64,000 nt of DNA from Schaalia sp. ORNL0103 (GTDB lineage: Bacteria > Actinomycetota > Actinomycetes > Actinomycetales > Actinomycetaceae), in the NCBI RefSeq assembly GCF_019429565.1, contig NZ_JAHXSA010000001.1:930001-994000 (forward strand). Reading direction: 5' to 3'. Positions 1 to 64,000 of the stretch are shown one piece after another. Numbering within the stretch: position 1 is the stretch's first letter; each line of letters opens with the position of its first letter. A model generated the notes under the pieces. It had not been told where the DNA came from, did not search any database, and saw only the letters and a list, made by a program, of their open reading frames with translations. The translations under genes were made by a program, and so were the position numbers.

Positions 1-2007
1 CGCATCCGTGGCGTCGGCGATCGCATTCCCGCGCGGATCGACGCCACCCAGCAGGTCGCTCATCGCGCAACGCGTGAGCTCACGCGTACGTACTGCTCGT
101 ACGCGCGCAGCGGCCTCCGTCGCGTCATCGTGGCGATCAATAAGGGCTGCAACTTCCCGAGCTAGCCGATGCGGCTCGCGCGGCGCCAGCTCACCATCGT
201 CGTCGAGCCACGCCACAGCCTCGGGACGCTTGGCGAGCGCCTCTGCAATCCAGCGGGAGTTCGGAAGCATGGTCGTGAGCCTGTGGGCAGCCACGCCCGA
301 GTCGCGCAGGAGCGCGAGGTACCAGTGCGAGTCTCCGATGTCCTCGGACAGGATGCGGAAGTTCAGGAGCCCCATGTCGGGGTCGGCGCCTCCGGCGAGC
401 CACGAGATGAATACCGGAAGCAGGTGACGCTGGATCGCCGCGCGCCTGCTCGTGCCCTGTGTGAGGGCTCCAATGTGCGTGAGCGCTCCCGCCGGATCCC
501 GGTAGCCGATAGCGGCCAGTCGGTCGCGCGCGCCATCCGCGTGCAGGGACACCTCGTCCTCGCTCAGCGACGCAGTCGCGGCGATGATCGGGCGATAGAA
601 GACGTCCTCGTGGAGAGCACGCACGCGAGTGCGAACCTCGTCGATGGCAGTGCTGATCGACCCGGCATCCGCGAAGCGAGCGGTCCCCATCGCACGCCCG
701 AGGACACGCAGCTCCCGTTCCTTGTCCGGAATCAGGTGCGTGCGACGCATGCGGGGCAGCTGAGTGCGGTGTTCGACGGCGCGCAGGAAGCGGTAGCACG
801 AGGCGAGCTGTTGTGCGTCGCTACGAGCAATGTATCCGCCCTCGCGCAGCGCCTCGATCGCCTCCAGTGTCGACCTCACGCGCAGGAAGGCATCGGTGCG
901 ACCATGGACGAGCTGGAGGAGCTGGACCGTGAACTCGACGTCGCGTAGTCCGCCTCGGCCGAGCTTAAGCTCGCGCGACGCGTGCGAACGCGAAATGTTG
1001 TCCTCGACGCGTCGGCGCATCGCGCGCGCGGCCTCGACGAAGCCCTCACGTGTCGCGGCGCTCCACACGTAGGGCTGTGCGGCTTCCTCGAAGGCACGCC
1101 CGACGGTCTCGTCTCCCGCACAGGCGCGCGCCTTGAGCAGCGCCTGGAACTCCCAGGTCTGCGCCCACTTGTCCCAGTACTGGCGGTAGGACTCGACGGT
1201 GCGCACGAGTGCTCCGTTGCGTCCCTCAGGCCGCAGGTTAGCGTCCACCGTCCACAGTGGAGCTTCGGTTCCGGGCCCCGAGCAAGCGGAAGCCGTCGCC
1301 GCCGCAAGTCGCGTCGCGACCTCGAGGGCCACGCGTTCGTCCCCGTCTGCCCCGGCCTCGGCGACGTAGACGACGTCGACGTCGGATATGTAGTTGAGTT
1401 CGCGTGCTCCCGTCTTACCCATCGCAATGATGGCGAAGGGGATGCGTCCCTGCGGGTCGATGTCCCGCCTCGCCAGGGCAAGGCCGGCCTCAAGGGCGGC
1501 GTCGACCAGGTCGGCGATGCGCCGACCGGCCTCGGGCATGAAGCCTTCAGGATCATCGCTCGTCAGGTCATCGGCGGCCAGGTACAGCAGGACCTGGCGA
1601 TACGCGCCCCGTAGATGGTCCACCCGGGCGTCCTCAGAGGCGACGAAAGCGCCGCGCTCCCCTCGCGTCGCCCCCACGGAAGCGAGCATGACTCGCGCGG
1701 CGTCGCCGGGATCCTCCCACGTCGATCGAGCACGGCCAGGCTCGGCGATGATGTAATCGCCCAGCCACTGGCTGCCGCCCAGGACGGCGCACAGGCGAGC
1801 GCGCGCACGTGAATCATCGACGAGTCCCCGCACGAGGCCGGAGTCCGCCTCGTGAAGGCGGATCGCCGCCAGCAACGCCTGATCGGGGTCGGCACTGGCT
1901 CCCAGGTCCGCCGCCCATACCTCGGCTCCACCCGGAAGCTCCTGGAAAAAGTCGAGGGCTCGGCGAGGATCCAGGAATCCGGCAATCCGAAGTTCGTCAG
2001 GTGTCAC
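1..2007 (-). CDS. glnE: Glutamine synthetase adenylyltransferase/adenylyl-removase GlnE (3' end outside window)
   Basis: Bifunctional nucleotidyltransferase that adds AMP to, or removes it from, glutamine synthetase in response to nitrogen status. I translated an open frame of 669 codons from GTG at 2007 to the window edge without a stop; actinobacterial GlnE is about 1000 residues, so the C-terminal third is missing only because the window ends. The family hallmark GARELNYISDVD is at residues 200-211, within the N-terminal nucleotidyltransferase domain; a long helical region follows (SHASRELKLGRGGLRDVEF near residue 340). The GTG start shares GTGA with the glnA stop codon, so the two genes are translationally coupled. 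The gene order glnA2-glnE resembles that of other Actinobacteria. Confidence 0.93.
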   Translation of the reverse strand, partial: MTPDELRIAGFLDPRRALDFFQELPGGAEVWAADLGASADPDQALLAAIRLHEADSGLVRGLVDDSRARARLCAVLGGSQWLGDYIIAEPGRARSTWEDPGDAARVMLASVGATRGERGAFVASEDARVDHLRGAYRQVLLYLAADDLTSDDPEGFMPEAGRRIADLVDAALEAGLALARRDIDPQGRIPFAIIAMGKTGARELNYISDVDVVYVAEAGADGDERVALEVATRLAAATASACSGPGTEAPLWTVDANLRPEGRNGALVRTVESYRQYWDKWAQTWEFQALLKARACAGDETVGRAFEEAAQPYVWSAATREGFVEAARAMRRRVEDNISRSHASRELKLGRGGLRDVEFTVQLLQLVHGRTDAFLRVRSTLEAIEALREGGYIARSDAQQLASCYRFLRAVEHRTQLPRMRRTHLIPDKERELRVLGRAMGTARFADAGSISTAIDEVRTRVRALHEDVFYRPIIAATASLSEDEVSLHADGARDRLAAIGYRDPAGALTHIGALTQGTSRRAAIQRHLLPVFISWLAGGADPDMGLLNFRILSEDIGDSHWYLALLRDSGVAAHRLTTMLPNSRWIAEALAKRPEAVAWLDDDGELAPREPHRLAREVAALIDRHDDATEAAARVRAVRTRELTRCAMSDLLGGVDPRGNAIADATDA

Positions 2008-3344
2008 CGGGGAACGACCTTCAGGAATTGCTCGAGCTCCTGGCGAGTAATCTGCTGGCGGTATTCCGTCCATTCCTTGCGCTTGTTGCGGATGACGTAG
2101 TCGAACACCTGCTCGCCGAGCGTGGAGGCCACCAGGTCGGAACTCTTCATGGCACGCACGGCGTCCGCCAACGAGGCAGGCAGGGCGTGAATACCCATGA
2201 CCTGACGTTCACGATCCGACAGGTCCCACACGTTGTCCTCGGCCTCGGGCATCAGCTCCATCTTCTTCTCGATGCCGTCGAGCCCAGCCGCGATGAGGAC
2301 GGCAAACGCCAGGTAGGGGTTCGCGCTCGGATCCGGGGCGCGGTACTCGATGCGTGCCGCCGCAGCCTTCTTCGGCTTGTAGAGGGGAACGCGCACGAGA
2401 GCCGAGCGATTCAAGTGGCCCCAGCACACGTAGGAGGGAGCCTCTCCCCCGCCCCACAGGCGCTTGTAGGAGTTGACATGCTGGTTGGTGATGGCCGCGA
2501 TCTCCTCGGCGTGCGCGAGAAGGCCGGCGATGAACTGGCGCCCCGTCGTGGACAGGCGATACTGGCCCGCCGGGGAGAAAAACGCGTTCTCTTCGCCCTC
2601 GAACAGCGACAGGTGCGTGTGCATGCCCGAGCCGGGGTGCTCAATGAAAGGCTTGGGCATGAACGTCGCGACGAGCTCCTCGCGTAGCGCGACCTCCTCA
2701 ATGAGGGTGCGCGCAGTCATGATGTTATCCGCTGCACGCACAGGGTCAACCGCGCGCAGGTCGATCTCGTTTTGTCCCGGTCCGCCCTCGTGGTGCGAGA
2801 ACTCGACCGGGATCGCCATGTCCTCAAGCATCCGCACGGCGCGGCGGCGGAAGTCGTTCGAATCGCCGCGCGCCACGTGGTCGAAGTAGCCAGCCTGATC
2901 AACGGGAATCATGCGATCGGGCGTCACAGGCTGACGCAGGAGGTAAAACTCGATCTCCGGGTGAATCATGACCCGGAAGCCGGCGTCGGCGGCGCGCTCC
3001 ACGGCGCGCTCGAGAACCCCTCGGGGATCCGAGGGAGCCGGGCGACCATCGGGCATGAGGACGTCGCAGAACATGCGGGCCACCGGGTCCTCGTTGGAAC
3101 GCCACGGCAGTAACTGGAACGTCGAGGCATCGGGCTTCAGCAGCATGTCCGACTCGTAGACGCGCGTCAGGCCTTCGACGGCCGACCCGTCGAAGCCAAT
3201 CCCCTCGCTGAACGCCTCCTCGAGCTCACCGGGGTCGATCGAGATCGACTTCAAGACGCCCGCGACATCCGTGAACCACAAACGGATAAAGCGAATATTC
3301 TTCTGCGCGACCTCGCGCAGCACGTATTCCTGATGCGAATCCAC
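2004..3344 (-). CDS. glnA: Type I glutamine synthetase, GlnA2-like
   Basis: ATP-dependent condensation of glutamate and ammonia, or a related glutamate/polyamine ligase activity. The product is 446 residues, the length I recall for mycobacterial GlnA2. Start chosen at GTG 3344, which has GGGAGG just upstream; a longer frame to 3404 would run into a terminator hairpin. Glutamine synthetase motifs are visible: FDGSAVEG near residue 52, IHPEIEF, NEIDL, GSGMHTHLS and NRSALVRVP. The segment aligned with the adenylylation loop reads NVWDLS, with Trp at about residue 373 where GSI-beta enzymes have the modified Tyr. So, despite the adjacent glnE, this enzyme is probably not itself adenylylated; the true GlnE target (GlnA1) would lie elsewhere. 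The assignment to the GlnA2 subgroup is inference from length, neighbour and this residue. Confidence 0.93.
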   Translation of the reverse strand: MDSHQEYVLREVAQKNIRFIRLWFTDVAGVLKSISIDPGELEEAFSEGIGFDGSAVEGLTRVYESDMLLKPDASTFQLLPWRSNEDPVARMFCDVLMPDGRPAPSDPRGVLERAVERAADAGFRVMIHPEIEFYLLRQPVTPDRMIPVDQAGYFDHVARGDSNDFRRRAVRMLEDMAIPVEFSHHEGGPGQNEIDLRAVDPVRAADNIMTARTLIEEVALREELVATFMPKPFIEHPGSGMHTHLSLFEGEENAFFSPAGQYRLSTTGRQFIAGLLAHAEEIAAITNQHVNSYKRLWGGGEAPSYVCWGHLNRSALVRVPLYKPKKAAAARIEYRAPDPSANPYLAFAVLIAAGLDGIEKKMELMPEAEDNVWDLSDRERQVMGIHALPASLADAVRAMKSSDLVASTLGEQVFDYVIRNKRKEWTEYRQQITRQELEQFLKVVPR

Positions 3345-3369
3345 CGGTATCCTCCCGTTGAGAAAAGAA

Positions 3370-3400
3370 CGGGCCGACCGCAGGGACTGCGGTCGGCCCG
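3370..3400 (-). terminator. Rho-independent terminator between the SPFH gene and glnA
   Basis: Perfect 13-bp inverted repeat (3370-3382 with 3388-3400) separated by five bases. On the minus strand it is followed by TTCTTTTCTC. It lies directly after the stop codon of the SPFH gene and just before the chosen glnA start, which supports separate transcription of glnA and argues against the upstream glnA start. Confidence 0.8.
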
Positions 3401-3413
3401 GCATGGCTTCAGT

Positions 3414-4373
3414 CTACTTGCCCAGGTTGAAACCCTTCGAGATGGATTCCAGTGCGCCGGTGAGATCCGAGGGCAGCATCCACAGCTTGGACGCCTGACC
3501 GTCTGCGATCTTCGGCAGCATTTCGAGGTACTTGTAGGACAGGAGCTCGGGCGTGGCCTTTCCTGCGTTGATCGCCGCGAAGACCGTCTGGATGGCCTCA
3601 GACTCACCCTGTGCGCGCAGAATCTGCGCCTGGCGGGCACCCTCAGCCTGGAGGATCAGGGCTTCCTTCTGGCCCTTCGCCTGAAGAACCTGTGCTTCCT
3701 GCTGGGCGGAGGCAGCCAGAACGGCGGCCTGCTTGGCGCCCTCAGCCTTCTTGATCTGGGCCTCACGCTCGGCCTCGGCCGTCAGAATCGTGGCACGCTT
3801 GGTGCGCTCCGCCGTAATCTGCTGCTCCATCGCAGCCAGGACTCGCGGCGGCGGCTCGATGGACTTGAGCTCCACGCGGGTCACGCGAATGCCCCATGGG
3901 CCCGTGGCCTCGTCAAGAACGCCGCGCAGCTGCTTGTTGATCGACTCGCGCGAGGTCTGCGTCTGCTCCAGGTCCAGCGAACCGATCAGGTTACGCAGCG
4001 TCGTGGCGGTCAGCTGCTCGATCGCCTGCAGGAAGTTAGCGACCTCGTAGGTCGCGCTGCGCGGATCCGTGATCTGGAAATAGATGACGGAGTCGATCGA
4101 GACCATCGCCTGGTCGGCGGTGATGACGGGCTGCGGCGGGAAGTTCGCGACCTGCTCACGCAGATCGATACGCGCGGCGACGCGGTCCACGAAGGGGACC
4201 AGCAGGTGGAAACCACCCTGCATGACCGCCTGGAACCGACCAAGGCGCTCCACGACGTACGCCTGCGACTGCGGAACGATTCGCACTGCGCGGGCGAGCG
4301 AGACCACGACGAAAACGACAAGAGCAAGCACCACGATGAACGCGATGTTACCGATGATGTTTCCTGAATTCAC
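3414..4373 (-). CDS. SPFH/Band 7 membrane scaffold protein (paraslipin/QmcA type)
   Basis: 319-residue stomatin-family protein. Residues about 7-27 form one N-terminal membrane anchor; the SPFH domain follows (roughly 30-190, with VPQSQAYVVERLGRF and DLREQVANFPPQPVIT). Next is an Ala/Gln/Glu-rich heptad-like coiled coil (about 190-270), then a short C-terminal segment. Such proteins oligomerise into membrane rings and act in membrane organisation or quality control. The next gene, NfeD, is the usual partner of this subfamily, and the pair is likely co-transcribed in reverse order (NfeD upstream). The GTG start at 4373 is preceded by AGGAAAG. A terminator follows the stop codon. Confidence 0.9.
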   Translation of the reverse strand: MNSGNIIGNIAFIVVLALVVFVVVSLARAVRIVPQSQAYVVERLGRFQAVMQGGFHLLVPFVDRVAARIDLREQVANFPPQPVITADQAMVSIDSVIYFQITDPRSATYEVANFLQAIEQLTATTLRNLIGSLDLEQTQTSRESINKQLRGVLDEATGPWGIRVTRVELKSIEPPPRVLAAMEQQITAERTKRATILTAEAEREAQIKKAEGAKQAAVLAASAQQEAQVLQAKGQKEALILQAEGARQAQILRAQGESEAIQTVFAAINAGKATPELLSYKYLEMLPKIADGQASKLWMLPSDLTGALESISKGFNLGK

Positions 4374-4421
4374 AGCGTCTTTCCTTTCTTACGTCAATGA
4401 CAAATACAAGATTGTGCGGGA

Positions 4422-4898
4422 TCAGGAGATCGAGTCTCCATACGGATGCGTCGAAGCCGCAGAGGCCGGGTCGAGGGCGCTCACGACGGCGGTTGCACCG
4501 TCGATGCGGTCAACACGAACCTCGGCGCCAACGGGCAGCGTGGGCCCCTCGGTGCGTGCGCTCCACTCTCCACCCGAGAACTGGATACGCCCGTGGCGCT
4601 CTCCCACGGCCTCGGTCACATATCCGGTCTTGCCAATCAGACCGTCAGTATTGCTCGGAACATAACCGCTGGACCGGTCGATACGCCCTTTCAGGAAGGG
4701 ACGCAGGATGACCAGGAGAGCAATCGAGACGACAATGAAGACGATGACCTGAACCGTCAGGTTTGCGCCGAACGCGCCCGCGATACCCGCCGCCAACGCG
4801 CCGATCGCAAACATGAGGAAGACGAAGCTCACGCTCATGACCTCGACGATTCCGCAGAGGAGGGCGCCGAGAATCCACAGCCACCACATACCGCTCAC
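4422..4898 (-). CDS. NfeD-family membrane protein with C-terminal OB fold
   Basis: 158 residues. Two or three hydrophobic segments span residues 4-70 (MWWLWILGALLCGIVEV; VQVIVFIVVSIALLVIL). A soluble OB-fold-like domain follows (about 85-145; GLIGKTGYVTEAVGE, GRIQFSGGEWSA), typical of short NfeD proteins. It sits immediately upstream of the SPFH gene, the conserved NfeD-stomatin pairing, so it probably binds or assists that scaffold. Start could be residue 1 or Met4. The upstream ABC gene ends only 10 bp away. Confidence 0.88.
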   Translation of the reverse strand: MSGMWWLWILGALLCGIVEVMSVSFVFLMFAIGALAAGIAGAFGANLTVQVIVFIVVSIALLVILRPFLKGRIDRSSGYVPSNTDGLIGKTGYVTEAVGERHGRIQFSGGEWSARTEGPTLPVGAEVRVDRIDGATAVVSALDPASAASTHPYGDSIS

Positions 4899-4908
4899 GC
4901 TCCTATTC

Positions 4909-5697
4909 TCACGCGCTCACACCGCGCGCCCACCAGCGCCCGTCAGTGTTGCCGGCGAGCAGAGGCATGCCGTACACCTCGGATAGGTTGACACCGGTCA
5001 GGACGTCTTCAATCGGCCCCTGGTGCGTGATCGCACCGTTCGACATGATCGCGCAGTGCGTGGCGCCCGCGGGGATCTCTTCGATCTGATGCGTCACCAG
5101 GATGACCTGCGGGGACTTCGAACCCTGCATGATCTCCGACAGAGCGGCGATCAGCAGCTCGCGAGCACCCAGGTCGAGGCCCGAGGTCGGCTCGTCGAGG
5201 ATGAGCACCTCAGGGTCGGTCATGAGGGCGCGTGCCAGCAGCACGCGCTGGGCCTCACCCTCGGACAGCGTCGAAAACTCGCGCTGGGCCAGGTGCGAGA
5301 CACCGAAGATGTCCATGAGCGCGTGGGCACGCTCGTCATCGACCTGCTCGTATTCCTCGTCGTGGGCGACGGCAAGGCCCCAGGCGGCGCTGCGCACCGT
5401 GTCGAGGACCGACTGAGTTGGCACGATCTTGGCCGCCACCGCGGCCGACGAGAGCCCCACGCGCGTGGCGATCTCTGAGGGGTCGGCGTGCGACAAATCG
5501 GTCTCCGACACCGTCACCTCTCCGCTATCGGGAGCGATACGGCCCGAGGCCACGCGCGCCAGCGTGGTCTTGCCGGCGCCATTCGGGCCGACGATGACCC
5601 AGTGCTGGCGCGGGCGCGTCGACCACGAGACGTCGGACAGGACCTGCGTGTCCCCGCGTTGAAGGGACACGTGAGAAAGATTCAGGACGTAAGTCAT
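4909..5697 (-). CDS. ABC transporter ATP-binding protein (stand-alone, ModF/PhnC-like)
   Basis: 262-residue ATPase with all nucleotide-binding motifs: Walker A GPNGAGKT (about residues 38-45), signature LSEGEAQRVLLARAL, Walker B VLILDEPTSGLD and switch His in VTHQIEEIP. No permease or binding protein is encoded nearby, so the substrate cannot be read from context; the sequence looks like the solitary iron/molybdate-type ATPases common in Actinobacteria. The start at 5697 leaves 36 bp to glgA, which is on the same strand. Confidence 0.85.
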   Translation of the reverse strand: MTYVLNLSHVSLQRGDTQVLSDVSWSTRPRQHWVIVGPNGAGKTTLARVASGRIAPDSGEVTVSETDLSHADPSEIATRVGLSSAAVAAKIVPTQSVLDTVRSAAWGLAVAHDEEYEQVDDERAHALMDIFGVSHLAQREFSTLSEGEAQRVLLARALMTDPEVLILDEPTSGLDLGARELLIAALSEIMQGSKSPQVILVTHQIEEIPAGATHCAIMSNGAITHQGPIEDVLTGVNLSEVYGMPLLAGNTDGRWWARGVSA

Positions 5698-5733
5698 GTA
5701 TCCAGCCTAGTCGTCTGTCGGGTGACGTGCGCC

Positions 5734-6957
5734 CTAAACGAGCGAACGGTACAGCTCGGCAGTCTTCACGCCGATCGCTTCCCAGGAGAAGTGATCGCGG
5801 GCGCGAACGAGACCTGCCTCGCCCATACGACGGCCCAGCTCCGGATCGTCGAGGACACGCACCAGTCGATCAGCCATCGCTTCCTCAAAGGCGCGAGGAT
5901 CGAGCGGGGTTCCCGTGCCGTCCTGCTTCTGGTCGATCGGCACGAGGTAGCCGGTCTCTCCATCGACGATGACGTCGGGAATGCCGCCGGTAGCGGTGCC
6001 GACGACGGGCAGGCCGAGGGCCATCGCCTCCAGGTTGACGATGCCGAGGGGCTCGTACACCGACGGCGTGATGAAGACCTGCGCCGAGGACAGGATCGCC
6101 GCTACCTCGGGCTGCGGGAGCATCTCGGAGATGAGGACGACGCCGGAGCGGCGAGCGCGCAGCTCGGCGACGAGGCCCTCGACCTCTGCGGCGATCTCGG
6201 GAGTATCGGGAGCGCCGGCGCACAGCACGAGTTGAACGTCATCGGGCAGGAGCTGGGCGGCGCGTAGGAAGTACGGGAGGCCCTTCTGGCGGGTGATGCG
6301 ACCGACGAACACGACCGTACGACGAGACGGGTCAATACCGTGCTCGGCGAGAACGCGGGCGCGCAGTTCCTCGCCCGCCTCACCCTCGGGGGCGTGCCAC
6401 TTGTTCAGGTCGATGCCGTTGTGGATGACGTGTACGCGCTCGGGATCAACGCCGGGGTAGCAGCGCAGAATGTCGTCACGCATGCCGTTCGAGACGGCGA
6501 CGATCGCACTCGCAGCCTCGTAGGCCGTCTTCTCAACGTAGGAGGACAGGCGGTAGCCGCCGCCGAGCTGCTCAGCCTTCCACGGACGCAGCGGCTCAAG
6601 CGAGTGCGCCGAGATCACGTGCGGGATGTCGCCGAGAAGCGACGCAACGTGCCCAGCAAAGTTCGCGTACCAGGTGTGGGAGTGGACCAGGTCAGAACCC
6701 TCGCACGCAGCGGCAATCTCGAGGTCAACACCGAGCGTGCGCAGCGCAGCGTTCGCTCCGGCCAGCTGAGGCAGATCGGCATGTCCCGTCACGCCCGGGT
6801 CAGCTCCATCGGTACCCGGTTCGCGCGGACCGTCAAACGCCTGGACGCGCAGGTCATCGACGAGGCCGCGCAGGACCTTGGCCAATTCGAGCACGTGGAC
6901 ACCGGCTCCTCCGTAGACGTGAGGCGGGTATTCACGGGTGAGGAGATCAACGCGCAT
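5734..6957 (-). CDS. glgA: Glycogen synthase GlgA/GlgM-type, GT4 glycosyltransferase
   Basis: 407-residue glucosyltransferase of the actinobacterial type, which uses ADP-glucose; the mycobacterial relative (GlgM, Rv1212c) makes maltose-1-phosphate as well as extending glucan. Start taken at ATG 6957 (MRVDLLTREYPPHVYGGAGVH), which fits the family N-terminus and has GGAAGGA upstream; the open frame extends further without homology. GT-B features: N-terminal EYPPHVYGGAGVH, donor-site VFVGRITRQKGLPY, and C-terminal TPSVYEPLGIVNLEAMALGLPVV with the EX7E motif. It is divergently arranged with glgC, the enzyme making its donor. Confidence 0.92.
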   Translation of the reverse strand: MRVDLLTREYPPHVYGGAGVHVLELAKVLRGLVDDLRVQAFDGPREPGTDGADPGVTGHADLPQLAGANAALRTLGVDLEIAAACEGSDLVHSHTWYANFAGHVASLLGDIPHVISAHSLEPLRPWKAEQLGGGYRLSSYVEKTAYEAASAIVAVSNGMRDDILRCYPGVDPERVHVIHNGIDLNKWHAPEGEAGEELRARVLAEHGIDPSRRTVVFVGRITRQKGLPYFLRAAQLLPDDVQLVLCAGAPDTPEIAAEVEGLVAELRARRSGVVLISEMLPQPEVAAILSSAQVFITPSVYEPLGIVNLEAMALGLPVVGTATGGIPDVIVDGETGYLVPIDQKQDGTGTPLDPRAFEEAMADRLVRVLDDPELGRRMGEAGLVRARDHFSWEAIGVKTAELYRSLV

Positions 6958-7128
6958 GATGGGGTCCTTCCGACGGGAGCGACGTGTGAGACACATCGTA
7001 TCCGATCTCACGTCACCGCTGGTCGAAAACGAGACGGTGTAGCAATCGATAGACATTTGTAATACAGTGTGACCACTCCCACGGATCCGCGCCGATGCGG
7101 GTCCACTCGACCAACGAAGAGGTGCCAC
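6958..7128. promoter_or_regulatory. Divergent regulatory region between glgA and glgC
   Basis: 171 bp shared by the divergent glycogen genes. It contains an AT-richer patch around 7040-7065 (CAATCGATAGACATTTGTAA) suitable for promoters in either direction, but I cannot assign convincing paired -35/-10 elements. Confidence 0.5.
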
Positions 7129-8364
7129 ATGGCAAAGAACCACGTTCTGGCAATCGTTCTCGCGGGCGGTGAGGGAAAGCGACTGATGCCCCTGACGGAT
7201 GACCGTGCAAAGCCGGCAGTCCCGTTCGGTGGTCACTTCCGTCTGATCGATTTCGCGCTGTCGAACATCGTGAATTCCGGATACCTCAAGATTGTTGTCT
7301 TGACGCAGTACAAGTCCCATTCGCTCGACCGCCACGTCACAAAGACCTGGTACACGTCTCCCCTACTCGGCAACTTCATCGCTCCTGTGCCGGCTCAGCA
7401 GCGTCGCGGCCCGCACTGGTACCTGGGTAGCGCGGATGCCATCTACCAGTCGCTCAACATCGTCGACGACGAGCAGCCGGAGTACATCGTCATCATCGGT
7501 GCGGACAACATCTACCGTATGGACTTCTCGCAGATGGTCCAGCACCACATCGATTCGGGCCTGCCCGCCACGGTCGCCGGCATCCGTCAGCCGATCGAGC
7601 TGGCTTCGGCGCTCGGCGTCATCGACGGCGAGAACGGGGTTGTCAAGAACTTCCTCGAGAAGCCGAAGAACGCCGTGGGCCTGCCCGACGATCCCACCAA
7701 GGTCCTCGCATCCATGGGCAACTACGTGTTCACCACGAAGGATCTGGTCAACGCTCTGCGTGAAGATGCGGCCGACCCCGATTCGAAGCACGACATGGGT
7801 GGCAACATCATTCCGTGGTTCGTCGAGCGCGGCGAGTGCGGCGTCTACGACTTCCAGGACAACGACGTGCCGGGCTCGACCGACCGCGACCGCGACTACT
7901 GGCGTGACGTCGGTACGCTGGACGCCTACTACGAGGCGAACATGGACCTGATCTCGGTGCACCCGGTGTTCAACCTGTACAACCGCGACTGGCCGACCAT
8001 GACGATGATCGACGGCTCACTGCCGCCGGCCAAGTTCGTGTACGGCGATGCGGATCGTCTGGGTCACGCGATCGACTCGTTCGTCTCCCCCGGCGTCATC
8101 GTCTCCGGCGGTGAGATCGTGCGCTCGGTCATTTCCCCGAACACCTACGTCCACTCGTGGGCGAAGATCGAGGATTCCGTCGTTATGCACGGCTGTCGCA
8201 TCGGCCGCTCGGCCCGGGTCGTGAAGACGATTCTGGACAAGAACGTCGTCGTTGAGGAAGGCGCCGTCGTCGGCGTCGATCTTGACCACGATCGCGAGCG
8301 TGGCTTCACCGTCACCGAGTCCGGCATTACGGTCGTTCCCAAGGGTGCGGTCGTCCGCAAGTGA
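7129..8364 (+). CDS. glgC: Glucose-1-phosphate adenylyltransferase
   Basis: Makes ADP-glucose from glucose-1-phosphate and ATP, the committed step of bacterial glycogen synthesis. 411 residues from ATG 7129, which has AAGAGGTG upstream (the frame is open from 7069). Motifs: N-terminal nucleotide loop [53 protein letters not shown] and FLEKPKN (glucose-1-P site). The C-terminal left-handed beta-helix has [26 protein letters not shown]. The product feeds the divergent glgA; glgX at 31.4 kb degrades the polymer. Confidence 0.96.
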
Positions 8365-9050
8365 GCATGACTCACCGTCTCGACGAGCCGGGTGCTCCGC
8401 TGCTGTGTGCCAGCGGGGCACCCGGCCTCGTCATCACCGACGTCGATTCGACGCTGATCAGCCAGGAAGTCATTGAAGAGCTCGCCGAAGCTGCGGGCAC
8501 GCGGGCGCGCGTCGCCGAGATTACGTCTCGTGCGATGAATGGCGAGCTCGATTTCGCGGAGTCTTTGCGCGAGCGCGTTGCAACCCTCGCGGGGGTTCCC
8601 GAATCCGTCTTCGGCGATGTCCTATCCGTCATCACCCCCACGAAGGGCGCTCGCGAGCTGATCGACGCAGTGCACCGCGCCGGCGGAAAGTTCGGCATCG
8701 TCTCGGGCGGATTCGAGGAAGTGGTCGCTCCCCTGGCGGCCTCCCTCGACATCGATTTCTACGCGGCGAACCGCCTCGAGGTCGCCGGCGGCATGTTGAC
8801 GGGCCGCGTGCTAGGGCGCATCGTGACCTCCCAGGTAAAGGTCGAGTGCTTGCGTTCCTGGGCCTCGTCCCTCGGTGTCCCGCTCGAGCGCACGGTTGCG
8901 ATCGGCGACGGGGCGAACGATATCCCCATGATGCACGAGGCCGGGGTCGGTATCGCATTCTGCGCGAAGCCCGCCGTACGCGCGCAGGTGTCGGTCCAGC
9001 TGAACACGCCGGACCTGTCTCTGGCGATCACTCCCCTTGGCCTCGCCTAG
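8361..9050 (+). CDS. serB: Phosphoserine phosphatase SerB (HAD family)
   Basis: Final step of serine biosynthesis, hydrolysis of O-phosphoserine. 229 residues. HAD motif I is DVDSTLI (DXDST, about residues 27-33), motif II is SGGFEEV, and motif III/IV are K at KVECL and GDGANDIPM. It lacks the N-terminal ACT-like regulatory extension of longer SerB proteins, so it is the catalytic core only. GTG at 8361 shares GTGA with the glgC stop, suggesting coupling; ATG 8367 is an alternative start. It ends 9 bp from the convergent Nudix gene with no obvious terminator. Confidence 0.9.
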
Positions 9051-9059
9051 TACGAAACG

Positions 9060-9587
9060 CTAGGGTTCGCGCGTGTCTGTCAGGCGGATCATCTTCCCAT
9101 CCCACCCATCGCGCCAGGCGCGCGCGTACTCGAGGATCTGCGCGGGGTAGATTTCTCCATCGATCTGGGCGGCGGCCTCGTCGATGTCCCACCATGCCTG
9201 GGTGTCGATGACGGAGCGTTCCAGCTCGGTCCATCCGTCCCGGCTCAGGGCGGTCGAGGGCGCCTGCGCGATAAAAAACCACTCGTCCTGGCGCGCGGTG
9301 ACCGCTAGGAAGTCGAACTCGGCGGTCCGGTAGAGGACGGGACCCACCAGGTCGTCAGGGGCCAGCTCGATGCCGGTTTCTTCGAAGACCTCACGCACGG
9401 CTGCGGTGCGCGGTTCCTCGCCCTCTTCGATGCCACCACCGATCGTGAACCACCAGAACCGCTCCGGTTGGTCTTCGTCATGGCCCTTGGCCAAGAGGAC
9501 CCGTCCGCTGTCGTCAAAGAGGAGGACGCGGGCGGCCTCCCGATGGGGAAAGCCGTCCGCGTCCACAGGCCAGTCGAGTGCGCTCAT
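9060..9587 (-). CDS. Nudix hydrolase
   Basis: 175-residue NDP-X hydrolase of unknown substrate. The Nudix box is complete: GGGIEEGEEPRTAAVREVFEETGIEL fits GX5EX7REUXEEXGU. Start taken at ATG 9587 (MSALDWPVDADGFPHR), which shares ATGA with the stop of the upstream PrsW gene. A longer frame to 9623 has no supporting signal. Confidence 0.88.
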   Translation of the reverse strand: MSALDWPVDADGFPHREAARVLLFDDSGRVLLAKGHDEDQPERFWWFTIGGGIEEGEEPRTAAVREVFEETGIELAPDDLVGPVLYRTAEFDFLAVTARQDEWFFIAQAPSTALSRDGWTELERSVIDTQAWWDIDEAAAQIDGEIYPAQILEYARAWRDGWDGKMIRLTDTREP

Positions 9588-10432
9588 GCCTCCAGGGTAG
9601 CTCGGTGGCGGCGCAAGCCCCACACGAGGAGGGCGACACTCACGACGAGAACGGGGATCTCAATCGCGCCGTAGGTCAGGTTCCACGAGTCCTCGGGAGC
9701 CAGGAACCCAACACCGTTAGCCTGGGCGTGCAGCGCGAGAGCTCCGACGAATCCGCCGGCCGCGGCGAGGAGGCCCACAAGCACATTCTGTGCGCGCAGC
9801 ACTGCCCACGCGAGGGCGTAACCGAATACGCCGGTAAAGATGGCATGCGCGTATGCGCCAAGGATGGCACGTACGAGGAACGATTCCCACAGTCCGCTCA
9901 TCCCGTTTTCAAGGGCGCTCACGTAGTAGCCCACGTCCTCACCCCAGGCGAAACCGAGGCCAACGAGCGCTCCGAGCACGCCGCCCTGCGCAGGACGCGT
10001 GAGCAGCTTTCGTGCCGCGAGGATCAGCACCAGAACACCAACTCCCTTGCCTGTTTCTTCGACGAGGGGACCCGTGACGACGGACGTCACGAAATCGACC
10101 GCATCATCGCTCAGGTTGCTCGCGGCTACGGCTGAGTCGATGACTGTGTTGCCGTATCCGGCGAAGATGAGCGCGCCACCGGTTCCCCAGCCGAATGCGG
10201 CCAACCAGGACAGCACGGTGGGCTTGAGGCGAGCGGCCCATGCGAAGAACACCAGGCCCACAACTGCGCTCAGCGTGGAGGCACCAACCGCAAGCCAGGC
10301 ATCAGAAGGCGAGACACCCTCGAGGGCGACCGTCAATTCATAGATAGCCGCCCGAACGCTCAATGCAATGAGGATGAGCGAGCACGCGACGAGCGCCCAC
10401 GAACGAGGGCGCATAGAAACAGCACGAGTCAC
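9584..10432 (-). CDS. PrsW-family intramembrane protease-like protein (copy 1)
   Basis: 282-residue multi-pass membrane protein with the PrsW glutamate/histidine signature: GPLVEETGKGVG (EE pair), AWGEDVGYY (E-D) and AYAHAIFTGVFG (H). PrsW proteins cleave membrane substrates, for example the anti-sigma factor RsiW in Bacillus; no substrate is apparent here. Start chosen at GTG 10432 because GAAAGGAAA lies upstream; the frame is open to 10483. It probably forms a two-gene unit with the Nudix gene. A second PrsW-type gene lies just upstream, separated by 180 bp. Confidence 0.82.
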   Translation of the reverse strand: MTRAVSMRPRSWALVACSLILIALSVRAAIYELTVALEGVSPSDAWLAVGASTLSAVVGLVFFAWAARLKPTVLSWLAAFGWGTGGALIFAGYGNTVIDSAVAASNLSDDAVDFVTSVVTGPLVEETGKGVGVLVLILAARKLLTRPAQGGVLGALVGLGFAWGEDVGYYVSALENGMSGLWESFLVRAILGAYAHAIFTGVFGYALAWAVLRAQNVLVGLLAAAGGFVGALALHAQANGVGFLAPEDSWNLTYGAIEIPVLVVSVALLVWGLRRHRATLEA

Positions 10433-10612
10433 GTTATTTCCTTTCTGTCGCCCCCCATCATGCCCGCTGTTCCTATGCATCACCTGTGAGGGGGCGATGG
10501 AACAGCCGTGAGAAAGCGCTCACGCAACAGACCCCGTAGCGGGAGCCACCGAGAAACCCATCTCGCCTCGTTGACTCGGTTCCGCCCCATTACCCCTGTT
10601 CAGCGCGACGTG

Positions 10613-11914
10613 TCAGGCGACGTGCGCACGACCCGCGACGGCGTTCGTGACATCCTTTTGCTGCTCAGCGATAGACGTCAGTCGCAGGAATTCACGACGC
10701 TTTTCAACGGCGTCGGCCAGCATCTGACGATCGTTTTCGATGCGCGAGCGATCGGCGCCGTGGCGAGCCATGAGGCGCTGGTCGAGGCCGAGGGAGGCCA
10801 GGTCGGACAAGAAGGCGCGCATCGCGCGCTTCGCATCCCGACCACCCTGGGCAGCCCACTTGAAGGCGGCTTGACGCGCGCGACGATCGGTCGCCATCGA
10901 GACTTCGCCGGGAAGGATCCATCCGGTGCGCACGTAGGGAACCAGGCCCTCGCGAATGTGGAGAGCCTCCCGGCGCGCAGCTCGCAGCAGCAGAATCGAC
11001 CAGAGAACGAAGCCGGGAATACCCACCACAAGATACATCGCAATGAAGGCCAATCCGGATCCGGTCAATGCGGTGCTTCCATTCCACACGAAGTGAATGA
11101 GCATCGCGAAGAACCAGAAGACGACGACGATAGCGGTCTTCGACCAGCCCCGCTTGAACTTGAGGAGGGCGAGCGCCAATCCGATGCCCGTCATCGAGGT
11201 GGCCATCACGTGCAGGAAGGGCCCTGCCAAGGCGCGAAGAACGAACACAAACACGAGAGTCTTTGTTCCTTGGCCCTCGGTGCGCAGGAAGTACAGGATG
11301 TCCTCGAAGAAAAGGAACCCGGCCGCCGAGAATCCCGCGTACACGACACCGTCGAGCACCGAGTTGATGGAGTTGCGGCGGACAACGACGATGATGAGAA
11401 CGCCGATGCCTTTGAGGGTCTCCTCAACGAGGGGAGCGATGAATGACGCGGCGAGTGCCTCCGCACGGTCGAAGTCACCGATTGTAGCGGCAATGTCCTC
11501 GCCCAGTGCCGTATTCATGATCATCGCCGACAGCGTTGCCACGCCCCCGCCCCACAGAAACATCGCGAGCTTCGTCGTCCACGGTTCTGGCTCCCAGCGA
11601 TCGATCCGCTGGAGGAAGCCGACGACGATCACGAGGGCAACCAGGGACAGCAGCGTCGTCTTCACGAAGGATGTCACACTCGAAGACTCGGGTGCCAGAC
11701 CGTAGACGATGATGCCGATGGTCCCCAGCACGCCGATCGTCGTCATGACAACCTCGAACCAGGGGAAGGAATGCGCGGCCTTGGGAGGCTGCCAGACGGG
11801 AGCGGCATCGTCGGGGGCCGGTGCTGAGACGCCATCGGTGGAGTCGATGGTCGCGCTGCTGATCTTGCTGAGGCGATAGTCCTCGCCGGGCCCTCCCCAG
11901 TGGGTCGCATGCAT
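10613..11914 (-). CDS. PrsW-family intramembrane protease-like protein (copy 2)
   Basis: 433 residues. The N-terminus (about 50 residues) is hydrophilic, then come eight or so hydrophobic segments, then a charged cytoplasmic tail of about 100 residues (RRARQAAFKWAAQGGRDAKRAM). The PrsW signature is present: APLVEETLKGIGV (EE), FLFFEDILYFL (E-D) and FLHVMATSMTG (H), with a further HFVWNG. It is the last gene of the thrS-pimA polycistron: ATG 11914 is 1 nt past the stop of the preceding gene, with GAGG nine bases upstream. It is longer than copy 1 and shares only the core, so the two are not a recent duplication. Confidence 0.83.
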   Translation of the reverse strand: MHATHWGGPGEDYRLSKISSATIDSTDGVSAPAPDDAAPVWQPPKAAHSFPWFEVVMTTIGVLGTIGIIVYGLAPESSSVTSFVKTTLLSLVALVIVVGFLQRIDRWEPEPWTTKLAMFLWGGGVATLSAMIMNTALGEDIAATIGDFDRAEALAASFIAPLVEETLKGIGVLIIVVVRRNSINSVLDGVVYAGFSAAGFLFFEDILYFLRTEGQGTKTLVFVFVLRALAGPFLHVMATSMTGIGLALALLKFKRGWSKTAIVVVFWFFAMLIHFVWNGSTALTGSGLAFIAMYLVVGIPGFVLWSILLLRAARREALHIREGLVPYVRTGWILPGEVSMATDRRARQAAFKWAAQGGRDAKRAMRAFLSDLASLGLDQRLMARHGADRSRIENDRQMLADAVEKRREFLRLTSIAEQQKDVTNAVAGRAHVA

Positions 11915-11915
11915 A

Positions 11916-12530
11916 TCAGTAACCTCGTCCGCCGGTCTGCGTGTCATCATCAAAGTCAATGGGCTCGGGAATCGGAGCATGCCCGGCCAGTCGCAACAAT
12001 TTTACCATTCGTGCGGAACGCAGGGCACGAACTCCCGCGACATCCACGTTATGGACGTTGCGTGTGAGCTCGATGCGATAGCACGTCGCATCCAACGCTT
12101 CCAAGCGCGCAGCGGCTTGGGAATCCGATGCAATGCGCGCCCGTTCTTCGAGGGTGAGAGTCTCACGGATTGCGCGAGACAGCGCGGACGCACGCTCCAA
12201 ACGCGCGGCGACCTCGACACGATCGCCCTGGCGTTGCGCCGCAGTTCGGCGGTCGAGGCCATCGGTGGTGAGCTGGTCTCCCCCGTCCTGAATGTAGGCG
12301 CGTGCGGCGTCGGCGAGGCCGGAGTTTTCCAGACCGGCGCTGCGGCTCAACAGGTCTGCCTCGGAGGCCCGTCGCAGCAGGAGGCGCGAGAGCGAGTCGC
12401 GTGAAGCAAGGATGCGCTGATGGAGCCGGTCCAGACGGCGCGCGCGCGTGATCGCGAATCCTGCGACGACGCCGAGCGCAATAACAGCGAATACGATAGC
12501 GAGAAGCAGCCAGGGGGACAGCGAGATCAT
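11916..12530 (-). CDS. Membrane-anchored helical protein of the pimA cluster (LemA-like)
   Basis: 204 residues with one N-terminal TM helix (about 7-29) and a long, probably helical, Arg/Ala/Leu-rich cytoplasmic part. The C-terminal segment (NVHNVDVAGVRALRSARMVKLLRLAGHAPIPEPIDFDDD) resembles, as far as I remember, a segment found in membrane proteins next to pimA in other Actinobacteria and loosely in LemA proteins. Function unknown. ATGA overlap with pimA upstream and near-contact with the PrsW gene downstream place it in the PIM operon. Confidence 0.7.
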   Translation of the reverse strand: MISLSPWLLLAIVFAVIALGVVAGFAITRARRLDRLHQRILASRDSLSRLLLRRASEADLLSRSAGLENSGLADAARAYIQDGGDQLTTDGLDRRTAAQRQGDRVEVAARLERASALSRAIRETLTLEERARIASDSQAAARLEALDATCYRIELTRNVHNVDVAGVRALRSARMVKLLRLAGHAPIPEPIDFDDDTQTGGRGY

Positions 12531-13708
12531 GCGAGTTCCTCCCCTTCTTCGCCGCGGCCTCGGATCAGGTCACGTGCCCGGCGCGTTCCCGATTCGGCGG
12601 GACTACCCATGGCGATCGCCAGCTTGTAGACCTCGAAGACCTTATCCGCTACAACCTCCCAATCATACTGCGCCGATGAGCGCGCTCCGGCTGCGGACAG
12701 CTCCTCGAGGCGGTCGTGGTCTGTCAGCAGGTCGATGAGTGTACGTGCGAGCGAGTCACTGTTGCCCGTCTCGAAGAGCGCGCCAGCTCGCCCGTCCTCT
12801 AGCACCGCACGGAAGGCTGGGATATCCGAGGCAACGACAGCCGTATGAGCCGCCATCGCCTCGACAAGGACGATACCGAAAGACTCGCCGCCCGTCTGCG
12901 GAGCGACGTAGATGCTGGCGCCCGCGAGCAAGGATTCCTTTTCCTCGTCGCTGATTCCACCCAGGAAAGACACCGAATCACCAAAACGCTCGACGGCCTG
13001 GCGAATCTCCGGGGCATCTCCTCGGCCGGCAATCAGGAAACGGGCACCCGGGAAACGCTCGAGAACACCAGCAATGGCACCGGCGAAAATGCTCAGACCC
13101 TTGCGGGGCTCATCGAGGCGGCCAAGAAACACGATGACCGGACGTTCGTCCGTCGCCACCCACTGTTCAAGGGGCTGCGCGCTGCGGAACGAGGCCGTTT
13201 CGACCCCGTTCGGAATGATGACGGCATCGCCGCCGTGGTGCTCGATCAGCGTTCGGCGCGCTTCCTCGGACACCGCGATGCGCACTCCGATGCGTTCCAT
13301 GTACAGGCGCATGGGGGCCGAGGCAATCGCGCGCGAGACCGACCGACCGAGGGCCGCGTGGAATGTCCCCACGAGGGGGGCAGTCGACAGCATCGCAGCT
13401 GCCATTGACACCGAGGGAACGACAGGCTCGTGGACGTGCACGACGTCAAAATCGTTGTCTGCCAGCCAACGGCGAGTACGCGCGAGCGCCTTCGGCTTCA
13501 CGGAAATATTGGCCACCGATCCGTTAAAGGGGATCGACACGGACGAACCGGCGGACGTGATCCACTCAGGCAGGTCCTCCGAGGTCGACGGCGTCAGCAC
13601 CTGAACGTCGTGTCCGCGGGACCGCAGCTTCAACGCGAGGTCGCGAATGTGGAAGCCCACTCCCCCGGGCACATCCCAGGAGTACGGATTCACGATTCCA
13701 ATCTTCAT
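12527..13708 (-). CDS. pimA: Phosphatidylinositol alpha-mannosyltransferase PimA
   Basis: 393-residue GT4 enzyme that transfers the first mannose from GDP-mannose to phosphatidylinositol on the cytoplasmic face of the membrane. The N-terminus MKIGIVNPYSWDVPGGVGFH is characteristic of PimA (glycine-rich acceptor loop). The C-terminal GT-B domain has VFLGRLDEPRKGL and a donor-binding stretch at VAPQTGGESFGIVLVEAMA with the EX7E pair. The gene follows the acyltransferase and pgsA in the conserved PIM order and overlaps both neighbours by ATGA. Confidence 0.93.
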   Translation of the reverse strand: MKIGIVNPYSWDVPGGVGFHIRDLALKLRSRGHDVQVLTPSTSEDLPEWITSAGSSVSIPFNGSVANISVKPKALARTRRWLADNDFDVVHVHEPVVPSVSMAAAMLSTAPLVGTFHAALGRSVSRAIASAPMRLYMERIGVRIAVSEEARRTLIEHHGGDAVIIPNGVETASFRSAQPLEQWVATDERPVIVFLGRLDEPRKGLSIFAGAIAGVLERFPGARFLIAGRGDAPEIRQAVERFGDSVSFLGGISDEEKESLLAGASIYVAPQTGGESFGIVLVEAMAAHTAVVASDIPAFRAVLEDGRAGALFETGNSDSLARTLIDLLTDHDRLEELSAAGARSSAQYDWEVVADKVFEVYKLAIAMGSPAESGTRRARDLIRGRGEEGEELA

Positions 13709-14631
13709 CGATTCTTCCTCTCATGCTCGGCCCTCGCGCGCGCCAGGCGCTCGGGGTCAAGATCCTCCACATACACGCGCTGCATCATGTGCCAGTCCTG
13801 CGCCTTGGTCGCCATCATGGCGGCGAATTCGTCTACCCACGCCTGCGTGAGGGCCTCGACGCGATTGAGGCCGGGGCGCTCCTGGCCATCCGCATTGATC
13901 GGTCCGACGCAACGCACGCGGACATCGGCCCCTGTGGGTGTCTCGTTCTCGTACGTGATGCAGGCTGCAAAGAGCGGACGCTCCAGCTTGGTCGCGAGCG
14001 CAGCGGGACCCGCGGCAACGAGTGCGCGCCGCGTCCCCAGGTCGACCTCAATGCCCGAACCCGAAATATCCCGGTCTGCAAGAAGCGGGACGATGACGCT
14101 ACGGCCGCGCACACGCTCGATGAGGGTGGAAAAGACCGACTCTCCCTTCGCAACGCCAATGATCTCCATGCCGAGGCCTTCGCGCAGCGACACGAAATGC
14201 TCAAACAGCGCGGGAGGCTCCACTTTTTCAGCCACGGTCACGATGCCACGACCGTGTGCGCACACCCACGCACCGGCACGATCCCAGCTGCCGGAGTGTC
14301 CGAGAGCGAGGACGACCGGTCCATCTTCGCTGGCCGCCGCCAGGGCCTCGAACCCCTCAAAGGCGACTCCGTCAAGAAGCGGCTCGCCGCGACGTGAGCC
14401 GAGCATCAGCTGTTCGGCGTAGTTGCGAATGTGCGAACGAACAGCACCACGCACCTCATCGGCGGATGGCTCCGTTCCGGTCAGACGCGCCATGTTGGCA
14501 CACAGCCGGTCGATCATGGCACCCCCGCGCCGTGCTGCAATCGAAGCGCCGACGTCGGCCATGCGCATGACGAAGCGCAGCGGCAAGCGAGGGGCGATCG
14601 AAAAGGCAAGCGACAGGGGCGAAAAACTCAC
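13705..14631 (-). CDS. Phosphatidylinositol mannoside acyltransferase (PatA/LpxL family)
   Basis: 308-residue member of the LpxL/HtrB-like acyltransferase family. In mycobacteria the equivalent (Rv2611c) puts an acyl chain on the first mannose of PIM. The HX4D catalytic motif is in LGHSGSWDRAG; ERVRGRSVIVPLLADRD follows, as in the family. The GTG start at 14631 shares GTGA with the pgsA stop; the frame extends to 14733 but would then overlap pgsA deeply. Lies between pgsA and pimA as expected. Confidence 0.88.
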   Translation of the reverse strand: MSFSPLSLAFSIAPRLPLRFVMRMADVGASIAARRGGAMIDRLCANMARLTGTEPSADEVRGAVRSHIRNYAEQLMLGSRRGEPLLDGVAFEGFEALAAASEDGPVVLALGHSGSWDRAGAWVCAHGRGIVTVAEKVEPPALFEHFVSLREGLGMEIIGVAKGESVFSTLIERVRGRSVIVPLLADRDISGSGIEVDLGTRRALVAAGPAALATKLERPLFAACITYENETPTGADVRVRCVGPINADGQERPGLNRVEALTQAWVDEFAAMMATKAQDWHMMQRVYVEDLDPERLARARAEHERKNR

Positions 14632-15254
14632 GGCGTTCCTTCGTCGATGTTGCGGGCAGTGAACCAGATGCGCTGGCAGACGGTCACGAAGGACGCAAAC
14701 GCCACCCAGGTCAGGCCAGCCGCAAACACCCACTCGGGCAGACCAAGGCTCATGAGAATGGCCGTGCCCATACCAATGATGAGGCGGTCGGTGCGCTCGG
14801 CGATGCCCAGCTTGGCGACGACGCCGACGGATTCGGCGCGGGCGCGCGCGTAGGGAACGGCTGCCGCACCAACGATCGAGCAGATGCCGGCGATGATCGC
14901 CCAGGTGCGCACGAACGAGTCATCCATCTGGAAGACCGCGTAGGCGGTGAGGGAGCCAAACACGGCGCCGTCGCCCAGGCGGTCGAGCGTCGAATCGAGG
15001 AAGGCACCAAAACGCGTGCCGCCCGTCGTCATGCGCGCGAGCGTGCCGTCCACGGAGTCGCCAAACATGACGACGGCCAGGGCGATGCCGCCCTGCCAAA
15101 TCCATCCTTGAGGAATGCAGATGACCGCGATCGCGACCGTCGCAACAGTGCCCGCGACCGTCACCATGTTCGGGGTGACACCCACGCGTGCGAGAACGCG
15201 AGCGAGAGGCGTAAAGATGGCCTTCGTGATGGAACGTCCGTGGTTTCCGAGCAT
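14628..15254 (-). CDS. pgsA: Phosphatidylinositol phosphate synthase (CDP-alcohol phosphatidyltransferase)
   Basis: 208-residue membrane enzyme that condenses CDP-diacylglycerol with inositol-1-phosphate, producing the lipid used by the neighbouring PimA. The signature DG-X2-AR-X8-G-X3-D-X3-D is complete (DGTLARMTTGGTRFGAFLDSTLD, about residues 71-93). About six TM segments are apparent. ATG 15254 overlaps the stop of the HIT gene (TGATG). Identification as PI-phosphate rather than PG-phosphate synthase rests on the operon context. Confidence 0.9.
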   Translation of the reverse strand: MLGNHGRSITKAIFTPLARVLARVGVTPNMVTVAGTVATVAIAVICIPQGWIWQGGIALAVVMFGDSVDGTLARMTTGGTRFGAFLDSTLDRLGDGAVFGSLTAYAVFQMDDSFVRTWAIIAGICSIVGAAAVPYARARAESVGVVAKLGIAERTDRLIIGMGTAILMSLGLPEWVFAAGLTWVAFASFVTVCQRIWFTARNIDEGTP

Positions 15255-15856
15255 CAGTCCTCCTTGGGCCAAGCGGCGGCGAGCCGAGCACGAGCATCCT
15301 CGAGGAGCTCAGGCACGGCCTTCGTCTGCGCAATAATCGGCAAGAAGTTCGCGTCGCCCAACCAGCGTGGAACGACGTGCTGGTGCAGGTGGGCGGCGAT
15401 ACCGGCACCGGCCACATCGCCCTGGTTCATGCCGAGGTTGAAGCCCGCCGGAGAGGCAACGGCGCGGGTGACACGCATGGCGGTCGCCGTCAGGTTACCC
15501 AGCTCGACGCGTTCCTCGTTGGTGAGCTCCGTGTAGTCAGAGACGTGACGATACGGGCACACGAGCAGGTGCCCGGAATTGTAGGGGAACAGGTTCATGA
15601 GCACGAAGCACGTGTCGCCGCGGTAGACGATCAGTCCAGCCTGGTCGTCCTTACCGGGCGCCGTGCAGAACGGGCACCCCACGTCCGAGGCGTCGGCGGG
15701 CTTGCCTTCGCCGCGGATATAGGCCATCCGGTAGGGGGTCCAGAAACGACCAAAGCCGTCCGGGACGCCCGCCAGCGAGCGGGCGTCCTCGGTCGGCAAC
15801 GGGCCGTTCGGGGTACCGATCGAGTCGGAACCGGCGTCGCGGCTCATGACACTCAC
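15254..15856 (-). CDS. HIT-domain nucleotide hydrolase/AP4A phosphorylase-like
   Basis: 200 residues. The histidine triad is [10 protein letters not shown] (HXHXHXX, about residues 156-161). The N-terminal CPFC motif and later Cys/His suggest a metal-binding element, as in the mycobacterial homologue Rv2613c, which cleaves diadenosine tetraphosphate. The gene always seems to sit between thrS and pgsA in Actinobacteria, matching a role in removing AP4A made by aminoacyl-tRNA synthetases. GTG 15856 shares GTGA with the thrS stop; ATG 15847 is an alternative. Confidence 0.88.
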
Positions 15857-17886
15857 GCCTCGTCGAGGCCGTCGATCTGGTCCGCGTTATTGCGCTGCTC
15901 GATGTGCGAGACGATCAGCTCGACGGCACGATCAACGGCGACACCGTTGTGCTGCGAGCCGTCACGCAGACGGAAGGACACGGCCCCGGCCTCGACGTCC
16001 TCGCCGCCGGCGATGAGCGTGAACGGGATCTTGTCCTTGGAGGCGTTGCGAATCTTCTTGCCGAAGCGGTCGTCCGACAGGTCGGTCTCGACGCGCACGC
16101 CGCGCTCACGCAGCTTCGCGGCAACGTCCTTGACGTAGCCGTCAAAGGCCTCAGCGACGGGGATGAGACGGACCTGGACGGGCGAGAGCCACGCCGGGAA
16201 TGCGCCCGCGTAGTGCTCGGTGAGAACGCCGATGAAGCGCTCGACCGAACCCAGCTTGGCGGAGTGGATCATGACGGGGCGCTGACGGGAACCATCGGCC
16301 GCCGTGTACTCCAGATCGAAGCGGTCGGGCTGGTTGAAGTCGTACTGAATCGTCGACATCTGCCAGGTACGACCGATCGCGTCCTTAACCTGCACGGAGA
16401 CCTTGGGGCCGTAGAAGGCGGCGCCACCCGGATCCGGAACCAGGTCGAGGCCGGTCGCGGCGCAGGCGTCCTCGAGTGCCTTCGTGGCGGCCGCCCAATC
16501 CTCATCCGAGCCGATGAACTTGTCTTTCTTCTTGCCGTCCTCGTCGCGCGTGGACAGCTCCAGGTAGAAGTCCTTGAGGCCGAAAGCGGAGAGAATCGAC
16601 AGGAAGAACTCGATCTGCGTACGAATCTCCTCCGAGGCCTGCTCAGGCGTGCAGTAGGTGTGCGAGTCGTCCTGCGTGAAGCCGCGCATGCGGGTCAGGC
16701 CGTGGACGACGCCGCTCTTCTCGTAGCGGTAGTCGTGGCCCAGCTCGTAGAAGCGCAGGGGCAGCTCGCGGTAGGAGCGGCCGCGCGAACGGAAGATCAG
16801 GTTGTGCATCGGGCAGTTCATAGCCTTGAGGTAGTACTCCTGGCCTGCCTTGGTCACGTTGCCGTCCTCGTCGCGCTCTTCGTCGACGAGCATGGGCGGG
16901 AACATCGTGTCCGCGTAGTAGGGCAGGTGACCCGACGTGTGGAAGAGTCCACCCTTGGAGATCTCGGGGGTGTGCACGAAGTCGAAGCCGGCCTTCTTGT
17001 GACGGTCAGTCACGTAGGACTCGATCTCGTGACGCAGGATGCCACCCTTGGGATGGAAGACAACGAGGCCGGGGCCGATCTCCTCGGGGAAGGAGTACAG
17101 GTCCAGCTCGGCGCCGAGGCGACGGTGGTCGCGGCGCTCGGCCTCCTTGATGCGCTCCTGGTAGGCGACGAGGTCTTCCTTGGAGGCCCAGGCGGTGCCG
17201 TAGATGCGCTGGAGCTGATCGTTCGACTGATCGCCCTTCCAGTAGGCGGCCGAGGCCTTGGTCAGTGCGAAGCCGTTACCGATGAGCTTGGTGGAGGGCA
17301 GGTGTGGACCGCGGCACAGGTCCTTCCACGCGACCGAGCCGTCGCGGCGGACGTTGTCGTACATGGTGAGCGTGCCGCCGCCGACCTCGACGGAAGCACC
17401 CTCGGCGCCCTTACCCTTCGTGGTGACGAGCTCGAGCTTGTAGGGCTGCTCAGCAAGCTCGACGACAGCCTGCTCCTCGGAAATCTCGCGGCGCACGAAG
17501 CGCTGGCCTTCCTTGATGATGCGCTTCATGCGCTTCTCGAGGTCACGCAGCAGCTCGGGGGTCACCGCGTCGATGTTGCCGAAGTCGTAGTAGAAGCCGT
17601 CGGTGATGAAAGGGCCGATGCCGAGGTTGACGTCCGGGAAGACGTCCTGGACGGCCTGCGCGAGCACGTGCGTGGCACTGTGGCGCAGGATGTTCAGGCC
17701 GTCCTCGCTGGCCAGGGTGATGGCCTCGACGGTCGTTCCTGCTTCAAAAGGCGTCTCGAGGTCACGCGGGGTGCCGTCAACCTTGATGGCGACGACATCG
17801 CCCGACTTCTCGAACCACGTTGTGCCCGTGGTCCCCGCCGGTACGGTCTGTTCGTGTCCGTCAATGACGAGCGAGATATCGGGCAC
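15853..17886 (-). CDS. thrS: Threonyl-tRNA synthetase
   Basis: 677-residue class II synthetase. Order: TGS domain (about 1-65), second additional/editing domain with [11 protein letters not shown] (HXXXH zinc-type editing site), catalytic core with motif 2 ([13 protein letters not shown]), NCPMHNLIF and [10 protein letters not shown], and C-terminal anticodon-binding domain ([13 protein letters not shown]). The GTG start at 17886 has AGGAG upstream. First gene of a seven-gene cluster in which every junction overlaps or nearly touches. A large antisense ORF over it is a codon-bias shadow. Confidence 0.97.
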
Positions 17887-17958
17887 TGTGTCTCCTAGTT
17901 TCGTTAGATACGCGAGATTGTGTTGCGAATTGAATTCTAGCCCCGTGGCGCGAACGCT

Positions 17959-18984
17959 TCAGGAGCGGGCGCGCCAGTCCTTCACGGCCTTCGCGGCGCT
18001 CAGGGCACGGTAGGTGGCCTTCTTGATGGGCATGTCCCAGCCACCGGGCACGTCTGTGAAGTGCGAGGCGAAGGCACTCTTGTACTTACCGACGCTGTAC
18101 AGATCGGGGCAACGCGGCGAATGCGCGCCCATCAGGTCGAATTCGCGCACACCGTCGCGGGCAAGGAATTCGGCGGCCAGGAAATCCAGGACCGGGGGCT
18201 GGCGCAGGCGACGGCCGGCCTCGGTGGAGGCGCCGTATTCGGCCTGCGCACGGATTCCTTCGACGAGGCAGAAGTCCCAGCACAGGATGTTTCCGTCGGC
18301 ATCGCGCATCGAGAAAATGCGGGCGTGCTGCGGGCCCAGCGTCTTGAGCAGGCTGAGGTAGTACTCCTTGGGGTGGGGACGGAAGCCGTCACGCTTGGCG
18401 GTCTCCTCCATGACGGCGTAGTACTCGTCGATGACGGCCTCGGCGTTGGCGGTGTCCTCATGGAAGGTGACACCCTCGGCCTTGCCCTTCTTCAGGCCGG
18501 AGCGGATCGAGCGTTTGCCGGCCTTGGGCATGGCGGCGAGGATCGCTTCTTCGGTCTTGCCGGAGGTATCGATGACGACGGTGCGATCGTAGGAGATCGT
18601 CTGCAGCGGCATGCACAGGTCGGGGTGCTGGTAGATGGCGTGCAGGCGGACGAAGGCGACGGTCTTGTCCTTCGCCTTAATCTCACGCACGAGGTCCGCT
18701 CGCAGAGCAGCTTCGCGCTCCGGGGAGGCTTCCTTCACCCACGCAGGTCCCCACTTCGCCCACAGGTAGTGGACGCCGCGCACCGAATACTTATAGAGGG
18801 TGATGAACGCGATCTTGGAATCATCCTCGCACCAGGCGTAGCGTCCCCACACTCCGTGGCCCTGGGATTCTTCAAACGCTTCCCACACGCACGTCTGTTC
18901 GATGGGCAGGGAGCGGTCCTGGAAGCCAGAGACCGCGGCGATCTTGTCTTCCTGAGAAATGGGCACGAGTGCGGTTGTCGTCAT
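17959..18984 (-). CDS. FemX/FemAB-type peptidoglycan bridge aminoacyltransferase
   Basis: 341 residues with the two-lobed FemABX fold pattern: WEAFEESQGHGVWGRYAW, WAKWGPAWVKEASPE near residue 75, and a GNAT-like second half (FSMRDADGNILCWDFCLVEG, EFDLMGAHS, YKSAFASHFTDV). Such enzymes use aminoacyl-tRNA to add the first amino acid of the interpeptide bridge to lipid II. It is next to an ATP-grasp ligase on the same strand (103 bp between), which suggests joint work on the bridge. The amino acid added cannot be read from sequence; Lys, Ala or Ser are possibilities. Confidence 0.85.
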   Translation of the reverse strand: MTTTALVPISQEDKIAAVSGFQDRSLPIEQTCVWEAFEESQGHGVWGRYAWCEDDSKIAFITLYKYSVRGVHYLWAKWGPAWVKEASPEREAALRADLVREIKAKDKTVAFVRLHAIYQHPDLCMPLQTISYDRTVVIDTSGKTEEAILAAMPKAGKRSIRSGLKKGKAEGVTFHEDTANAEAVIDEYYAVMEETAKRDGFRPHPKEYYLSLLKTLGPQHARIFSMRDADGNILCWDFCLVEGIRAQAEYGASTEAGRRLRQPPVLDFLAAEFLARDGVREFDLMGAHSPRCPDLYSVGKYKSAFASHFTDVPGGWDMPIKKATYRALSAAKAVKDWRARS

Positions 18985-19087
18985 GGTGTCCTCGTTGGTC
19001 GGAAATATCGGTCGCGTAGGAAGTCAGTCTATCAGGGGCTTCTCCCCCGCTGACGAGGCCGGGGCCGGGCAGGGAAGGGGCGTGACG

Positions 19088-20365
19088 TCAGTAGGACGTC
19101 TCGGTGGGTTCCGGATAGTAGCGGGCGAACTTACGCCTGTGGTTCTGCTTCTGGAGCCACACGGTGAGGTTGCGGCGCAGGTCCTTCTCGGTTGGGTTGA
19201 GGAGCAGGTCGAAACGACGCCCCTCGCGGATGATGCGCTTGACGCGCGCGCGCAGCTCGGGGTCCGTGATGTAGTGAAGGAGGAGCGAATCGGGAACGAG
19301 GGTGTAGAGGATCTCGTCGGTCGCCTGGGTCTGCTCGCAGGCCTTGCCGTCAATAAGGTCCTCGACCATCGGGATCATCGGGTTCGCGCCGGCGGCGGCC
19401 ATGTACCAGTTGTTGCGACCGATACGCGGGTTCACCTCAAAAAAGAGCGCTCGCCCGTCCCTGGGATCGATCTTCACGTCGAAGTTCGCGAAACCGCGGT
19501 AGCCGTTCTCGGTCAGTAGGGCGCAGGCATCGCGCCACAGCGTCGGGAAGTCCTCGGTGATCATCGCGACGGGGTTTCCGATCATCGTGGGCGCGTGATC
19601 TTCGAGGAGGACGCGCGCCGACCCGATCAGGGTCACCTCTCCGCGCGAGTCTACGTACGCCGTGATCGAGCGCATCGCGGTGTTATCGCCGGGAATCAAC
19701 TCCTGCACCAGGAAGGTATCGCGGAAACCCGCAGCCTTCAGGGTCCCCCACAGCTGAGTGAGTTCCTCGGCCGTGTCGATGAACCAGATCTTGCGCTTGC
19801 CCTCGAACTCGAGCACATCGTAGGGCTCACCCTTGGCAGACTTAGCAACCACGGGGAAACTGAAGGGAATCTCAGGAGCGGCCCAGGCCTCGTCCTCCGC
19901 TCCGGAGAAATCGACCTCGACCGTCCCCGGCGTGGCAATCCCCGCACGCTCGCACGCACGAGCAAATTCTGCCTTGTCGGTCAGTCGATCCATGACCTCC
20001 TCGGTGGGGAACGGCAGCGCGTAGTGGCGTGAGAGCGTCTCCATGTTCCGGGCGACGAACGCCGAGAAGATGTCGTGGTTGGCCATCAGGATGAGCTTCT
20101 TGTCCGAATGCTCACCCGCAATGGTCATAAGGACGTCCAGGAGCTGTGCGTCACTCGCATGGGCGCTCACGTGGCGGACATCAAAAAAGTGCGAACGCGT
20201 GATCGACTCGGTCGGCTGCGATCCCACGCAGATGCACCGACAACCGAACGCTTCGTTGAAACAACGCCCAATTCCGTAGACTCCGAAGTCTCCTCCGATA
20301 ATGACGGGCAGGATGTCTTCGCGGGGCATCAGCGGTCGCGTCTGAGTCAGATAGTCGATCGTCAT
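19088..20365 (-). CDS. ATP-grasp carboxylate-amine ligase, candidate D-Asp/D-Glu ligase
   Basis: 425-residue ATP-grasp enzyme. An N-terminal Rossmann-like domain (VIIGGDFGVYGIGRCF) precedes the ATP-grasp core: PVVAKSAKGEPYDVLEFEGKRK, QELIPGDNTAMRSI, and metal/ATP residues in FFEVNPRIGRNNWYM. Closest by eye to the AslA-type D-aspartate ligases, which attach a D-amino acid to the lysine side chain of the peptidoglycan stem. Pairing with the FemX-like gene downstream supports a bridge role; Actinomyces peptidoglycans are known to include D-Glu- or D-Asp-containing bridges. The specific substrate is inference. Confidence 0.75.
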   Translation of the reverse strand: MTIDYLTQTRPLMPREDILPVIIGGDFGVYGIGRCFNEAFGCRCICVGSQPTESITRSHFFDVRHVSAHASDAQLLDVLMTIAGEHSDKKLILMANHDIFSAFVARNMETLSRHYALPFPTEEVMDRLTDKAEFARACERAGIATPGTVEVDFSGAEDEAWAAPEIPFSFPVVAKSAKGEPYDVLEFEGKRKIWFIDTAEELTQLWGTLKAAGFRDTFLVQELIPGDNTAMRSITAYVDSRGEVTLIGSARVLLEDHAPTMIGNPVAMITEDFPTLWRDACALLTENGYRGFANFDVKIDPRDGRALFFEVNPRIGRNNWYMAAAGANPMIPMVEDLIDGKACEQTQATDEILYTLVPDSLLLHYITDPELRARVKRIIREGRRFDLLLNPTEKDLRRNLTVWLQKQNHRRKFARYYPEPTETSY

Positions 20366-20436
20366 GCCACAAGCCTAGCGCCTGGTAGGATACAGAACGT
20401 TCCCTGAGACCTCTCTCACCAACACGGAAGTACATC
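20366..20436. promoter_or_regulatory. Divergent promoter region with shared -10-like element
   Basis: 71 bp between the ATP-grasp gene and the four-paralogue array. TAGGAT at 20386-20391 (plus strand) is a -10-like hexamer about 45 bp upstream of the array ATG. Its complement TATCCT reads similarly for the minus strand. No good -35 is visible for either. Confidence 0.35.
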
Positions 20437-21264
20437 ATGAGCACGCCCTATTCTCCCGAGAATCAGCAGCCTTACCAGCCCCAGCAGGGTGGATACCCCC
20501 AGCAGGGCGGATACCAGCAAGGTGGCTTCGGGCAGCAGCCCACCCAGCAGATGCCCACCATGGGCGGTTACGGGCAGCAGCCCACCCAGCAGATGCCCGC
20601 CCTGGGGGCCTACGGTCAGTCTCAGGGCTACGGCCAGCAGGCCCAGCAGGGCTACTACCAGCAGGGCCAGTTCCCGGGCGCCCCGGGCGGCGATCAGCCG
20701 GCAAAGAAGAAGACTGGCCTCATCATCGGCATCATCGCGGCCGTCGTGGTCGTGCTCATTGCCGCCGGCGTCGCCATCTGGTGGTTCATGTCCGGCGACG
20801 ACTCTTCCGACGCCGATGCTGCCCAGAGTGCCCCGAGTGCCGCTGCCCCGTCCGCGGGCGCAAACCCGTCGCAGCCCCCCGTGGGCACCAACCCCTCGCA
20901 GCCTCCCGTCGGTACCAACCCCTCGCAGCCTCCCGTCGGTACCAACCCCTCGCAGCCTCCCGCGGGTACGTCCCCCTCTAAAGGCACGGGTCCTGGCGCC
21001 GGCTCTGATCCTGACATGGAGAAGCAGGCCATCGCCGAGTGCACGAAGGAAATCAACAGCGACTACACGAACGCAAACGTCTCGGACACGAAGCTGGAAC
21101 TGAAGGAAAGCTACGGTGAGACTAAGTGGTGGGACTACACCGGTACCGTCACCGGAACAAGCACTATCACGAACAAGCCTGTCACGACCCGGTTCACGTG
21201 CTCCGTGTTCTACTTCTCGAGCACGAAGGAATACTCCGCTGTCGTCATCCCCGAAACCTACTGA
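20437..21264 (+). CDS. Paralogue 1: Q/G/Y-rich membrane protein with PPVGTNPSQ stalk
   Basis: 275 residues, function unknown. Cytoplasmic N-terminus of about 88 residues is almost entirely Gln, Gly, Tyr and Pro, with repeats of QQPTQQMP and QGYYQQGQFPGAP. A Lys cluster and one TM helix (about 94-117) follow, then an acidic DDSSDADAA, then four 9-residue NPSQPP(V/A)GT repeats (143-178). A C-terminal domain of about 80 residues carries Cys202 and Cys255. By charge distribution the stalk and C-domain are outside. The start has GGAAG upstream. First of four tandem co-directional paralogues. Confidence 0.8.
   Translation: MSTPYSPENQQPYQPQQGGYPQQGGYQQGGFGQQPTQQMPTMGGYGQQPTQQMPALGAYGQSQGYGQQAQQGYYQQGQFPGAPGGDQPAKKKTGLIIGIIAAVVVVLIAAGVAIWWFMSGDDSSDADAAQSAPSAAAPSAGANPSQPPVGTNPSQPPVGTNPSQPPVGTNPSQPPAGTSPSKGTGPGAGSDPDMEKQAIAECTKEINSDYTNANVSDTKLELKESYGETKWWDYTGTVTGTSTITNKPVTTRFTCSVFYFSSTKEYSAVVIPETY
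20863..20970 (+). repeat. Four tandem 27-bp units encoding NPSQPP(V/A)GT
   Basis: Four in-frame 27-bp units in paralogue 1, nearly identical in DNA (CCTCGCAGCCTCCCGTCGGT core). Because the unit is a multiple of three, copy-number change would alter stalk length without a frameshift. Confidence 0.85.
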
Positions 21265-21270
21265 CACGCG

Positions 21271-21369
21271 CTGACAGTTTCCGATAGACCGAGGGAGTCC
21301 CCATGTCCACCCCCTTCAACCCCAACCAGCAGCCAATGCCCGGCAACGGTCCGTACCCAACCGGGCAGC
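21271..21369 (+). repeat. 99-bp perfect direct repeat, copy A
   Basis: Identical to 21990-22088, 719 bp away. It covers 32 bp of leader with the GAGGGAG ribosome site and the first 22 codons of paralogue 2. Confidence 0.95.
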
Positions 21370-21935
21370 CGGCAAAGAAAAAGACGGGCCTCATCATCGG
21401 GATCGTCGCAGCCGTCGTGGTTGCGCTCATTGCCGCCGGCGTCGCCATCTGGTGGTTCATGTCCGGCGACGACTCTTCCGACACTGATGCTGCCCAGAGC
21501 GCCCCGAGCACCTCGGCTCCCGCGGCAGGGACCAACCCTTCCGCACCTGGCGGCACCAACCCCTCGCAGCCGCCCGCGGGCACCAACCCCTCGCAGCCCC
21601 CGGTGGGTACCAACCCCTCGCAGCCCCCGGTGGGTACCAACCCCTCGCAGGATACAGCCCCTGGTGGCGGCTCTAACTCCGACCTTGACCAGCAGGCCTT
21701 CGCCGAGTGCAACAAGGAATTCGACTATTTTTACACGAATGCAAGCGTCTCTGATGTAAAGCTCGAGTGGACGAATACCGCCGCCGATGGTACCCGGGCG
21801 TGGATGTACAAAGGCACACTCACCGGTACGCGCAAGGCAACGAAGCAGAACGTCAACGCTCCTTTCACCTGTGATGTCGCCTACTTCGTCAGCTCAAAGA
21901 GTTTCAAAGCTGCCATTAACGTCAAAGATTACTGA
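21303..21935 (+). CDS. Paralogue 2: short form lacking the Q/Y-rich repeats (mosaic)
   Basis: 210 residues. The first 22 residues (MSTPFNPNQQPMPGNGPYPT) equal those of paralogue 3, then the protein jumps straight to the KKKTGLIIGI TM segment (28-52) without the Q/G/Y-rich tail. The TM end and acidic segment are nearly identical to paralogue 1 (58 bp identical DNA, 21425-21482 versus 20754-20811). Three 9-residue NPSQPP(A/V)GT units (86-112) form the stalk; Cys136 and Cys190 lie in the C-terminal domain. It reads as a recombinant between its two neighbours. The ribosome site GAGGGAG is strong. Function unknown. Confidence 0.8.
   Translation: MSTPFNPNQQPMPGNGPYPTGQPAKKKTGLIIGIVAAVVVALIAAGVAIWWFMSGDDSSDTDAAQSAPSTSAPAAGTNPSAPGGTNPSQPPAGTNPSQPPVGTNPSQPPVGTNPSQDTAPGGGSNSDLDQQAFAECNKEFDYFYTNASVSDVKLEWTNTAADGTRAWMYKGTLTGTRKATKQNVNAPFTCDVAYFVSSKSFKAAINVKDY
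21558..21638 (+). repeat. Three tandem 27-bp units encoding NPSQPP(A/V)GT
   Basis: Same repeat family as in paralogue 1, in frame in paralogue 2. Confidence 0.85.
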
Positions 21936-21989
21936 GACACAGCACTGTGACCTCGTCGAGCACGACAACTCCACTGCAGCGCACGCGCA

Positions 21990-22088
21990 CTGACAGTTTC
22001 CGATAGACCGAGGGAGTCCCCATGTCCACCCCCTTCAACCCCAACCAGCAGCCAATGCCCGGCAACGGTCCGTACCCAACCGGGCAGC
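21990..22088 (+). repeat. 99-bp perfect direct repeat, copy B
   Basis: Identical to 21271-21369. It covers the leader and first 22 codons of paralogue 3. Confidence 0.95.
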
Positions 22089-22732
22089 AGTTCGGCGCCG
22101 GTTACGGCCAGCAGCCCGGCCAGCAGATGCCTGGCGCTGGCAGCTACGGTCAGCCTCAGGGCTTCGGGCAGCAGCCTCAGCAGGGCTACTACCCTCAGGG
22201 CCAGTTCCAGGGCGCTCCCTATGGTGGAGCGCCGGAGAAGAAAAAGACGGGCCTCATCGTCGGTATCATCGCAGCAGTCCTGGTCGTCGCTATCATCGCC
22301 GGCATCGTGATCTGGGCACTGAACAAGGACGACTCTGACTCAGTCGCTGATTCACCCACTATGCCGGGGGTTCCTTCTCAGGGCTCCGGCCCTGCGGCGG
22401 GCACCAACCCGATGCAGCCGCCTGTGGGTACCAACCCGTCGCAGGGGACCGCTCCGGGGAATGGGAGCGCCGGACAAGGTGACATGCAGCAGCGGGTTGC
22501 CTCGATGTGCAAAGAGGAAATCAATAAGAAGTTTTCAAACGCCAACATCTCGAATGAGAACTTTACGCAGCCGGAGGTCCTCCCCAACGGCCAGAAGCAA
22601 ATCTACACCGGGATCGTCAGCGGAACCGAAACCTCAACGAACAAGAGCGGACGTTGGGAGTTCACATGTAACGGCTACTACATTAAAGACATGAACGACT
22701 ACACTGGCTGGATAACCTACAAAGAAGCCTAA
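22022..22732 (+). CDS. Paralogue 3: Q/G/Y-rich membrane protein
   Basis: 236 residues. Q/G/Y-rich N-terminus (1-72) with QGYYPQGQFQGAPYGGAPEKK, TM helix about 77-100, acidic NKDDSDSV, and a short stalk with a single MQPPVGTNPSQ unit. The C-terminal domain has Cys163 and Cys216 and the shared pattern C-x-E(I/F)N..FTC. The start has GAGGGAG upstream. Same order and strand as the other paralogues; likely one transcript. Function unknown. Confidence 0.8.
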   Translation: MSTPFNPNQQPMPGNGPYPTGQQFGAGYGQQPGQQMPGAGSYGQPQGFGQQPQQGYYPQGQFQGAPYGGAPEKKKTGLIVGIIAAVLVVAIIAGIVIWALNKDDSDSVADSPTMPGVPSQGSGPAAGTNPMQPPVGTNPSQGTAPGNGSAGQGDMQQRVASMCKEEINKKFSNANISNENFTQPEVLPNGQKQIYTGIVSGTETSTNKSGRWEFTCNGYYIKDMNDYTGWITYKEA

Positions 22733-22819
22733 GCCGTCACGTTCACGAGCTACCTTCAACGCACGTTGCGTTCACCTTGGAGACCGGCTCAACCTATCGA
22801 ACCACAAACGGGAGCACCA

Positions 22820-23572
22820 ATGTCGAACCCCTACAGCCCCAACCAGCAGCCTGCTGGCGGAAACGGCCAGTATCCGGCCGGGCAGCAGTACACCCAGCAG
22901 ATGCCCACCGCAGGCGGATATCAGCAGCAAGGGTACCCGCAGCAGCAGGGATACGCCCAGCAGCCTCAGCAGGGCTACTACCAGCAGGGCCAGTTCCCGG
23001 GCGCCCCGTACGGTGGAGCGCCGGAGAAGAAGTCGAAGACCGGGCTGATCATCGGCATCATTGCAGCTGTGGTGGTCGTGATCCTGGTCGCTGGCGTCGC
23101 GATCTGGGCCCTGACCAAGGACGATTCCTCCACCGACGAGGCATCGGCCTCGCCGAGCGCTCCGACCAGCGCAGCGCCCACGTCCGCTCCTTCCGCGGAG
23201 CCCAGCCCGTCGGCTCCCATGACTCCCGCCCCTGCACCGACCCAGTCCACGCCGCCCGTCAGCACAAAGCCCAGCCCCGCACCGACCCAGGGTACGGGTT
23301 CTTCCGGGAGCGTCAGCTCCGATGAGGAATACGGCGTCAAGTCTGAATGTAAGTCCGCACTATCGCAGACGGTCCAGCAGGGCAAGCTTGACAACTGGAC
23401 AGTCGAGCGTGACGGCGTGGATTCGAGCGGACGTCCTCAGTACCTATCGAAGGGCCAGTTCAACGGCACTCTTCTCACGGGCAAGAGCGGCACCTTCGAC
23501 TTCACGTGCACAGTCGTCTACCACCAGGAGAATGGCTTGTACGAGGCGTGGGCTTCTATCGACGCCTACTAA
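22820..23572 (+). CDS. Paralogue 4: Q/G/Y-rich membrane protein with Pro/Ser/Thr stalk
   Basis: 250 residues from ATG 22820 (GGGAG upstream; the frame is open from 22766). Q/G/Y-rich N-terminus (1-68), KKSKTGLIIGI TM helix (about 74-98). The stalk is different from the others: Ser/Pro/Thr/Ala-rich (about 104-165) without the NPSQPPVGT unit. C-terminal domain has Cys177 and Cys230, again 53 apart, with KSGTFDFTC. Most diverged of the four. It ends 21 bp before the GH13 gene on the same strand. Confidence 0.8.
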   Translation: MSNPYSPNQQPAGGNGQYPAGQQYTQQMPTAGGYQQQGYPQQQGYAQQPQQGYYQQGQFPGAPYGGAPEKKSKTGLIIGIIAAVVVVILVAGVAIWALTKDDSSTDEASASPSAPTSAAPTSAPSAEPSPSAPMTPAPAPTQSTPPVSTKPSPAPTQGTGSSGSVSSDEEYGVKSECKSALSQTVQQGKLDNWTVERDGVDSSGRPQYLSKGQFNGTLLTGKSGTFDFTCTVVYHQENGLYEAWASIDAY

Positions 23573-23593
23573 ACCGTACAACCGACAAGCGCA

Positions 23594-25360
23594 ATGATCA
23601 TCCACCCCGAGCTGCTTCCTGAAAAGCGCTACGCAGCGCAGCCCTGGTGGAAGAACGCCGTGCTGTACCAGGTCTATCCCCGTTCGTTCCAGGATACGAA
23701 CGGGGATGGACTCGGAGACCTTGCGGGGATTATCCGCCGCCTCGACTACCTCGCTGAGCTGGGTGTCGATATCGTGTGGATATCCCCGATCTACCGCTCC
23801 CCTCAGGCGGATAACGGCTATGACATCTCGGACTACCGCGACGTCGATCCGCTGTTCGGAGATCTCGAGGCTTTCGATGCGCTCGTTACGCGCGCCCACG
23901 ACCTGGGCATGCGCATCGTCATGGACCTCGTTGTCAACCACACGTCGATCGAGCACCCCTGGTTCGTTGAGTCAGCGTCGAGCGTCGACTCGGAGCGTCG
24001 AGACTGGTACTACTGGCGGGATCCGCGCCCTGGTTTCGAGCCTGGTGCTCCAGGTGCTGAGCCGACAAACTGGGAGTCGTTTTTCGGCGGGCCGGCGTGG
24101 GAGTATGACGCATCCACGGGCCAGTATTACCTTCATCTTTTCGCACGCGAGCAGCCCGATCTGAACTGGGAGAACCCGCAGGTTCGTGACGCCGTCTACG
24201 ACATGATGAACTGGTGGCTCGACCGGGGCGTCGACGGCTTCCGTGTCGACGCGATTGACGTTATTTCGAAGCTACCGGGCTTGCCCGATGGCGGCCCGCC
24301 CCGCCCGCCGTTTGGGGTCGGCCACGAATGCTTCGCGGACGGGCCTCGTCTTCACGAGTTCCTGCAGGAGATGCACGAACGGACGTTCGCTCACCATCCG
24401 GGGTCGTTTACGGTCGGTGAGGCCTCGAACGCATCCCCCAAGACCGCACTGCTGTTTTGCGATCCCGAGCGCCGCGAGTTCAACATGCTCATCCAGTTCG
24501 AGCACGTCAACCTCGGCCTCGAAAACGGAAAATTCTTACCCCGCCAGCTGGCACCCGGGGAACTGGCGGATGTTCTCACTCGCTGGCAGGACACGCTCGG
24601 GGTGCGCGGATGGAACGCGCTGTACCTGGAGAACCACGACCAGCCGCGCTCGGTGTCCCGTTTCGGGGATCCGTCACACTACTGGTACGAATCGGCAACC
24701 GCCCTGGCGACCGCCTATTTCCTCCAGCGCGGCACCCCCTTCATCTATCAGGGCCAAGAGATCGGCATGCTCGGCGGCGACTTCACGACCGAAGCCGATT
24801 TCCGTGACGTCGAATCCGTGTCATACATGGAGCGCCTGGGGATCGAAAAGGTCCCCGAGGGACTCGCCGCAATGTCACGAGATAACGGCCGGACCCCGAT
24901 GCAGTGGGACTCCTCCCCCGCTGCCGGTTTCTCTGAAGCAGTCCCCTGGATTGGCGTACCCGCTTCCGCTGAGCACATCACCGTCGCAGCGCAAGCGGAT
25001 GATCCCCAGTCCATTCTGACGTACTACCGCGCGCTCATCAGTGCTCGCCACGTCATCCCCGCGCTGACCGATGGAACGTTCTCACGGATAGATGCCTCAG
25101 CGCCTGCGCTTTTCGTCTATCGGCGCAGCGCTCCAGGTTCGGACGTCCTCGTGATGGTCAATCTGTCCGGTCAGCGCCATGCTCCCCTGTTCTCTCCGGA
25201 GGACGAGGCCGTGGCTTCGTTGCCGTGGCGCCTCTACCTGGGCAATACGGACACGTCGTTCGTCGAGACGGATGACGCCGGCGACCGCATACAGAGCGAA
25301 CCCACTGTTACCACACCGTTGAAGCCGTGGGAGGCTCGAGTATATCTCCTCGCTGGATAG
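23594..25360 (+). CDS. GH13 alpha-glucosidase/oligo-1,6-glucosidase
   Basis: 588-residue GH13 (subfamily 31-like) enzyme, cytoplasmic (no signal peptide), hydrolysing alpha-glucosidic bonds of malto- or isomalto-oligosaccharides. Conserved regions: calcium loop DTNGDGLGDL (34-43), region I DLVVNHT (111-117), region II GFRVDAID with nucleophile Asp219, region III TVGEA with acid Glu276, region IV ENHDQ near 350. It may process glucans released by the glycogen pathway or imported sugars; no transporter is adjacent. The start ATG 23594 has only a weak ribosome site. A strong bidirectional terminator follows. Confidence 0.93.
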   Translation: MIIHPELLPEKRYAAQPWWKNAVLYQVYPRSFQDTNGDGLGDLAGIIRRLDYLAELGVDIVWISPIYRSPQADNGYDISDYRDVDPLFGDLEAFDALVTRAHDLGMRIVMDLVVNHTSIEHPWFVESASSVDSERRDWYYWRDPRPGFEPGAPGAEPTNWESFFGGPAWEYDASTGQYYLHLFAREQPDLNWENPQVRDAVYDMMNWWLDRGVDGFRVDAIDVISKLPGLPDGGPPRPPFGVGHECFADGPRLHEFLQEMHERTFAHHPGSFTVGEASNASPKTALLFCDPERREFNMLIQFEHVNLGLENGKFLPRQLAPGELADVLTRWQDTLGVRGWNALYLENHDQPRSVSRFGDPSHYWYESATALATAYFLQRGTPFIYQGQEIGMLGGDFTTEADFRDVESVSYMERLGIEKVPEGLAAMSRDNGRTPMQWDSSPAAGFSEAVPWIGVPASAEHITVAAQADDPQSILTYYRALISARHVIPALTDGTFSRIDASAPALFVYRRSAPGSDVLVMVNLSGQRHAPLFSPEDEAVASLPWRLYLGNTDTSFVETDDAGDRIQSEPTVTTPLKPWEARVYLLAG

Positions 25361-25509
25361 AACCACGAGGAACTGCCCAAGGCGCCATCGGGCTCAATGC
25401 AAGGTGGCGCTGCGCTCTGTGAGCAACACCCCGACCATCGGCGAATGACCGTCGTTCTTTTTGCACGATTAGTGGTTTCCGGTCTCAGTACAGCTGCTTC
25501 ACGCACGTA

Positions 25510-25552
25510 GAACACGCGGGTGGGAAGACCAAGTCTTCCCACCCGCGTGTTC
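25510..25552. terminator. Bidirectional terminator between convergent genes
   Basis: Perfect 20-bp inverted repeat (25510-25529 with 25533-25552) around a 3-base centre, midway between the GH13 gene and the convergent surface-protein gene. T-runs are weak, but the position and stem strongly suggest termination of both transcripts. Confidence 0.8.
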
Positions 25553-25610
25553 CGCATGATTCGCGCATTCGCGTCACCGGTCCGGAGCCGCGAGAGGCAC
25601 GTTCATCGGG

Positions 25611-27527
<1,917 letters not shown>

Positions 27528-27576
27528 AAAAAAACTCCTGTCGATGGACATGAGACGGTATCGCCTCAAGGTCATA

Positions 27577-27582
27577 ATTATA
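27577..27582 (-). promoter_or_regulatory. -10 element (TATAAT) of the Pro-Thr surface protein
   Basis: A consensus TATAAT on the minus strand, about 50 bp upstream of the chosen ATG, in an AT-rich patch unusual for this genome. No clear -35 hexamer at 17 bp. Confidence 0.55.
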
Positions 27583-27605
27583 GAGTAACGGAGCAAAAAG
27601 TCCAC

Positions 27606-28072
27606 CGATCAGAGAATTAGCAACAAACTACTCAAATATAATCTCATTGTCAAACAGCTCCAACCTGCATATACACTGAGCTGTAAACGAACGCGTAATT
27701 GATCCAATTAAATTTCCTGCACAGCAGGTCAGACGCATTTGACCAGCAAAAACGCGGATTTCAGAAAAGGATGCCGTTCGTCACACTTTCATGCTTCGTT
27801 GCCCATCTCAAGCCCGCCTAAGTGTGAACCACCCGCCGTCGCTCCACGCGCGCCCCACCATGGCACCGCACCATCAAATGGCTCCCACAAGCCACAATAG
27901 GCCTCGCGAGCAACCGCACCCGATTGGTTACCACAACATAGTCCACCACTCCCCTGCGCGACATTGACAGCAGGAGTTTCATCCACTCATCTTTTGACAG
28001 GACTTTTGTCCACATGCCCTACATCCCTCCCACCACACGAATGATCCGCAACTAAGAAAGCACGCACAAAGA
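27606..28072. other. AT-rich gene-free stretch between the two surface-protein genes
   Basis: About 470 bp with visibly lower GC than its surroundings. Short frames exist on both strands but none has a ribosome site, family resemblance or codon bias. It probably carries upstream control sequence for the Pro-Thr surface protein; nothing else recognised. Confidence 0.5.
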
Positions 28073-28107
28073 AGTGGGCGGGATGAGCATTGCTCATCCC
28101 GCCCACT
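28073..28107 (-). terminator. Terminator of the second surface-protein gene
   Basis: Perfect inverted repeat of 17 bp either side of one base (AGTGGGCGGGATGAGCA and complement), just downstream of the stop codon at 28150 on the minus strand. Confidence 0.75.
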
Positions 28108-28149
28108 GTGCACCCTCAGGCGCTCATGCACCTCAGGGGTTCATCGTCA

Positions 28150-29784
28150 TCAGCGGCTACGGCGCTTGGCCGCCACGAGAGACAGGCCCGCAATCGCGAC
28201 GATTCCAGCCAGGACACCCAGGCCTGCCGCGTCAGTACCGGTCTTGGCCAGCTTAGGAGCGGGCGAAGGAGTAGCCGAGGGGGTCGGAGCGGGCATAGAG
28301 GGAGTGTCGGACGGGGTCGGGGTCGGGGCCGGCGCCACCGTGTTGGTCAGCGTCAGCGAGTAGACCCGATCATCACTCAGCGTGAAGGTGGCCTCGCGGT
28401 TGTCCGCGGAGAGGGTCACGCCATCGGCAGTCTCGAAGACGCGGCTCTCGCCGTCGACCCAGGTGATTCCGACACCGGCGGGCAGATCGCCCTCAGCAAC
28501 GGTCACGACGGTACCCAGCGGGAGAGACGTGGGGTACGTGTAGGTCTCCCCAGCCTTGACGGAGGCCTCGAAGGTCTTGTTCACCGAGGGATCAGTGTCA
28601 TTCTTCAGGGTGATCGTCAGCGGGTACTCGAGGTCCTGGGCGGACTCGGGCAGATCACCCTCAACCTTCTTGGTCACAGAGAAGGTCTGGTGAGCGTACG
28701 CGTCGGCAGCCGCGCCGTAGTGGAGGGTCTTCGTAATGGGCTCGACGACCTTGCCACCGGGAACGTTGAAGTTGACGGTGTTGGAGAAGACGCCCACGAC
28801 GTCACCAGCGCGCTTCGCACCCTCGATGCGGGCGGGGAGCAGGATGATGGCGGACTGGTTCGCAGGAATCTCGGCAAGCGTGACGGTCACCTTGGAGGAG
28901 GAGCACTCGACCTGCGCGGCAGCACCGAAGGCACCCTTCGAAGTGTCATTGTCCTGGCGGAGCCCCTCAGAGGTGGTCGGGTCGGTCACCAGGAAAGTGT
29001 GCTTCTTGGTGTACTCATTGACGACGTCGCAGTTAAAGCTCCAGTTGGAGCCCGCAGGGACCTCGTCGACAATCGACGCACCGGTCACGGCCTTGTCGCC
29101 AGCAGGGAAGACAACGCGCCACATGATGGCCTTGTTCTCGTCACCATCCTTATCCTCAGCGAGGTTCAGCCAGCCGTCCTTCTGGTAGCGAGGCACGCCG
29201 GGGGTGCGGCGCAGCATGTCGATCTCGCGCTCGACCTTCTTGCCGAGCTTGACCTTGTACTTCTCACCGCCAGGACCGGTGTAGTGGGTCAGGCCGTTGG
29301 TGGACACATGGCCATACCACTGCGCGGCAGACTCGACCTTCTCATTGAAGACGACGGTCACCATGCCGTCAGCACCCCAGGTACCGCAGCCGACGACGAC
29401 ACCGTTGTTAGAGATGACCTCAAACTTACGGGCAACGTTCGGGCGCAGAACGCTCTCCCCCGTCGCCGAGTTCACGATCGAGGCATCGTAAGTGAAGTAG
29501 TCGCCGGCCTTCACACGGCCGTCAGTCTTCCACGGCAGCTTAATGCCAAGGTCCCACCAGTCGCCCACAGCCTTGGTCTCACGACCGGCGTGGTCGACGA
29601 GCTGAGCATTGTCCCAATCCAAGGTGACCTTGTTGCTCACATTCGTGGTCGGCTCGGGGCAGCTCAGGGGGGCCGCAGATGCAGGAGCCTGAGCGCCGAC
29701 AAACTGCGCCAGGCCAAAGAAACTCAAAACCAATGCGAAAGTCGCAAGAAGAACACCGAAGTGACGGCGCTTCAGGGCAGCCAT
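28150..29784 (-). CDS. LAKTG-anchored DUF5979-type surface protein (paralogue without Pro-Thr tract)
   Basis: 544 residues, clearly paralogous to the 25611-27527 product along its length (for example [22 protein letters not shown] versus [22 protein letters not shown]). Signal peptide about 1-37; extracellular domains ending in the DUF5979-like FSVTKKVEGDLPESAQDLEY to VYSLTLTNTV. The wall linker is short (PTPSDTPSMPAPTPSATPSP), followed by LAKTG, a hydrophobic helix and KRRSR. ATG 29784 has CAGGAG upstream, with the same spacing as the paralogue. A terminator follows. Tandem but separately transcribed surface proteins. Confidence 0.88.
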   Translation of the reverse strand: MAALKRRHFGVLLATFALVLSFFGLAQFVGAQAPASAAPLSCPEPTTNVSNKVTLDWDNAQLVDHAGRETKAVGDWWDLGIKLPWKTDGRVKAGDYFTYDASIVNSATGESVLRPNVARKFEVISNNGVVVGCGTWGADGMVTVVFNEKVESAAQWYGHVSTNGLTHYTGPGGEKYKVKLGKKVEREIDMLRRTPGVPRYQKDGWLNLAEDKDGDENKAIMWRVVFPAGDKAVTGASIVDEVPAGSNWSFNCDVVNEYTKKHTFLVTDPTTSEGLRQDNDTSKGAFGAAAQVECSSSKVTVTLAEIPANQSAIILLPARIEGAKRAGDVVGVFSNTVNFNVPGGKVVEPITKTLHYGAAADAYAHQTFSVTKKVEGDLPESAQDLEYPLTITLKNDTDPSVNKTFEASVKAGETYTYPTSLPLGTVVTVAEGDLPAGVGITWVDGESRVFETADGVTLSADNREATFTLSDDRVYSLTLTNTVAPAPTPTPSDTPSMPAPTPSATPSPAPKLAKTGTDAAGLGVLAGIVAIAGLSLVAAKRRSR

Positions 29785-29836
29785 AGAAAACTCCTGTCAA
29801 CGGGATGTGCGACGGCGTCGCCGCATACCGCACCAG

Positions 29837-29865
29837 TCTATGCCAATCACCTGCAATTTGGTCAA
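29837..29865 (-). promoter_or_regulatory. Candidate promoter of the second surface-protein gene
   Basis: On the minus strand TTGACC (29860-29865) and CATAGA (29837-29842) are separated by exactly 17 bp, about 55 bp upstream of ATG 29784. Confidence 0.5.
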
Positions 29866-30225
29866 GAATCAGAGCGATTAGTTCCCCAGGCACCACAACT
29901 AACACGGGCGACAAAAGCAAACGTCGCCGATTTGTCGGACTAATTTATAAACTGACAAATTTGCTGCTCGGGCGTGTCGTCCAGAGGCCGAACAATGGTC
30001 GCACAAGGCCGACAAACTCACCGCTCGTTCAGTAAATGCTCAAGCGGCAGAGGTTTCCCACACGACACGCAAGCCCGGGGCTCGCACTCAGAGGCGACCA
30101 CCCCAGATCACACGGTATATAGGACAAAACGCGTTGGTCATGATTCGGCCCCTAACAACGTCAAGGACCGTGGCGCTGGGCTGGCGCGCTCACGCCACAG
30201 CTCCTCAGACAGGATGCGCCCCATC

Positions 30226-30311
30226 GGGAACATTCCACCTGATCGGGAGCATTCAACCCGTTAGGGAAGATTCCACCCGATCAGAAGGGGTTGAATCTTC
30301 CCGATCGGGTG
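30226..30311. repeat. Three tandem 19-bp repeats plus an inverted copy
   Basis: Imperfect direct units start at 30226, 30245 and 30264 with consensus GGGAACATTCCACCCGATC. An inverted version (GGGTTGAATCTTCCC) is at 30288-30302, and the third unit plus this copy forms GGGAAGATTC/GAATCTTCCC and CACCCGATC/GATCGGGTG inverted pairs. Confidence 0.75.
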
Positions 30312-30588
30312 TAACACCTCATCCGTCACAAGCCTCGTCACGGAGTCGGCCGACCATGACACACCCCGTCTTAGCCGGCGACGCTCTATCGACGATAAAC
30401 TGCGCCTAGCCGGACAGCACCGCACCAGCTAGGCAGCATGACGCCAGGCGTGATGACGGCGGTTTTGCAGCATGAGGACCCTCACTTCGGCATGTTGCCA
30501 CTGAGGCGGTCTACTTGTTGGGCACAACGGCGCCCGGCCTGGCATGTAGCTCGCACTCGCACCGCTAAATACGCACCCGAACCGCTGA

Positions 30589-30622
30589 ATATGCGCGTGG
30601 GCGGCGCTGCCCACGCGCATAT
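30589..30622. repeat. 14-bp perfect inverted repeat
   Basis: ATATGCGCGTGGGC at 30589-30602 pairs with 30609-30622 across a six-base loop. There is no T-run on either side, so it may be a binding site or hairpin rather than a terminator. Confidence 0.6.
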
Positions 30623-30718
30623 CATCGGGCCCACGTGCGCAGTGAGGAGGATAGGCAGCTAGCACGCCTCGGCAAACTGCGCCGCCACACACCGACTCCA
30701 ACAGAACACAAACAGAAA

Positions 30719-30747
30719 AGCTCCCGCCGACAAACGACGAGAGCTTC
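30719..30747 (-). terminator. Second (backup) terminator of the tRNA operon
   Basis: On the minus strand AGCTCTCGTCG and CGGCGGGAGCT pair with G-U wobbles, followed by TTTTCTGTTT. Confidence 0.55.
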
Positions 30748-30754
30748 ATAAACA

Positions 30755-30781
30755 AAAAAGCCGGATCATCTGATCCGACTT
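30755..30781 (-). terminator. Terminator of the tRNA operon
   Basis: On the minus strand AGTCGGATCA/TGATCCGGCT forms a compact hairpin followed by TTTTTT, beginning a few bases after the last tRNA. Confidence 0.8.
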
Positions 30782-30783
30782 AG

Positions 30784-30858
30784 TGGTGGGCGATACTGGG
30801 ATCGAACCAGTGACCTCTTCCGTGTGAAGGAAGCGCGCTACCCCTGCGCCAATCGCCC
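30784..30858 (-). tRNA. tRNA-Val (anticodon CAC)
   Basis: Acceptor GGGCGAT/ATCGCCC, anticodon stem CTTCC/GGAAG with loop TTCACAC (CAC), T-loop GGTTCGATCC. A CCA is present at 30784-30786 directly after the discriminator A. Last gene of the operon. Confidence 0.95.
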
Positions 30859-30859
30859 G

Positions 30860-30930
30860 AGGTGGGTACGGGATTCGAACCCGTGTATACGGCTTTGCAG
30901 GCCGCTGCCTCGCCTCTCGGCCAACCCACC
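30860..30930 (-). tRNA. tRNA-Cys (anticodon GCA)
   Basis: Acceptor GGTGGGT/ACCCACC, anticodon loop CTGCAAA (GCA), discriminator U as expected for Cys. CCA is not encoded. One base separates it from tRNA-Val. Confidence 0.95.
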
Positions 30931-30964
30931 ACACCCAATGGGATCGAGTGGATTCCCGATTGAG

Positions 30965-31037
30965 AGCGGATGACGGGACTCGAACCCGCGACCCTCACCT
31001 TGGCAAGGTGATGCTCTACCAACTGAGCCACATCCGC
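30965..31037 (-). tRNA. tRNA-Gly (anticodon GCC), copy 2
   Basis: Acceptor GCGGATG/CATCCGC, anticodon loop TTGCCAA (GCC). Same sequence as the copy at 31167-31239. Confidence 0.95.
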
Positions 31038-31093
31038 GTGAACCGCTTGTGCGGCCGGGCTATAGCCCGCCAATCCTGTTACCAGGATGACCG

Positions 31094-31165
31094 TGGGCGA
31101 TACTGGGATCGAACCAGTGACCTCTTCCGTGTCAGGGAAGCGCGCTCCCGCTGCGCCAATCGCCC
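31094..31165 (-). tRNA. tRNA-Val (anticodon GAC)
   Basis: Acceptor GGGCGAT/ATCGCCC, anticodon loop CTGACAC (GAC). Differs from the CAC tRNA-Val mainly in the D-arm and anticodon loop, so the two share a recent origin. CCA not encoded. Confidence 0.95.
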
Positions 31166-31166
31166 G

Positions 31167-31239
31167 AGCGGATGACGGGACTCGAACCCGCGACCCTCAC
31201 CTTGGCAAGGTGATGCTCTACCAACTGAGCCACATCCGC
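31167..31239 (-). tRNA. tRNA-Gly (anticodon GCC), copy 1
   Basis: First tRNA of the operon, one base from tRNA-Val(GAC). Anticodon loop TTGCCAA. Its sequence equals copy 2, indicating a duplicated Gly-Val pair. Confidence 0.95.
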
Positions 31240-31393
31240 GTTTCTCAGAACGTCAACCGTTCTTCGCAACGGGTAAAACCTTAACAGAAGATCTGGCCAG
31301 AACGCAAAACCAAACCCCCGTTATCCAAGTCACACGCTCATTTTCGGGCGGATTATCGCCCAATCGATACACATTCGTGCGAGGCTTGTCGGT

Positions 31394-33529
31394 ATGGAAA
31401 CGCGACCTGGCAAGGCCTACCCCCTTGGTGCCACCTTTGACGGAACCGGAACGAACTTCGCGATCTACTCCTCGGTCGCAACGTCTGTGACGCTGTGCCT
31501 CTTGGACGACGACCTCAATGAAATGCGCATCCCCATGACGGAGGTCGACGCCTACGTGTGGCACGTCTACGTTCCACAGGTGCGTGCCGGCCAGCTTTAC
31601 GGCTACCGTATCGACGGCCCCTGGGATCCGCAGAACGGTTTGCGTTGTGACCCTTCGAAGCTTCTTCTTGACCCCTATGCGAAGGCGATCGAGGGCCAGC
31701 TGAAGGATTCTCTCGACCTCCTCTCCTATCAGGCCGACGATCCTCTCACGCTCAAGGGCGGCGATTCCGCCGACGCGACAATGCACTCCGTCGTCGTCAA
31801 CCCCTTCTTCGACTGGGAGGGCGACCGCAGCCCGGGCCACGACTACTCCGAGTCAATCATCTACGAGGCCCACATCAAGGGCATGACGATGCGCCACCCA
31901 GAAATCCCGGACGAGCTGCGCGGCACCTACGCCGGCATGGCGCACCCGGCGATCATCGAGCACCTGACGAAGCTCGGCATCACCACGGTCGAGCTCATGC
32001 CGATCCAACAGTTCACGAACGATACGACGCTCCAGGCCAAGGGATTGTCGAACTACTGGGGCTACAACACGATCGGCTACTTCGCCCCGCACAACGGTTA
32101 CGCGGCTACAAAGGACCCCGGCGCACAGGTCTCTGAGTTCAAGGCGATGGTCAAGGCCCTGCACGCGGCTAACATCGAGGTCATCCTCGACGTCGTCTAC
32201 AACCACACGGCAGAGGGCAACCACATGGGCCCGACTCTGTCCTTCCGCGGCATCGACAATCCCTCCTACTACCGCCTCGTCGACGGGGATCGCCAGCACT
32301 ACTTCGACACGACGGGCACGGGCAACTCCCTCCTCATGAGCTCTCCGCAGGTCCTTCAGCTCATCATGGACTCGCTGCGCTACTGGGTGACGGAGATGCA
32401 CGTGGACGGCTTCCGCTTCGATCTTGCCTCCACCCTGGCTCGCCAGTTCGCCGAGGTCGACCGACTCTCCGCTTTCTTCGATCTCATCCACCAGGACCCC
32501 GTGGTCTCGCAGGTCAAGCTCATCGCGGAGCCGTGGGACGTGGGTGCGGACGGCTACCAGGTTGGCGGCTTCCCTCCCCTGTGGTCCGAATGGAACGGCA
32601 GGTACCGCGACACGGTGCGCGATTTCTGGCGCGGCGAGTTCTCCTCGCTCCCCGACTTCGCCTCCCGACTGGCCGGCTCCTCCGACCTCTACGGGACGAC
32701 CGGCCGCAAGCCGATGGCCTCCATCAACTTTGTCATCGCCCACGACGGCTTCACCCTGCGCGATCTCGTGTCCTACAACGAGAAGCACAACGAGGCGAAC
32801 CTCGAGGGCGGGGCGGACGGCGCGAACGACAACCGTTCATGGAACTGCGGCGTCGAGGGCGACACGGATGACGAGGAGATCATCGAGCTGCGCTACCGCC
32901 AGCAGCGCAACTTCCTGACGACCCTCATGTTCTCGCAGGGTGTGCCGATGATCGCTCACGGCGACGAGCTGGGCCGCACTCAGCGGGGCAACAACAACGT
33001 GTACTGCCAGGACAACGAGCTCTCGTGGATCAACTGGGATTTGAATGAGCACGACTACAAGCTCCTGCGTTTCACCCGCCATCTCATCCACCTGCGACGT
33101 GATCACCCGGTGATGCGCCGCCGGCGTTTCCTGGAGGGGCCCGCGCAGCGCGGCGGTGAGTCCGAGCTCGGCGAGATCGAATGGTTCACCCCGGCGGGCA
33201 CTCACATGACGGAAGAGGAATGGAACCAGCCGTGGGCGCGCTCGACGATGGTCTTCTACAACGGCGATGCCATCCGTGAGCCCGACGCGAACGGTCGCCG
33301 CATCCTCGACGACGATTTCCTGCTGCTGCTCAACGCCGCTCCGGAGCCCGTCGACTTCACGCTCCCTGACGCGAAGTATGGGCACATCTGGCACACCGTC
33401 GTCGACACGGCTGGTGACGATGATCGCGACGAGTACCACTCGGGCGACATCGTGCACGTCGGGCCGCGCACCTCGTTCATCCTGCGCAACCCCCGCCGCT
33501 TGGAATCGCCGGAGCAACATCGACCGTGA
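31394..33529 (+). CDS. glgX: Glycogen debranching enzyme GlgX
   Basis: 711-residue GH13 isoamylase-type enzyme that removes short outer branches of phosphorylase-limited glycogen. N-terminal CBM48-like domain (PGKAYPLGATFDGTGTNFAIYSS), catalytic barrel with region I VILDVVYNHTAEGN, region II GFRFDLASTLAR (nucleophile Asp), region III LIAEPWDVG (Glu) and region IV VIAHDGFTLRDLVSYNEKHNEANLEGG. The last stretch is typical of GlgX. Stands alone next to the tRNA operon; partners glgA/glgC lie at 5.7-8.4 kb. The ATG start has a weak ribosome site. Confidence 0.95.
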   Translation: METRPGKAYPLGATFDGTGTNFAIYSSVATSVTLCLLDDDLNEMRIPMTEVDAYVWHVYVPQVRAGQLYGYRIDGPWDPQNGLRCDPSKLLLDPYAKAIEGQLKDSLDLLSYQADDPLTLKGGDSADATMHSVVVNPFFDWEGDRSPGHDYSESIIYEAHIKGMTMRHPEIPDELRGTYAGMAHPAIIEHLTKLGITTVELMPIQQFTNDTTLQAKGLSNYWGYNTIGYFAPHNGYAATKDPGAQVSEFKAMVKALHAANIEVILDVVYNHTAEGNHMGPTLSFRGIDNPSYYRLVDGDRQHYFDTTGTGNSLLMSSPQVLQLIMDSLRYWVTEMHVDGFRFDLASTLARQFAEVDRLSAFFDLIHQDPVVSQVKLIAEPWDVGADGYQVGGFPPLWSEWNGRYRDTVRDFWRGEFSSLPDFASRLAGSSDLYGTTGRKPMASINFVIAHDGFTLRDLVSYNEKHNEANLEGGADGANDNRSWNCGVEGDTDDEEIIELRYRQQRNFLTTLMFSQGVPMIAHGDELGRTQRGNNNVYCQDNELSWINWDLNEHDYKLLRFTRHLIHLRRDHPVMRRRRFLEGPAQRGGESELGEIEWFTPAGTHMTEEEWNQPWARSTMVFYNGDAIREPDANGRRILDDDFLLLLNAAPEPVDFTLPDAKYGHIWHTVVDTAGDDDRDEYHSGDIVHVGPRTSFILRNPRRLESPEQHRP

Positions 33530-33617
33530 CGAGCCACGCGTACCCGCTACTTATCGACATGAAGGTTGGCGGCGCGTCTGGACCAAAAGGCGCATGGACA
33601 CCCGTACGATTTGATTT

Positions 33618-34172
33618 GTGAATGAAAACGCGGTGCCCGAGGAGTTTATGCGGGCTCTGCTGTCCCTGCGACAGGCGGACCACCTGCCGCACATACTCCT
33701 CGAGGAAGTTCCCCCACCTCGTCGTTTGGCCCCCTTTACGGCGGCGCTCGCGATGCGAACCACGGACGAGGACGAGGCCGGACAGCCCCTGTCGACTGGT
33801 CGTATGGTCATCCTGCACGACCCCGTGGAGCAAATCGGCTGGAACGGTACGTTCCGAGTCGTATGCCAGCTGCGCGCACAAGTCGATGCCGAGATGATCG
33901 GCGATCCGATGCTGTCGGAGGGCGTGTGGGGCTGGATGCTCGACTGCCTGGAGACTGCGGGAGCTGGATTCCACGACATTACGGGCACCGTGACGCGCGA
34001 AATGAGCGAGGCCTTCGGTGGTCTTGAACTGCGAGGATCGTCTCTGTTCGTCGATGTGCGCGCCTCGTGGACGCCCAACAGTGAGTATCTTGGTGAGCAT
34101 CTGTCCGGCTGGGCGGATGTCATGCGTCGGACGGCAGGAATCGTGCCTGCCCGTCATCTCGAAGGAGTCTGA
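33618..34172 (+). CDS. DUF3000-family protein
   Basis: 184 residues, cytoplasmic, no catalytic motif recognised. It matches by context and features (WGWMLDCLETAGAGFHDITGTVTREMSEAFGG, VRASWTP) the actinobacterial DUF3000 proteins, which are encoded just before RNase D and near dxs (Rv2680-Rv2682c order in mycobacteria). GTG start; stop codon is immediately followed by the RNase D GTG, so the two are co-translated. Role unknown, perhaps linked to RNA processing. Confidence 0.82.
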   Translation: MNENAVPEEFMRALLSLRQADHLPHILLEEVPPPRRLAPFTAALAMRTTDEDEAGQPLSTGRMVILHDPVEQIGWNGTFRVVCQLRAQVDAEMIGDPMLSEGVWGWMLDCLETAGAGFHDITGTVTREMSEAFGGLELRGSSLFVDVRASWTPNSEYLGEHLSGWADVMRRTAGIVPARHLEGV

Positions 34173-35417
34173 GTGCTGGTCAACAATGGCGGCGGTTTGC
34201 CGCAGGGCGATACGGATAATCCTGAGCTCATTGCGCAGCCGCGTGGGGGGACCCCCGCCGTCATTGACACCCAGAAGGATCTTGAGGCCGCAGCTCGTGC
34301 ACTGAGCGCTGGTTCGGCTCCGATCGCCCTGGACGTGGAACGGGCTCAGGGCTTCCGCTACGGCTCCGATCCTTACCTCGTGCAGATTCGCCGCGAGGAC
34401 GTGGGCACGTTCCTCATCGACACACACGCACTGCCGGACCTGTCCGTGCTGCAGCCGGGCGTGGAGGACGTGTGGCTGCTGCACGATTGCCTCCAGGATC
34501 TGCCGAATCTGCGCCAGGTTGGACTGCGCCCCTCCTCCCTGTTCGACACAGAGATCGCGGCGCGCCTCATCGGCCTGGAGCGTTTCGGCCTGGCGGCCGT
34601 CGCCGAGCAGGTGCTCGGCCTGGGCCTCGTCAAGGATCATCAGGCCTCGGATTGGTCGGTGCGTCCCCTGCCGAAGGAGTGGCTGCGCTACGCCGCCCTC
34701 GATGTCGAGCTGCTGACGGAGCTCTATTATCGGCTCTCGAAGCGGCTCGACGAGATGGGCCGTTGGGAGTGGGCGCAGCAGGAGTTCGCCTACGCCCTGT
34801 CGGTCACCCCTCCCGGTCCGAAGCCCGATCGCTGGCGTTCTGTGCCCGGCGCAGGCAAGATCCGTTCTCGCCGCGGCCTCGCGGTCCTCAAGGCTCTGTG
34901 GGAGACGCGCGAATCGATCGCCCAGCGCATCGACCTGAGCCCCGGTCGCCTCGTCCGTAACGCCGCACTCGTGCGCGCGGCCTCGAATCCTCCGCGCAAC
35001 AAACGCGCACTCATGAGCATCAGCGAGTTCCGCTCCCCCGTTGCCCGCCAGTACGAGGAGGAGTGGATGCGAGCCCTCGCCAGCGTGGCCGCCATGACGG
35101 AGGACGAGCTGCCTCCCAAGCGCAAGCCCGTGCAGCCGGGTTCGATCCCGGAACCGCGCCACTGGAATCGCATTGACGAGGCCTCGGCCGCGCGCCTGGG
35201 AACGGTGCGTAACGCGGTCGCTTCGGTCGCGTCGAGTCTCGGTCTGGCACCCGAGGTTGTGCTCGCTCCCCAGGTGCAGCGCTACCTCGCGTGGGCTCCC
35301 CTGGATCCGACGCGCCCGTCGGGTGATGAGGTTGAGGAGCGTATGGTCAATCGCGGTGCGCGCGACTGGCAGATCGATCTGACGCTCGACCCGATTTGCG
35401 ACGCGCTCGGCGTCTGA
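34173..35417 (+). CDS. rnd: Ribonuclease D
   Basis: 414-residue 3'-5' exoribonuclease acting in tRNA/stable RNA maturation. DEDDy motifs: Exo I IALDVERAQGFRY (D, E), Exo II WLLHDCLQDLPNL (D), Exo III YAALDVELLTELY (Y, D). An HRDC domain follows (KPDRWRSVPGAGKIRSRRGLAVLKALW) and a second helical HRDC-like region at the C-terminus. GTG 34173 starts directly after the DUF3000 stop. It ends 25 bp from the convergent dxs. Confidence 0.92.
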   Translation: MLVNNGGGLPQGDTDNPELIAQPRGGTPAVIDTQKDLEAAARALSAGSAPIALDVERAQGFRYGSDPYLVQIRREDVGTFLIDTHALPDLSVLQPGVEDVWLLHDCLQDLPNLRQVGLRPSSLFDTEIAARLIGLERFGLAAVAEQVLGLGLVKDHQASDWSVRPLPKEWLRYAALDVELLTELYYRLSKRLDEMGRWEWAQQEFAYALSVTPPGPKPDRWRSVPGAGKIRSRRGLAVLKALWETRESIAQRIDLSPGRLVRNAALVRAASNPPRNKRALMSISEFRSPVARQYEEEWMRALASVAAMTEDELPPKRKPVQPGSIPEPRHWNRIDEASAARLGTVRNAVASVASSLGLAPEVVLAPQVQRYLAWAPLDPTRPSGDEVEERMVNRGARDWQIDLTLDPICDALGV

Positions 35418-35442
35418 TTCGAATAATCTAGCGCTCGCCGAT

Positions 35443-37329
35443 TCACTCGACGAGCTCGCGGGCCGCGCGTTCGATGCCGTCGGCGTCGAAGCCGAACTGC
35501 GCGATCATGGCCGCGCGGTCGCCGTGCTCGGGGAATCCCTGCGGCACGCCCAGGCAGCGCACGGGAACACCCGTCTCCGCGACCGCGTCGCGCAGCGACC
35601 AGCCGAAACCGCCCTGGACGATGCCGTCCTCGACGCTCACGACGCAGTCGTAGTCCCGCGCCAGCGTCGCCAGATCCGGGCAGATGGGGATCATCCACTG
35701 CGGGTCCGCGACCGTGACGCTCACTCCATCGCTAGCCAGGCGGCGCGCGGCCTCGATCGCATCGGGCGCGCACGCGCCGGTGCCCACGATGAGCACCCGA
35801 GCGCGTGAATCAGCCACTGCCTCGTCGAAGAGGATGTCCACTCTCCCAACGCTGCGTAGTGCTGGCATGGGCTCGGGCAGCGATCCCTTGCGATACCGGA
35901 TGACGGTGGGAGCATCATCGACATCGAGCGCCTCACGAAGGCGTGCGCGCAGCGTCTGCTCGTCGCGGGGAGCTGCCAGACGCAGGCCCGGGATCATCGA
36001 GCACATCGCGATGTCCCAGACACCGTTATGCGAGGCGCCGTCCGCGCCCGTCACGCCCGCGCGGTCCAGTACGAACGTGACGCCCGCGCGGTGGAGGGCG
36101 ACGTCCATGAGAAGCTGGTCGAAGCCTCGGTTCAGGAAGGTCGCGTAGAGCGCGACGACGGGGTGCGCGCCCTGGTAGGCCATGCCGGCGGCGGAGGCGA
36201 CGGCCTCAGCCTCGGCGATGCCGACGTCGATCACGCGACCCGGGTAGGCCTCGTGCATGGGGCCAAGGCCCACGGGACGCATCATCGCGGCCGTAATGCC
36301 GACGATGTCGTCGCGCGTGGCGGCCTGAACGCAGATCTCGTCGGCGAAGACTCCCGTCCACCCGAAGCGCTCGGGGGCGACCGGAAGCCCGGTCTCAGGG
36401 TGAATCGGGCCGACCGCGTGGAAGCGGTCAGCGATGTCTTCCTCGGCCGGCGTGTAGCCGCGGCCCTTTTCGGTGATCATGTGGACGAGGACAGGCTCGT
36501 CGAGGGAGCGACCACGGCGCAGAGCGGTCTCGACCGCCGCGATGTCGTGGCCGTTCACGGGGCCGATGTACTTCAGGCCCAGGTCTTCGAACATGACCTG
36601 GGGCATCAGCGCGTCCTTGATGCCCGATTTCAGGCCGTGCAGCGCGTCGTAGGCCGCGCGTCCCGGCGTACCGTGGCTCAACAGGTGCTGTTTGCCCCAC
36701 GCCAGGGCCTTCTCGTATCTGGCGGAGGTGCGCAACGCGTCCAGGTGGGCCGCGAGACCGCCGATCGTCGGCGCATAGGAACGACCGTTGTCGTTGACGA
36801 TGATCATGATGCGGCGGTTTTTTGCCGTCGCGATGTTGTTGAGTGCCTCCCAGGCGAGGCCTCCCGTCAGCGCGCCGTCGCCGATGACACCCACGGTCCA
36901 GGTGCGATCCCCCTGGCGATGCTTCTCACGCGAGATGCCATCCACCCACGCGATCGACGCCGACGCGTGCGAGGACTCGACGACGTCGTGCTCAGACTCA
37001 CCGCGCGACGGGTAGCCGGACAGGCCTCCCGGGCAACGCAGCGACGAGAAATCTTGACGTCCGGTGAGGAGCTTATGCACGTACGCCTGGTGGCCGGTGT
37101 CAAAAATGATCGTGTCCTGCGGGGAGCGGAACACCCGGTGCAGGCCGATCGTCAGCTCGACGACGCCCAGGTTCGGGCCGAGATGCCCGCCCGTTCGCGA
37201 CACGTTGTCAATCAGGAACGCGCGAATCTCCGCCGCCAATTCGTCCAGCTGCTCGCGTTCCAGGCGACGCAGCTCCCGCGGTGCGCTGCAGCGCGACAGC
37301 AGGTCGCGTGACTCTCGTGTTCCAGACAT
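35443..37329 (-). CDS. dxs: 1-deoxy-D-xylulose-5-phosphate synthase
   Basis: 628-residue thiamine-diphosphate enzyme, the first step of the MEP isoprenoid pathway (pyruvate plus glyceraldehyde-3-phosphate). N-terminal RTGGHLGPNLGVVELTIGLH and FDTGHQAYVHKLLTGR, ThDP motif GDGALTGGLAWEALNN, and transketolase pyrimidine domain DVGIAEAEAVASAAGMAYQGAHPVV. C-terminal VVSVEDGIVQGGFGWSL. Slightly shorter than the common 640 residues but complete. Its position next to rnd is conserved in Actinobacteria. Confidence 0.96.
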   Translation of the reverse strand: MSGTRESRDLLSRCSAPRELRRLEREQLDELAAEIRAFLIDNVSRTGGHLGPNLGVVELTIGLHRVFRSPQDTIIFDTGHQAYVHKLLTGRQDFSSLRCPGGLSGYPSRGESEHDVVESSHASASIAWVDGISREKHRQGDRTWTVGVIGDGALTGGLAWEALNNIATAKNRRIMIIVNDNGRSYAPTIGGLAAHLDALRTSARYEKALAWGKQHLLSHGTPGRAAYDALHGLKSGIKDALMPQVMFEDLGLKYIGPVNGHDIAAVETALRRGRSLDEPVLVHMITEKGRGYTPAEEDIADRFHAVGPIHPETGLPVAPERFGWTGVFADEICVQAATRDDIVGITAAMMRPVGLGPMHEAYPGRVIDVGIAEAEAVASAAGMAYQGAHPVVALYATFLNRGFDQLLMDVALHRAGVTFVLDRAGVTGADGASHNGVWDIAMCSMIPGLRLAAPRDEQTLRARLREALDVDDAPTVIRYRKGSLPEPMPALRSVGRVDILFDEAVADSRARVLIVGTGACAPDAIEAARRLASDGVSVTVADPQWMIPICPDLATLARDYDCVVSVEDGIVQGGFGWSLRDAVAETGVPVRCLGVPQGFPEHGDRAAMIAQFGFDADGIERAARELVE

Positions 37330-37463
37330 GAGAACCAGTGTAGTTGCCGAAGCGTCTCATCTACAGATCAAAGTGCATGTCAGGTACGTTCGGCCCGCGC
37401 AGGCGACAAGCGCGCGCACTAAGATAGGTGGTGTTGGCTCGCCGTACCGCTTAAGGAGGCACT

Positions 37464-39464
37464 ATGTCCGTCACCGTCGCACCCCACGGCCTGTGGAAGT
37501 CCCCCATTTCGGGCGATTCTTTCACTGCCCGTTCGGTCACGCTCTCCCAGGTTCGCGTCGACGGACCCGACACCTACTGGGTCGAGGGGCATCCGCGCCA
37601 GGGCGGACGTGCGACGCTGCTGCGCCGTCGCGGCACGGGGGAAACGGGCGAGGTTCTGCCTCTCATCGACGGTTCCCGCCTGCCCGATGTCGGCACGCGC
37701 GTGCACGAGTACGGCGGCAAGGCATACGCCGTTCACCACGGCGTCATCGTGTTCTCCGATCAGACCGACGGCCGCGTTTACGCCTTTGACACGGCCGATC
37801 CGCGCCGCGTCGTGCGTCCCCTGACGACCCTGTCGAAGGTCCGCTACGGCGACTTCTGGATCGCCGACGTGCGCGACCTCGTGTACGCGGTGGCCGAGGA
37901 TCACTCCGCCCCGGGCGAGCCCGTTAACAAGATTGTCGCTATTCCTCTCGATGGCTCCGCCGCCCGCGACGACAGCGCGATCATCACGGTGTTCGAGGGC
38001 ACCGACTTCGCTCAGGCTCCGACGGTCTCCCCCGACGGCACTAAGATCGCCTGGATCACGTGGAACCACCCGAACATGCCGTGGACGTACTCTCAGCTGC
38101 GCGTCGCGTCCCTGACCTTCGAGGGTACGATCGATCAGGAGGTCGTCCTGGTGGATCGCCCGGGCGTGTGCGTCTACGAGCCGCGCTGGACGCTTGACGG
38201 CGATCTCATCCACGTGGATGACTCCTCCGGCTGGGCAAACCTGTACCGCACCCAGGGCTTCGTGTGGCAGGAGGGCGAGGATCCGAACGCCTGGACCTCG
38301 CGTCTGCGCACTCGCGCGCTGCACCCGGGACCTCACGCGTTCTCGCACCCGCACTGGCAGCTGGGCCTGCACTCCTACGACAACTACGACAACGACTACC
38401 TCGTGTGCTCGTGGGCCGAGGACCAGGTCTGGCACATCGGTACCGTGCGCATCGACAACGGCATGGCCGAGGAGTGGGCGACCGGCTGGTGGCCGATCGG
38501 TAACGTCGCCGCAGCGGATGGTCGCGTCGTCTTCCTCGCGGATTCCGCGACGCACACTCCCGCGATCATCGAGGTGTCGCGCGGTAAGACCAAGGTGCTG
38601 CGTCCCTCGTCGGAGGCCGAGGTGCCCACCGCTCTCGTCTCCACTGCCGAGATGCTCACGTGGAAGACCTCGGATGGCGAGGAAGCTCACGGTTTCTACT
38701 ACGCGCCCGTGAACCCCGAGTTCGCCGCCCCCGAGGGCGAGCTGCCCCCGCTCATCGTCAACGTGCACGGCGGACCGACTGAAGCCGCCCGCCCGGGCCT
38801 GCAGGTTCCCTTCCAGTACTGGACCAGCCGCGGCTTTGCAGTTCTGGACGTGAACTTCCGCGGGTCGACGTCCTTCGGCCGTCCCTACCGTGAGCGCATC
38901 AACGGCAACTGGGGTGTCATGGACGTTCAGGACTGCGTCGACGGCGCTCAGTACCTCATCGATCTGGGCCGCGTCGATCCGAAACGAATCGCGATCCGTG
39001 GTCGTTCTTCCGGTGGCTTCACCGTGCTCAACGCGCTTGCGTCCTCCGATGTGTTCACCGCCGGCGCGTCGTTCTCGGGCATCGCCGACCTGGTGAAGTT
39101 GAAGGAAACCAGCCACAAGTTCGAGTCGCACTACGACGGAATTCTGCTCGGCACCGACGACACCTCCGACCCGGTGTGGGCGCAGCGCTCGCCCATCAAC
39201 CGTGTCGGTGAGATTAAGGCGCCGCTCATGCTTCTGCAGGGCACCGACGACCCGGTCGTTCCCGCCTCGCAGGCCCAGGAGATGTACGAGGCGCTGCGCG
39301 CCAACGGCAACGCGGTCGCCCTCAAGCTCTACCAGGGAGAGGGACACCGCTTCCGCTCAGCCATCAACATCAAGGATGCGTGGCAGTCGGAGCTGGCTTT
39401 CTACAGGACCGTCTGGGGCATCGCCATTGACGCCCCCATTCACGTGGAGATCGCAAACCTGTGA
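37464..39464 (+). CDS. S9-family prolyl oligopeptidase-like serine peptidase
   Basis: 666 residues, cytoplasmic. The N-terminal two thirds form a beta-propeller-like region with TolB/DPP4-type repeats (DFAQAPTVSPDGTKIAWITW). The C-terminal alpha/beta-hydrolase has oxyanion region VNVHGGPTEAARPG, nucleophile RGRSSGGFTVL (GXSXG), Asp at GTDDPVVPASQ and His at GEGHRF. These enzymes cleave short peptides or acyl-peptides. ATG with AAGGAGG upstream. Overlaps the ClC gene by GTGA. Confidence 0.92.
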   Translation: MSVTVAPHGLWKSPISGDSFTARSVTLSQVRVDGPDTYWVEGHPRQGGRATLLRRRGTGETGEVLPLIDGSRLPDVGTRVHEYGGKAYAVHHGVIVFSDQTDGRVYAFDTADPRRVVRPLTTLSKVRYGDFWIADVRDLVYAVAEDHSAPGEPVNKIVAIPLDGSAARDDSAIITVFEGTDFAQAPTVSPDGTKIAWITWNHPNMPWTYSQLRVASLTFEGTIDQEVVLVDRPGVCVYEPRWTLDGDLIHVDDSSGWANLYRTQGFVWQEGEDPNAWTSRLRTRALHPGPHAFSHPHWQLGLHSYDNYDNDYLVCSWAEDQVWHIGTVRIDNGMAEEWATGWWPIGNVAAADGRVVFLADSATHTPAIIEVSRGKTKVLRPSSEAEVPTALVSTAEMLTWKTSDGEEAHGFYYAPVNPEFAAPEGELPPLIVNVHGGPTEAARPGLQVPFQYWTSRGFAVLDVNFRGSTSFGRPYRERINGNWGVMDVQDCVDGAQYLIDLGRVDPKRIAIRGRSSGGFTVLNALASSDVFTAGASFSGIADLVKLKETSHKFESHYDGILLGTDDTSDPVWAQRSPINRVGEIKAPLMLLQGTDDPVVPASQAQEMYEALRANGNAVALKLYQGEGHRFRSAINIKDAWQSELAFYRTVWGIAIDAPIHVEIANL

Positions 39465-41302
39465 CACCCATTAGTCAGTCCCCGCAGCCAGAGGAACCGG
39501 CTGCGGGGACTCGCTTGCGCGTCGGCCATACGGTCGCCGCACATCGTTCCCTGCTCGGCGTTGCAGCCGCACTCGTTGGCGCGGTCGTCGGCGCGGCAGC
39601 CGTCGTCTTTAACCTCGCGATTCGCGCGTGGACGTGGGTCTCCACCGGCTTCGACGAGTACACGACCCACGTCGGTCAGTCGCACGGCGTGTGGGGATGG
39701 GCACCGTGGCTCTTCCTGCTTCTCTCCCCCGCGATCGCCGGCCTCCTGTACGGGCCACTCATCCAGCGTTTCGCCCCCTCGGCGAAGGGACACGGCATCC
39801 CCGAGGTGATGCTCGCGGTGCGCCGTAAGGGTGGGCGTATCCCTGGGCGCGTCGCCATCGTCAAGATCCTGGCCTCGGCCCTGACCATCGGCTCGGGTGG
39901 ATCGGCGGGACGCGAGGGCCCGATCGTGCAGGTGGGCGCGTCGCTGGGATCCACCATCGCGTCGTGGCTGCGCATGCCCGTCTCCCGCGTGGTTCTGTTG
40001 GCCTCGTGCGGGTCGGCGGCCGGCATCGCTGCCACGTTCCACGCTCCCCTCGCGGGCGCGGTGTTCGCCCTCGAGGTGATCCTCGTCGAGTTCACGGCGG
40101 AGACCTTCGGCTTTGTCGTTCTCTCAGCCGTGACCTCGTCGGTGGTCGCGCGCATCCTGCAGGGCGACGAGATGGTCATTCGCGTCGCCGACAACCTGAC
40201 GTTCGCGTCGATGTCGGACATCTGGTGGGTGGCGCTCCTCGGCCTCGTTGCGGGGCTGTGCGGCCTCGGCTTCTCCAAGCTCCTGTACGCCGCGGAGGAC
40301 GCAATCGACTGGCTGTGGGAACGCACGCACCTGCCCGAGTGGGCGCGTCCGGGTGTGCTCGGCCTCGCCCTCGGCGCAGCTCTCGTTGCTTTCCCCTACA
40401 TGTACGGCTCGGGCTATCCGCTTGAGGAGGAGGCGATCGCGGGGAATTACTCGATCGCGTTCCTGCTGGCCCTCATGCTGGGCCGCGCTGTGTTCACGTC
40501 GTTCACGATTGGTATGGGCGGTTCGGGCGGCGTCTTTGCGCCCACGCTGTTCATTGGCGCGATGGCGGGCGCCGCCTTCGGAGACCTCGTCGCTCCCGTG
40601 TCGGATTCTCCCGTCGGCGTTTTCGCCGTGGTGGGCATGGGCGCTGCTTTCGCAGGTGCCGCGCGTGCCCCGATGACGGCGGTCCTCATCATCGTGGAGA
40701 TGACCGGCCAGTTCTCGCTGATCCTGCCGATGATGCTCGCGGTCGTGATCGCGACGGGCGCCTCGCGTTTCCTCACCCGCGCGACGATCTACACGGAGAA
40801 GCTGCGCCGGCGCGGCGATATCCTCGACGACCCCGTCGAGGGGACGCTGCTCGGGACGCGTGCGGCGTCCGAGTGGATGACTGAGGCTCCCGAGACACTC
40901 CCGTGTGAGGCGAGCGCCGCGTCAGCGATTGCCGCCCTGCGCCGCACAAAGGAGACGGTGCTGCCCGTCGTGAACGAGGAGCACCGCTTCGTCGGACTCG
41001 TGTCCTCGCTGCGCCTCGCTGAGCTCACGCAGGAGGACGGATCCCTCGACGCACCCCTGTCGGATTTGCCTCTCATCGACGAGGCCGTGGCAGCCTCCGC
41101 TCCCCCGTCCGAGGTTCTCGGGGCGCTGCGGCGCACGGGCTTGCAGTCTCTGCCCGTCGTGGATACGGATCGCCGAGTGGTCGGATGGGTGTCCGAGCGT
41201 GACCTGGTGAATCGCATGTACCGCGATCAGCGCCGCGCGATCGAGGCCCGCACGCAGACGTCGTGGGGCTCGCGCATGCAGGAGCGCAGGAGAAGCCGCT
41301 AG
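39461..41302 (+). CDS. ClC chloride channel/antiporter with two CBS domains
   Basis: 613-residue membrane protein. Selectivity elements are visible: GSGGSAGREGP (with the gating Glu of GREGP), GHGIPEVM and GSGGVFAPTLFIGAMAG. The gating Glu suggests a Cl-/H+ antiporter or gated channel. The C-terminal cytoplasmic part (about 460-600) contains two CBS modules (AASEWMTEAPETLPCEASA; VLGALRRTGLQSLPVVDTDRRVVGWVSERDLV), which usually sense adenine nucleotides. GTG 39461 overlaps the S9 peptidase stop, so the pair is co-transcribed. Its TAG stop shares CTAG with the convergent RNA methyltransferase stop. Confidence 0.92.
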   Translation: MTPISQSPQPEEPAAGTRLRVGHTVAAHRSLLGVAAALVGAVVGAAAVVFNLAIRAWTWVSTGFDEYTTHVGQSHGVWGWAPWLFLLLSPAIAGLLYGPLIQRFAPSAKGHGIPEVMLAVRRKGGRIPGRVAIVKILASALTIGSGGSAGREGPIVQVGASLGSTIASWLRMPVSRVVLLASCGSAAGIAATFHAPLAGAVFALEVILVEFTAETFGFVVLSAVTSSVVARILQGDEMVIRVADNLTFASMSDIWWVALLGLVAGLCGLGFSKLLYAAEDAIDWLWERTHLPEWARPGVLGLALGAALVAFPYMYGSGYPLEEEAIAGNYSIAFLLALMLGRAVFTSFTIGMGGSGGVFAPTLFIGAMAGAAFGDLVAPVSDSPVGVFAVVGMGAAFAGAARAPMTAVLIIVEMTGQFSLILPMMLAVVIATGASRFLTRATIYTEKLRRRGDILDDPVEGTLLGTRAASEWMTEAPETLPCEASAASAIAALRRTKETVLPVVNEEHRFVGLVSSLRLAELTQEDGSLDAPLSDLPLIDEAVAASAPPSEVLGALRRTGLQSLPVVDTDRRVVGWVSERDLVNRMYRDQRRAIEARTQTSWGSRMQERRRSR

Positions 41303-42648
41303 CGGCGAAGGGCCGAGACCATTTCCACGTGGTGGGTGTGCGGGAAGAGGTCCCACGCCTGCAGCGATTCGAGCCGGTATCCGGCCTCGGTAAGGGTGCG
41401 CAGGTCGCGCGCGCCCGCAGCCGGGTCACAGGACACCAGGACGACACGAGGGGCACCCGTGGCGGCGATCGCCTCGCACACCTCGGCTCCCGCACCGGCG
41501 CGCGGCGGGTCGGCCACGACGACGTCCGGCACGGCTCCCAGCTGGCCCGACAGGTCCACGATTCCCTCGCGATCAACATTTCCGGCGAAGGCGTCCACCC
41601 AGTCGAAGGCCGCAAGGTTCTCGCCGGCGTCACGCACGGCACCCTCGTCACCCTCAAGCGTCACGACGCGCCCCGTCTCTCCGACGGCGCGCGCGAGCGG
41701 CACGGAGAATAGCCCCGCACCCGAGTACAGCTCCATGACAGCGCGCCCAGTACCGGCCTCGCCTGCCCCGAACGCAGCAGCCAGCACAGCGTTCGCGAGC
41801 ACCTCGGCACCGCGCACGTGCGTCTGCCAGAAACCGGAGGGGCGTACGTAGTACGACTCGACGCCGGAGCCGACGGGCACGTTCCAGCGCAACACGTCGG
41901 CGTCGATGCGCACGCCGTCGGCGGCGTACGTGTCCTCGCCAATCAGGACGACGGGATCACCGCCGGAGGGGGCTACCGCACGCACGCGGTCCCCCGGCTT
42001 CCATAGGCGACGCCACGGCGTGCCCTCGTCAAACAGTCCGAGCTCGCGGATCGCGGGCACAGCAAGCGGCATGTCCTCGAGCGCGATGACGCGGCGTCTG
42101 CGGAACTCATGCATGCCGGCGCGACCATCCGCGTCGATGACGACGTCGATGCGCGAGCGGCGGCCGGTCAGCGGATCGCCCGGGTCCTCGTCGCCCGGCG
42201 CAGGAGCGACACGTACTCCACCGAGGGCTTCCACGGCCTCGAACAGGACCTCGCCGCCCACGCGGCGCAGCTGCCCCGCAATCACGCGGGACTTCCAGTC
42301 GCGCTGAGCGACCGGCATCAGGTGCGCGAGCTCGCCGCCACCGACGCCTCCCGGACCGGCCTGGGGCCAGACGGACTCGACGCGGTCGTCCGAGGCCTCG
42401 ACGACCTCGATGGCATCCGCCCAGGCCAGCTTCTTCTGGACGGCGGTTACCCGCGCGCGGACAATCTCTCCGGGTGCCGCGTGGCGCACGAAGACGACGC
42501 GCCCGCTCTCGTCGCGGGCGACACACGCGCCACCGTGTGCGGGCTCGCCGACACTCAGCTGGAGGACCTCGCCGATCCCCTCGCGGGGCTGAGCGGATGC
42601 CGTGCGACGGCGCGGAGAGGGACGACGGCGCGACGGACGGGGGCTCAT
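41299..42648 (-). CDS. Class I SAM-dependent RNA m5U methyltransferase (TrmA/RlmC-RlmD type)
   Basis: 449 residues. N-terminal TRAM domain (VGEPAHGGACVARDESGRVVFVRHAAPGEIVRARVT), then a Rossmann methyltransferase with SAM site VMELYSGAGLFSVPLARAVG, DPPRAGAG, and catalytic Cys in VVLVSCDPAAGARDL; C-terminal HTHHVEMVS. No four-cysteine Fe-S motif is seen, so it is the cluster-free actinobacterial variant. The target uridine (tRNA 54 or 23S rRNA) is unresolved. ATGA overlap with the upstream APC transporter, as in mycobacterial Rv2690c-Rv2689c. Confidence 0.88.
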   Translation of the reverse strand: MSPRPSRRRPSPRRRTASAQPREGIGEVLQLSVGEPAHGGACVARDESGRVVFVRHAAPGEIVRARVTAVQKKLAWADAIEVVEASDDRVESVWPQAGPGGVGGGELAHLMPVAQRDWKSRVIAGQLRRVGGEVLFEAVEALGGVRVAPAPGDEDPGDPLTGRRSRIDVVIDADGRAGMHEFRRRRVIALEDMPLAVPAIRELGLFDEGTPWRRLWKPGDRVRAVAPSGGDPVVLIGEDTYAADGVRIDADVLRWNVPVGSGVESYYVRPSGFWQTHVRGAEVLANAVLAAAFGAGEAGTGRAVMELYSGAGLFSVPLARAVGETGRVVTLEGDEGAVRDAGENLAAFDWVDAFAGNVDREGIVDLSGQLGAVPDVVVADPPRAGAGAEVCEAIAATGAPRVVLVSCDPAAGARDLRTLTEAGYRLESLQAWDLFPHTHHVEMVSALRR

Positions 42649-44723
42649 TCGTTCTCCTCGGTGGGGCTTTCGCTGCGAGTGCTGCCGGGCTGCTCAGTGC
42701 GGGACTTCGACTCACCGGAGGCCGGTGCTGCGACGCGCGAGAACGGGTCATTGACGCGCTGACGGCCTTCCACGACGTCGTCCTCGCCGAGCTGCCACGG
42801 GACGACGGTGATGACCACGCCGGGAACGCCGAGGAGCGCGGCTCGTAGGCGCAGGGCCGACTGGTTGTGCACGAAGTTCTCCCACCAGTGAGAGACGAGG
42901 AATTGCGGCATGTAGACCACGAGCATCTCGGTGGGCATCGCGCGACGGCGCCCGCGCACGTACTGGAGGATGACTGAGGCGATGTCACGGTAGGGCGCGG
43001 AGAGGAGCGTCAGCGGCACGGGAACACCGGAGGCCTTCCACTGGCGGAGGATCTTGTTTTCTTCCTCGTCGTCGGCGACGACGGAGACGAGCTCGATCGA
43101 CGTCGGCGAGGACGCGCGAGCCGCCGCGATCGCTCGCATGGCGGGACGGGACAGGGAGGACACGAGGACGAGGGCACGCACGCGGGTCGGCAGGGCGCGG
43201 CGCGCATTCCAGTCGTCCACGCGCAGCTGCGAGCGGATCGTCTCGTAGTGGTGGTGGATCGAAATCTGGATACCAAACGCGATCGCGATCATCAGTAGCG
43301 TGATCCACGCGCCGTGCGTGAACTTCGTGGCCAGGACGATAATGAGCACGAGGCCGGTCATCATGAAGCCGACGATGTTGACGGCGCGCGAGCGCAGGAC
43401 GGACTTGCGTTCCTGACCGGACTGGCGCGTGCGCAGCTGCCGGTTCCAGTGCTTGATCATGCCCAGCTGCGAGAGCGTGAAGGAAATGAAGACACCGACG
43501 ACGTAGAGCTGGATGAGGCGCGTCGTCTGCGCTTGGAAGCCGACGATCAGCGCGATCGCGGCGACTGTCAGAACGACGATGCCATTCGAGTACGACAGGC
43601 GGTCGCCGCGGCGCACCATCTGGTGGGGCAGGAAGGAATCGCGCGACAGGACGGATGCCAGCGTCGGGAAGCCGTTAAACGCCGTATTGCCCGCGAGCAC
43701 CAGGATGAAGCCGGTGACAACGGTGATCAGGATGAAGAGGATCGATCCCTGACCGAACACCGCGGAGGCGATCTGCGAGATTGCCGGATCAATGGGCGTG
43801 TTCTCCGGGACGGGCGCGCCCTGGTAGGTCAGCTGGGTCGCGGCATCGTCGACGATCTTCACGCCGGTCGCGCGCGCCAGCACAAGGATCGAGATCATCA
43901 TTGAGGCGGCAATCAGACCGAGCATCGCCAGGGTAGTCGCCGCGTTGCGGGACTTGGGGCGGCGGAACATGGGCACGCCGTTGGAGATGGCCTCAACGCC
44001 GGTGAGTGCAGCGCAGCCCGAGGAGAAAGCGCGCATGAGCAGGAAGGCTCCCGCGAGCCCTGCCAGGCCGTCCGCGTGGCCGGGCGCAGTCACGAGGTCG
44101 TAGGCGGCGGTGGGCGACTCCCCGAGGTGTCCCGTCGCCATCTTCGCGAAACCAACGACGACCATGAGGCCGATGGCCCCCATGTACAGATACGTGGGCA
44201 CGGCGAACGCACCACCGGCCTCGCGCGTGCCACGCAGGTTCAGAGTGGCAAGGATGATGACGAGAGCGACCGCGATCGGCACCTCATGGCCGAGGAGGGC
44301 CGGGACGGCCGTCGTGATGTAGTTGGCTCCCGACGAAATCGAGACGGCGACCGTCAGGATGTAGTCGACCAGCAGGGCCGAGGCCACGAGCAGGCCCCAG
44401 GAACGGCCCAGGTTCGTGGTGACGACCTCGTAATCACCGCCACCCGACGGGTAGGCGTGCACCGTCTGACGGTACGACGCGACCACGACCGCGAGCACGA
44501 TCGCGACGACGACGCCCACCCACACGGACTGAAGCGCAGCCATCGAACCGGCGAGCGCAAGGGTGAGGAGGACTTCGTCCGGCGCGTAGGCGACGGACGA
44601 TAGCGCGTCCGACGCGAAGATCGGCAGGGCGATTCGTTTGGGGAGAAGCTGGTGGCCCATCGCGTCCGATCGCATCGGGCGCCCGATGAGCACGCGCTTT
44701 GCGTAGGCCAACAAGTTCGTCAC
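42645..44723 (-). CDS. APC-superfamily transporter, KimA-like (candidate K+ importer)
   Basis: 692 residues from GTG 44723 (the frame is open to 44774). The N-terminal RVLIGRPMRSDAMGHQLLPKRIALPIFASDALSSVAYAPDEVLL closely follows the Bacillus KimA N-terminus as I remember it (IGKPLKSQ...SSDALSSVAYGPEQ). About twelve TM segments cover residues 30-500; SYRQTVHAYPSGGGDYEVV and SISSGANYITTAVPALLG are in the core. A cytoplasmic C-terminal domain of about 190 residues follows. The divergent neighbours are the RCK potassium-sensing proteins ceoB/ceoC. Annotated in most genomes only as amino-acid permease; K+ transport is inference from similarity and context. Confidence 0.8.
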   Translation of the reverse strand: MTNLLAYAKRVLIGRPMRSDAMGHQLLPKRIALPIFASDALSSVAYAPDEVLLTLALAGSMAALQSVWVGVVVAIVLAVVVASYRQTVHAYPSGGGDYEVVTTNLGRSWGLLVASALLVDYILTVAVSISSGANYITTAVPALLGHEVPIAVALVIILATLNLRGTREAGGAFAVPTYLYMGAIGLMVVVGFAKMATGHLGESPTAAYDLVTAPGHADGLAGLAGAFLLMRAFSSGCAALTGVEAISNGVPMFRRPKSRNAATTLAMLGLIAASMMISILVLARATGVKIVDDAATQLTYQGAPVPENTPIDPAISQIASAVFGQGSILFILITVVTGFILVLAGNTAFNGFPTLASVLSRDSFLPHQMVRRGDRLSYSNGIVVLTVAAIALIVGFQAQTTRLIQLYVVGVFISFTLSQLGMIKHWNRQLRTRQSGQERKSVLRSRAVNIVGFMMTGLVLIIVLATKFTHGAWITLLMIAIAFGIQISIHHHYETIRSQLRVDDWNARRALPTRVRALVLVSSLSRPAMRAIAAARASSPTSIELVSVVADDEEENKILRQWKASGVPVPLTLLSAPYRDIASVILQYVRGRRRAMPTEMLVVYMPQFLVSHWWENFVHNQSALRLRAALLGVPGVVITVVPWQLGEDDVVEGRQRVNDPFSRVAAPASGESKSRTEQPGSTRSESPTEENE

Positions 44724-44813
44724 GGTTGTTAAGCGTAGTCCACCGAGCCTGACAGTGGCAGCGGCGAAGCGCACACTTGGCTATTGCGCGAGGAGCGGAG
44801 TACTTTGGTAGTC

Positions 44814-45479
44814 GTGCACTTTGTGATCATGGGTTGCGGGCGCGTCGGCGCTCGCCTGGCATCGACGTTGGACGCCGCGGGTCATTCCGTGGCGGTTATT
44901 GACCAGGATTCCAAGGCTTTCTCTCGCCTCTCCCCGGACTTTTCCGGTCGTCGCGTGACGGGCGTGGGCATGGACCGCGACTGCCTGCGTCAAGCGAACA
45001 TCAAGGACGCGTACGCGTTTGCGGCAGTCTCGTCGGGTGATAACTCGAACATTATCGCCGCGCGCGTCGCACGTGAGGTCTTTCACGTCGAACACGTGGT
45101 CGCGCGCATCTACGACCCGACGCGCGCCTATCTGTACGAGCGCCTCGGCATTCCGACGGTCGCCTCGGTGCAGCGCACCACCGAGTCGGTGATGCGCCGC
45201 CTGCTCCCTCCGGACGCATCGCTCATCTGGTCCCACCCAACCGGCGAGGTCGGCCTCGTCAATGCGACGCCCTCCCCCAGCTGGTACGGCCTGAGTTTCC
45301 AGGTCGTCGAGGAGCTCACGGGCTGCCGCATCGTCTTCACGTCGCGCTTGGGATCCATCCGCACCGCGTCGCCGGACCTCGTGGTCCAGGAGCACGATCA
45401 GCTGTACTTCGCGATCAACGGGACCGAGACCACGCAGCTGCGCGACCAGTTGGCTAACCCGCCCAAGACGGAGGTGTGA
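44814..45479 (+). CDS. ceoB: TrkA-type RCK potassium-uptake regulator CeoB
   Basis: 221 residues from GTG 44814 (HFVIMGCGRVGARLASTLDAAGHSV). The NAD-binding glycine motif is GCGRVG, followed by VIDQDSKAF with an acidic ligand-binding residue; the RCK-C domain occupies the last 80 residues (GLVNATPSPSWYGLSFQVVEELTG). TTG 44805 with GGAG upstream is an alternative start; the open frame begins at 44784. RCK proteins gate K+ transporters in response to nucleotides. ceoC follows with overlapping GTGA, and the KimA-like gene is divergent. Confidence 0.88.
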   Translation: MHFVIMGCGRVGARLASTLDAAGHSVAVIDQDSKAFSRLSPDFSGRRVTGVGMDRDCLRQANIKDAYAFAAVSSGDNSNIIAARVAREVFHVEHVVARIYDPTRAYLYERLGIPTVASVQRTTESVMRRLLPPDASLIWSHPTGEVGLVNATPSPSWYGLSFQVVEELTGCRIVFTSRLGSIRTASPDLVVQEHDQLYFAINGTETTQLRDQLANPPKTEV

Positions 45480-45481
45480 GC

Positions 45482-46186
45482 ATGAAGATTGTGATTGCTG
45501 GAGCCGGATCGGTGGGCCGCAGCGTCGCCCTGGAGCTGCTCGCTCACGGACACGACATCACCCTGATCGACAACATGCCCGAGAAGCTGCGCATCTCGTC
45601 CGTGGCAGATGCGGACTGGGTGCTCGCCGACGCGTGCTCGCCTGACGCGCTGCACGACGCGGGCGTGGACGAGGCCGACGTGATGGTCGCCGCGACCGGC
45701 GACGACAAGGCGAACCTGGTCATCTCCCTGCTGGCCAAGACCGAATTCGCGGTCCCCCGCGTGGTTGCTCGCCTGAACAACCCGAAGAACGAGTGGCTGT
45801 TCGATCAGGCATGGGGCGTGGACGTGTCCGTCTCGACGCCGCGCATTATGACCTCCCTCGTCGAGGAGGCGGTGTCGGTGGGCGTTCCGGTGCGCCTGTT
45901 CTCCTTCAACACGGCCGCCGTGTCGATGCACGCGCTCATCCTGCCGGAGGATTCCCCGGTTGTGGGCAAGCGCGTCCATTCACTGGCGCTGCCGGCCCGT
46001 TCGGTCCTCGCCGCGCTCCTGCGCGACGGTCGTCCGATCACGCCGAGCGCTGACGATGTGTTCGAGGCCTCTGATGAGCTGCTCCTTCTCGTGCCCGATG
46101 CGGACATCGCTGAGTTGGAGGACCTGCGTCAGCTGGTCGCATCCCCTGTCTCGGAGGAGTCCGACGACGAGGAAGGCGAGGAGTAA
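45482..46186 (+). CDS. ceoC: TrkA-type RCK potassium-uptake regulator CeoC
   Basis: 234 residues. ATG 45482 is preferred over GTG 45476 because GGAGG ends seven bases before the ATG. NAD/ATP motif GAGSVGRSVALELLAHGH and LIDNMPEK at the N-terminus; RCK-C domain at about 135-220 (LPEDSPVVGKRVHSLALPARS). The last residues are acidic (SEESDDEEGEE). Together with CeoB it probably makes a hetero-RCK complex. The 3' 58 bp overlap in antisense with the DUF3159 gene. Confidence 0.88.
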   Translation: MKIVIAGAGSVGRSVALELLAHGHDITLIDNMPEKLRISSVADADWVLADACSPDALHDAGVDEADVMVAATGDDKANLVISLLAKTEFAVPRVVARLNNPKNEWLFDQAWGVDVSVSTPRIMTSLVEEAVSVGVPVRLFSFNTAAVSMHALILPEDSPVVGKRVHSLALPARSVLAALLRDGRPITPSADDVFEASDELLLLVPDADIAELEDLRQLVASPVSEESDDEEGEE

Positions 46187-46803
46187 TCCTTCAGCTTCCA
46201 CCAGGTGGCCCAGGCTCCCAGCGCGAAGAGTGGGAGTCCGAGGGCCAGCTTGGCAACGCCGAGAGCAGCGACCTGGCCGGCGATCCAGAGGGGCGCCTGC
46301 ACGGCGACGCGCAGCGCGAAGATTCCCGCCCACATCCACGTGATCGCGGCGCAGCTGCGGCGCAGGGACGCGTAGGCGGGGTCGGACTGCCAGCCTTTCG
46401 CCAGGCCGGTCAGCGGACCGTAGAACTGGGCGACGAGGCTTCTCCCGAACAGGACGGACAAAGCGAAAGCAAGCGCCATGGCCACGTTCGTGGCGATGCC
46501 CCAGACGAAGTAGTTTTCTCCCCGCCCGGTCGCCGCCGCGAAGATGACGCCGATGGCGACTCCAAACAGGCCGGAGAGAGCCTGCTGCATCCCCTGGCGT
46601 TGGACGAGGCGGATCACGCAGGCGATCGCCGCGACGGCCGAGGCCGCGATGAGCGTCGGTACGAGGGCGCGCGTGGCCACAAAAACGATGACGAAGAGCA
46701 GTCCGGGCGCGGTGGCTTCGATGACACCGCGTGTGCCGCCCAGGGCTCGTGACCAGGAGAATTCCTCAGAGGTGGCCTGATCCATCCAGCGAGGAGTCGA
46801 CAT
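46129..46803 (-). CDS. DUF3159-family integral membrane protein
   Basis: 224 residues with five or six TM segments (VIEATAPGLLFVIVFVATRALVPTLIAASAVAAIACVIRL; NYFVWGIATNVAMALAFALSVLF). It ends in a Ser/Asp-rich tail (SSPSSSSDSSETGDATS) encoded by sequence antisense to the ceoC 3' end. Found in the same order (DUF3159, OB fold, DUF3710) in other Actinobacteria, near Rv2693c-Rv2696c in mycobacteria. Function unknown. ATG 46803 overlaps the stop of the OB-fold gene by one base (TGATG). Confidence 0.83.
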   Translation of the reverse strand: MSTPRWMDQATSEEFSWSRALGGTRGVIEATAPGLLFVIVFVATRALVPTLIAASAVAAIACVIRLVQRQGMQQALSGLFGVAIGVIFAAATGRGENYFVWGIATNVAMALAFALSVLFGRSLVAQFYGPLTGLAKGWQSDPAYASLRRSCAAITWMWAGIFALRVAVQAPLWIAGQVAALGVAKLALGLPLFALGAWATWWKLKDYSSPSSSSDSSETGDATS

Positions 46804-47183
46804 CAGCCCTCCCCCGCGATCACGCGGTACAGCGGGTTGATGATGACGAGGCGATCGCCCACGCGTCCGACGGTGCCTTCCACCTCGAGGCGCTGGCCGA
46901 CGCTGAGTCCGGGGATGGAGGATCGTCCGGGCCAGCGCAGTTCGAGCGTGTCGGTGCCGTCATAGAGGGTCGCGACGAGGACGCGCTGAGCGCCCTCTTC
47001 GGGCGGATACGTCATGCCCAGCAGCGTGCCGAACACGAGTGCGTGAGAGCGGTCGGCCACGTCGCGAATCGGCGTGACGCCGCGGGCGGCGCGCGCCGAG
47101 TCCTCGTCGAGGGCGGCGTCCAGGGAACGCGTGTCCTTGTCAAGGCCGAGCGCGGCGCCAACCTTAGCGAACCACGAGGCCAT
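46803..47183 (-). CDS. Small OB-fold nucleic-acid-binding-like protein
   Basis: 126 residues from ATG 47183 (MASWFAKVGAALGLDKD); CAGGAGG lies directly upstream, so the longer frame to 47474, which overlaps DUF3710 entirely, is rejected. The C-terminal half reads as an OB-fold (QRVLVATLYDGTDTLELRWPGRSSIPGLSVGQRLEVEGTVGRV), similar to the RecG-type OB wedge. Conserved actinobacterial neighbour of DUF3710 and DUF3159; partner unknown. Confidence 0.83.
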   Translation of the reverse strand: MASWFAKVGAALGLDKDTRSLDAALDEDSARAARGVTPIRDVADRSHALVFGTLLGMTYPPEEGAQRVLVATLYDGTDTLELRWPGRSSIPGLSVGQRLEVEGTVGRVGDRLVIINPLYRVIAGEG

Positions 47184-47184
47184 G

Positions 47185-47817
47185 TCAGGCCTCCTGAGCA
47201 CCCGCGGGCAGGTGCACGGGCAACAGTTCCAGGCGCGTGCGCGGGTGGTTGTCGCGACGCACGACGATGCGGTCGATGACCTTCTCGATGTCGGCGCCGG
47301 CTTCCGCGGTGGCAGCGGCCGGGCCGAGGATATCGATGCGCGCGAACCAGCGGTCGCCTTCACGACCGATGATGCGCATGCGCGAGGTCGCGGAGCGTCC
47401 GTCGGGCATCTGCATCGGCATGTCGACGAGCAGCTCGTTGCCGTAACGCGTCGGGTAGTCGGCGACCTTGGCACCCTGATCTTCGAAGCCCTTGCGGATC
47501 TCTTCGCGCAGTTCCTCCCACACGCCGCCGGAGCGGGGTGCGGCCGCGACGCTCATTTGGATGCCGGAGCTACCGAGCACGACGAGGATCTGCAGGACGG
47601 TCGTGCCGTCGTCTGCGACCTGAGTGCGCAGCTGCATGCCCTGAACCGCGGGGAACAGGATGGACCCCATGTCGACGTAGCCGTCGGTGGTGTCGACCTC
47701 CTCGTAGTTACGAGGGCCGGGCTCACTCCAAATCGCAGCGTCTTCGTCGCTCAGGCGAGGCAGGGCCTCGACCTCTTCGATCTCTTCTTCGACAGTCTTC
47801 TTCTTGCGTCCGAACAT
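47185..47817 (-). CDS. DUF3710-family protein
   Basis: 210 residues. N-terminus Lys/Glu-rich (MFGRKKKTVEEEIEEVEALP), then a compact domain with VDTTDGYVDMGSILFPAVQGMQLR and TRYGNELLVDMPMQMPDGR that identifies the actinobacterial DUF3710 family (Rv2696c-like). No catalytic residues recognised. Lies 9 bp after the DUF4193 gene and 1 bp before the OB-fold gene. In mycobacteria dut sits in this cluster; it is absent here. Confidence 0.83.
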   Translation of the reverse strand: MFGRKKKTVEEEIEEVEALPRLSDEDAAIWSEPGPRNYEEVDTTDGYVDMGSILFPAVQGMQLRTQVADDGTTVLQILVVLGSSGIQMSVAAAPRSGGVWEELREEIRKGFEDQGAKVADYPTRYGNELLVDMPMQMPDGRSATSRMRIIGREGDRWFARIDILGPAAATAEAGADIEKVIDRIVVRRDNHPRTRLELLPVHLPAGAQEA

Positions 47818-47826
47818 CGCCCTACC

Positions 47827-48129
47827 TCACATCGCGCACTCGGTGCACACGGGGGCGCCGTTGGCGTCCACGTGGTCGAGCTGCGACGCGTGGTGCACGA
47901 GGAAACACTGCGAGCAGGTGAATTCGTCTTCCTGGCGAGGAACGACGTGGACCGTCAGTTCCTCCTTTGACAGGTCCGCGCCGGGAAGCTCGAAATTCTC
48001 AGCCGCTTCGTTTTCGTCTTCTTCGATCTCGGCGGAGCCGGCGTCGTTGCGACGGGACTTCAGCTCCTCGATCGAGTCCTCTGCGACCTCGTCTTCGTTC
48101 TTGCGCGGCGCATCGTAATCGGTTGCCAT
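47827..48129 (-). CDS. DUF4193-family zinc-ribbon protein
   Basis: 100 residues. The N-terminal half is strongly acidic (DEVAEDSIEELKSRRNDAGSAEIEEDENEAAENFELPGADLS); the C-terminal half has CSQC and CTEC, a likely zinc ribbon. Actinobacteria-specific family (Rv2699c-like), highly conserved but unassigned; the fold suggests nucleic-acid or RNA polymerase contact. First gene of the DUF4193-DUF3710-OB-DUF3159 unit. Divergent from sepH across 166 bp. Confidence 0.85.
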   Translation of the reverse strand: MATDYDAPRKNEDEVAEDSIEELKSRRNDAGSAEIEEDENEAAENFELPGADLSKEELTVHVVPRQEDEFTCSQCFLVHHASQLDHVDANGAPVCTECAM

Positions 48130-48295
48130 GGTTCTCCCCTTTCGCCTCTCGAGCCGGTTTGCGCGAGTGGTCTATGCGCAGGGAGGATAACACTTGTGGG
48201 AGTAATGTGCCATCGTATGTGTGACACGCGCTCAGCTACGCGACATTCTGAGCATTATTTGAGACGATTCGACCTAGACGTTTGAGGAGGAAGTG

Positions 48296-49546
48296 ATGAT
48301 TGAGCTCGAATTGCTCGGGACCAGCGCCGATGGCGAGTCCCTGGTGCTCACCGATGCCCAGGGTGAACGCTATTCGGTGTTGATTTCCGATGAGCTCCGC
48401 GGCGCGACGCGCCGTGATCGTCCGCGAGTGGAGCTGGCGCCCGCTCGTCCGACCCTCGCTCCTCGCGATATTCAGGCTCTCCTGCGCGCCGGCGCGACCC
48501 CGGCAGAGATCGCGGAGCAGCACGGCATGGAAGTCAGTGCGGTCGAGCGTTTTGAGGCTCCCGTTCAGGCCGAGAAGGATTATGCGCTGACTCGCGCCCG
48601 CGCCGTTCGCATTGGCGAGGGCGGCCCTACGATGGGCGACCTCGTTCTGGATCGACTGGCGGCGCGCGGCGTCGACCCGTCGTCTCTGGAGTGGACCGCG
48701 ACGCGCGAGGCCGGGGAGCCCTGGCAGATCATCGTGACCTTCGTGCAGGGTGCGGCCGAGCACGCCGCCCACTGGCACCTGTCGAACTCCGGCTCACTTG
48801 AGGCGATCGATCAGGAGGCTCAGTGGCTGACCGAGCAGGTTTCCGCTTCCCCGACGGCCTCGATCTTCACTCCCCTGCCGCGCACCGCGCCGGCTCCTGT
48901 CGTCGATCCCGGTGCTGAGGACTTGCGCAACCGCGAGGCCATCATCGACCAGCTCAACGCCGTGCGCGGTAAGCGCCAGCAGATTGACCTGGACCTGGAC
49001 GATGAGGTCGACGAGGAGGCCGAGTACCTGGCAGCTATCGCCGGCGAGGAGGAGGCTCCCACGACGGAGCCCGACACGTCGACGGGCCCGATTTCCGCGC
49101 GCATCTATTCCCTCGCGTCGGCGCGCACTAAGGCGGAGACGCCGTCCGAACCCGCCGAGGATACGCTGTTCCCCGCGACCGGTCAGATCCCGTCTGCCCG
49201 TCCGACGCTGACGGGCGCCATCCCGGTGGCGTCCCACTCCCCCAAGACCGAGGCCCCGGCCTCGTCGGGCGTGCTCCCGTGGCTGTCCGACGCCCCCGCG
49301 TCCTCCGGTGAGGACAAGGGCGACGAGGAGCCAAAGGCCGAGGAACAGGCGACCCCCGCGATCCCCATGAAGGCCGTGTCGAGGCCCGATTCCACCAACT
49401 CCGCTCCTGCCGAGGCCGAAGAGAGCGCGACCGGGTCCGTTCCCGCGCAGGGCGTGACGGGTTCGAGGATGGCGCGCGCTTCCTCGAAGAAGACCCGCCG
49501 GTCGGTCCCCAGCTGGGACGAGATTCTTTTCGGGTCGAAGTCCTAA
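48296..49546 (+). CDS. sepH: Cell-division regulator SepH (DUF3071)
   Basis: 416 residues. ATG 48296 has GAGGAGG five bases upstream; GTG 48293 is less well spaced. N-terminal conserved region (MIELELLGTSADGESLVLTDAQGERY) with a helix-turn-helix at about 58-80 (IQALLRAGATPAEIAEQHGMEVSAV), as in SepH, which binds FtsZ and stimulates its assembly in Actinobacteria. After about residue 180 the sequence is acidic and disordered, ending in a basic patch (ASSKKTRRSVPSW). The tail is longer and more repetitive than I would expect but without clear motifs. Confidence 0.88.
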   Translation: MIELELLGTSADGESLVLTDAQGERYSVLISDELRGATRRDRPRVELAPARPTLAPRDIQALLRAGATPAEIAEQHGMEVSAVERFEAPVQAEKDYALTRARAVRIGEGGPTMGDLVLDRLAARGVDPSSLEWTATREAGEPWQIIVTFVQGAAEHAAHWHLSNSGSLEAIDQEAQWLTEQVSASPTASIFTPLPRTAPAPVVDPGAEDLRNREAIIDQLNAVRGKRQQIDLDLDDEVDEEAEYLAAIAGEEEAPTTEPDTSTGPISARIYSLASARTKAETPSEPAEDTLFPATGQIPSARPTLTGAIPVASHSPKTEAPASSGVLPWLSDAPASSGEDKGDEEPKAEEQATPAIPMKAVSRPDSTNSAPAEAEESATGSVPAQGVTGSRMARASSKKTRRSVPSWDEILFGSKS

Positions 49547-49560
49547 ACCGTTCACACGTT

Positions 49561-49592
49561 AAGCGGCCGCTCACTGATGTGAGCGGCCGCTT
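49561..49592. terminator. Bidirectional terminator after sepH
   Basis: Perfect 14-bp inverted repeat (AAGCGGCCGCTCAC, 49561-49574, with 49579-49592) and TGAT loop between the convergent sepH and phosphodiesterase genes. Confidence 0.8.
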
Positions 49593-49613
49593 CGCTTATG
49601 TCCCGTAGTCGTC

Positions 49614-50762
49614 TTACGACAGGACGATGACAGGGATGCGCATCTCCGTCGAGGTGAGCGAGCCGTGGACGCCCGGCATCGCGATCGCCGAGGCGCTCTG
49701 GGTCCGCGAATCCACAATGCCGCCGTTTCCGCGGGCGAGAACCAGCAGGTCGCCGATGATCGAGGCGCCGTCTCCGGGGCCGATGAGCGCGCCCATCTGG
49801 TCTCGTGAGAGGATCCAGGCGTTCTCCCCCAGGGCGTCGCGCCAGCGCGCCTCCACGTCGGCGGCGTGGCCCTCCTGCGCGTGCACGTGCACGGCTCGTG
49901 TCTCGCCGGCGACGATGCGCACGCCCTCGCGCAGAGCGGGCGTCGCGGCAACGTCCACGAGGGCGGAGTGCTCCACGTTGATCATGCCGTGGTCCGCGGT
50001 CATGACGGTCCGCACGCCAGCGGGCAGGCCACGCAGCAGCTCGGACAGCCCCGCGTCGAACTCTTCGAGGCAACCGATCCACGCATCGGACCCGACGCCG
50101 GAGCTATGGCCGGCGTGGTCGATCTCGGACCAGTAGAGGTAGACGACGGGCGTTCCCGCACGCAGCTCGCGCAGAGCTGCACTCACGCGGTCGCTGAGTG
50201 ACTCTGCGGGCACGTGGCGTGCTCCCCGCAGCGCCGCTCCCGTCAGCCCGGAACCGGCAAAGCGCGCGGGCGAGATGACGGCGGAGGACACGCCCGCTGC
50301 GGCGAGGCGCTCAAAGTAGGTGGGCGTGGGCTGCCACTCGGTGGGCGCCGGCCCACCCTCCATGGCCAGCAGGTTCATGACGCCGCCGCCGTAGGCAACG
50401 GAGAAGCCCACCATGTTGGTGGCGCCAGGGCGCGCACCCGTGCCGAAAGCCGTGATGGCCGCGGCCGTCGTCGAGGGGACGACCGTGTGAATCGAGCGAA
50501 TATCGTCTCGCACGCGGCGCAGCGTCGGAGTGTGCCCCAGGTGATCCTGGATCAGCTCGTATCCAAGCCCGTCCACGAGGATGAGAAGCACCTGCTCAGC
50601 CCCGGCCTCGATCCCGAGGGCGCCGGCCGCCTGTGAGGAGGCACCGGGCAGGGAGGTATCGATCGACGAGAGGGCGCCAGCGATGACGTCCGTGATGACC
50701 GGATCCCCCGCGCCAGGCAGGTCGGCCCCTGGCAGGTCCAGCGTCAGCTCCCGCTCACTCAC
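49614..50762 (-). CDS. Alkaline-phosphatase-superfamily phosphodiesterase/nucleotide pyrophosphatase
   Basis: 382 residues. Metal and nucleophile sites of the type I phosphodiesterase family are visible: LILVDGLGYELI (Asp), VPSTTAAAITAFGTGARPG (Thr nucleophile), YWSEIDHAGHSSG (Asp, His) and MTADHGMINV (Asp-His). No signal peptide, so presumably cytoplasmic. Substrate unknown. ATG 50762 overlaps the DUF5998 stop by eight bases, giving a two-gene unit. The same neighbours (this protein, DUF5998, parC) occur in Streptomyces as I recall. Confidence 0.87.
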   Translation of the reverse strand: MSERELTLDLPGADLPGAGDPVITDVIAGALSSIDTSLPGASSQAAGALGIEAGAEQVLLILVDGLGYELIQDHLGHTPTLRRVRDDIRSIHTVVPSTTAAAITAFGTGARPGATNMVGFSVAYGGGVMNLLAMEGGPAPTEWQPTPTYFERLAAAGVSSAVISPARFAGSGLTGAALRGARHVPAESLSDRVSAALRELRAGTPVVYLYWSEIDHAGHSSGVGSDAWIGCLEEFDAGLSELLRGLPAGVRTVMTADHGMINVEHSALVDVAATPALREGVRIVAGETRAVHVHAQEGHAADVEARWRDALGENAWILSRDQMGALIGPGDGASIIGDLLVLARGNGGIVDSRTQSASAIAMPGVHGSLTSTEMRIPVIVLS

Positions 50763-51291
50763 TGCGCGTTCCCATCAGGTAAGCGAGGTGATCGACGAAG
50801 ACCGCTGCCTCGTCGAGAGCATCCTGCCCGTCGGCGGCAGCGGAGATACGGAAGGTCATGTCGTCGGGGAAGGACGTGCCCGCCAGGCCATGATCGGCCA
50901 TGCAATTCGGGTCGTCGCAGCGTGCGGGCTCGAGCTCGAGGCGGCGCGCGCCCTTCAGGTCCAGGGCGATCGTCATCTCGGACAGGCCGCTCGCGTTCTC
51001 GGGGTCCGTGTAGACCTCCATCGTGGAGTACCCGGCGATGTCACCCACGCGGTGCACGGCCGTTGCGATCGTCGCCGAGCCGCCGTCCATCTCATCAACG
51101 TGCAGCTGGACGATGGCGCGGTCCGTCAGCGAGGCGACCGTGAGGTGCCGGAAGACCGATCCACGGTCGAAACCCGTATCCACCTGGCACAGCGTCGCGA
51201 GCGGCTCCGCTGCGCCCAGAGCGCGGCGCAGCGCACGCTGCACGGCCTTGGGGTAGAAGCCCCCACGTTCGATACGGGTCCATGTGTCCAT
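50755..51291 (-). CDS. DUF5998-family protein
   Basis: 178 residues from ATG 51291 (MDTWTRIERGGFYPKAVQRAL). Longer frame to 51411 would run into parC, so the internal Met is preferred. Pattern GGFYPKAVQRALRRALGAAEPLATLCQVDTGF and ELEPARCDDPNCMADHGLAGTSFPDDMTFRIS, including a possible C-X4-C-X3-H metal site, matches the actinobacterial DUF5998 family. Divergent from parC over 67 bp. Function unknown. Confidence 0.8.
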   Translation of the reverse strand: MDTWTRIERGGFYPKAVQRALRRALGAAEPLATLCQVDTGFDRGSVFRHLTVASLTDRAIVQLHVDEMDGGSATIATAVHRVGDIAGYSTMEVYTDPENASGLSEMTIALDLKGARRLELEPARCDDPNCMADHGLAGTSFPDDMTFRISAAADGQDALDEAAVFVDHLAYLMGTRSE

Positions 51292-51358
51292 GCCCCAATT
51301 GTGCCCCGAAGCGGCGCGCCAGTCGAAATGAGCGCCAAGCCGCGCAATAATTGCGCGT

Positions 51359-53836
51359 ATGGCTAAGAAGGACCAGGTCGTCGACATCCCTGAGAAGGAC
51401 GAGAACATCACAGAGATCGACGTGTCCGATGAGATGCGTGGGTCCTTCCTGGAGTATGCCGTCTCGGTGATCTACGCTCGCGCGCTCCCCGACGCGCGCG
51501 ACGGCCTCAAGCCCGTGCAGCGCCGCATCCTATTCCAGATGGACCAGATGGGGCTGCGCCCCGACAAGGGGCACGTGAAGTCCCAGCGAGTCGTCGGCGA
51601 GGTCATGGGTAAGCTCCACCCGCACGGCGATTCCGCGATTTACGAGGCCCTGGTGCGCCTCGCGCAGCCCTTCAACCTGCGTGTGCCGTTGGTCGATGGG
51701 CACGGTAACTTCGGCTCTCTCGACGACGGCCCGGCCGCCGCGCGTTACACCGAGGCGCGCATGGCGCCCGCCGCGCTGGACCTGGTGACGGGCCTGGATG
51801 AGGACACGGTCGATTTCGTCCCCAACTACGACAACCAGTTCATGCAGCCGGACGTCCTGCCGGCGGCCTTCCCCCAGCTCCTGGTCAACGGCGCCTCGGG
51901 CATTGCCGTGGGCATGGCGACGAATATCGCCCCGCACAACCTGTCGGAGACGATCGCTGGTGCCATCCACCTGCTGGATAACCCATCGGCATCCGTCGCC
52001 GACCTCATGCGCTACATCCCCGGTCCCGACCTGCCCGAGGGCGGCGTCATCGTCGGCCTCGAAGGCATCAAGGAAGCCTACGAGACGGGCCGAGGCGCGT
52101 TCAAGACCCGCGCGAAGGTCCAGATCGAGCGCGTGACCGCCCGCAAGATGGGCATTATCGTCACGCAGCTGCCCTACATGGTCGGCCCGGAAAAGGTCAT
52201 CGAAAAGATCAAGGAGAACGCGAACGCGGGACGCCTCAAGGGCATCTCCTCGGTCCAGAACCTCACCGACCGTATCCACGGCCTGCGCCTAGTTATCGAG
52301 GTGAAGAACGGTTTCAACCCCGAGGCCGTGCTCCAGCAGCTCTACCAGCGCACGCCGTTGGAGGATTCCTTCTCGATCAACGCGGTGGCGCTCGTGGGCG
52401 GCCAGCCACGCACGCTGGGCCTCAAAGAGATGCTGCAGGTCTTCCTGGATCACCGCCTGGACGTGACGACTCGTCGCAGCCGTTTCCGCCTGAAGAAGTG
52501 CGAGGATCGCCTGCACCTGGTCGAGGGCCTGCTCATCGCGATCCTGGACATCGACGACGTTATCGCCATCATCCGCTCCTCCGACGACGCGGAGATCGCG
52601 CGCGAGCGCCTCATGACGGCGTTCGACCTGTCCGAGGCCCAGGCCAACTACATCCTCGAGCTGCGCCTGCGTCGCCTCACGAAGTTCTCGCGCATCGAGC
52701 TGGAGACCGAGCGCGATGAGCTGCTGGCGAAGATCGCCTCGCTACGCGAGATCCTGGAGGATCCGGAGCTGCTGCGCGCGCTCGTGAAGAAGGAGCTGCG
52801 CGAGGTCTCGGATCGCCTGGGTACGCCGCGTCGCACGCTGCTGCTGGCCTCGACGGGCACGCCCGTGGGAGCGGCAGCCGCGGCCGCCGACGATGCTGCG
52901 CTGGCCGCACTGCCGTCGGTGTCACGTTCCGGTAAGGGCCTTGACCTGCAGATCCCGGACGACCCGTGCGTCGTGGTCCTGTCCTCCTCGGGAGCTCTCG
53001 CCCGCGTCGAGGGCGGGGAACCCCTGGAGCCCGGTCCACGCGCGGCGTCGGACGGCTGGCGCGTGCAGCTGCCGTCGACGGCCCGCTCGCAGGTGGCCGT
53101 GGTGACGGAGGACGGCGTCGCCCACCGCATCGACGTCGTGGATCTGCCGGCGCTCCCCCGCTTCGAGACGGGCTTGTCGCTCGCCGGCGCCATGCCCTCG
53201 TCGCTCCTCCTGCACACGGACGTTCCCGCCGTGGGTCTGCTCGATCCCGAGGGCACGGACGTCGTCGCGATGGGCACGGCTCGCGGCACGGTCAAGCGCC
53301 TGCGCCCGGACGTACTGCAGCGCGACGAGTGGGAGGTCATCGCCCTGGAGGACGGCGACCGTCTCGTGGGCTTCGATCGATGCTCGGACGAGGCGGACCT
53401 GGTGTTTATTTCGTCGGACGCGCAGCTGCTGCGTACTCCCGCCGCGAAGGTGCGCCCGCAGGGCCGCACTGCCGGCGGCATGGCCGGCATGAAGCTCAAC
53501 CCCGGGGCCGAGGCCCTGGGATTCTGGGTGGTCGAGGCTCCCATCGATGCTGTGGTGGTGACTGTGGCCGCCGCGCTGGGCGCGCTGCCGGGCACGGGCC
53601 AGACGACGGTGAAGGTGACGCCTTTCGAGTGCTACCCGTCAAAGGGCCGAGGCGGTCAGGGTGTACGCTGCCAGCGCTTCCTGCGCGGCGAGGATCGCCT
53701 CGATATCGCGTGGGTCGGCACGAAGCCGGCACGGGCCGCGTCCGCGGACGGTTCGCCCGTTGAGTTGCCCGCAGAGGACGAGCGCCGCGACGGCTCGGGT
53801 GTGCCGATCACTTTCGCAATCGCATCGATCGGCTGA
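51359..53836 (+). CDS. parC: DNA topoisomerase IV subunit A (ParC)
   Basis: 825 residues. The breakage-reunion core has [45 protein letters not shown] and the catalytic Tyr in [11 protein letters not shown] (about residue 125), with FVPNYDNQ. The coiled tower ([22 protein letters not shown]) and DEAQANYIL-like [19 protein letters not shown] follow. The C-terminal propeller lacks the canonical gyrase box QRRGGKG; only GRGGQGVR is near the end. Its pairing with the ParE-type gene 5 kb away supports topoisomerase IV rather than gyrase. Decatenates chromosomes in the cytoplasm. Confidence 0.88.
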
Positions 53837-53855
53837 CGTGCCCTCCTAGTCATGA

Positions 53856-53893
53856 CGGTGGGGTGGCCGGGAATTGTCCCGGCTACCCCACCG
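53856..53893 (+). terminator. Terminator of parC
   Basis: 17-bp stem with one mismatch (53856-53872 with 53877-53893), followed by CTTTCTCT, 20 bp after the parC stop. Confidence 0.8.
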
Positions 53894-53910
53894 CTTTCTC
53901 TGTCGTCATT

Positions 53911-53958
53911 CTGATATGGGTGTGGGCCCAGCCAATCGGCCGGGCCCACACCCATCAG
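53911..53958 (-). terminator. Terminator of the sugar kinase gene
   Basis: CTGAT-GGGTGTGGGCCC pairs with its complement across a 12-base loop, one arm carrying a two-base bulge. Located 18 bp past the kinase stop on the minus strand. Confidence 0.7.
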
Positions 53959-53976
53959 TTGAGGATCGCTCCCCCG

Positions 53977-54927
53977 TCAGCCTCGCAGCGTCTTGTCTGC
54001 TGCCAGGATCTCGTTGACTTCCTCGCGCGTGGGCGAGTAGGCGCCCTGGTAGAGGATCGTGATGCCTGAGGTGATGATGCCGCGGTGGATGGCGGGCAAG
54101 ATCTGGTCCCACGAGGCCTCGCGCAGGCGCTGCTTCGCCTCGGCCGAGCCCAGCAGACCCGCATCCACCAGGCCGGAGATCAGGCCGGCCATGAGAGAGT
54201 CGCCAGCACCCACGGTGTCCACCAGCTCGACGTCGAGGGGATCGACGACGAGCATGTCGCGCTCGGCGGCGGTCTTGATGTAGACGCCCCAGGGGCCGCG
54301 CGTGCATAGGATCAGGGAGGGACCGGACTGGGACCACTCGCGCAGGACATCCTCGACGGGACGACCCGGGTACAGCCACTTCAGATCCTCGTCCGACGCC
54401 TTCACCACATCCGCAAGGGCCACGATCGCCTCGACGTGCGGGCGGGCCTCGTCGGGGGTTCCCAGCAGGGCGGGACGGATGTTCGGGTCGTAGGACACGG
54501 TGCCGCGGATGGCCTGGCGCTTAACGGCGGCCAGCACCTTGTCGGCGCCCGGCTCGACGACGACCACGTAGGAGCCGGTGTGGACATGCCCGACGGTGTC
54601 CGGGTCCTCGACGGCGGGAACGTCCCACGTCAGGTCGAACTCGTAGGTGGCGTGACCCTTCTCGTCGACGGCCGCGTGGGCGACCGTCGTGAACTCGGCG
54701 CCGTCGCTGCCGGGCGTCAGGGTGACACCGGCGGCCTCGGCATGGGCGCGCACCTTGTCGCCGCGAGCGTCGCGGGCGAACCAGGTCGCCAGCTCGGATT
54801 CGTGGCCGAGCCGGGTCAGGCCGGCGGCAACGTTGAGCATCGATCCCCCGACAACCTCGACGGGTTCACTGTGTGGGCGGGTGATCTCATCGATGAGAGC
54901 TTCCCCGATGTTCACGATTCTAGTCAT
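53977..54927 (-). CDS. PfkB-family carbohydrate kinase (fructokinase-like)
   Basis: 316 residues. N-terminal EALIDEI and GGSMLNVAAGLTRLG (substrate-binding GG-x-x-x-N), C-terminal anion hole/catalytic motif DTVGAGDSLMAGLISG with the base Asp. Ribokinase superfamily; similarity to fructokinases is by eye only. Overlaps the upstream sugar porter gene by eight bases, so the pair imports and phosphorylates the same sugar. It is an insertion-like pair between parC and the GNAT genes. Confidence 0.88.
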   Translation of the reverse strand: MTRIVNIGEALIDEITRPHSEPVEVVGGSMLNVAAGLTRLGHESELATWFARDARGDKVRAHAEAAGVTLTPGSDGAEFTTVAHAAVDEKGHATYEFDLTWDVPAVEDPDTVGHVHTGSYVVVVEPGADKVLAAVKRQAIRGTVSYDPNIRPALLGTPDEARPHVEAIVALADVVKASDEDLKWLYPGRPVEDVLREWSQSGPSLILCTRGPWGVYIKTAAERDMLVVDPLDVELVDTVGAGDSLMAGLISGLVDAGLLGSAEAKQRLREASWDQILPAIHRGIITSGITILYQGAYSPTREEVNEILAADKTLRG

Positions 54928-56386
54928 TCGTCAACCCCAGTTTCTCTTCCATTTCTTCGAGCGGAATGCCCTTGGTTTCGGGCATCACCTTCAGGACCCA
55001 GAATAGCTGACCGACCATCGCGAGGAAGAAGATCCCGAACGCGAAGCCGCCGCCGAGCTTATCCGTGAGGACCGGGAAGGCGTACGTGGTGATGAAGGCG
55101 AACACCCAGTGCGTGAGCGAGCCCAGGGACTGGCCGCGGGCACGCACTCGGTTCGGGAAGATTTCGGAGATGAAGACCCAGATGACCGATCCCTGACCGA
55201 AGGCGTGGGAGGCGATGAAGCCGAGCAGGCCGAGGAGGATGAGCCAGACGGGAGCGGCGCTGCCCTCCTGGAAGACGCCGCCCTCGTAGGCGAACATCAT
55301 GCCAGCGAGGAAGCCGAGGGAGATCAGATAGCCGATCGATCCGACAATCATGAGCTGGCGGCGGCCGAGCTTGTCGATGACGGTCAGGGCGGCCATGGTG
55401 GCGATCAGGTTCATGAGGCCGACGATGACGGAGCCGATGTAGGGGAAGGCGTCACCCAGCACGGCGGCACCGCCCGCGAGCTTCATGACCTTGGGGGCGT
55501 AGTAGAGGATCGCATTGATGCCCGAGAGCTGGTTGAACATCGCGATGCAGAAGGCCATGAGGATGACCTTGCGGTAGCGGCGCGTGAAGAAGGCGACCTT
55601 GCCGCCGGCGGCGTCCTCGGCGATCTGCGCCTTCATTTCGCAGATCTGCTCGTCGCATTCGGCTTGAGAGGCGGTGAGACGCTCGGAGATTGTGACGGCG
55701 CACTCTTCCTGTCCATGAGCCAGGAGCCAGCGAGGAGTCTCGGGCACGGTGGCCAGGAAGATCAGGAAGAAGACGGCGGGCACAGCCATGACGCCGAGCA
55801 TCCAGCGCCACGCGGTGTCTTCGTGCGCAATTTCGCGGATGACCGCGTTGGAGGCGTAGGCCAGGAGGATACCGAAGACGATGTTGAACTGGACCAGGCC
55901 GACCAGGCGTCCGCGCACGCGGGCGGGGGCGATTTCGGCGGTGTAGATGGGAGCGACAACGGAGGACAGTCCGACGCCGACGCCGCCCAGGAAGCGGAAG
56001 ATCATGAAGAAGGTGATCGGGAAGGCGGACGAGGCCGAAACCGTGCCGTCAGCAGCTGTCACCAGGGTAGGCACAGGCGCCAGGGCAGTGGCCAGCGCAC
56101 CCACGCCGAAGAGAATGCCGATCCAGAAGAGGATGGGTTTACGGCCAAAGCGGTCGGCGAGTTTACCAGCGACGATAGCACCGACGATAGTGCCGATGGT
56201 TGCGATCGCAACGATCATGCCTTCTCCCGTGGAGGACAGGGCATAAAGCTCGGTGAGTTTTTCTTCCGCACCCGAGATAACGGCTGTGTCAAAGCCGAAG
56301 AGCAGGCCGCCGAGGGATGCAACGATGGCGCTTCGAATGACCAGGGGAGGAATGGATCGAGACGGTGATGATGACTGAGATGTCAT
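54920..56386 (-). CDS. MFS sugar porter (sugar:H+ symporter family)
   Basis: 488 residues, twelve TM segments. Family signatures: GGLLFGFDTAVISGA, KLADRFGRKPIL (loop 2-3), VPETPRWLLAHGQ, QLSGINAILYYAP in TM7 (sugar binding) and VIDKLGRRQLM, with PETKGIPLEEME at the end. Probably imports a hexose or fructose for the co-encoded kinase. Its upstream region (56387-56603) is the only likely promoter for the pair. Confidence 0.92.
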   Translation of the reverse strand: MTSQSSSPSRSIPPLVIRSAIVASLGGLLFGFDTAVISGAEEKLTELYALSSTGEGMIVAIATIGTIVGAIVAGKLADRFGRKPILFWIGILFGVGALATALAPVPTLVTAADGTVSASSAFPITFFMIFRFLGGVGVGLSSVVAPIYTAEIAPARVRGRLVGLVQFNIVFGILLAYASNAVIREIAHEDTAWRWMLGVMAVPAVFFLIFLATVPETPRWLLAHGQEECAVTISERLTASQAECDEQICEMKAQIAEDAAGGKVAFFTRRYRKVILMAFCIAMFNQLSGINAILYYAPKVMKLAGGAAVLGDAFPYIGSVIVGLMNLIATMAALTVIDKLGRRQLMIVGSIGYLISLGFLAGMMFAYEGGVFQEGSAAPVWLILLGLLGFIASHAFGQGSVIWVFISEIFPNRVRARGQSLGSLTHWVFAFITTYAFPVLTDKLGGGFAFGIFFLAMVGQLFWVLKVMPETKGIPLEEMEEKLGLTND

Positions 56387-56603
56387 GCTGGCTCCGCACT
56401 GTGGGAGGGGACGCGCAGGGCGCCGAGGCCGTTCCTGCCTCTGTCGCGAGCCTAAGAAATCAATTGGTCGGACGATTAGGACCTAGGGAGCACTTATGCG
56501 AAAACTGAATAGAAAACAGGACGAAAAGCACCCACGACAAAAGAAAAAGTAACGACGGTAACACAAGGGGATGCGCGGAAACGTCCACCATGCGAAACGA
56601 CAG

Positions 56604-57626
56604 TCAGATCTCGATGGCGTAGAGCCTGGTCTGTCCCACCGTGCGGAAGCCGAGGTAGTCATAGATGGCGAGAGCACCGGTGTGGTTAGCAGACCCCACG
56701 CCCGTGCCCGCGCGATCCATGCCGTCGCGCTTCTGCGCCCACATCGACGCCAGGATCAGCGCGTCAGCAACGCGGCTCTCGCGCCACTGGGACAGGACAC
56801 CCAGCTGGTCGATGTACCCCTCGCGCCAGCCCAGAGCCGCCCAGTCCTGCTCGTAACGCGATGCCAGCAGGAAGCCGGCAACACGGGGACGATCGCCCGT
56901 GCGGTCGACGGCGACGAACGACCATTCGGGAGCGAAGGCCGTGCGCCCCTGCATCCACTGCTCCTGGGTGAGCGGGGGCCGACCCCACTCGGACTCGTTG
57001 AGGCGGTTCGCCGCGCGCAGGGCGGGTTCCTCCCACTGGGGACCCCAGGCCTCGATACTCATGTACGAGCCCAGGTCAGGAACCTGCGGAAGACCCTCCA
57101 AGGACGCGCGCAGCTCGTAGTAGGTGCGCGTCCAGCGGAAGCCGTGCACCTTCAGCTGCGCCTCGAGGTCATCCTGGCCGGTCTCGACGTGACAGGTGAT
57201 CTGAGCGGGAGCCTCCCCCTCGACCTCGGACAGCATCTGGCGGGCAGTTCCCTCCTGCCAGTCGACGATCGCGTTGCCGAGGCCGATACGCCGAAAGTCG
57301 GGATCCACTCCCCCGACGCACACACACTCCACTCGCCCAGGGAAACGCAGGACCACCTGAGCGAAGGCAACGATGCGACCCGCTGCGATACCCCTGCGGG
57401 CAATCCCAACGAGGCCTCGCCACTGGGAGGCACCCGAGAGCATCTCCTCGACCTCGTCCGGGCTGGTGCGATACGGCGGGTTGTCACGGGCCTCCATGCG
57501 GGCGAAAAGCGCGGACAGGCCATCGTGGTGGGCAGCCGTCAGCGACTCCCATTCGATCCCATGATGTTCGCCCGGGAAGGGGACGAACTCGGGGGCATTT
57601 GCTCGCTGCGCGAGAGGAATGCTCAT
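56604..57626 (-). CDS. Double-GNAT acetyltransferase, paralogue 1
   Basis: 340 residues arranged as two GNAT domains in tandem, like mycothiol synthase MshD. N-terminal motif A is VGGVDPDFRRIGLGNAIVDWQEG; in the second half QLGVLSQWRESRVADALILAS and AIYDYLGFRTVGQTRLYAI read as motifs A/B. The cofactor loop in the second domain lacks a clean R-X-X-G-X-G. Start ATG 57626 has AAGGAGG and lies 18 bp after the paralogue stop. Substrate unknown. Confidence 0.83.
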   Translation of the reverse strand: MSIPLAQRANAPEFVPFPGEHHGIEWESLTAAHHDGLSALFARMEARDNPPYRTSPDEVEEMLSGASQWRGLVGIARRGIAAGRIVAFAQVVLRFPGRVECVCVGGVDPDFRRIGLGNAIVDWQEGTARQMLSEVEGEAPAQITCHVETGQDDLEAQLKVHGFRWTRTYYELRASLEGLPQVPDLGSYMSIEAWGPQWEEPALRAANRLNESEWGRPPLTQEQWMQGRTAFAPEWSFVAVDRTGDRPRVAGFLLASRYEQDWAALGWREGYIDQLGVLSQWRESRVADALILASMWAQKRDGMDRAGTGVGSANHTGALAIYDYLGFRTVGQTRLYAIEI

Positions 57627-57644
57627 GCTCGCCTCCTTCCGTCC

Positions 57645-58664
57645 CTACTGGTCGATCGTGTAGTAAACCTCGGCGGCTTCGTCCACGAAGCCCAGGTGTT
57701 CGTAAATCTTATGCGCTCCGTCCGGGCTCGACATGTCAACGTCGAGGCCAATGCGCGACGCGCCAGACGCGGACGCTGCGGCAACGGCGTGACCGACGAG
57801 GGCGCTCGCAATGGAGCGTCCACGGTGCGCCTCGGCGACGCCGAGCAGGTAGATGTAGGCCTCCGGACGGCCCGTAGCCACCCAGCGCTGCGCGGGACGG
57901 CCGGTGATCGCGTAGCCAACGACCTCACCCTGAGCATCCACGGCCACGAACGACCAACGCGGGTCGAAGTGGTTCATCGCGTCGTCCCACCACAGGGCGC
58001 GCAGGGGCGAACGGAACGACTGCTGGAAGGCCTCCATGTGGATGGCACGAACCTGGTCCTGCGGAACCTCGTTCCACGGCAGGATGCGATATCCGTGGCG
58101 CGCGGGCACGGGGACCTCGCCACCGGCCAGGTCGCGGTACATGACCTGGTACGTGCGCTTAGCGAAGAAGCCGGCCGCAATGTAGAGGCGGCGACGATCG
58201 GTCATGTGCGCGTCGACGAGGTTCGAAATCGAGGCAGGAACCTCAGAATCGGCTCCAAATTCCTCGACGAGCATCTGCCTGGCGCGCCCGTCCTGCCAGT
58301 AGAGCAGAGCCCGGCCCACGCCTCGGCCACGCCAGTGCGGGTGAATGAAGGCACTGACGACGGCGGTCGCGGCCTCGTGAATGCCGCGCAGCACGCGCAC
58401 GGACGCCACCGCGCAGATGTTTCGCTTCGCGTCCAGGCCGACGATCGTGTCCACCCAGTCGCGCCCGTTCTCGCCCTCCATCATGTCCGCGATGTCGTCG
58501 ACGGAGGTGCGCCGAATGGCGTTGTCGTCGTCTTCGATCAGGGAGATAAGCGCGTACACGGCGGGGGCATCGCGGCCGATCATGGGCCGCCAGCGCAACC
58601 CGAGGTGATTGCCCGGGTACGGGACGGACCCGGGCGGCGTGAGTCGCTGCGCAAGTCCTGTCAT
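57645..58664 (-). CDS. Double-GNAT acetyltransferase, paralogue 2
   Basis: 339 residues, the same length and layout as the next gene and clearly related (VPYPGNHLGLRWRPM versus VPFPGEHHGIEWESL). N-terminal acetyl-CoA loop HPHWRGRGVGRALLYWQDG (complete R-X-X-G-X-G/A); second domain GVAEAHRGRSIASALVGHAVAAA and IYEHLGFVDEAAEVYYTI. First gene of the pair. TTGAC-N5-GTCAA at 58710-58724 upstream may be an operator or part of the promoter. MshD itself is a possible identity for one of the two, unproven. Confidence 0.83.
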   Translation of the reverse strand: MTGLAQRLTPPGSVPYPGNHLGLRWRPMIGRDAPAVYALISLIEDDDNAIRRTSVDDIADMMEGENGRDWVDTIVGLDAKRNICAVASVRVLRGIHEAATAVVSAFIHPHWRGRGVGRALLYWQDGRARQMLVEEFGADSEVPASISNLVDAHMTDRRRLYIAAGFFAKRTYQVMYRDLAGGEVPVPARHGYRILPWNEVPQDQVRAIHMEAFQQSFRSPLRALWWDDAMNHFDPRWSFVAVDAQGEVVGYAITGRPAQRWVATGRPEAYIYLLGVAEAHRGRSIASALVGHAVAAASASGASRIGLDVDMSSPDGAHKIYEHLGFVDEAAEVYYTIDQ

Positions 58665-58768
58665 GGCAGATATCCTACCGGCTATTCGGGCCTTTAGTCA
58701 CACTGGCGCTTGACATTTGGTCAACGCGCGTGAACGTTTGTGCAGCGCGCGGGGAATTTTGCCCGTGA

Positions 58769-60886
58769 TTACGCGTCGATGCGCGTACGATCCAGCCCCG
58801 CGGATTCCTCGACAATGAACTCCTTGCGCGGACCCACGGTCGAGCCCATGAGCAGCTCAAACACGTCCTCCGCCTGGCGCAGGGCTTCCTCGTCGGCCAG
58901 CGTGATGCGACGCAGCGAGCGGTGAGCCCGGTCCATCGTGGTCTCAGCCAGCTGGTCGGCGTCCATCTCACCCAGGCCCTTGTACCGCTGGATGGGTTCC
59001 TTCCACGTGCGACCCGAGCGACGCAGGGCGGCGAGCTTACGATGCAGCTCGTCCTCGGAGTAGGTGTAGATGTACTCGCGCTTCTTACGTCCCTTACCCG
59101 CGACCTCGATGCGGTGCAGGGGCGGGACGGCGGCGTAGATGCGGCCGGCCTCGACCATGGGACGCATATAGCGGAAGAAGAGGGTGAGCAGCAGGGTGCG
59201 GATGTGCGCGCCATCCACGTCGGCGTCGGTCATGAGGATGACCTTGCCGTAGCGAGCCTGAGACAGGTCGAAGGTACGGCCCGAACCCGCGCCGATCACC
59301 TGAATGATGTTGGCACACTCGGCGTTGGCCAGCATGTCCGCGGTCGAGGCCTTCTGCACGTTGAGGATCTTTCCTCGAATCGGGAACAGGGCCTGGTAGT
59401 GGGAGTTGCGCGCGGCCTTGGCCGTGCCCAGGGCGGAGTCACCCTCGACGATGAAGAGCTCAGTCTCCTCGACGTCCTCGAGGCGGCAGTCCGCGAGCTT
59501 GGCGGGCAGCGAGGAGGTCTCGAGCGCATTCTTCTTACGCGAGATCTCCTTGTGCAGGCGCGCGGAGACACGCGCCTTCATCTCGCCGACGACCTTCTCC
59601 ATGAGGAGGGAGGTCTGCTGCTTGTCGTCGCGCTTGGAGGAGGCGAACTTGGCCTTGAGCCAGTCGGAGACCACGCGGTTAACGACGGTGCGGATCTGGG
59701 GAGTGCCCAGCGTTTCCTTCGTCTGTCCCTCGAACTGAGGCTCGGGGAAGCGCACGGTGATGACGGCGGTCATGCCGGCCTGGACGTCGTCCTTTTCGGG
59801 TCGCCCGTCCTTCGCGCCGACCTTGAGCTTGCGCGCGTTCTTGTCGATCACGGTGCGCAGGGTCTTGAGGACCGCCTGCTCGAAGCCAGTGACGTGGGTG
59901 CCGCCCTTGGGGGTGGCGATGATGTTGACGAAGGACTGGACGGTCGTGTCGTAGCCGATACCCCAGCGCAGCGCGATATCGACCTCGCAGGTGCGCTCGA
60001 CCTCGGTGGCGCGCAGGTGCCCAGTCTCGGAGTCCAGGGCCTGCACGGTCTCGTTGTAGCTGCCCTCGCCCGTGATGTGCCAGGTGTCGGTGACAGGGCC
60101 GTCGGAGGCCAGCCAGTTCGCGAAGTCGACGACGCCGCCGTCGAAGCGGAAGCTCTCGTGGAGCTCCTCCTCGCCGCGCTCGTCGTAGCAGTTGATGGTC
60201 AGGCCGGGCACGAGGAACGCGGTCTGGCGGGCGCGCGCCAGCAGGTTCTCCCAGGAGAAGCCCTCAGTGGCCGGGAAGATCTGGAAGTCCGCCCAAAAAC
60301 GCACGCGCGTGCCGGTCTGGGTTTTCTTCACCTTGCCGACGGTCTTGAGGGTCGAGCCGTCCACGAAGGGCTTGAAGGGCGAGTTGGGGGTGCGCTGCTT
60401 CGAGTCGTCGAATTCGCCGGGCTCGCCGCGGCGGAAACACATCTCGTGGGTCTTGCCGCCACGGTCGACCTGCACGTCGAGGCGGGCCGACAGTGCGTTG
60501 ACGACGGAGGCGCCGACGCCGTGGAGGCCACCCGAGGCCGCGTAGGAGCCGCCGCCGAACTTACCGCCGGCGTGGAGCTTGGTGTAGACGACCTCGACAC
60601 CCGTCAGGCCCTGTCCAGGCACGATGTCGACGGGGATGCCTCGGCCATTGTCGGCGACGGAGGCGGAGTGGTCGGGGTGCAGGCGCACGTCGATCGTGTC
60701 GCAGTGGCCTTCCAGGGCCTCGTCGACCGCGTTGTCGATGATCTCCCAGAGGCAGTGCATGAGGCCCCGGTGGTCGGTCGAGCCGATGTACATGCCGGGG
60801 CGCTTGCGCACGGCCTCGAGCCCCTCGAGGACCGAGAGGTGCCGTGCGTTGTAGTCGGATGCGTCGGTAGGAGTCACGATGTGCAT
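58769..60886 (-). CDS. parE: DNA topoisomerase IV subunit B (ParE)
   Basis: 705 residues from ATG 60886; ATG 60889 and GTG 60877 are close alternatives, no strong ribosome site. GHKL ATPase: LWEIIDNAVDEAL, DNGRGIPVDI, GGLHGVGASVVNALS, QTGTRVRFW. TOPRIM: ELFIVEGDSALGTAKAARN (EGDS) and LMTDADVDGAHIRTLLL (DXD). C-terminal IQRYKGLGEMDADQLAETTMD. N-terminal YNARHLSVLEGLEAVRKRPGMYIGSTDHRGLMH matches actinobacterial ParE. Pairs with parC. A 731-aa antisense frame over it is a shadow. Confidence 0.9.
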   Translation of the reverse strand: MHIVTPTDASDYNARHLSVLEGLEAVRKRPGMYIGSTDHRGLMHCLWEIIDNAVDEALEGHCDTIDVRLHPDHSASVADNGRGIPVDIVPGQGLTGVEVVYTKLHAGGKFGGGSYAASGGLHGVGASVVNALSARLDVQVDRGGKTHEMCFRRGEPGEFDDSKQRTPNSPFKPFVDGSTLKTVGKVKKTQTGTRVRFWADFQIFPATEGFSWENLLARARQTAFLVPGLTINCYDERGEEELHESFRFDGGVVDFANWLASDGPVTDTWHITGEGSYNETVQALDSETGHLRATEVERTCEVDIALRWGIGYDTTVQSFVNIIATPKGGTHVTGFEQAVLKTLRTVIDKNARKLKVGAKDGRPEKDDVQAGMTAVITVRFPEPQFEGQTKETLGTPQIRTVVNRVVSDWLKAKFASSKRDDKQQTSLLMEKVVGEMKARVSARLHKEISRKKNALETSSLPAKLADCRLEDVEETELFIVEGDSALGTAKAARNSHYQALFPIRGKILNVQKASTADMLANAECANIIQVIGAGSGRTFDLSQARYGKVILMTDADVDGAHIRTLLLTLFFRYMRPMVEAGRIYAAVPPLHRIEVAGKGRKKREYIYTYSEDELHRKLAALRRSGRTWKEPIQRYKGLGEMDADQLAETTMDRAHRSLRRITLADEEALRQAEDVFELLMGSTVGPRKEFIVEESAGLDRTRIDA

Positions 60887-61124
60887 CATATGTGGCTGGG
60901 CGCTCGTTTGTGGCCAACGGTGCGCGTGGCGCAGGTTCTGGGACGCTTTCCACGATTGACGAGGCCGGGGCCAGAACGCGCTGGTGGGTGCCGTTTCGGA
61001 GGCTCTTGGTGCTGTCGTTGGAGTGATTTCCACTCCCCGTTTCATTGTGTCGGCGTGCGGGCGGTCGATTGCGCCCCGGGTGAACAGGGGTGCGCGGCGT
61101 GGGGTGATGGTGTGTGATGGAAGC

Positions 61125-61340
61125 ATGAACGCACAGACTCTTGAACGCCCCGTACTGGACGAGCCGCAGCTGAATGCGGCGAATCGTTGCGATGCCTGCG
61201 GCGCTCGCGCCTGGGTTCGTGCGACGATGCCGTCGGGTGGCCAGCTCTACTTCTGCGGCCACCACGCAAATGAGCACCTGCCCTCGCTGGTGGGCGCTGG
61301 CGCGCAGATCCTGGACGAGCGTCATTTCATGAACGACTGA
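61125..61340 (+). CDS. Small Cys-rich DUF7455-type protein
   Basis: 71 residues from ATG 61125 (GGAAG upstream; the frame is open from 60984). CDACGARAWVRATMPSGGQLYFCGHHANEH contains C-X2-C and C-X2-H, a probable zinc knuckle. Similar small proteins are encoded beside parE in Streptomyces and relatives, as I recall. Divergent from parE. Function unknown. Confidence 0.78.
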   Translation: MNAQTLERPVLDEPQLNAANRCDACGARAWVRATMPSGGQLYFCGHHANEHLPSLVGAGAQILDERHFMND

Positions 61341-61832
61341 GAGCGAGCCTCCCGCAGCGGTGGGACGCACGGCTTGCAGGCGCGGGCGGGGACCGACGGG
61401 GTCCTCGTCCGCGTTTTCATACTCGAACCGCCGTTGCTATGAGGCAGCGGGCGCTGCATATTGCTGGCAAGGTGACTGTGCGGCTTTGTGCTGCGGCAAA
61501 GGCACTGTACTAGATCATCACATGTCGTCAGCGGAGGAAGCCCCTGCATCAAGGGCGCGCGGCCGCCCACACTCCACCAGGCGGATTAACGTGCGCATGT
61601 GTGGGCCCGCACTCCACCGATTCCCCCACACTCTTTTGGATAGGAAACGCAGTTCTGGATAGCTTATTAACCTATCCAGAAGCTCATAACCTATCCAGAA
61701 GGCCGCATCCTATCCAGATCAACAATCAGCAATCCCGGCAATAATCTCGCTCCACGACGAACGACACTACGTAGCCTCGACAAAAGCCGGTTGAACGAAC
61801 GACCAACAACGTGCACACAAGCCCACCCCTAC
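61341..61832. other. Gene-free, probably rearranged stretch
   Basis: About 490 bp between the DUF7455 gene and the ABC remnant. No coding frame is credible. CCCACACTCCACC-like direct repeats occur near 61568 and 61605, and the phased TGGATAG array is at 61637-61719. The ABC remnant begins abruptly after it, so a deletion or insertion junction lies here. Confidence 0.55.
61637..61719. repeat. Five phased copies of TGGATAG/CTATCCA at 19-bp spacing
   Basis: TGGATAG starts at 61637 and 61656; CTATCCA starts at 61672, 61691 and 61710. Spacing within each orientation is exactly 19 bp. The middle pair forms the perfect 10-bp inverted repeat TTCTGGATAG/CTATCCAGAA (61653-61662, 61672-61681) around CTTATTAAC. 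Confidence 0.85.
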
Positions 61833-62219
61833 ATGCGTATCGGCGATCAGCTCGAGCTGGTCGCCAAGCTCAAGGGTCAGAAGGACAAGGCCGCGCGTCA
61901 GGCCGAGGTCCGTTCCCTCATGCAGGACCTGGGTATTGAGGCCTCCTACGCCAAGTACCCGCGCCAGATGTCAGGCGGCCAGAAGCAGCGGGCGGCGATC
62001 GCTCGCGCCTTCATCGGAAACCCGCAGCTGATCCTGGCCGACGAGCCGACCGCGAGCCTAGACCCGGATCGTGGCCAGGAGATCGCCCAGCTGATCTGCA
62101 AGGAAGTGAAGTCCAAGAACAAGAGCGCCATCATGGTGACGCATGATCGCTCGATCCTCCCCTACGTGGACACGATCTACGAGCTCACGCACGGCACGCT
62201 AACGAAGCTCGAGTCCTGA
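61833..62219 (+). pseudogene. N-terminally truncated ABC transporter ATPase
   Basis: 128 codons from ATG 61833 (the open frame starts at 61791). The homologous part starts at [14 protein letters not shown], after which come signature [14 protein letters not shown], Walker [13 protein letters not shown] and switch His in IMVTHDRSI. Walker A, the Q-loop and roughly the first 80-90 residues are missing, so it cannot bind ATP normally. The family is the LolD/MacB-type export ATPase. No permease is nearby. A terminator follows, suggesting the 3' end of a former operon. Confidence 0.85.
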
Positions 62220-62257
62220 GAGCGGCGGGCGCCCCAGGCACATAGAAGCGGCGGCAT

Positions 62258-62299
62258 CGGTGGGGATCTCCTGGGCATTGCGGCAGGAGATCCGCACCG
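62258..62299. terminator. Terminator after the ABC remnant
   Basis: 16-bp stem with one mismatch (62258-62273 with 62284-62299), followed on the plus strand by CTTTGTGCAATTTTTATG. It also lies between convergent genes. Confidence 0.8.
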
Positions 62300-62312
62300 C
62301 TTTGTGCAATTT

Positions 62313-62600
62313 TTATGCTTTCAGCGCCAGCAGGCCGTCAGAGATGAAACGACGAACGAGTTCACTGCGAGTTTGTCCAAGTTCTCCTGCCACCTCGTCG
62401 AGCTCGCGGACTAAGGATTCGGGCAGGCGTGTGCCGACCGGCATTGTGTCCTCGCCGAAGAGCTGCGGACGCCCCGGGAGGACCTTCCACGCTCCGTCAC
62501 ATTCACCCGCTTCGAAGCGCTGCGCATCTGCTTCAAGATCGGCGTCGGTAACGGTGATCCCTCCCGCGAGACGATAGGTCCCCTCTTGCTTCCTGCTCAT
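62313..62600 (-). CDS. Ribbon-helix-helix antitoxin-like protein
   Basis: 95 residues. N-terminal ADLEADAQRFEAGECDGAWKVLPGRP and C-terminal VGTRLPESLVRELDEVAGELGQTRSELVRRFISDGL, the latter a ribbon-helix-helix DNA-binding motif. The ATG overlaps the stop of the upstream toxin-like gene (ATGA). Toxin-first order resembles BrnT/BrnA modules. Probably binds its own promoter. Confidence 0.8.
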   Translation of the reverse strand: MSRKQEGTYRLAGGITVTDADLEADAQRFEAGECDGAWKVLPGRPQLFGEDTMPVGTRLPESLVRELDEVAGELGQTRSELVRRFISDGLLALKA

Positions 62601-62884
62601 TGTCCTCTCCTCTCAGGTCCAAATATTTCTGTCATCATTTTCTTTGAAGGTGGAGTCATCGCGTGATAGATGAGAATGCTACCGTCTTCCTGGAGCGCGG
62701 CGAGGAGCTCTAGTAGCCTCCCATTCCTGTCGTATCCCAGCGCTGCGTACGCAGGCCAGTACGGTGAGTCCACGCGTTCGGCGCATTCGACCGCATACAC
62801 CCAGGCGTGAATCGCATCTTCGTCGGTGATCTCAGGATGGCGCACACTCACTCGTGGATGCACAACAACCGGCACGTCCATCAT
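62597..62884 (-). CDS. RelE/BrnT-like toxin candidate
   Basis: 95 residues. A compact alpha/beta protein: VRHPEITDEDAIHAWVYAVECAER, YAALGYDRNGRLLELLAALQEDGSILIYHAMTPPSKKMMTEIFG. The GYDRNGRLLEL...ILIYHAM core and the following basic helix recall BrnT-type RNase toxins, but I cannot confirm catalytic residues. GGGGGAGG precedes the ATG. First gene of the pair. Confidence 0.65.
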   Translation of the reverse strand: MMDVPVVVHPRVSVRHPEITDEDAIHAWVYAVECAERVDSPYWPAYAALGYDRNGRLLELLAALQEDGSILIYHAMTPPSKKMMTEIFGPERRGQ

Positions 62885-62922
62885 TGCCTCACCTCCCCCG
62901 CGCCCATGCCAGGAATTTCGTT

Positions 62923-62947
62923 AACAAAATTCTAACGCTGTCCTCAC
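62923..62947 (-). promoter_or_regulatory. Operator-like palindromes upstream of the toxin-antitoxin pair
   Basis: GAATTT-N8-AAATTC (62923-62942) and CGTTA-N9-TAACG (62929-62947) interlock; a -10-like TAGAAT (minus strand, 62939-62944) lies inside. This is consistent with autorepression by the RHH protein. Confidence 0.5.
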
Positions 62948-63028
62948 GGGAACGCTGGCCAATGAAACCAATGATCGATCAAAGCCAGAAACGGCGACCA
63001 CCGCCCCGAAAGGGCACTCCCCTAATCC

Positions 63029-64000
63029 GGCTCTTCATAATTGGGGGTGTAGTTGGGGTCTGAAGCCTCCTGTTTCGAGGAGTGCTCGGGTGATGTAGTT
63101 GGTGAGGTTTCGGAATCCGACTGCGGAGCCGCGTAGGTGTTCGAGGCGGCCGTTGATGGCTTTGGTGGGGCCATTGCTGGTGTGGGGATGATTGAAGTAG
63201 GCCAGGAAGTCCCTGGCTTGGCGTTTGAGTGTCCTGCCCAGCGTCACGAGCTCGGCCAGGCCCCTCGGTACGCGTGTGGAGGTCAGTGTGTTGATTTCGG
63301 CTTGCATCAGGGCCTTACCACGGATTCTGTTGGGATCGCGGTAGGCGTCGATAATACTCTGGCAGACGCTCCAGGTGACTTCGAGGGCAACGTGGCAATC
63401 GCTGGCGAACAGGTCGAGGATCTGATGCTGCTGACACGCGGCGAGTCGGCAGGATCTGGTGTGTAACATCCTGCGGGCCTTGTACAGGGGGTCGGTGGCA
63501 CGCCCGCGCCGATGGTGAAGTTCTTGCTGAATGCGTCTGCGGCACTCATCGAGAGCATCACCGGCAAGGTGCACGACGTGAAGGGATCCATGACCGCCCT
63601 CGCGCCGGGGAGTTCTTCGGCGGCTGCGCTTTTGAAGCCGGTGAATCCATCCATCGCGACGATCTCAATATTCTCGCGCCAGGTGTTGGGCTGGGAGGCC
63701 AGCCAGGTTTTGAAGACCTGCTTGGAGCGACCCGGGACCATGTCCAAGAGTCGGGAGGGGCCGCTGCGTTCTCGGATGGGTGTCAAGTCCAAGATGACGG
63801 TGACGTATTTGTCGCCGTAGGGGGTGTGGCGCCACACGTGTTCATCCACCCCGATGACACGCACGCCATCGAACCGAGTTGGATCATTGATCAGTAGACG
63901 CTGGCCTTGACCCAGGACAGCGGTGTTGGCGGCTCTTCCAGGACACACCGAGGGCCTGGGAGATACGCGCCACCGTCACATGATGAACGACCAGCCCAGT
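63029..64000 (-). mobile_element. ISL3-family insertion sequence (5' end outside window)
   Basis: One end is probably at 63029, where GGCTCTTCATAATTGGGGG begins just after the transposase stop; this resembles ISL3-type terminal repeats. The other end is beyond the window, so neither the matching inverted repeat nor the target duplication can be seen. Confidence 0.75.
63035..64000 (-). pseudogene. ISL3-type transposase, frameshifted and partial
   Basis: Reading across three frames gives VARISQALGVSW, then ANTAVLGQGQRLLINDPTRFDGVRVIGVDEHVWRHTPYGDKYVT (DDE domain), then HLAGDALDECRRRIQQELHHRRGRATDPLYKARR to the C-terminus RPQLHPQL. Frame changes occur near 63930 (one extra base) and 63579 (one base missing in CCCTTC-ACGTCGTG). 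With two shifts it is inactive unless these are sequence errors. The N-terminal part is outside the window. Confidence 0.85.

Follow-up and report, generated by a model that had tools for sequence, protein, structure and literature searches.

Papain-type cystatins are marked by a QxVxG motif in the first hairpin loop and by PW in the second one, and the cystatin fold is the nearest one to the domains modelled here, which are encoded by a gene array of oral Schaalia sp. ORNL0103 (all positions refer to the window, the whole stretch of 64,000 nt analysed, its first letter being position 1). The nearest structures of this fold were chicken cystatin (1cew), cystatin C (3nx0), latexin (1wnh), and a designed cystatin fold (4r80); the Schaalia domains show 4–17% identity to them and differ in being predicted to be membrane-tethered. 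The bitopic transfer proteins VirB8/TraM (2cc3, 3wz3, 3ub1) were also matched structurally, with Z scores within background, and NTF2-like proteins appeared in the same lists of fold matches. No sequence match to VirB8/TraM was found in a Pfam search of 22 family domains, remote homology being beyond such a search, and no type IV secretion genes were found among the annotated genes (a subset of the window) or the syntenic flank genes. Mycobacterial Apa (5zxa) likewise gave a Z score within background, no sequence match to it was found, and its chain layout differs.

A further candidate was DUF4333 (PF14230), a small domain from the same bacterial family that has two invariant Cys, like the Schaalia domain, but with a spacing of around 14 residues. 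Identity with it was rejected, as hhalign comparison of the family alignment A2 with ten DUF4333 members gave a probability of 0.5%, and no match to DUF4333 at E <= 0.01 was detected in this genome.

The array and the architecture of its proteins

The features of the locus are the following:

17959..18984, minus strand: FemAB-type transferase, next gene of the flank
19088..20365, minus strand: ATP-grasp protein (Pfam CPSase_L_D2), divergently oriented gene flanking the array
20437..21264, plus strand: copy 1 (c1), 275 aa, C202/C255; Q/G/Y tail 1–91, TM helix ~94–119, stalk ~120–191, then the two-Cys domain
20754..20811 and 21425..21482, plus strand: identical 58-bp blocks, shared by c1 and c2 at the TM end and acidic cap
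20974..21261, plus strand: two-Cys C-domain of c1, stretch aligned
21271..21369 and 21990..22088, plus strand: identical 99-bp blocks, covering 5' UTR plus codons 1–22 in c2 and c3
21303..21935, plus strand: copy 2 (c2), 210 aa, short tail, C136/C190, recombinant
21642..21932, plus strand: two-Cys C-domain of c2, stretch aligned
22022..22732, plus strand: copy 3 (c3), 236 aa, C163/C216
22442..22729, plus strand: two-Cys C-domain of c3, stretch aligned and modelled
22820..23572, plus strand: copy 4 (c4), 250 aa, C177/C230, type common to 12/12 syntenic genomes
23282..23569, plus strand: two-Cys C-domain of c4, stretch aligned and modelled
23594..25360, plus strand: GH13-family enzyme (Pfam Alpha-amylase), starting 21 bp downstream of c4; a constant neighbour of the array

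As start of c4 we took the ATG at 22820, which gives MSNPY; the mechanical ORF list starts at the upstream TTG 22766. In agreement with the preliminary description, the ORFs spanning 20437–23572 encode four same-strand paralogues of one architecture, single-helix membrane proteins with two Cys each. We found the KTGLI(I/V)GI helix together with the acidic cap and a 50–72-residue Pro/Ser/Thr stalk, and this architecture is well supported. The predicted N-in/C-out topology fits the sequence, as lysines precede the helix and acidic residues come after it. The N-terminal tails consist of Q, G, Y, and P at 54–74%, that of c2 being merely 26 residues long. These tails had been likened to condensate-forming sequences; they look instead like a generic anchor, because c2 is nearly devoid of a tail and because an anchor of similar tail and helix bears a different ectodomain elsewhere in the same genome.

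The two-Cys domain and its predicted fold

Each protein contains exactly two Cys, which, as originally described, lie 53, 54, 53, and 53 residues apart in c1 to c4, with the second one at 20 residues from the C-terminus in the four copies. When used as sole query, the C-domain of c3 retrieved c1, c2, and c4 (E 4e-12, 1e-5, and 9e-5), so the resemblance of the four copies is not due to chance. It also retrieved relatives in 10 of the 35 genomes of the genus, its own counted. The spacing was 53 or 54 in all the 22 proteins compiled from this search (the four of the window and 18 others), and both Cys were kept in 32/32 aligned domains. A remote branch of the family also retained both Cys, with spacings of 49–62. 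The helix-sheet Cys pair is the sole invariant feature of the family, whereas the constant spacing is, on this comparison, a trait of close relatives that reflects shared ancestry.

AlphaFold models of two members (the C-domains of c3 and c4) presented one helix and four main strands, with the single helix and four-stranded antiparallel sheet of the cystatin fold, although with scores near the search background. In these models, each Cys sits on the hydrophobic side of its predicted helix or strand, which makes a helix-to-sheet disulfide likely. The earlier proposal of a disulfide-closed fold is supported as likely by these hydrophobic faces and by the pair kept in all the aligned domains; the constant spacing from which it was drawn is limited to close relatives. 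A VKOR gene is present in the genome, MdbA and VKOR being the oxidants of exported proteins whose disulfide forms after export.

By sequence comparison, the C-domains form one unnamed family, so far seen in one genus; in line with the preliminary description, which recognised no named family, no convincing Pfam, NCBIfam, PHROG, or PADLOC model was found for them. Pfam matches of the 22 domains (one family in 3/22, best E 0.076; six others in 1/22 each, best E 0.0026) and NCBIfam matches of the 32 domains (eight families, 1/32 each, best E 0.0018) were set aside as chance. Full-protein NCBIfam matches (GltJ, FliL, Rv0361, and others; best E 4e-10) were under the cut-offs and fell on tail, TM, and stalk. 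A defence system was also discarded, with three PADLOC models matching 1/32 members each (best E 0.024), and the profile search against solved structures yielded a best E of 0.15, to an unrelated one.

Distribution, synteny, and divergence of the family

Of the 213 genomes searched in the bacterial family, 16 had members, all of them within the genus, in which 19 of 35 genomes showed no match at profile sensitivity. Searches of 396 phylum and 394 class genomes, in which the best 12 candidates were scored per large genome, returned in each case the own genome and one weak match (E 0.008 for the phylum; E 0.004, with an internal stop, for the class), treated as chance. Among five matched loci, two from MAG records (L066 and L067) aligned around the TM helix only. 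A second array, of seven genes, was found in the congener G010.

In 12 genomes, the array locus lies between the ATP-grasp and GH13 genes, with one to four copies, and a c4-type gene is directly upstream of GH13 in all of them. Another 20 genomes of the genus have the ATP-grasp gene, 18 of them without array or close GH13 relative in the adjoining stretch inspected; four of these 18 are genomes with the family elsewhere. The neighbourhood argument made in the preliminary description for an envelope role has to be revised: both flanks are conserved in the 12 syntenic genomes (the ATP-grasp side, and GH13 after the c4 type), and the surface proteins are located further downstream and on the opposite strand.

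The copy c2 is a recombinant: its 5' end is common with c3, its TM region with c1, and its C-domain is closest to that of c1 in other species. Divergence of the C-domains outpaces that of the flanking genes, with dN values 1.6 to 6.9 times those of GH13 in the same genome pairs. Stalk and tail are also fast-changing, and in 4 of 12 comparisons the stalk changes even faster than the C-domain. The average omega is below 1, corresponding to net purifying selection, and no claim of positive selection is made.

Possible roles of the array

Our preferred reading, to which we give a probability of about 40%, is a module for recognition at the envelope that diversifies and is carried on a Pro/Ser/Thr stalk in the Schaalia odontolytica group, the hint of surface recognition coming from the faster change of the family compared with the surrounding genes. 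The array would be a small envelope-protein family of this group, with one helix anchoring each protein, the low-complexity Q/G/Y tail in the cytoplasm, and the outward stalk bearing a cystatin-like domain clipped by a single helix-to-sheet disulfide. Anchor and stalk would make up a common recombining chassis, whereas the outer domain would be the working part, changing rapidly through duplication, recombination, and point change. At the cell surface, this domain would most likely bind a varying partner or shield against it, with neighbouring bacteria, epibionts, phage, and host saliva proteins as candidates.

The proteins may instead be a housekeeping envelope component, for cell-wall assembly or as a division scaffold, weakly constrained and drifting in sequence. 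The FemAB and ATP-grasp genes adjoining the array in 12/12 syntenic genomes, the omega below 1, and the fast change of stalk and tail are consistent with it; however, the variable copy number, the 19 of 35 genus genomes with no match, and the absence beside ATP-grasp at the 18 other loci inspected make it rather unlikely. Slightly less probable still is a carbohydrate-linked accessory, in which c4, co-transcribed with GH13, would serve in sugar sensing, glucan binding, or enzyme regulation, the other copies being duplicates. This would fit the invariable position of the c4 type upstream of GH13, with a 21 bp gap in the window, the lack of any terminator-like site in a scan from c1 to the GH13 start, and the joint absence of array and close GH13 relative at the 18 of 20 loci mentioned above. 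However, the C-domains outpace GH13 in dN, no GH13-type enzyme was seen by eye among the ORFs adjoining the G010 array, and the GH13 protein showed, also by eye, no obvious signal sequence, so that the membrane would separate enzyme and C-domain.

The closeness to cystatins and latexin, and lower down to the squash aspartic proteinase inhibitor SQAPI, could suggest membrane-tethered bacterial cystatins blocking cysteine proteases of host or neighbours. We find this very improbable, as Q.V.G or PW was present in 0/32 domains, the cystatin family was absent from the Pfam matches of the 22 domains, and a fold does not by itself reveal a function, the same lists also containing VirB8/TraM and NTF2-like proteins. 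Equally improbable is a neutral or selfish family, with lipoprotein-like or phage-derived genes that duplicate while simply residing at one place in the chromosome, since its tandem growth, varying copy number, and weak Foldseek phage matches (e.g., a Gordonia phage lipoprotein: probability 1.00, TMq 0.66, E 0.16, rmsd 9.8) are offset by synteny in 12 genomes, by the absence of phage-like genes among those examined at the locus, and by PHROG matches that are single-member and weak (best E 0.017).

Returning to the recognition module, its stalks may be glycosylated. A protein O-mannosyltransferase domain, PMT_4TMC, is encoded in this genome (G000:C1:122043-122642), and the PMT domain was detected in 15/16 family carriers versus 5/19 other genomes of the genus (Fisher p 9e-5; confounded by phylogeny), the single carrier lacking it being a 70% complete genome (G008). 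This co-occurrence is a hint only. In its most specific and most speculative form, which we regard as a long shot, the array would be a polymorphic docking or decoy surface of the S. odontolytica clade for Saccharibacteria epibionts (Nanosynbacter lyticus TM7x and its kin), whose O-mannosylated stalks would display rapidly changing domains locked by a disulfide. TM7x was taken by all 13 clade-2 strains tested, XH001 plus 12 more with both A. odontolyticus and A. meyeri represented, and by no clade-1 strain (PMC7784981). S. odontolytica belongs to the clade with the array locus, a clade of apparently similar extent to the TM7x-accepting clade 2. The comparison in Table 1 of that work was of Pfam functions, and the family could have been missed there because it has no such function. 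In PMC12206443, the binding of epibionts to their hosts is described as largely unknown.

In conclusion, what is new is an unnamed tandem family of envelope proteins, found in one genus so far, with a predicted fold that carries no annotation. If these were merely drifting envelope proteins, the value would be the annotation of a nameless family. Schaalia odontolytica, which carries the cultured Patescibacteria epibiont TM7x, belongs to the genus. For the host strain XH001, a saturated transposon library has been published (PMC12369343), which makes the role of the array genes directly testable.

Organization of the array and of its proteins

The array consists of four tandem paralogous genes, named here c1 to c4:

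20437-21264, + strand: c1, 275 residues
21303-21935, + strand: c2, 210 residues
22022-22732, + strand: c3, 236 residues
22820-23572, + strand: c4, 250 residues

Consecutive genes are separated by 38, 86, and 87 bp, and c4 by 21 bp from a GH13 gene (start 23594). A scan found no terminator-like site between c1 and the GH13 gene start, which is weak evidence, as no promoter-like site was found in the same scan either. The proteins start with tails of 91, 26, 74, and 72 residues before the KTGLI motif (c1 to c4, respectively), with a Q+G+Y+P content of 74, 54, 72, and 72%, followed in each by lysines, one hydrophobic helix, an acidic cap, a Pro/Ser/Thr stalk (72, 71, 50, and 66 residues), and, at the C-terminus, a domain that contains both Cys of the protein. 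Since lysines lie on one side of the helix and Asp on the other, an N-inside, C-outside topology is predicted from these sequences by the well-established positive-inside rule.

In addition, contig C2 of the same genome encodes a protein (L080, 6756-7601) whose Q/G/Y tail and TM anchor resemble those of the array but whose ectodomain is different and DUF5067-like (E 6e-4, below the Pfam cut-off). Its gene lies between others identified by eye as recF/DUF721 and gyrB. The Q/G/Y-tail anchor seems to serve other outer domains too.

A two-Cys domain family found in one genus

Searching with the C-domain of c3 alone recovered c1 (4e-12), c2 (1e-5), and c4 (9e-5); in all, 10 of the 35 genomes of the genus, counting that of the window, yielded relatives. 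A first compilation of 22 proteins, the window's four and 18 relatives, showed two Cys per protein, spaced 53 or 54 throughout, and the alignment of their domains (A1) had only C23, G57, G61, F74, and C76 as invariant columns. Of the 213 genomes from the bacterial family, which represent 36 genera, 14 matched the A1-derived profile, and every one of these belongs to the window's genus. Matches near 1e-5 in genome G010 revealed there a second array (L079, 6889-12230) of seven mostly overlapping or closely spaced genes encoding nine two-Cys domains (two genes carry two each; Cys spacing 49-62), flanked by genes identified by eye as folC on one side and as ABC-transporter/two-component genes on the other. 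Profile-profile comparison of these nine domains with A1, which contains none of them, gave a probability of 96.3% (E 1.9e-9, 86 columns). A set matching this seven-gene array was also observed in G022.

The joint profile, A5, yielded 46 domain matches in 16 of the 213 genomes, again from a single genus. Besides the window's own genome, one weak match each was obtained among 396 phylum genomes with another profile (A2) and among 394 class genomes with A5. Alignment A6, with 32 of the 46 domains, contains 64 Cys, two per domain, and their columns are the only invariant ones; domain ends were placed from Cys positions, so this trimming presupposes the pair. Independently of it, the profile recovers the identical set of nine G010-array domains. 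Absent from A6 are three G006 domains (two Cys each), one each from G016 and G019 (two Cys seen in each), and nine from G022, three of which were read.

Comparison of the 22 domains with Pfam produced only scattered weak matches, one family in three members and others in single ones, and the same was true of 32 domains against each of NCBIfam, PHROGs, and PADLOC, with every match in one member. DUF4333 was tested as the identity of the domain and rejected. Among the open-access papers listed for Schaalia odontolytica membrane and cysteine proteins, Schaalia cystatins, and odontolyticus tandem surface paralogues, no description of the family was seen.

Conserved locus, divergence, and a mosaic copy

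The array lies between the ATP-grasp and GH13 genes in 12 genomes (the window and loci L068-L078), with femAB and thrS (the latter named by eye) further out. Copy number is four in the window, three in G005, G006, G023, and G024, two in G013, G018, and G020, and one in G001, G007, G008, and G021; the GH13-adjacent copy is c4-like in all 12. ATP-grasp identity divides the genus, at least 80% in these 12 genomes and at most 70% in the 20 others with the gene, which is missing from 3 of 35. Of the latter loci, 18 (all but G014 and G030) were inspected over 6-9 kb beside the ATP-grasp gene, and neither the array nor a close GH13 relative was found; four of the 18 belong to genomes with the family elsewhere (G010, G016, G019, and G022).

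Regarding the neighbours, the FemAB-type transferase and ATP-grasp genes (17959-20365, - strand), plausibly a peptidoglycan cross-bridge pair, adjoin thrS and are kept in 12/12 syntenic genomes. Two related surface proteins (Big_8, DUF5979) are encoded at 25611-27605 and 28150-29784 (both - strand), the former with a very long Thr-Pro dipeptide run ahead of its C-terminal anchor, and five clustered tRNA genes (Val, Cys, Gly, Val, Gly; 30784-31239, - strand) adjoin glgX. The array's Schaalia locus, with a thrS sharing 98-99% identity with that of the window, is also carried by L063 and L065, two public records that bear the names Xylanimonas cellulosilytica 352_XCEL and Sanguibacter keddieii 250_SKED; these names look wrong.

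Divergence was measured against four sister genomes (12 comparisons). The C-domain showed dN of 0.08-0.28, dS of 0.29-1.19, and omega of 0.16-0.37, versus dN of 0.007-0.015 and dS of 0.25-0.45 for the ATP-grasp gene, dN of 0.003-0.010 and dS of 0.16-0.32 for thrS, and dN of 0.03-0.05 for the GH13 gene and the gene at 13705. The dS of the C-domain exceeded that of the ATP-grasp gene in 10 of 12 comparisons, which is consistent with old alleles exchanged through recombination. However, dN surpassed that of the C-domain in the stalk in four comparisons and in the tail in one, which counts against a fast-ectodomain reading.

Copy c2 is a mosaic. It shares 99 identical bp with c3 (21271-21369 and 21990-22088) and 58 in the TM region with c1 (20754-20811 and 21425-21482). 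Its C-domain is 64% identical to c1 of G005, with which the tree groups it (support 99/99), 61% to c1 of G006, and 47% to the window's c1. Each of the four sister genomes has three copies at the locus, none of which corresponds to c2 in position.

Possible role at the cell surface

The tail, helix, and stalk would most likely form a chassis holding a disulfide-clipped domain outside the membrane. Extended Pro-rich chains of 50-70 residues, at ~0.3 nm each, would span ~15-21 nm, which we infer to be comparable to the Gram-positive wall. The stalk may be O-mannosylated; a PMT C-terminal domain occurs in 15 of 16 family carriers vs 5 of 19 other genus genomes, a difference confounded by phylogeny.

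A specific proposal is that the array is a polymorphic docking or decoy surface meeting Saccharibacteria epibionts (TM7x and kin), with O-mannosylated stalks presenting fast-changing, disulfide-locked domains. One study reports that TM7x infects XH001 and all 12 other clade-2 strains tested and none of the clade-1 Actinomyces tested (PMC7784981), and a later one proposes type IV pili as binding a host receptor (PMC12206443). The clade carrying the array locus includes S. odontolytica, an overlap at the level of clades. However, any clade-specific gene would overlap likewise, and we consider this proposal a long shot.

In its rapid divergence, tandem expansion, and mosaic alleles, the array resembles surface recognition proteins. 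Surface recognition in general has against it, chiefly, the average purifying selection, the rapid change of the stalk, and the constancy of the GH13 gene as a neighbour.
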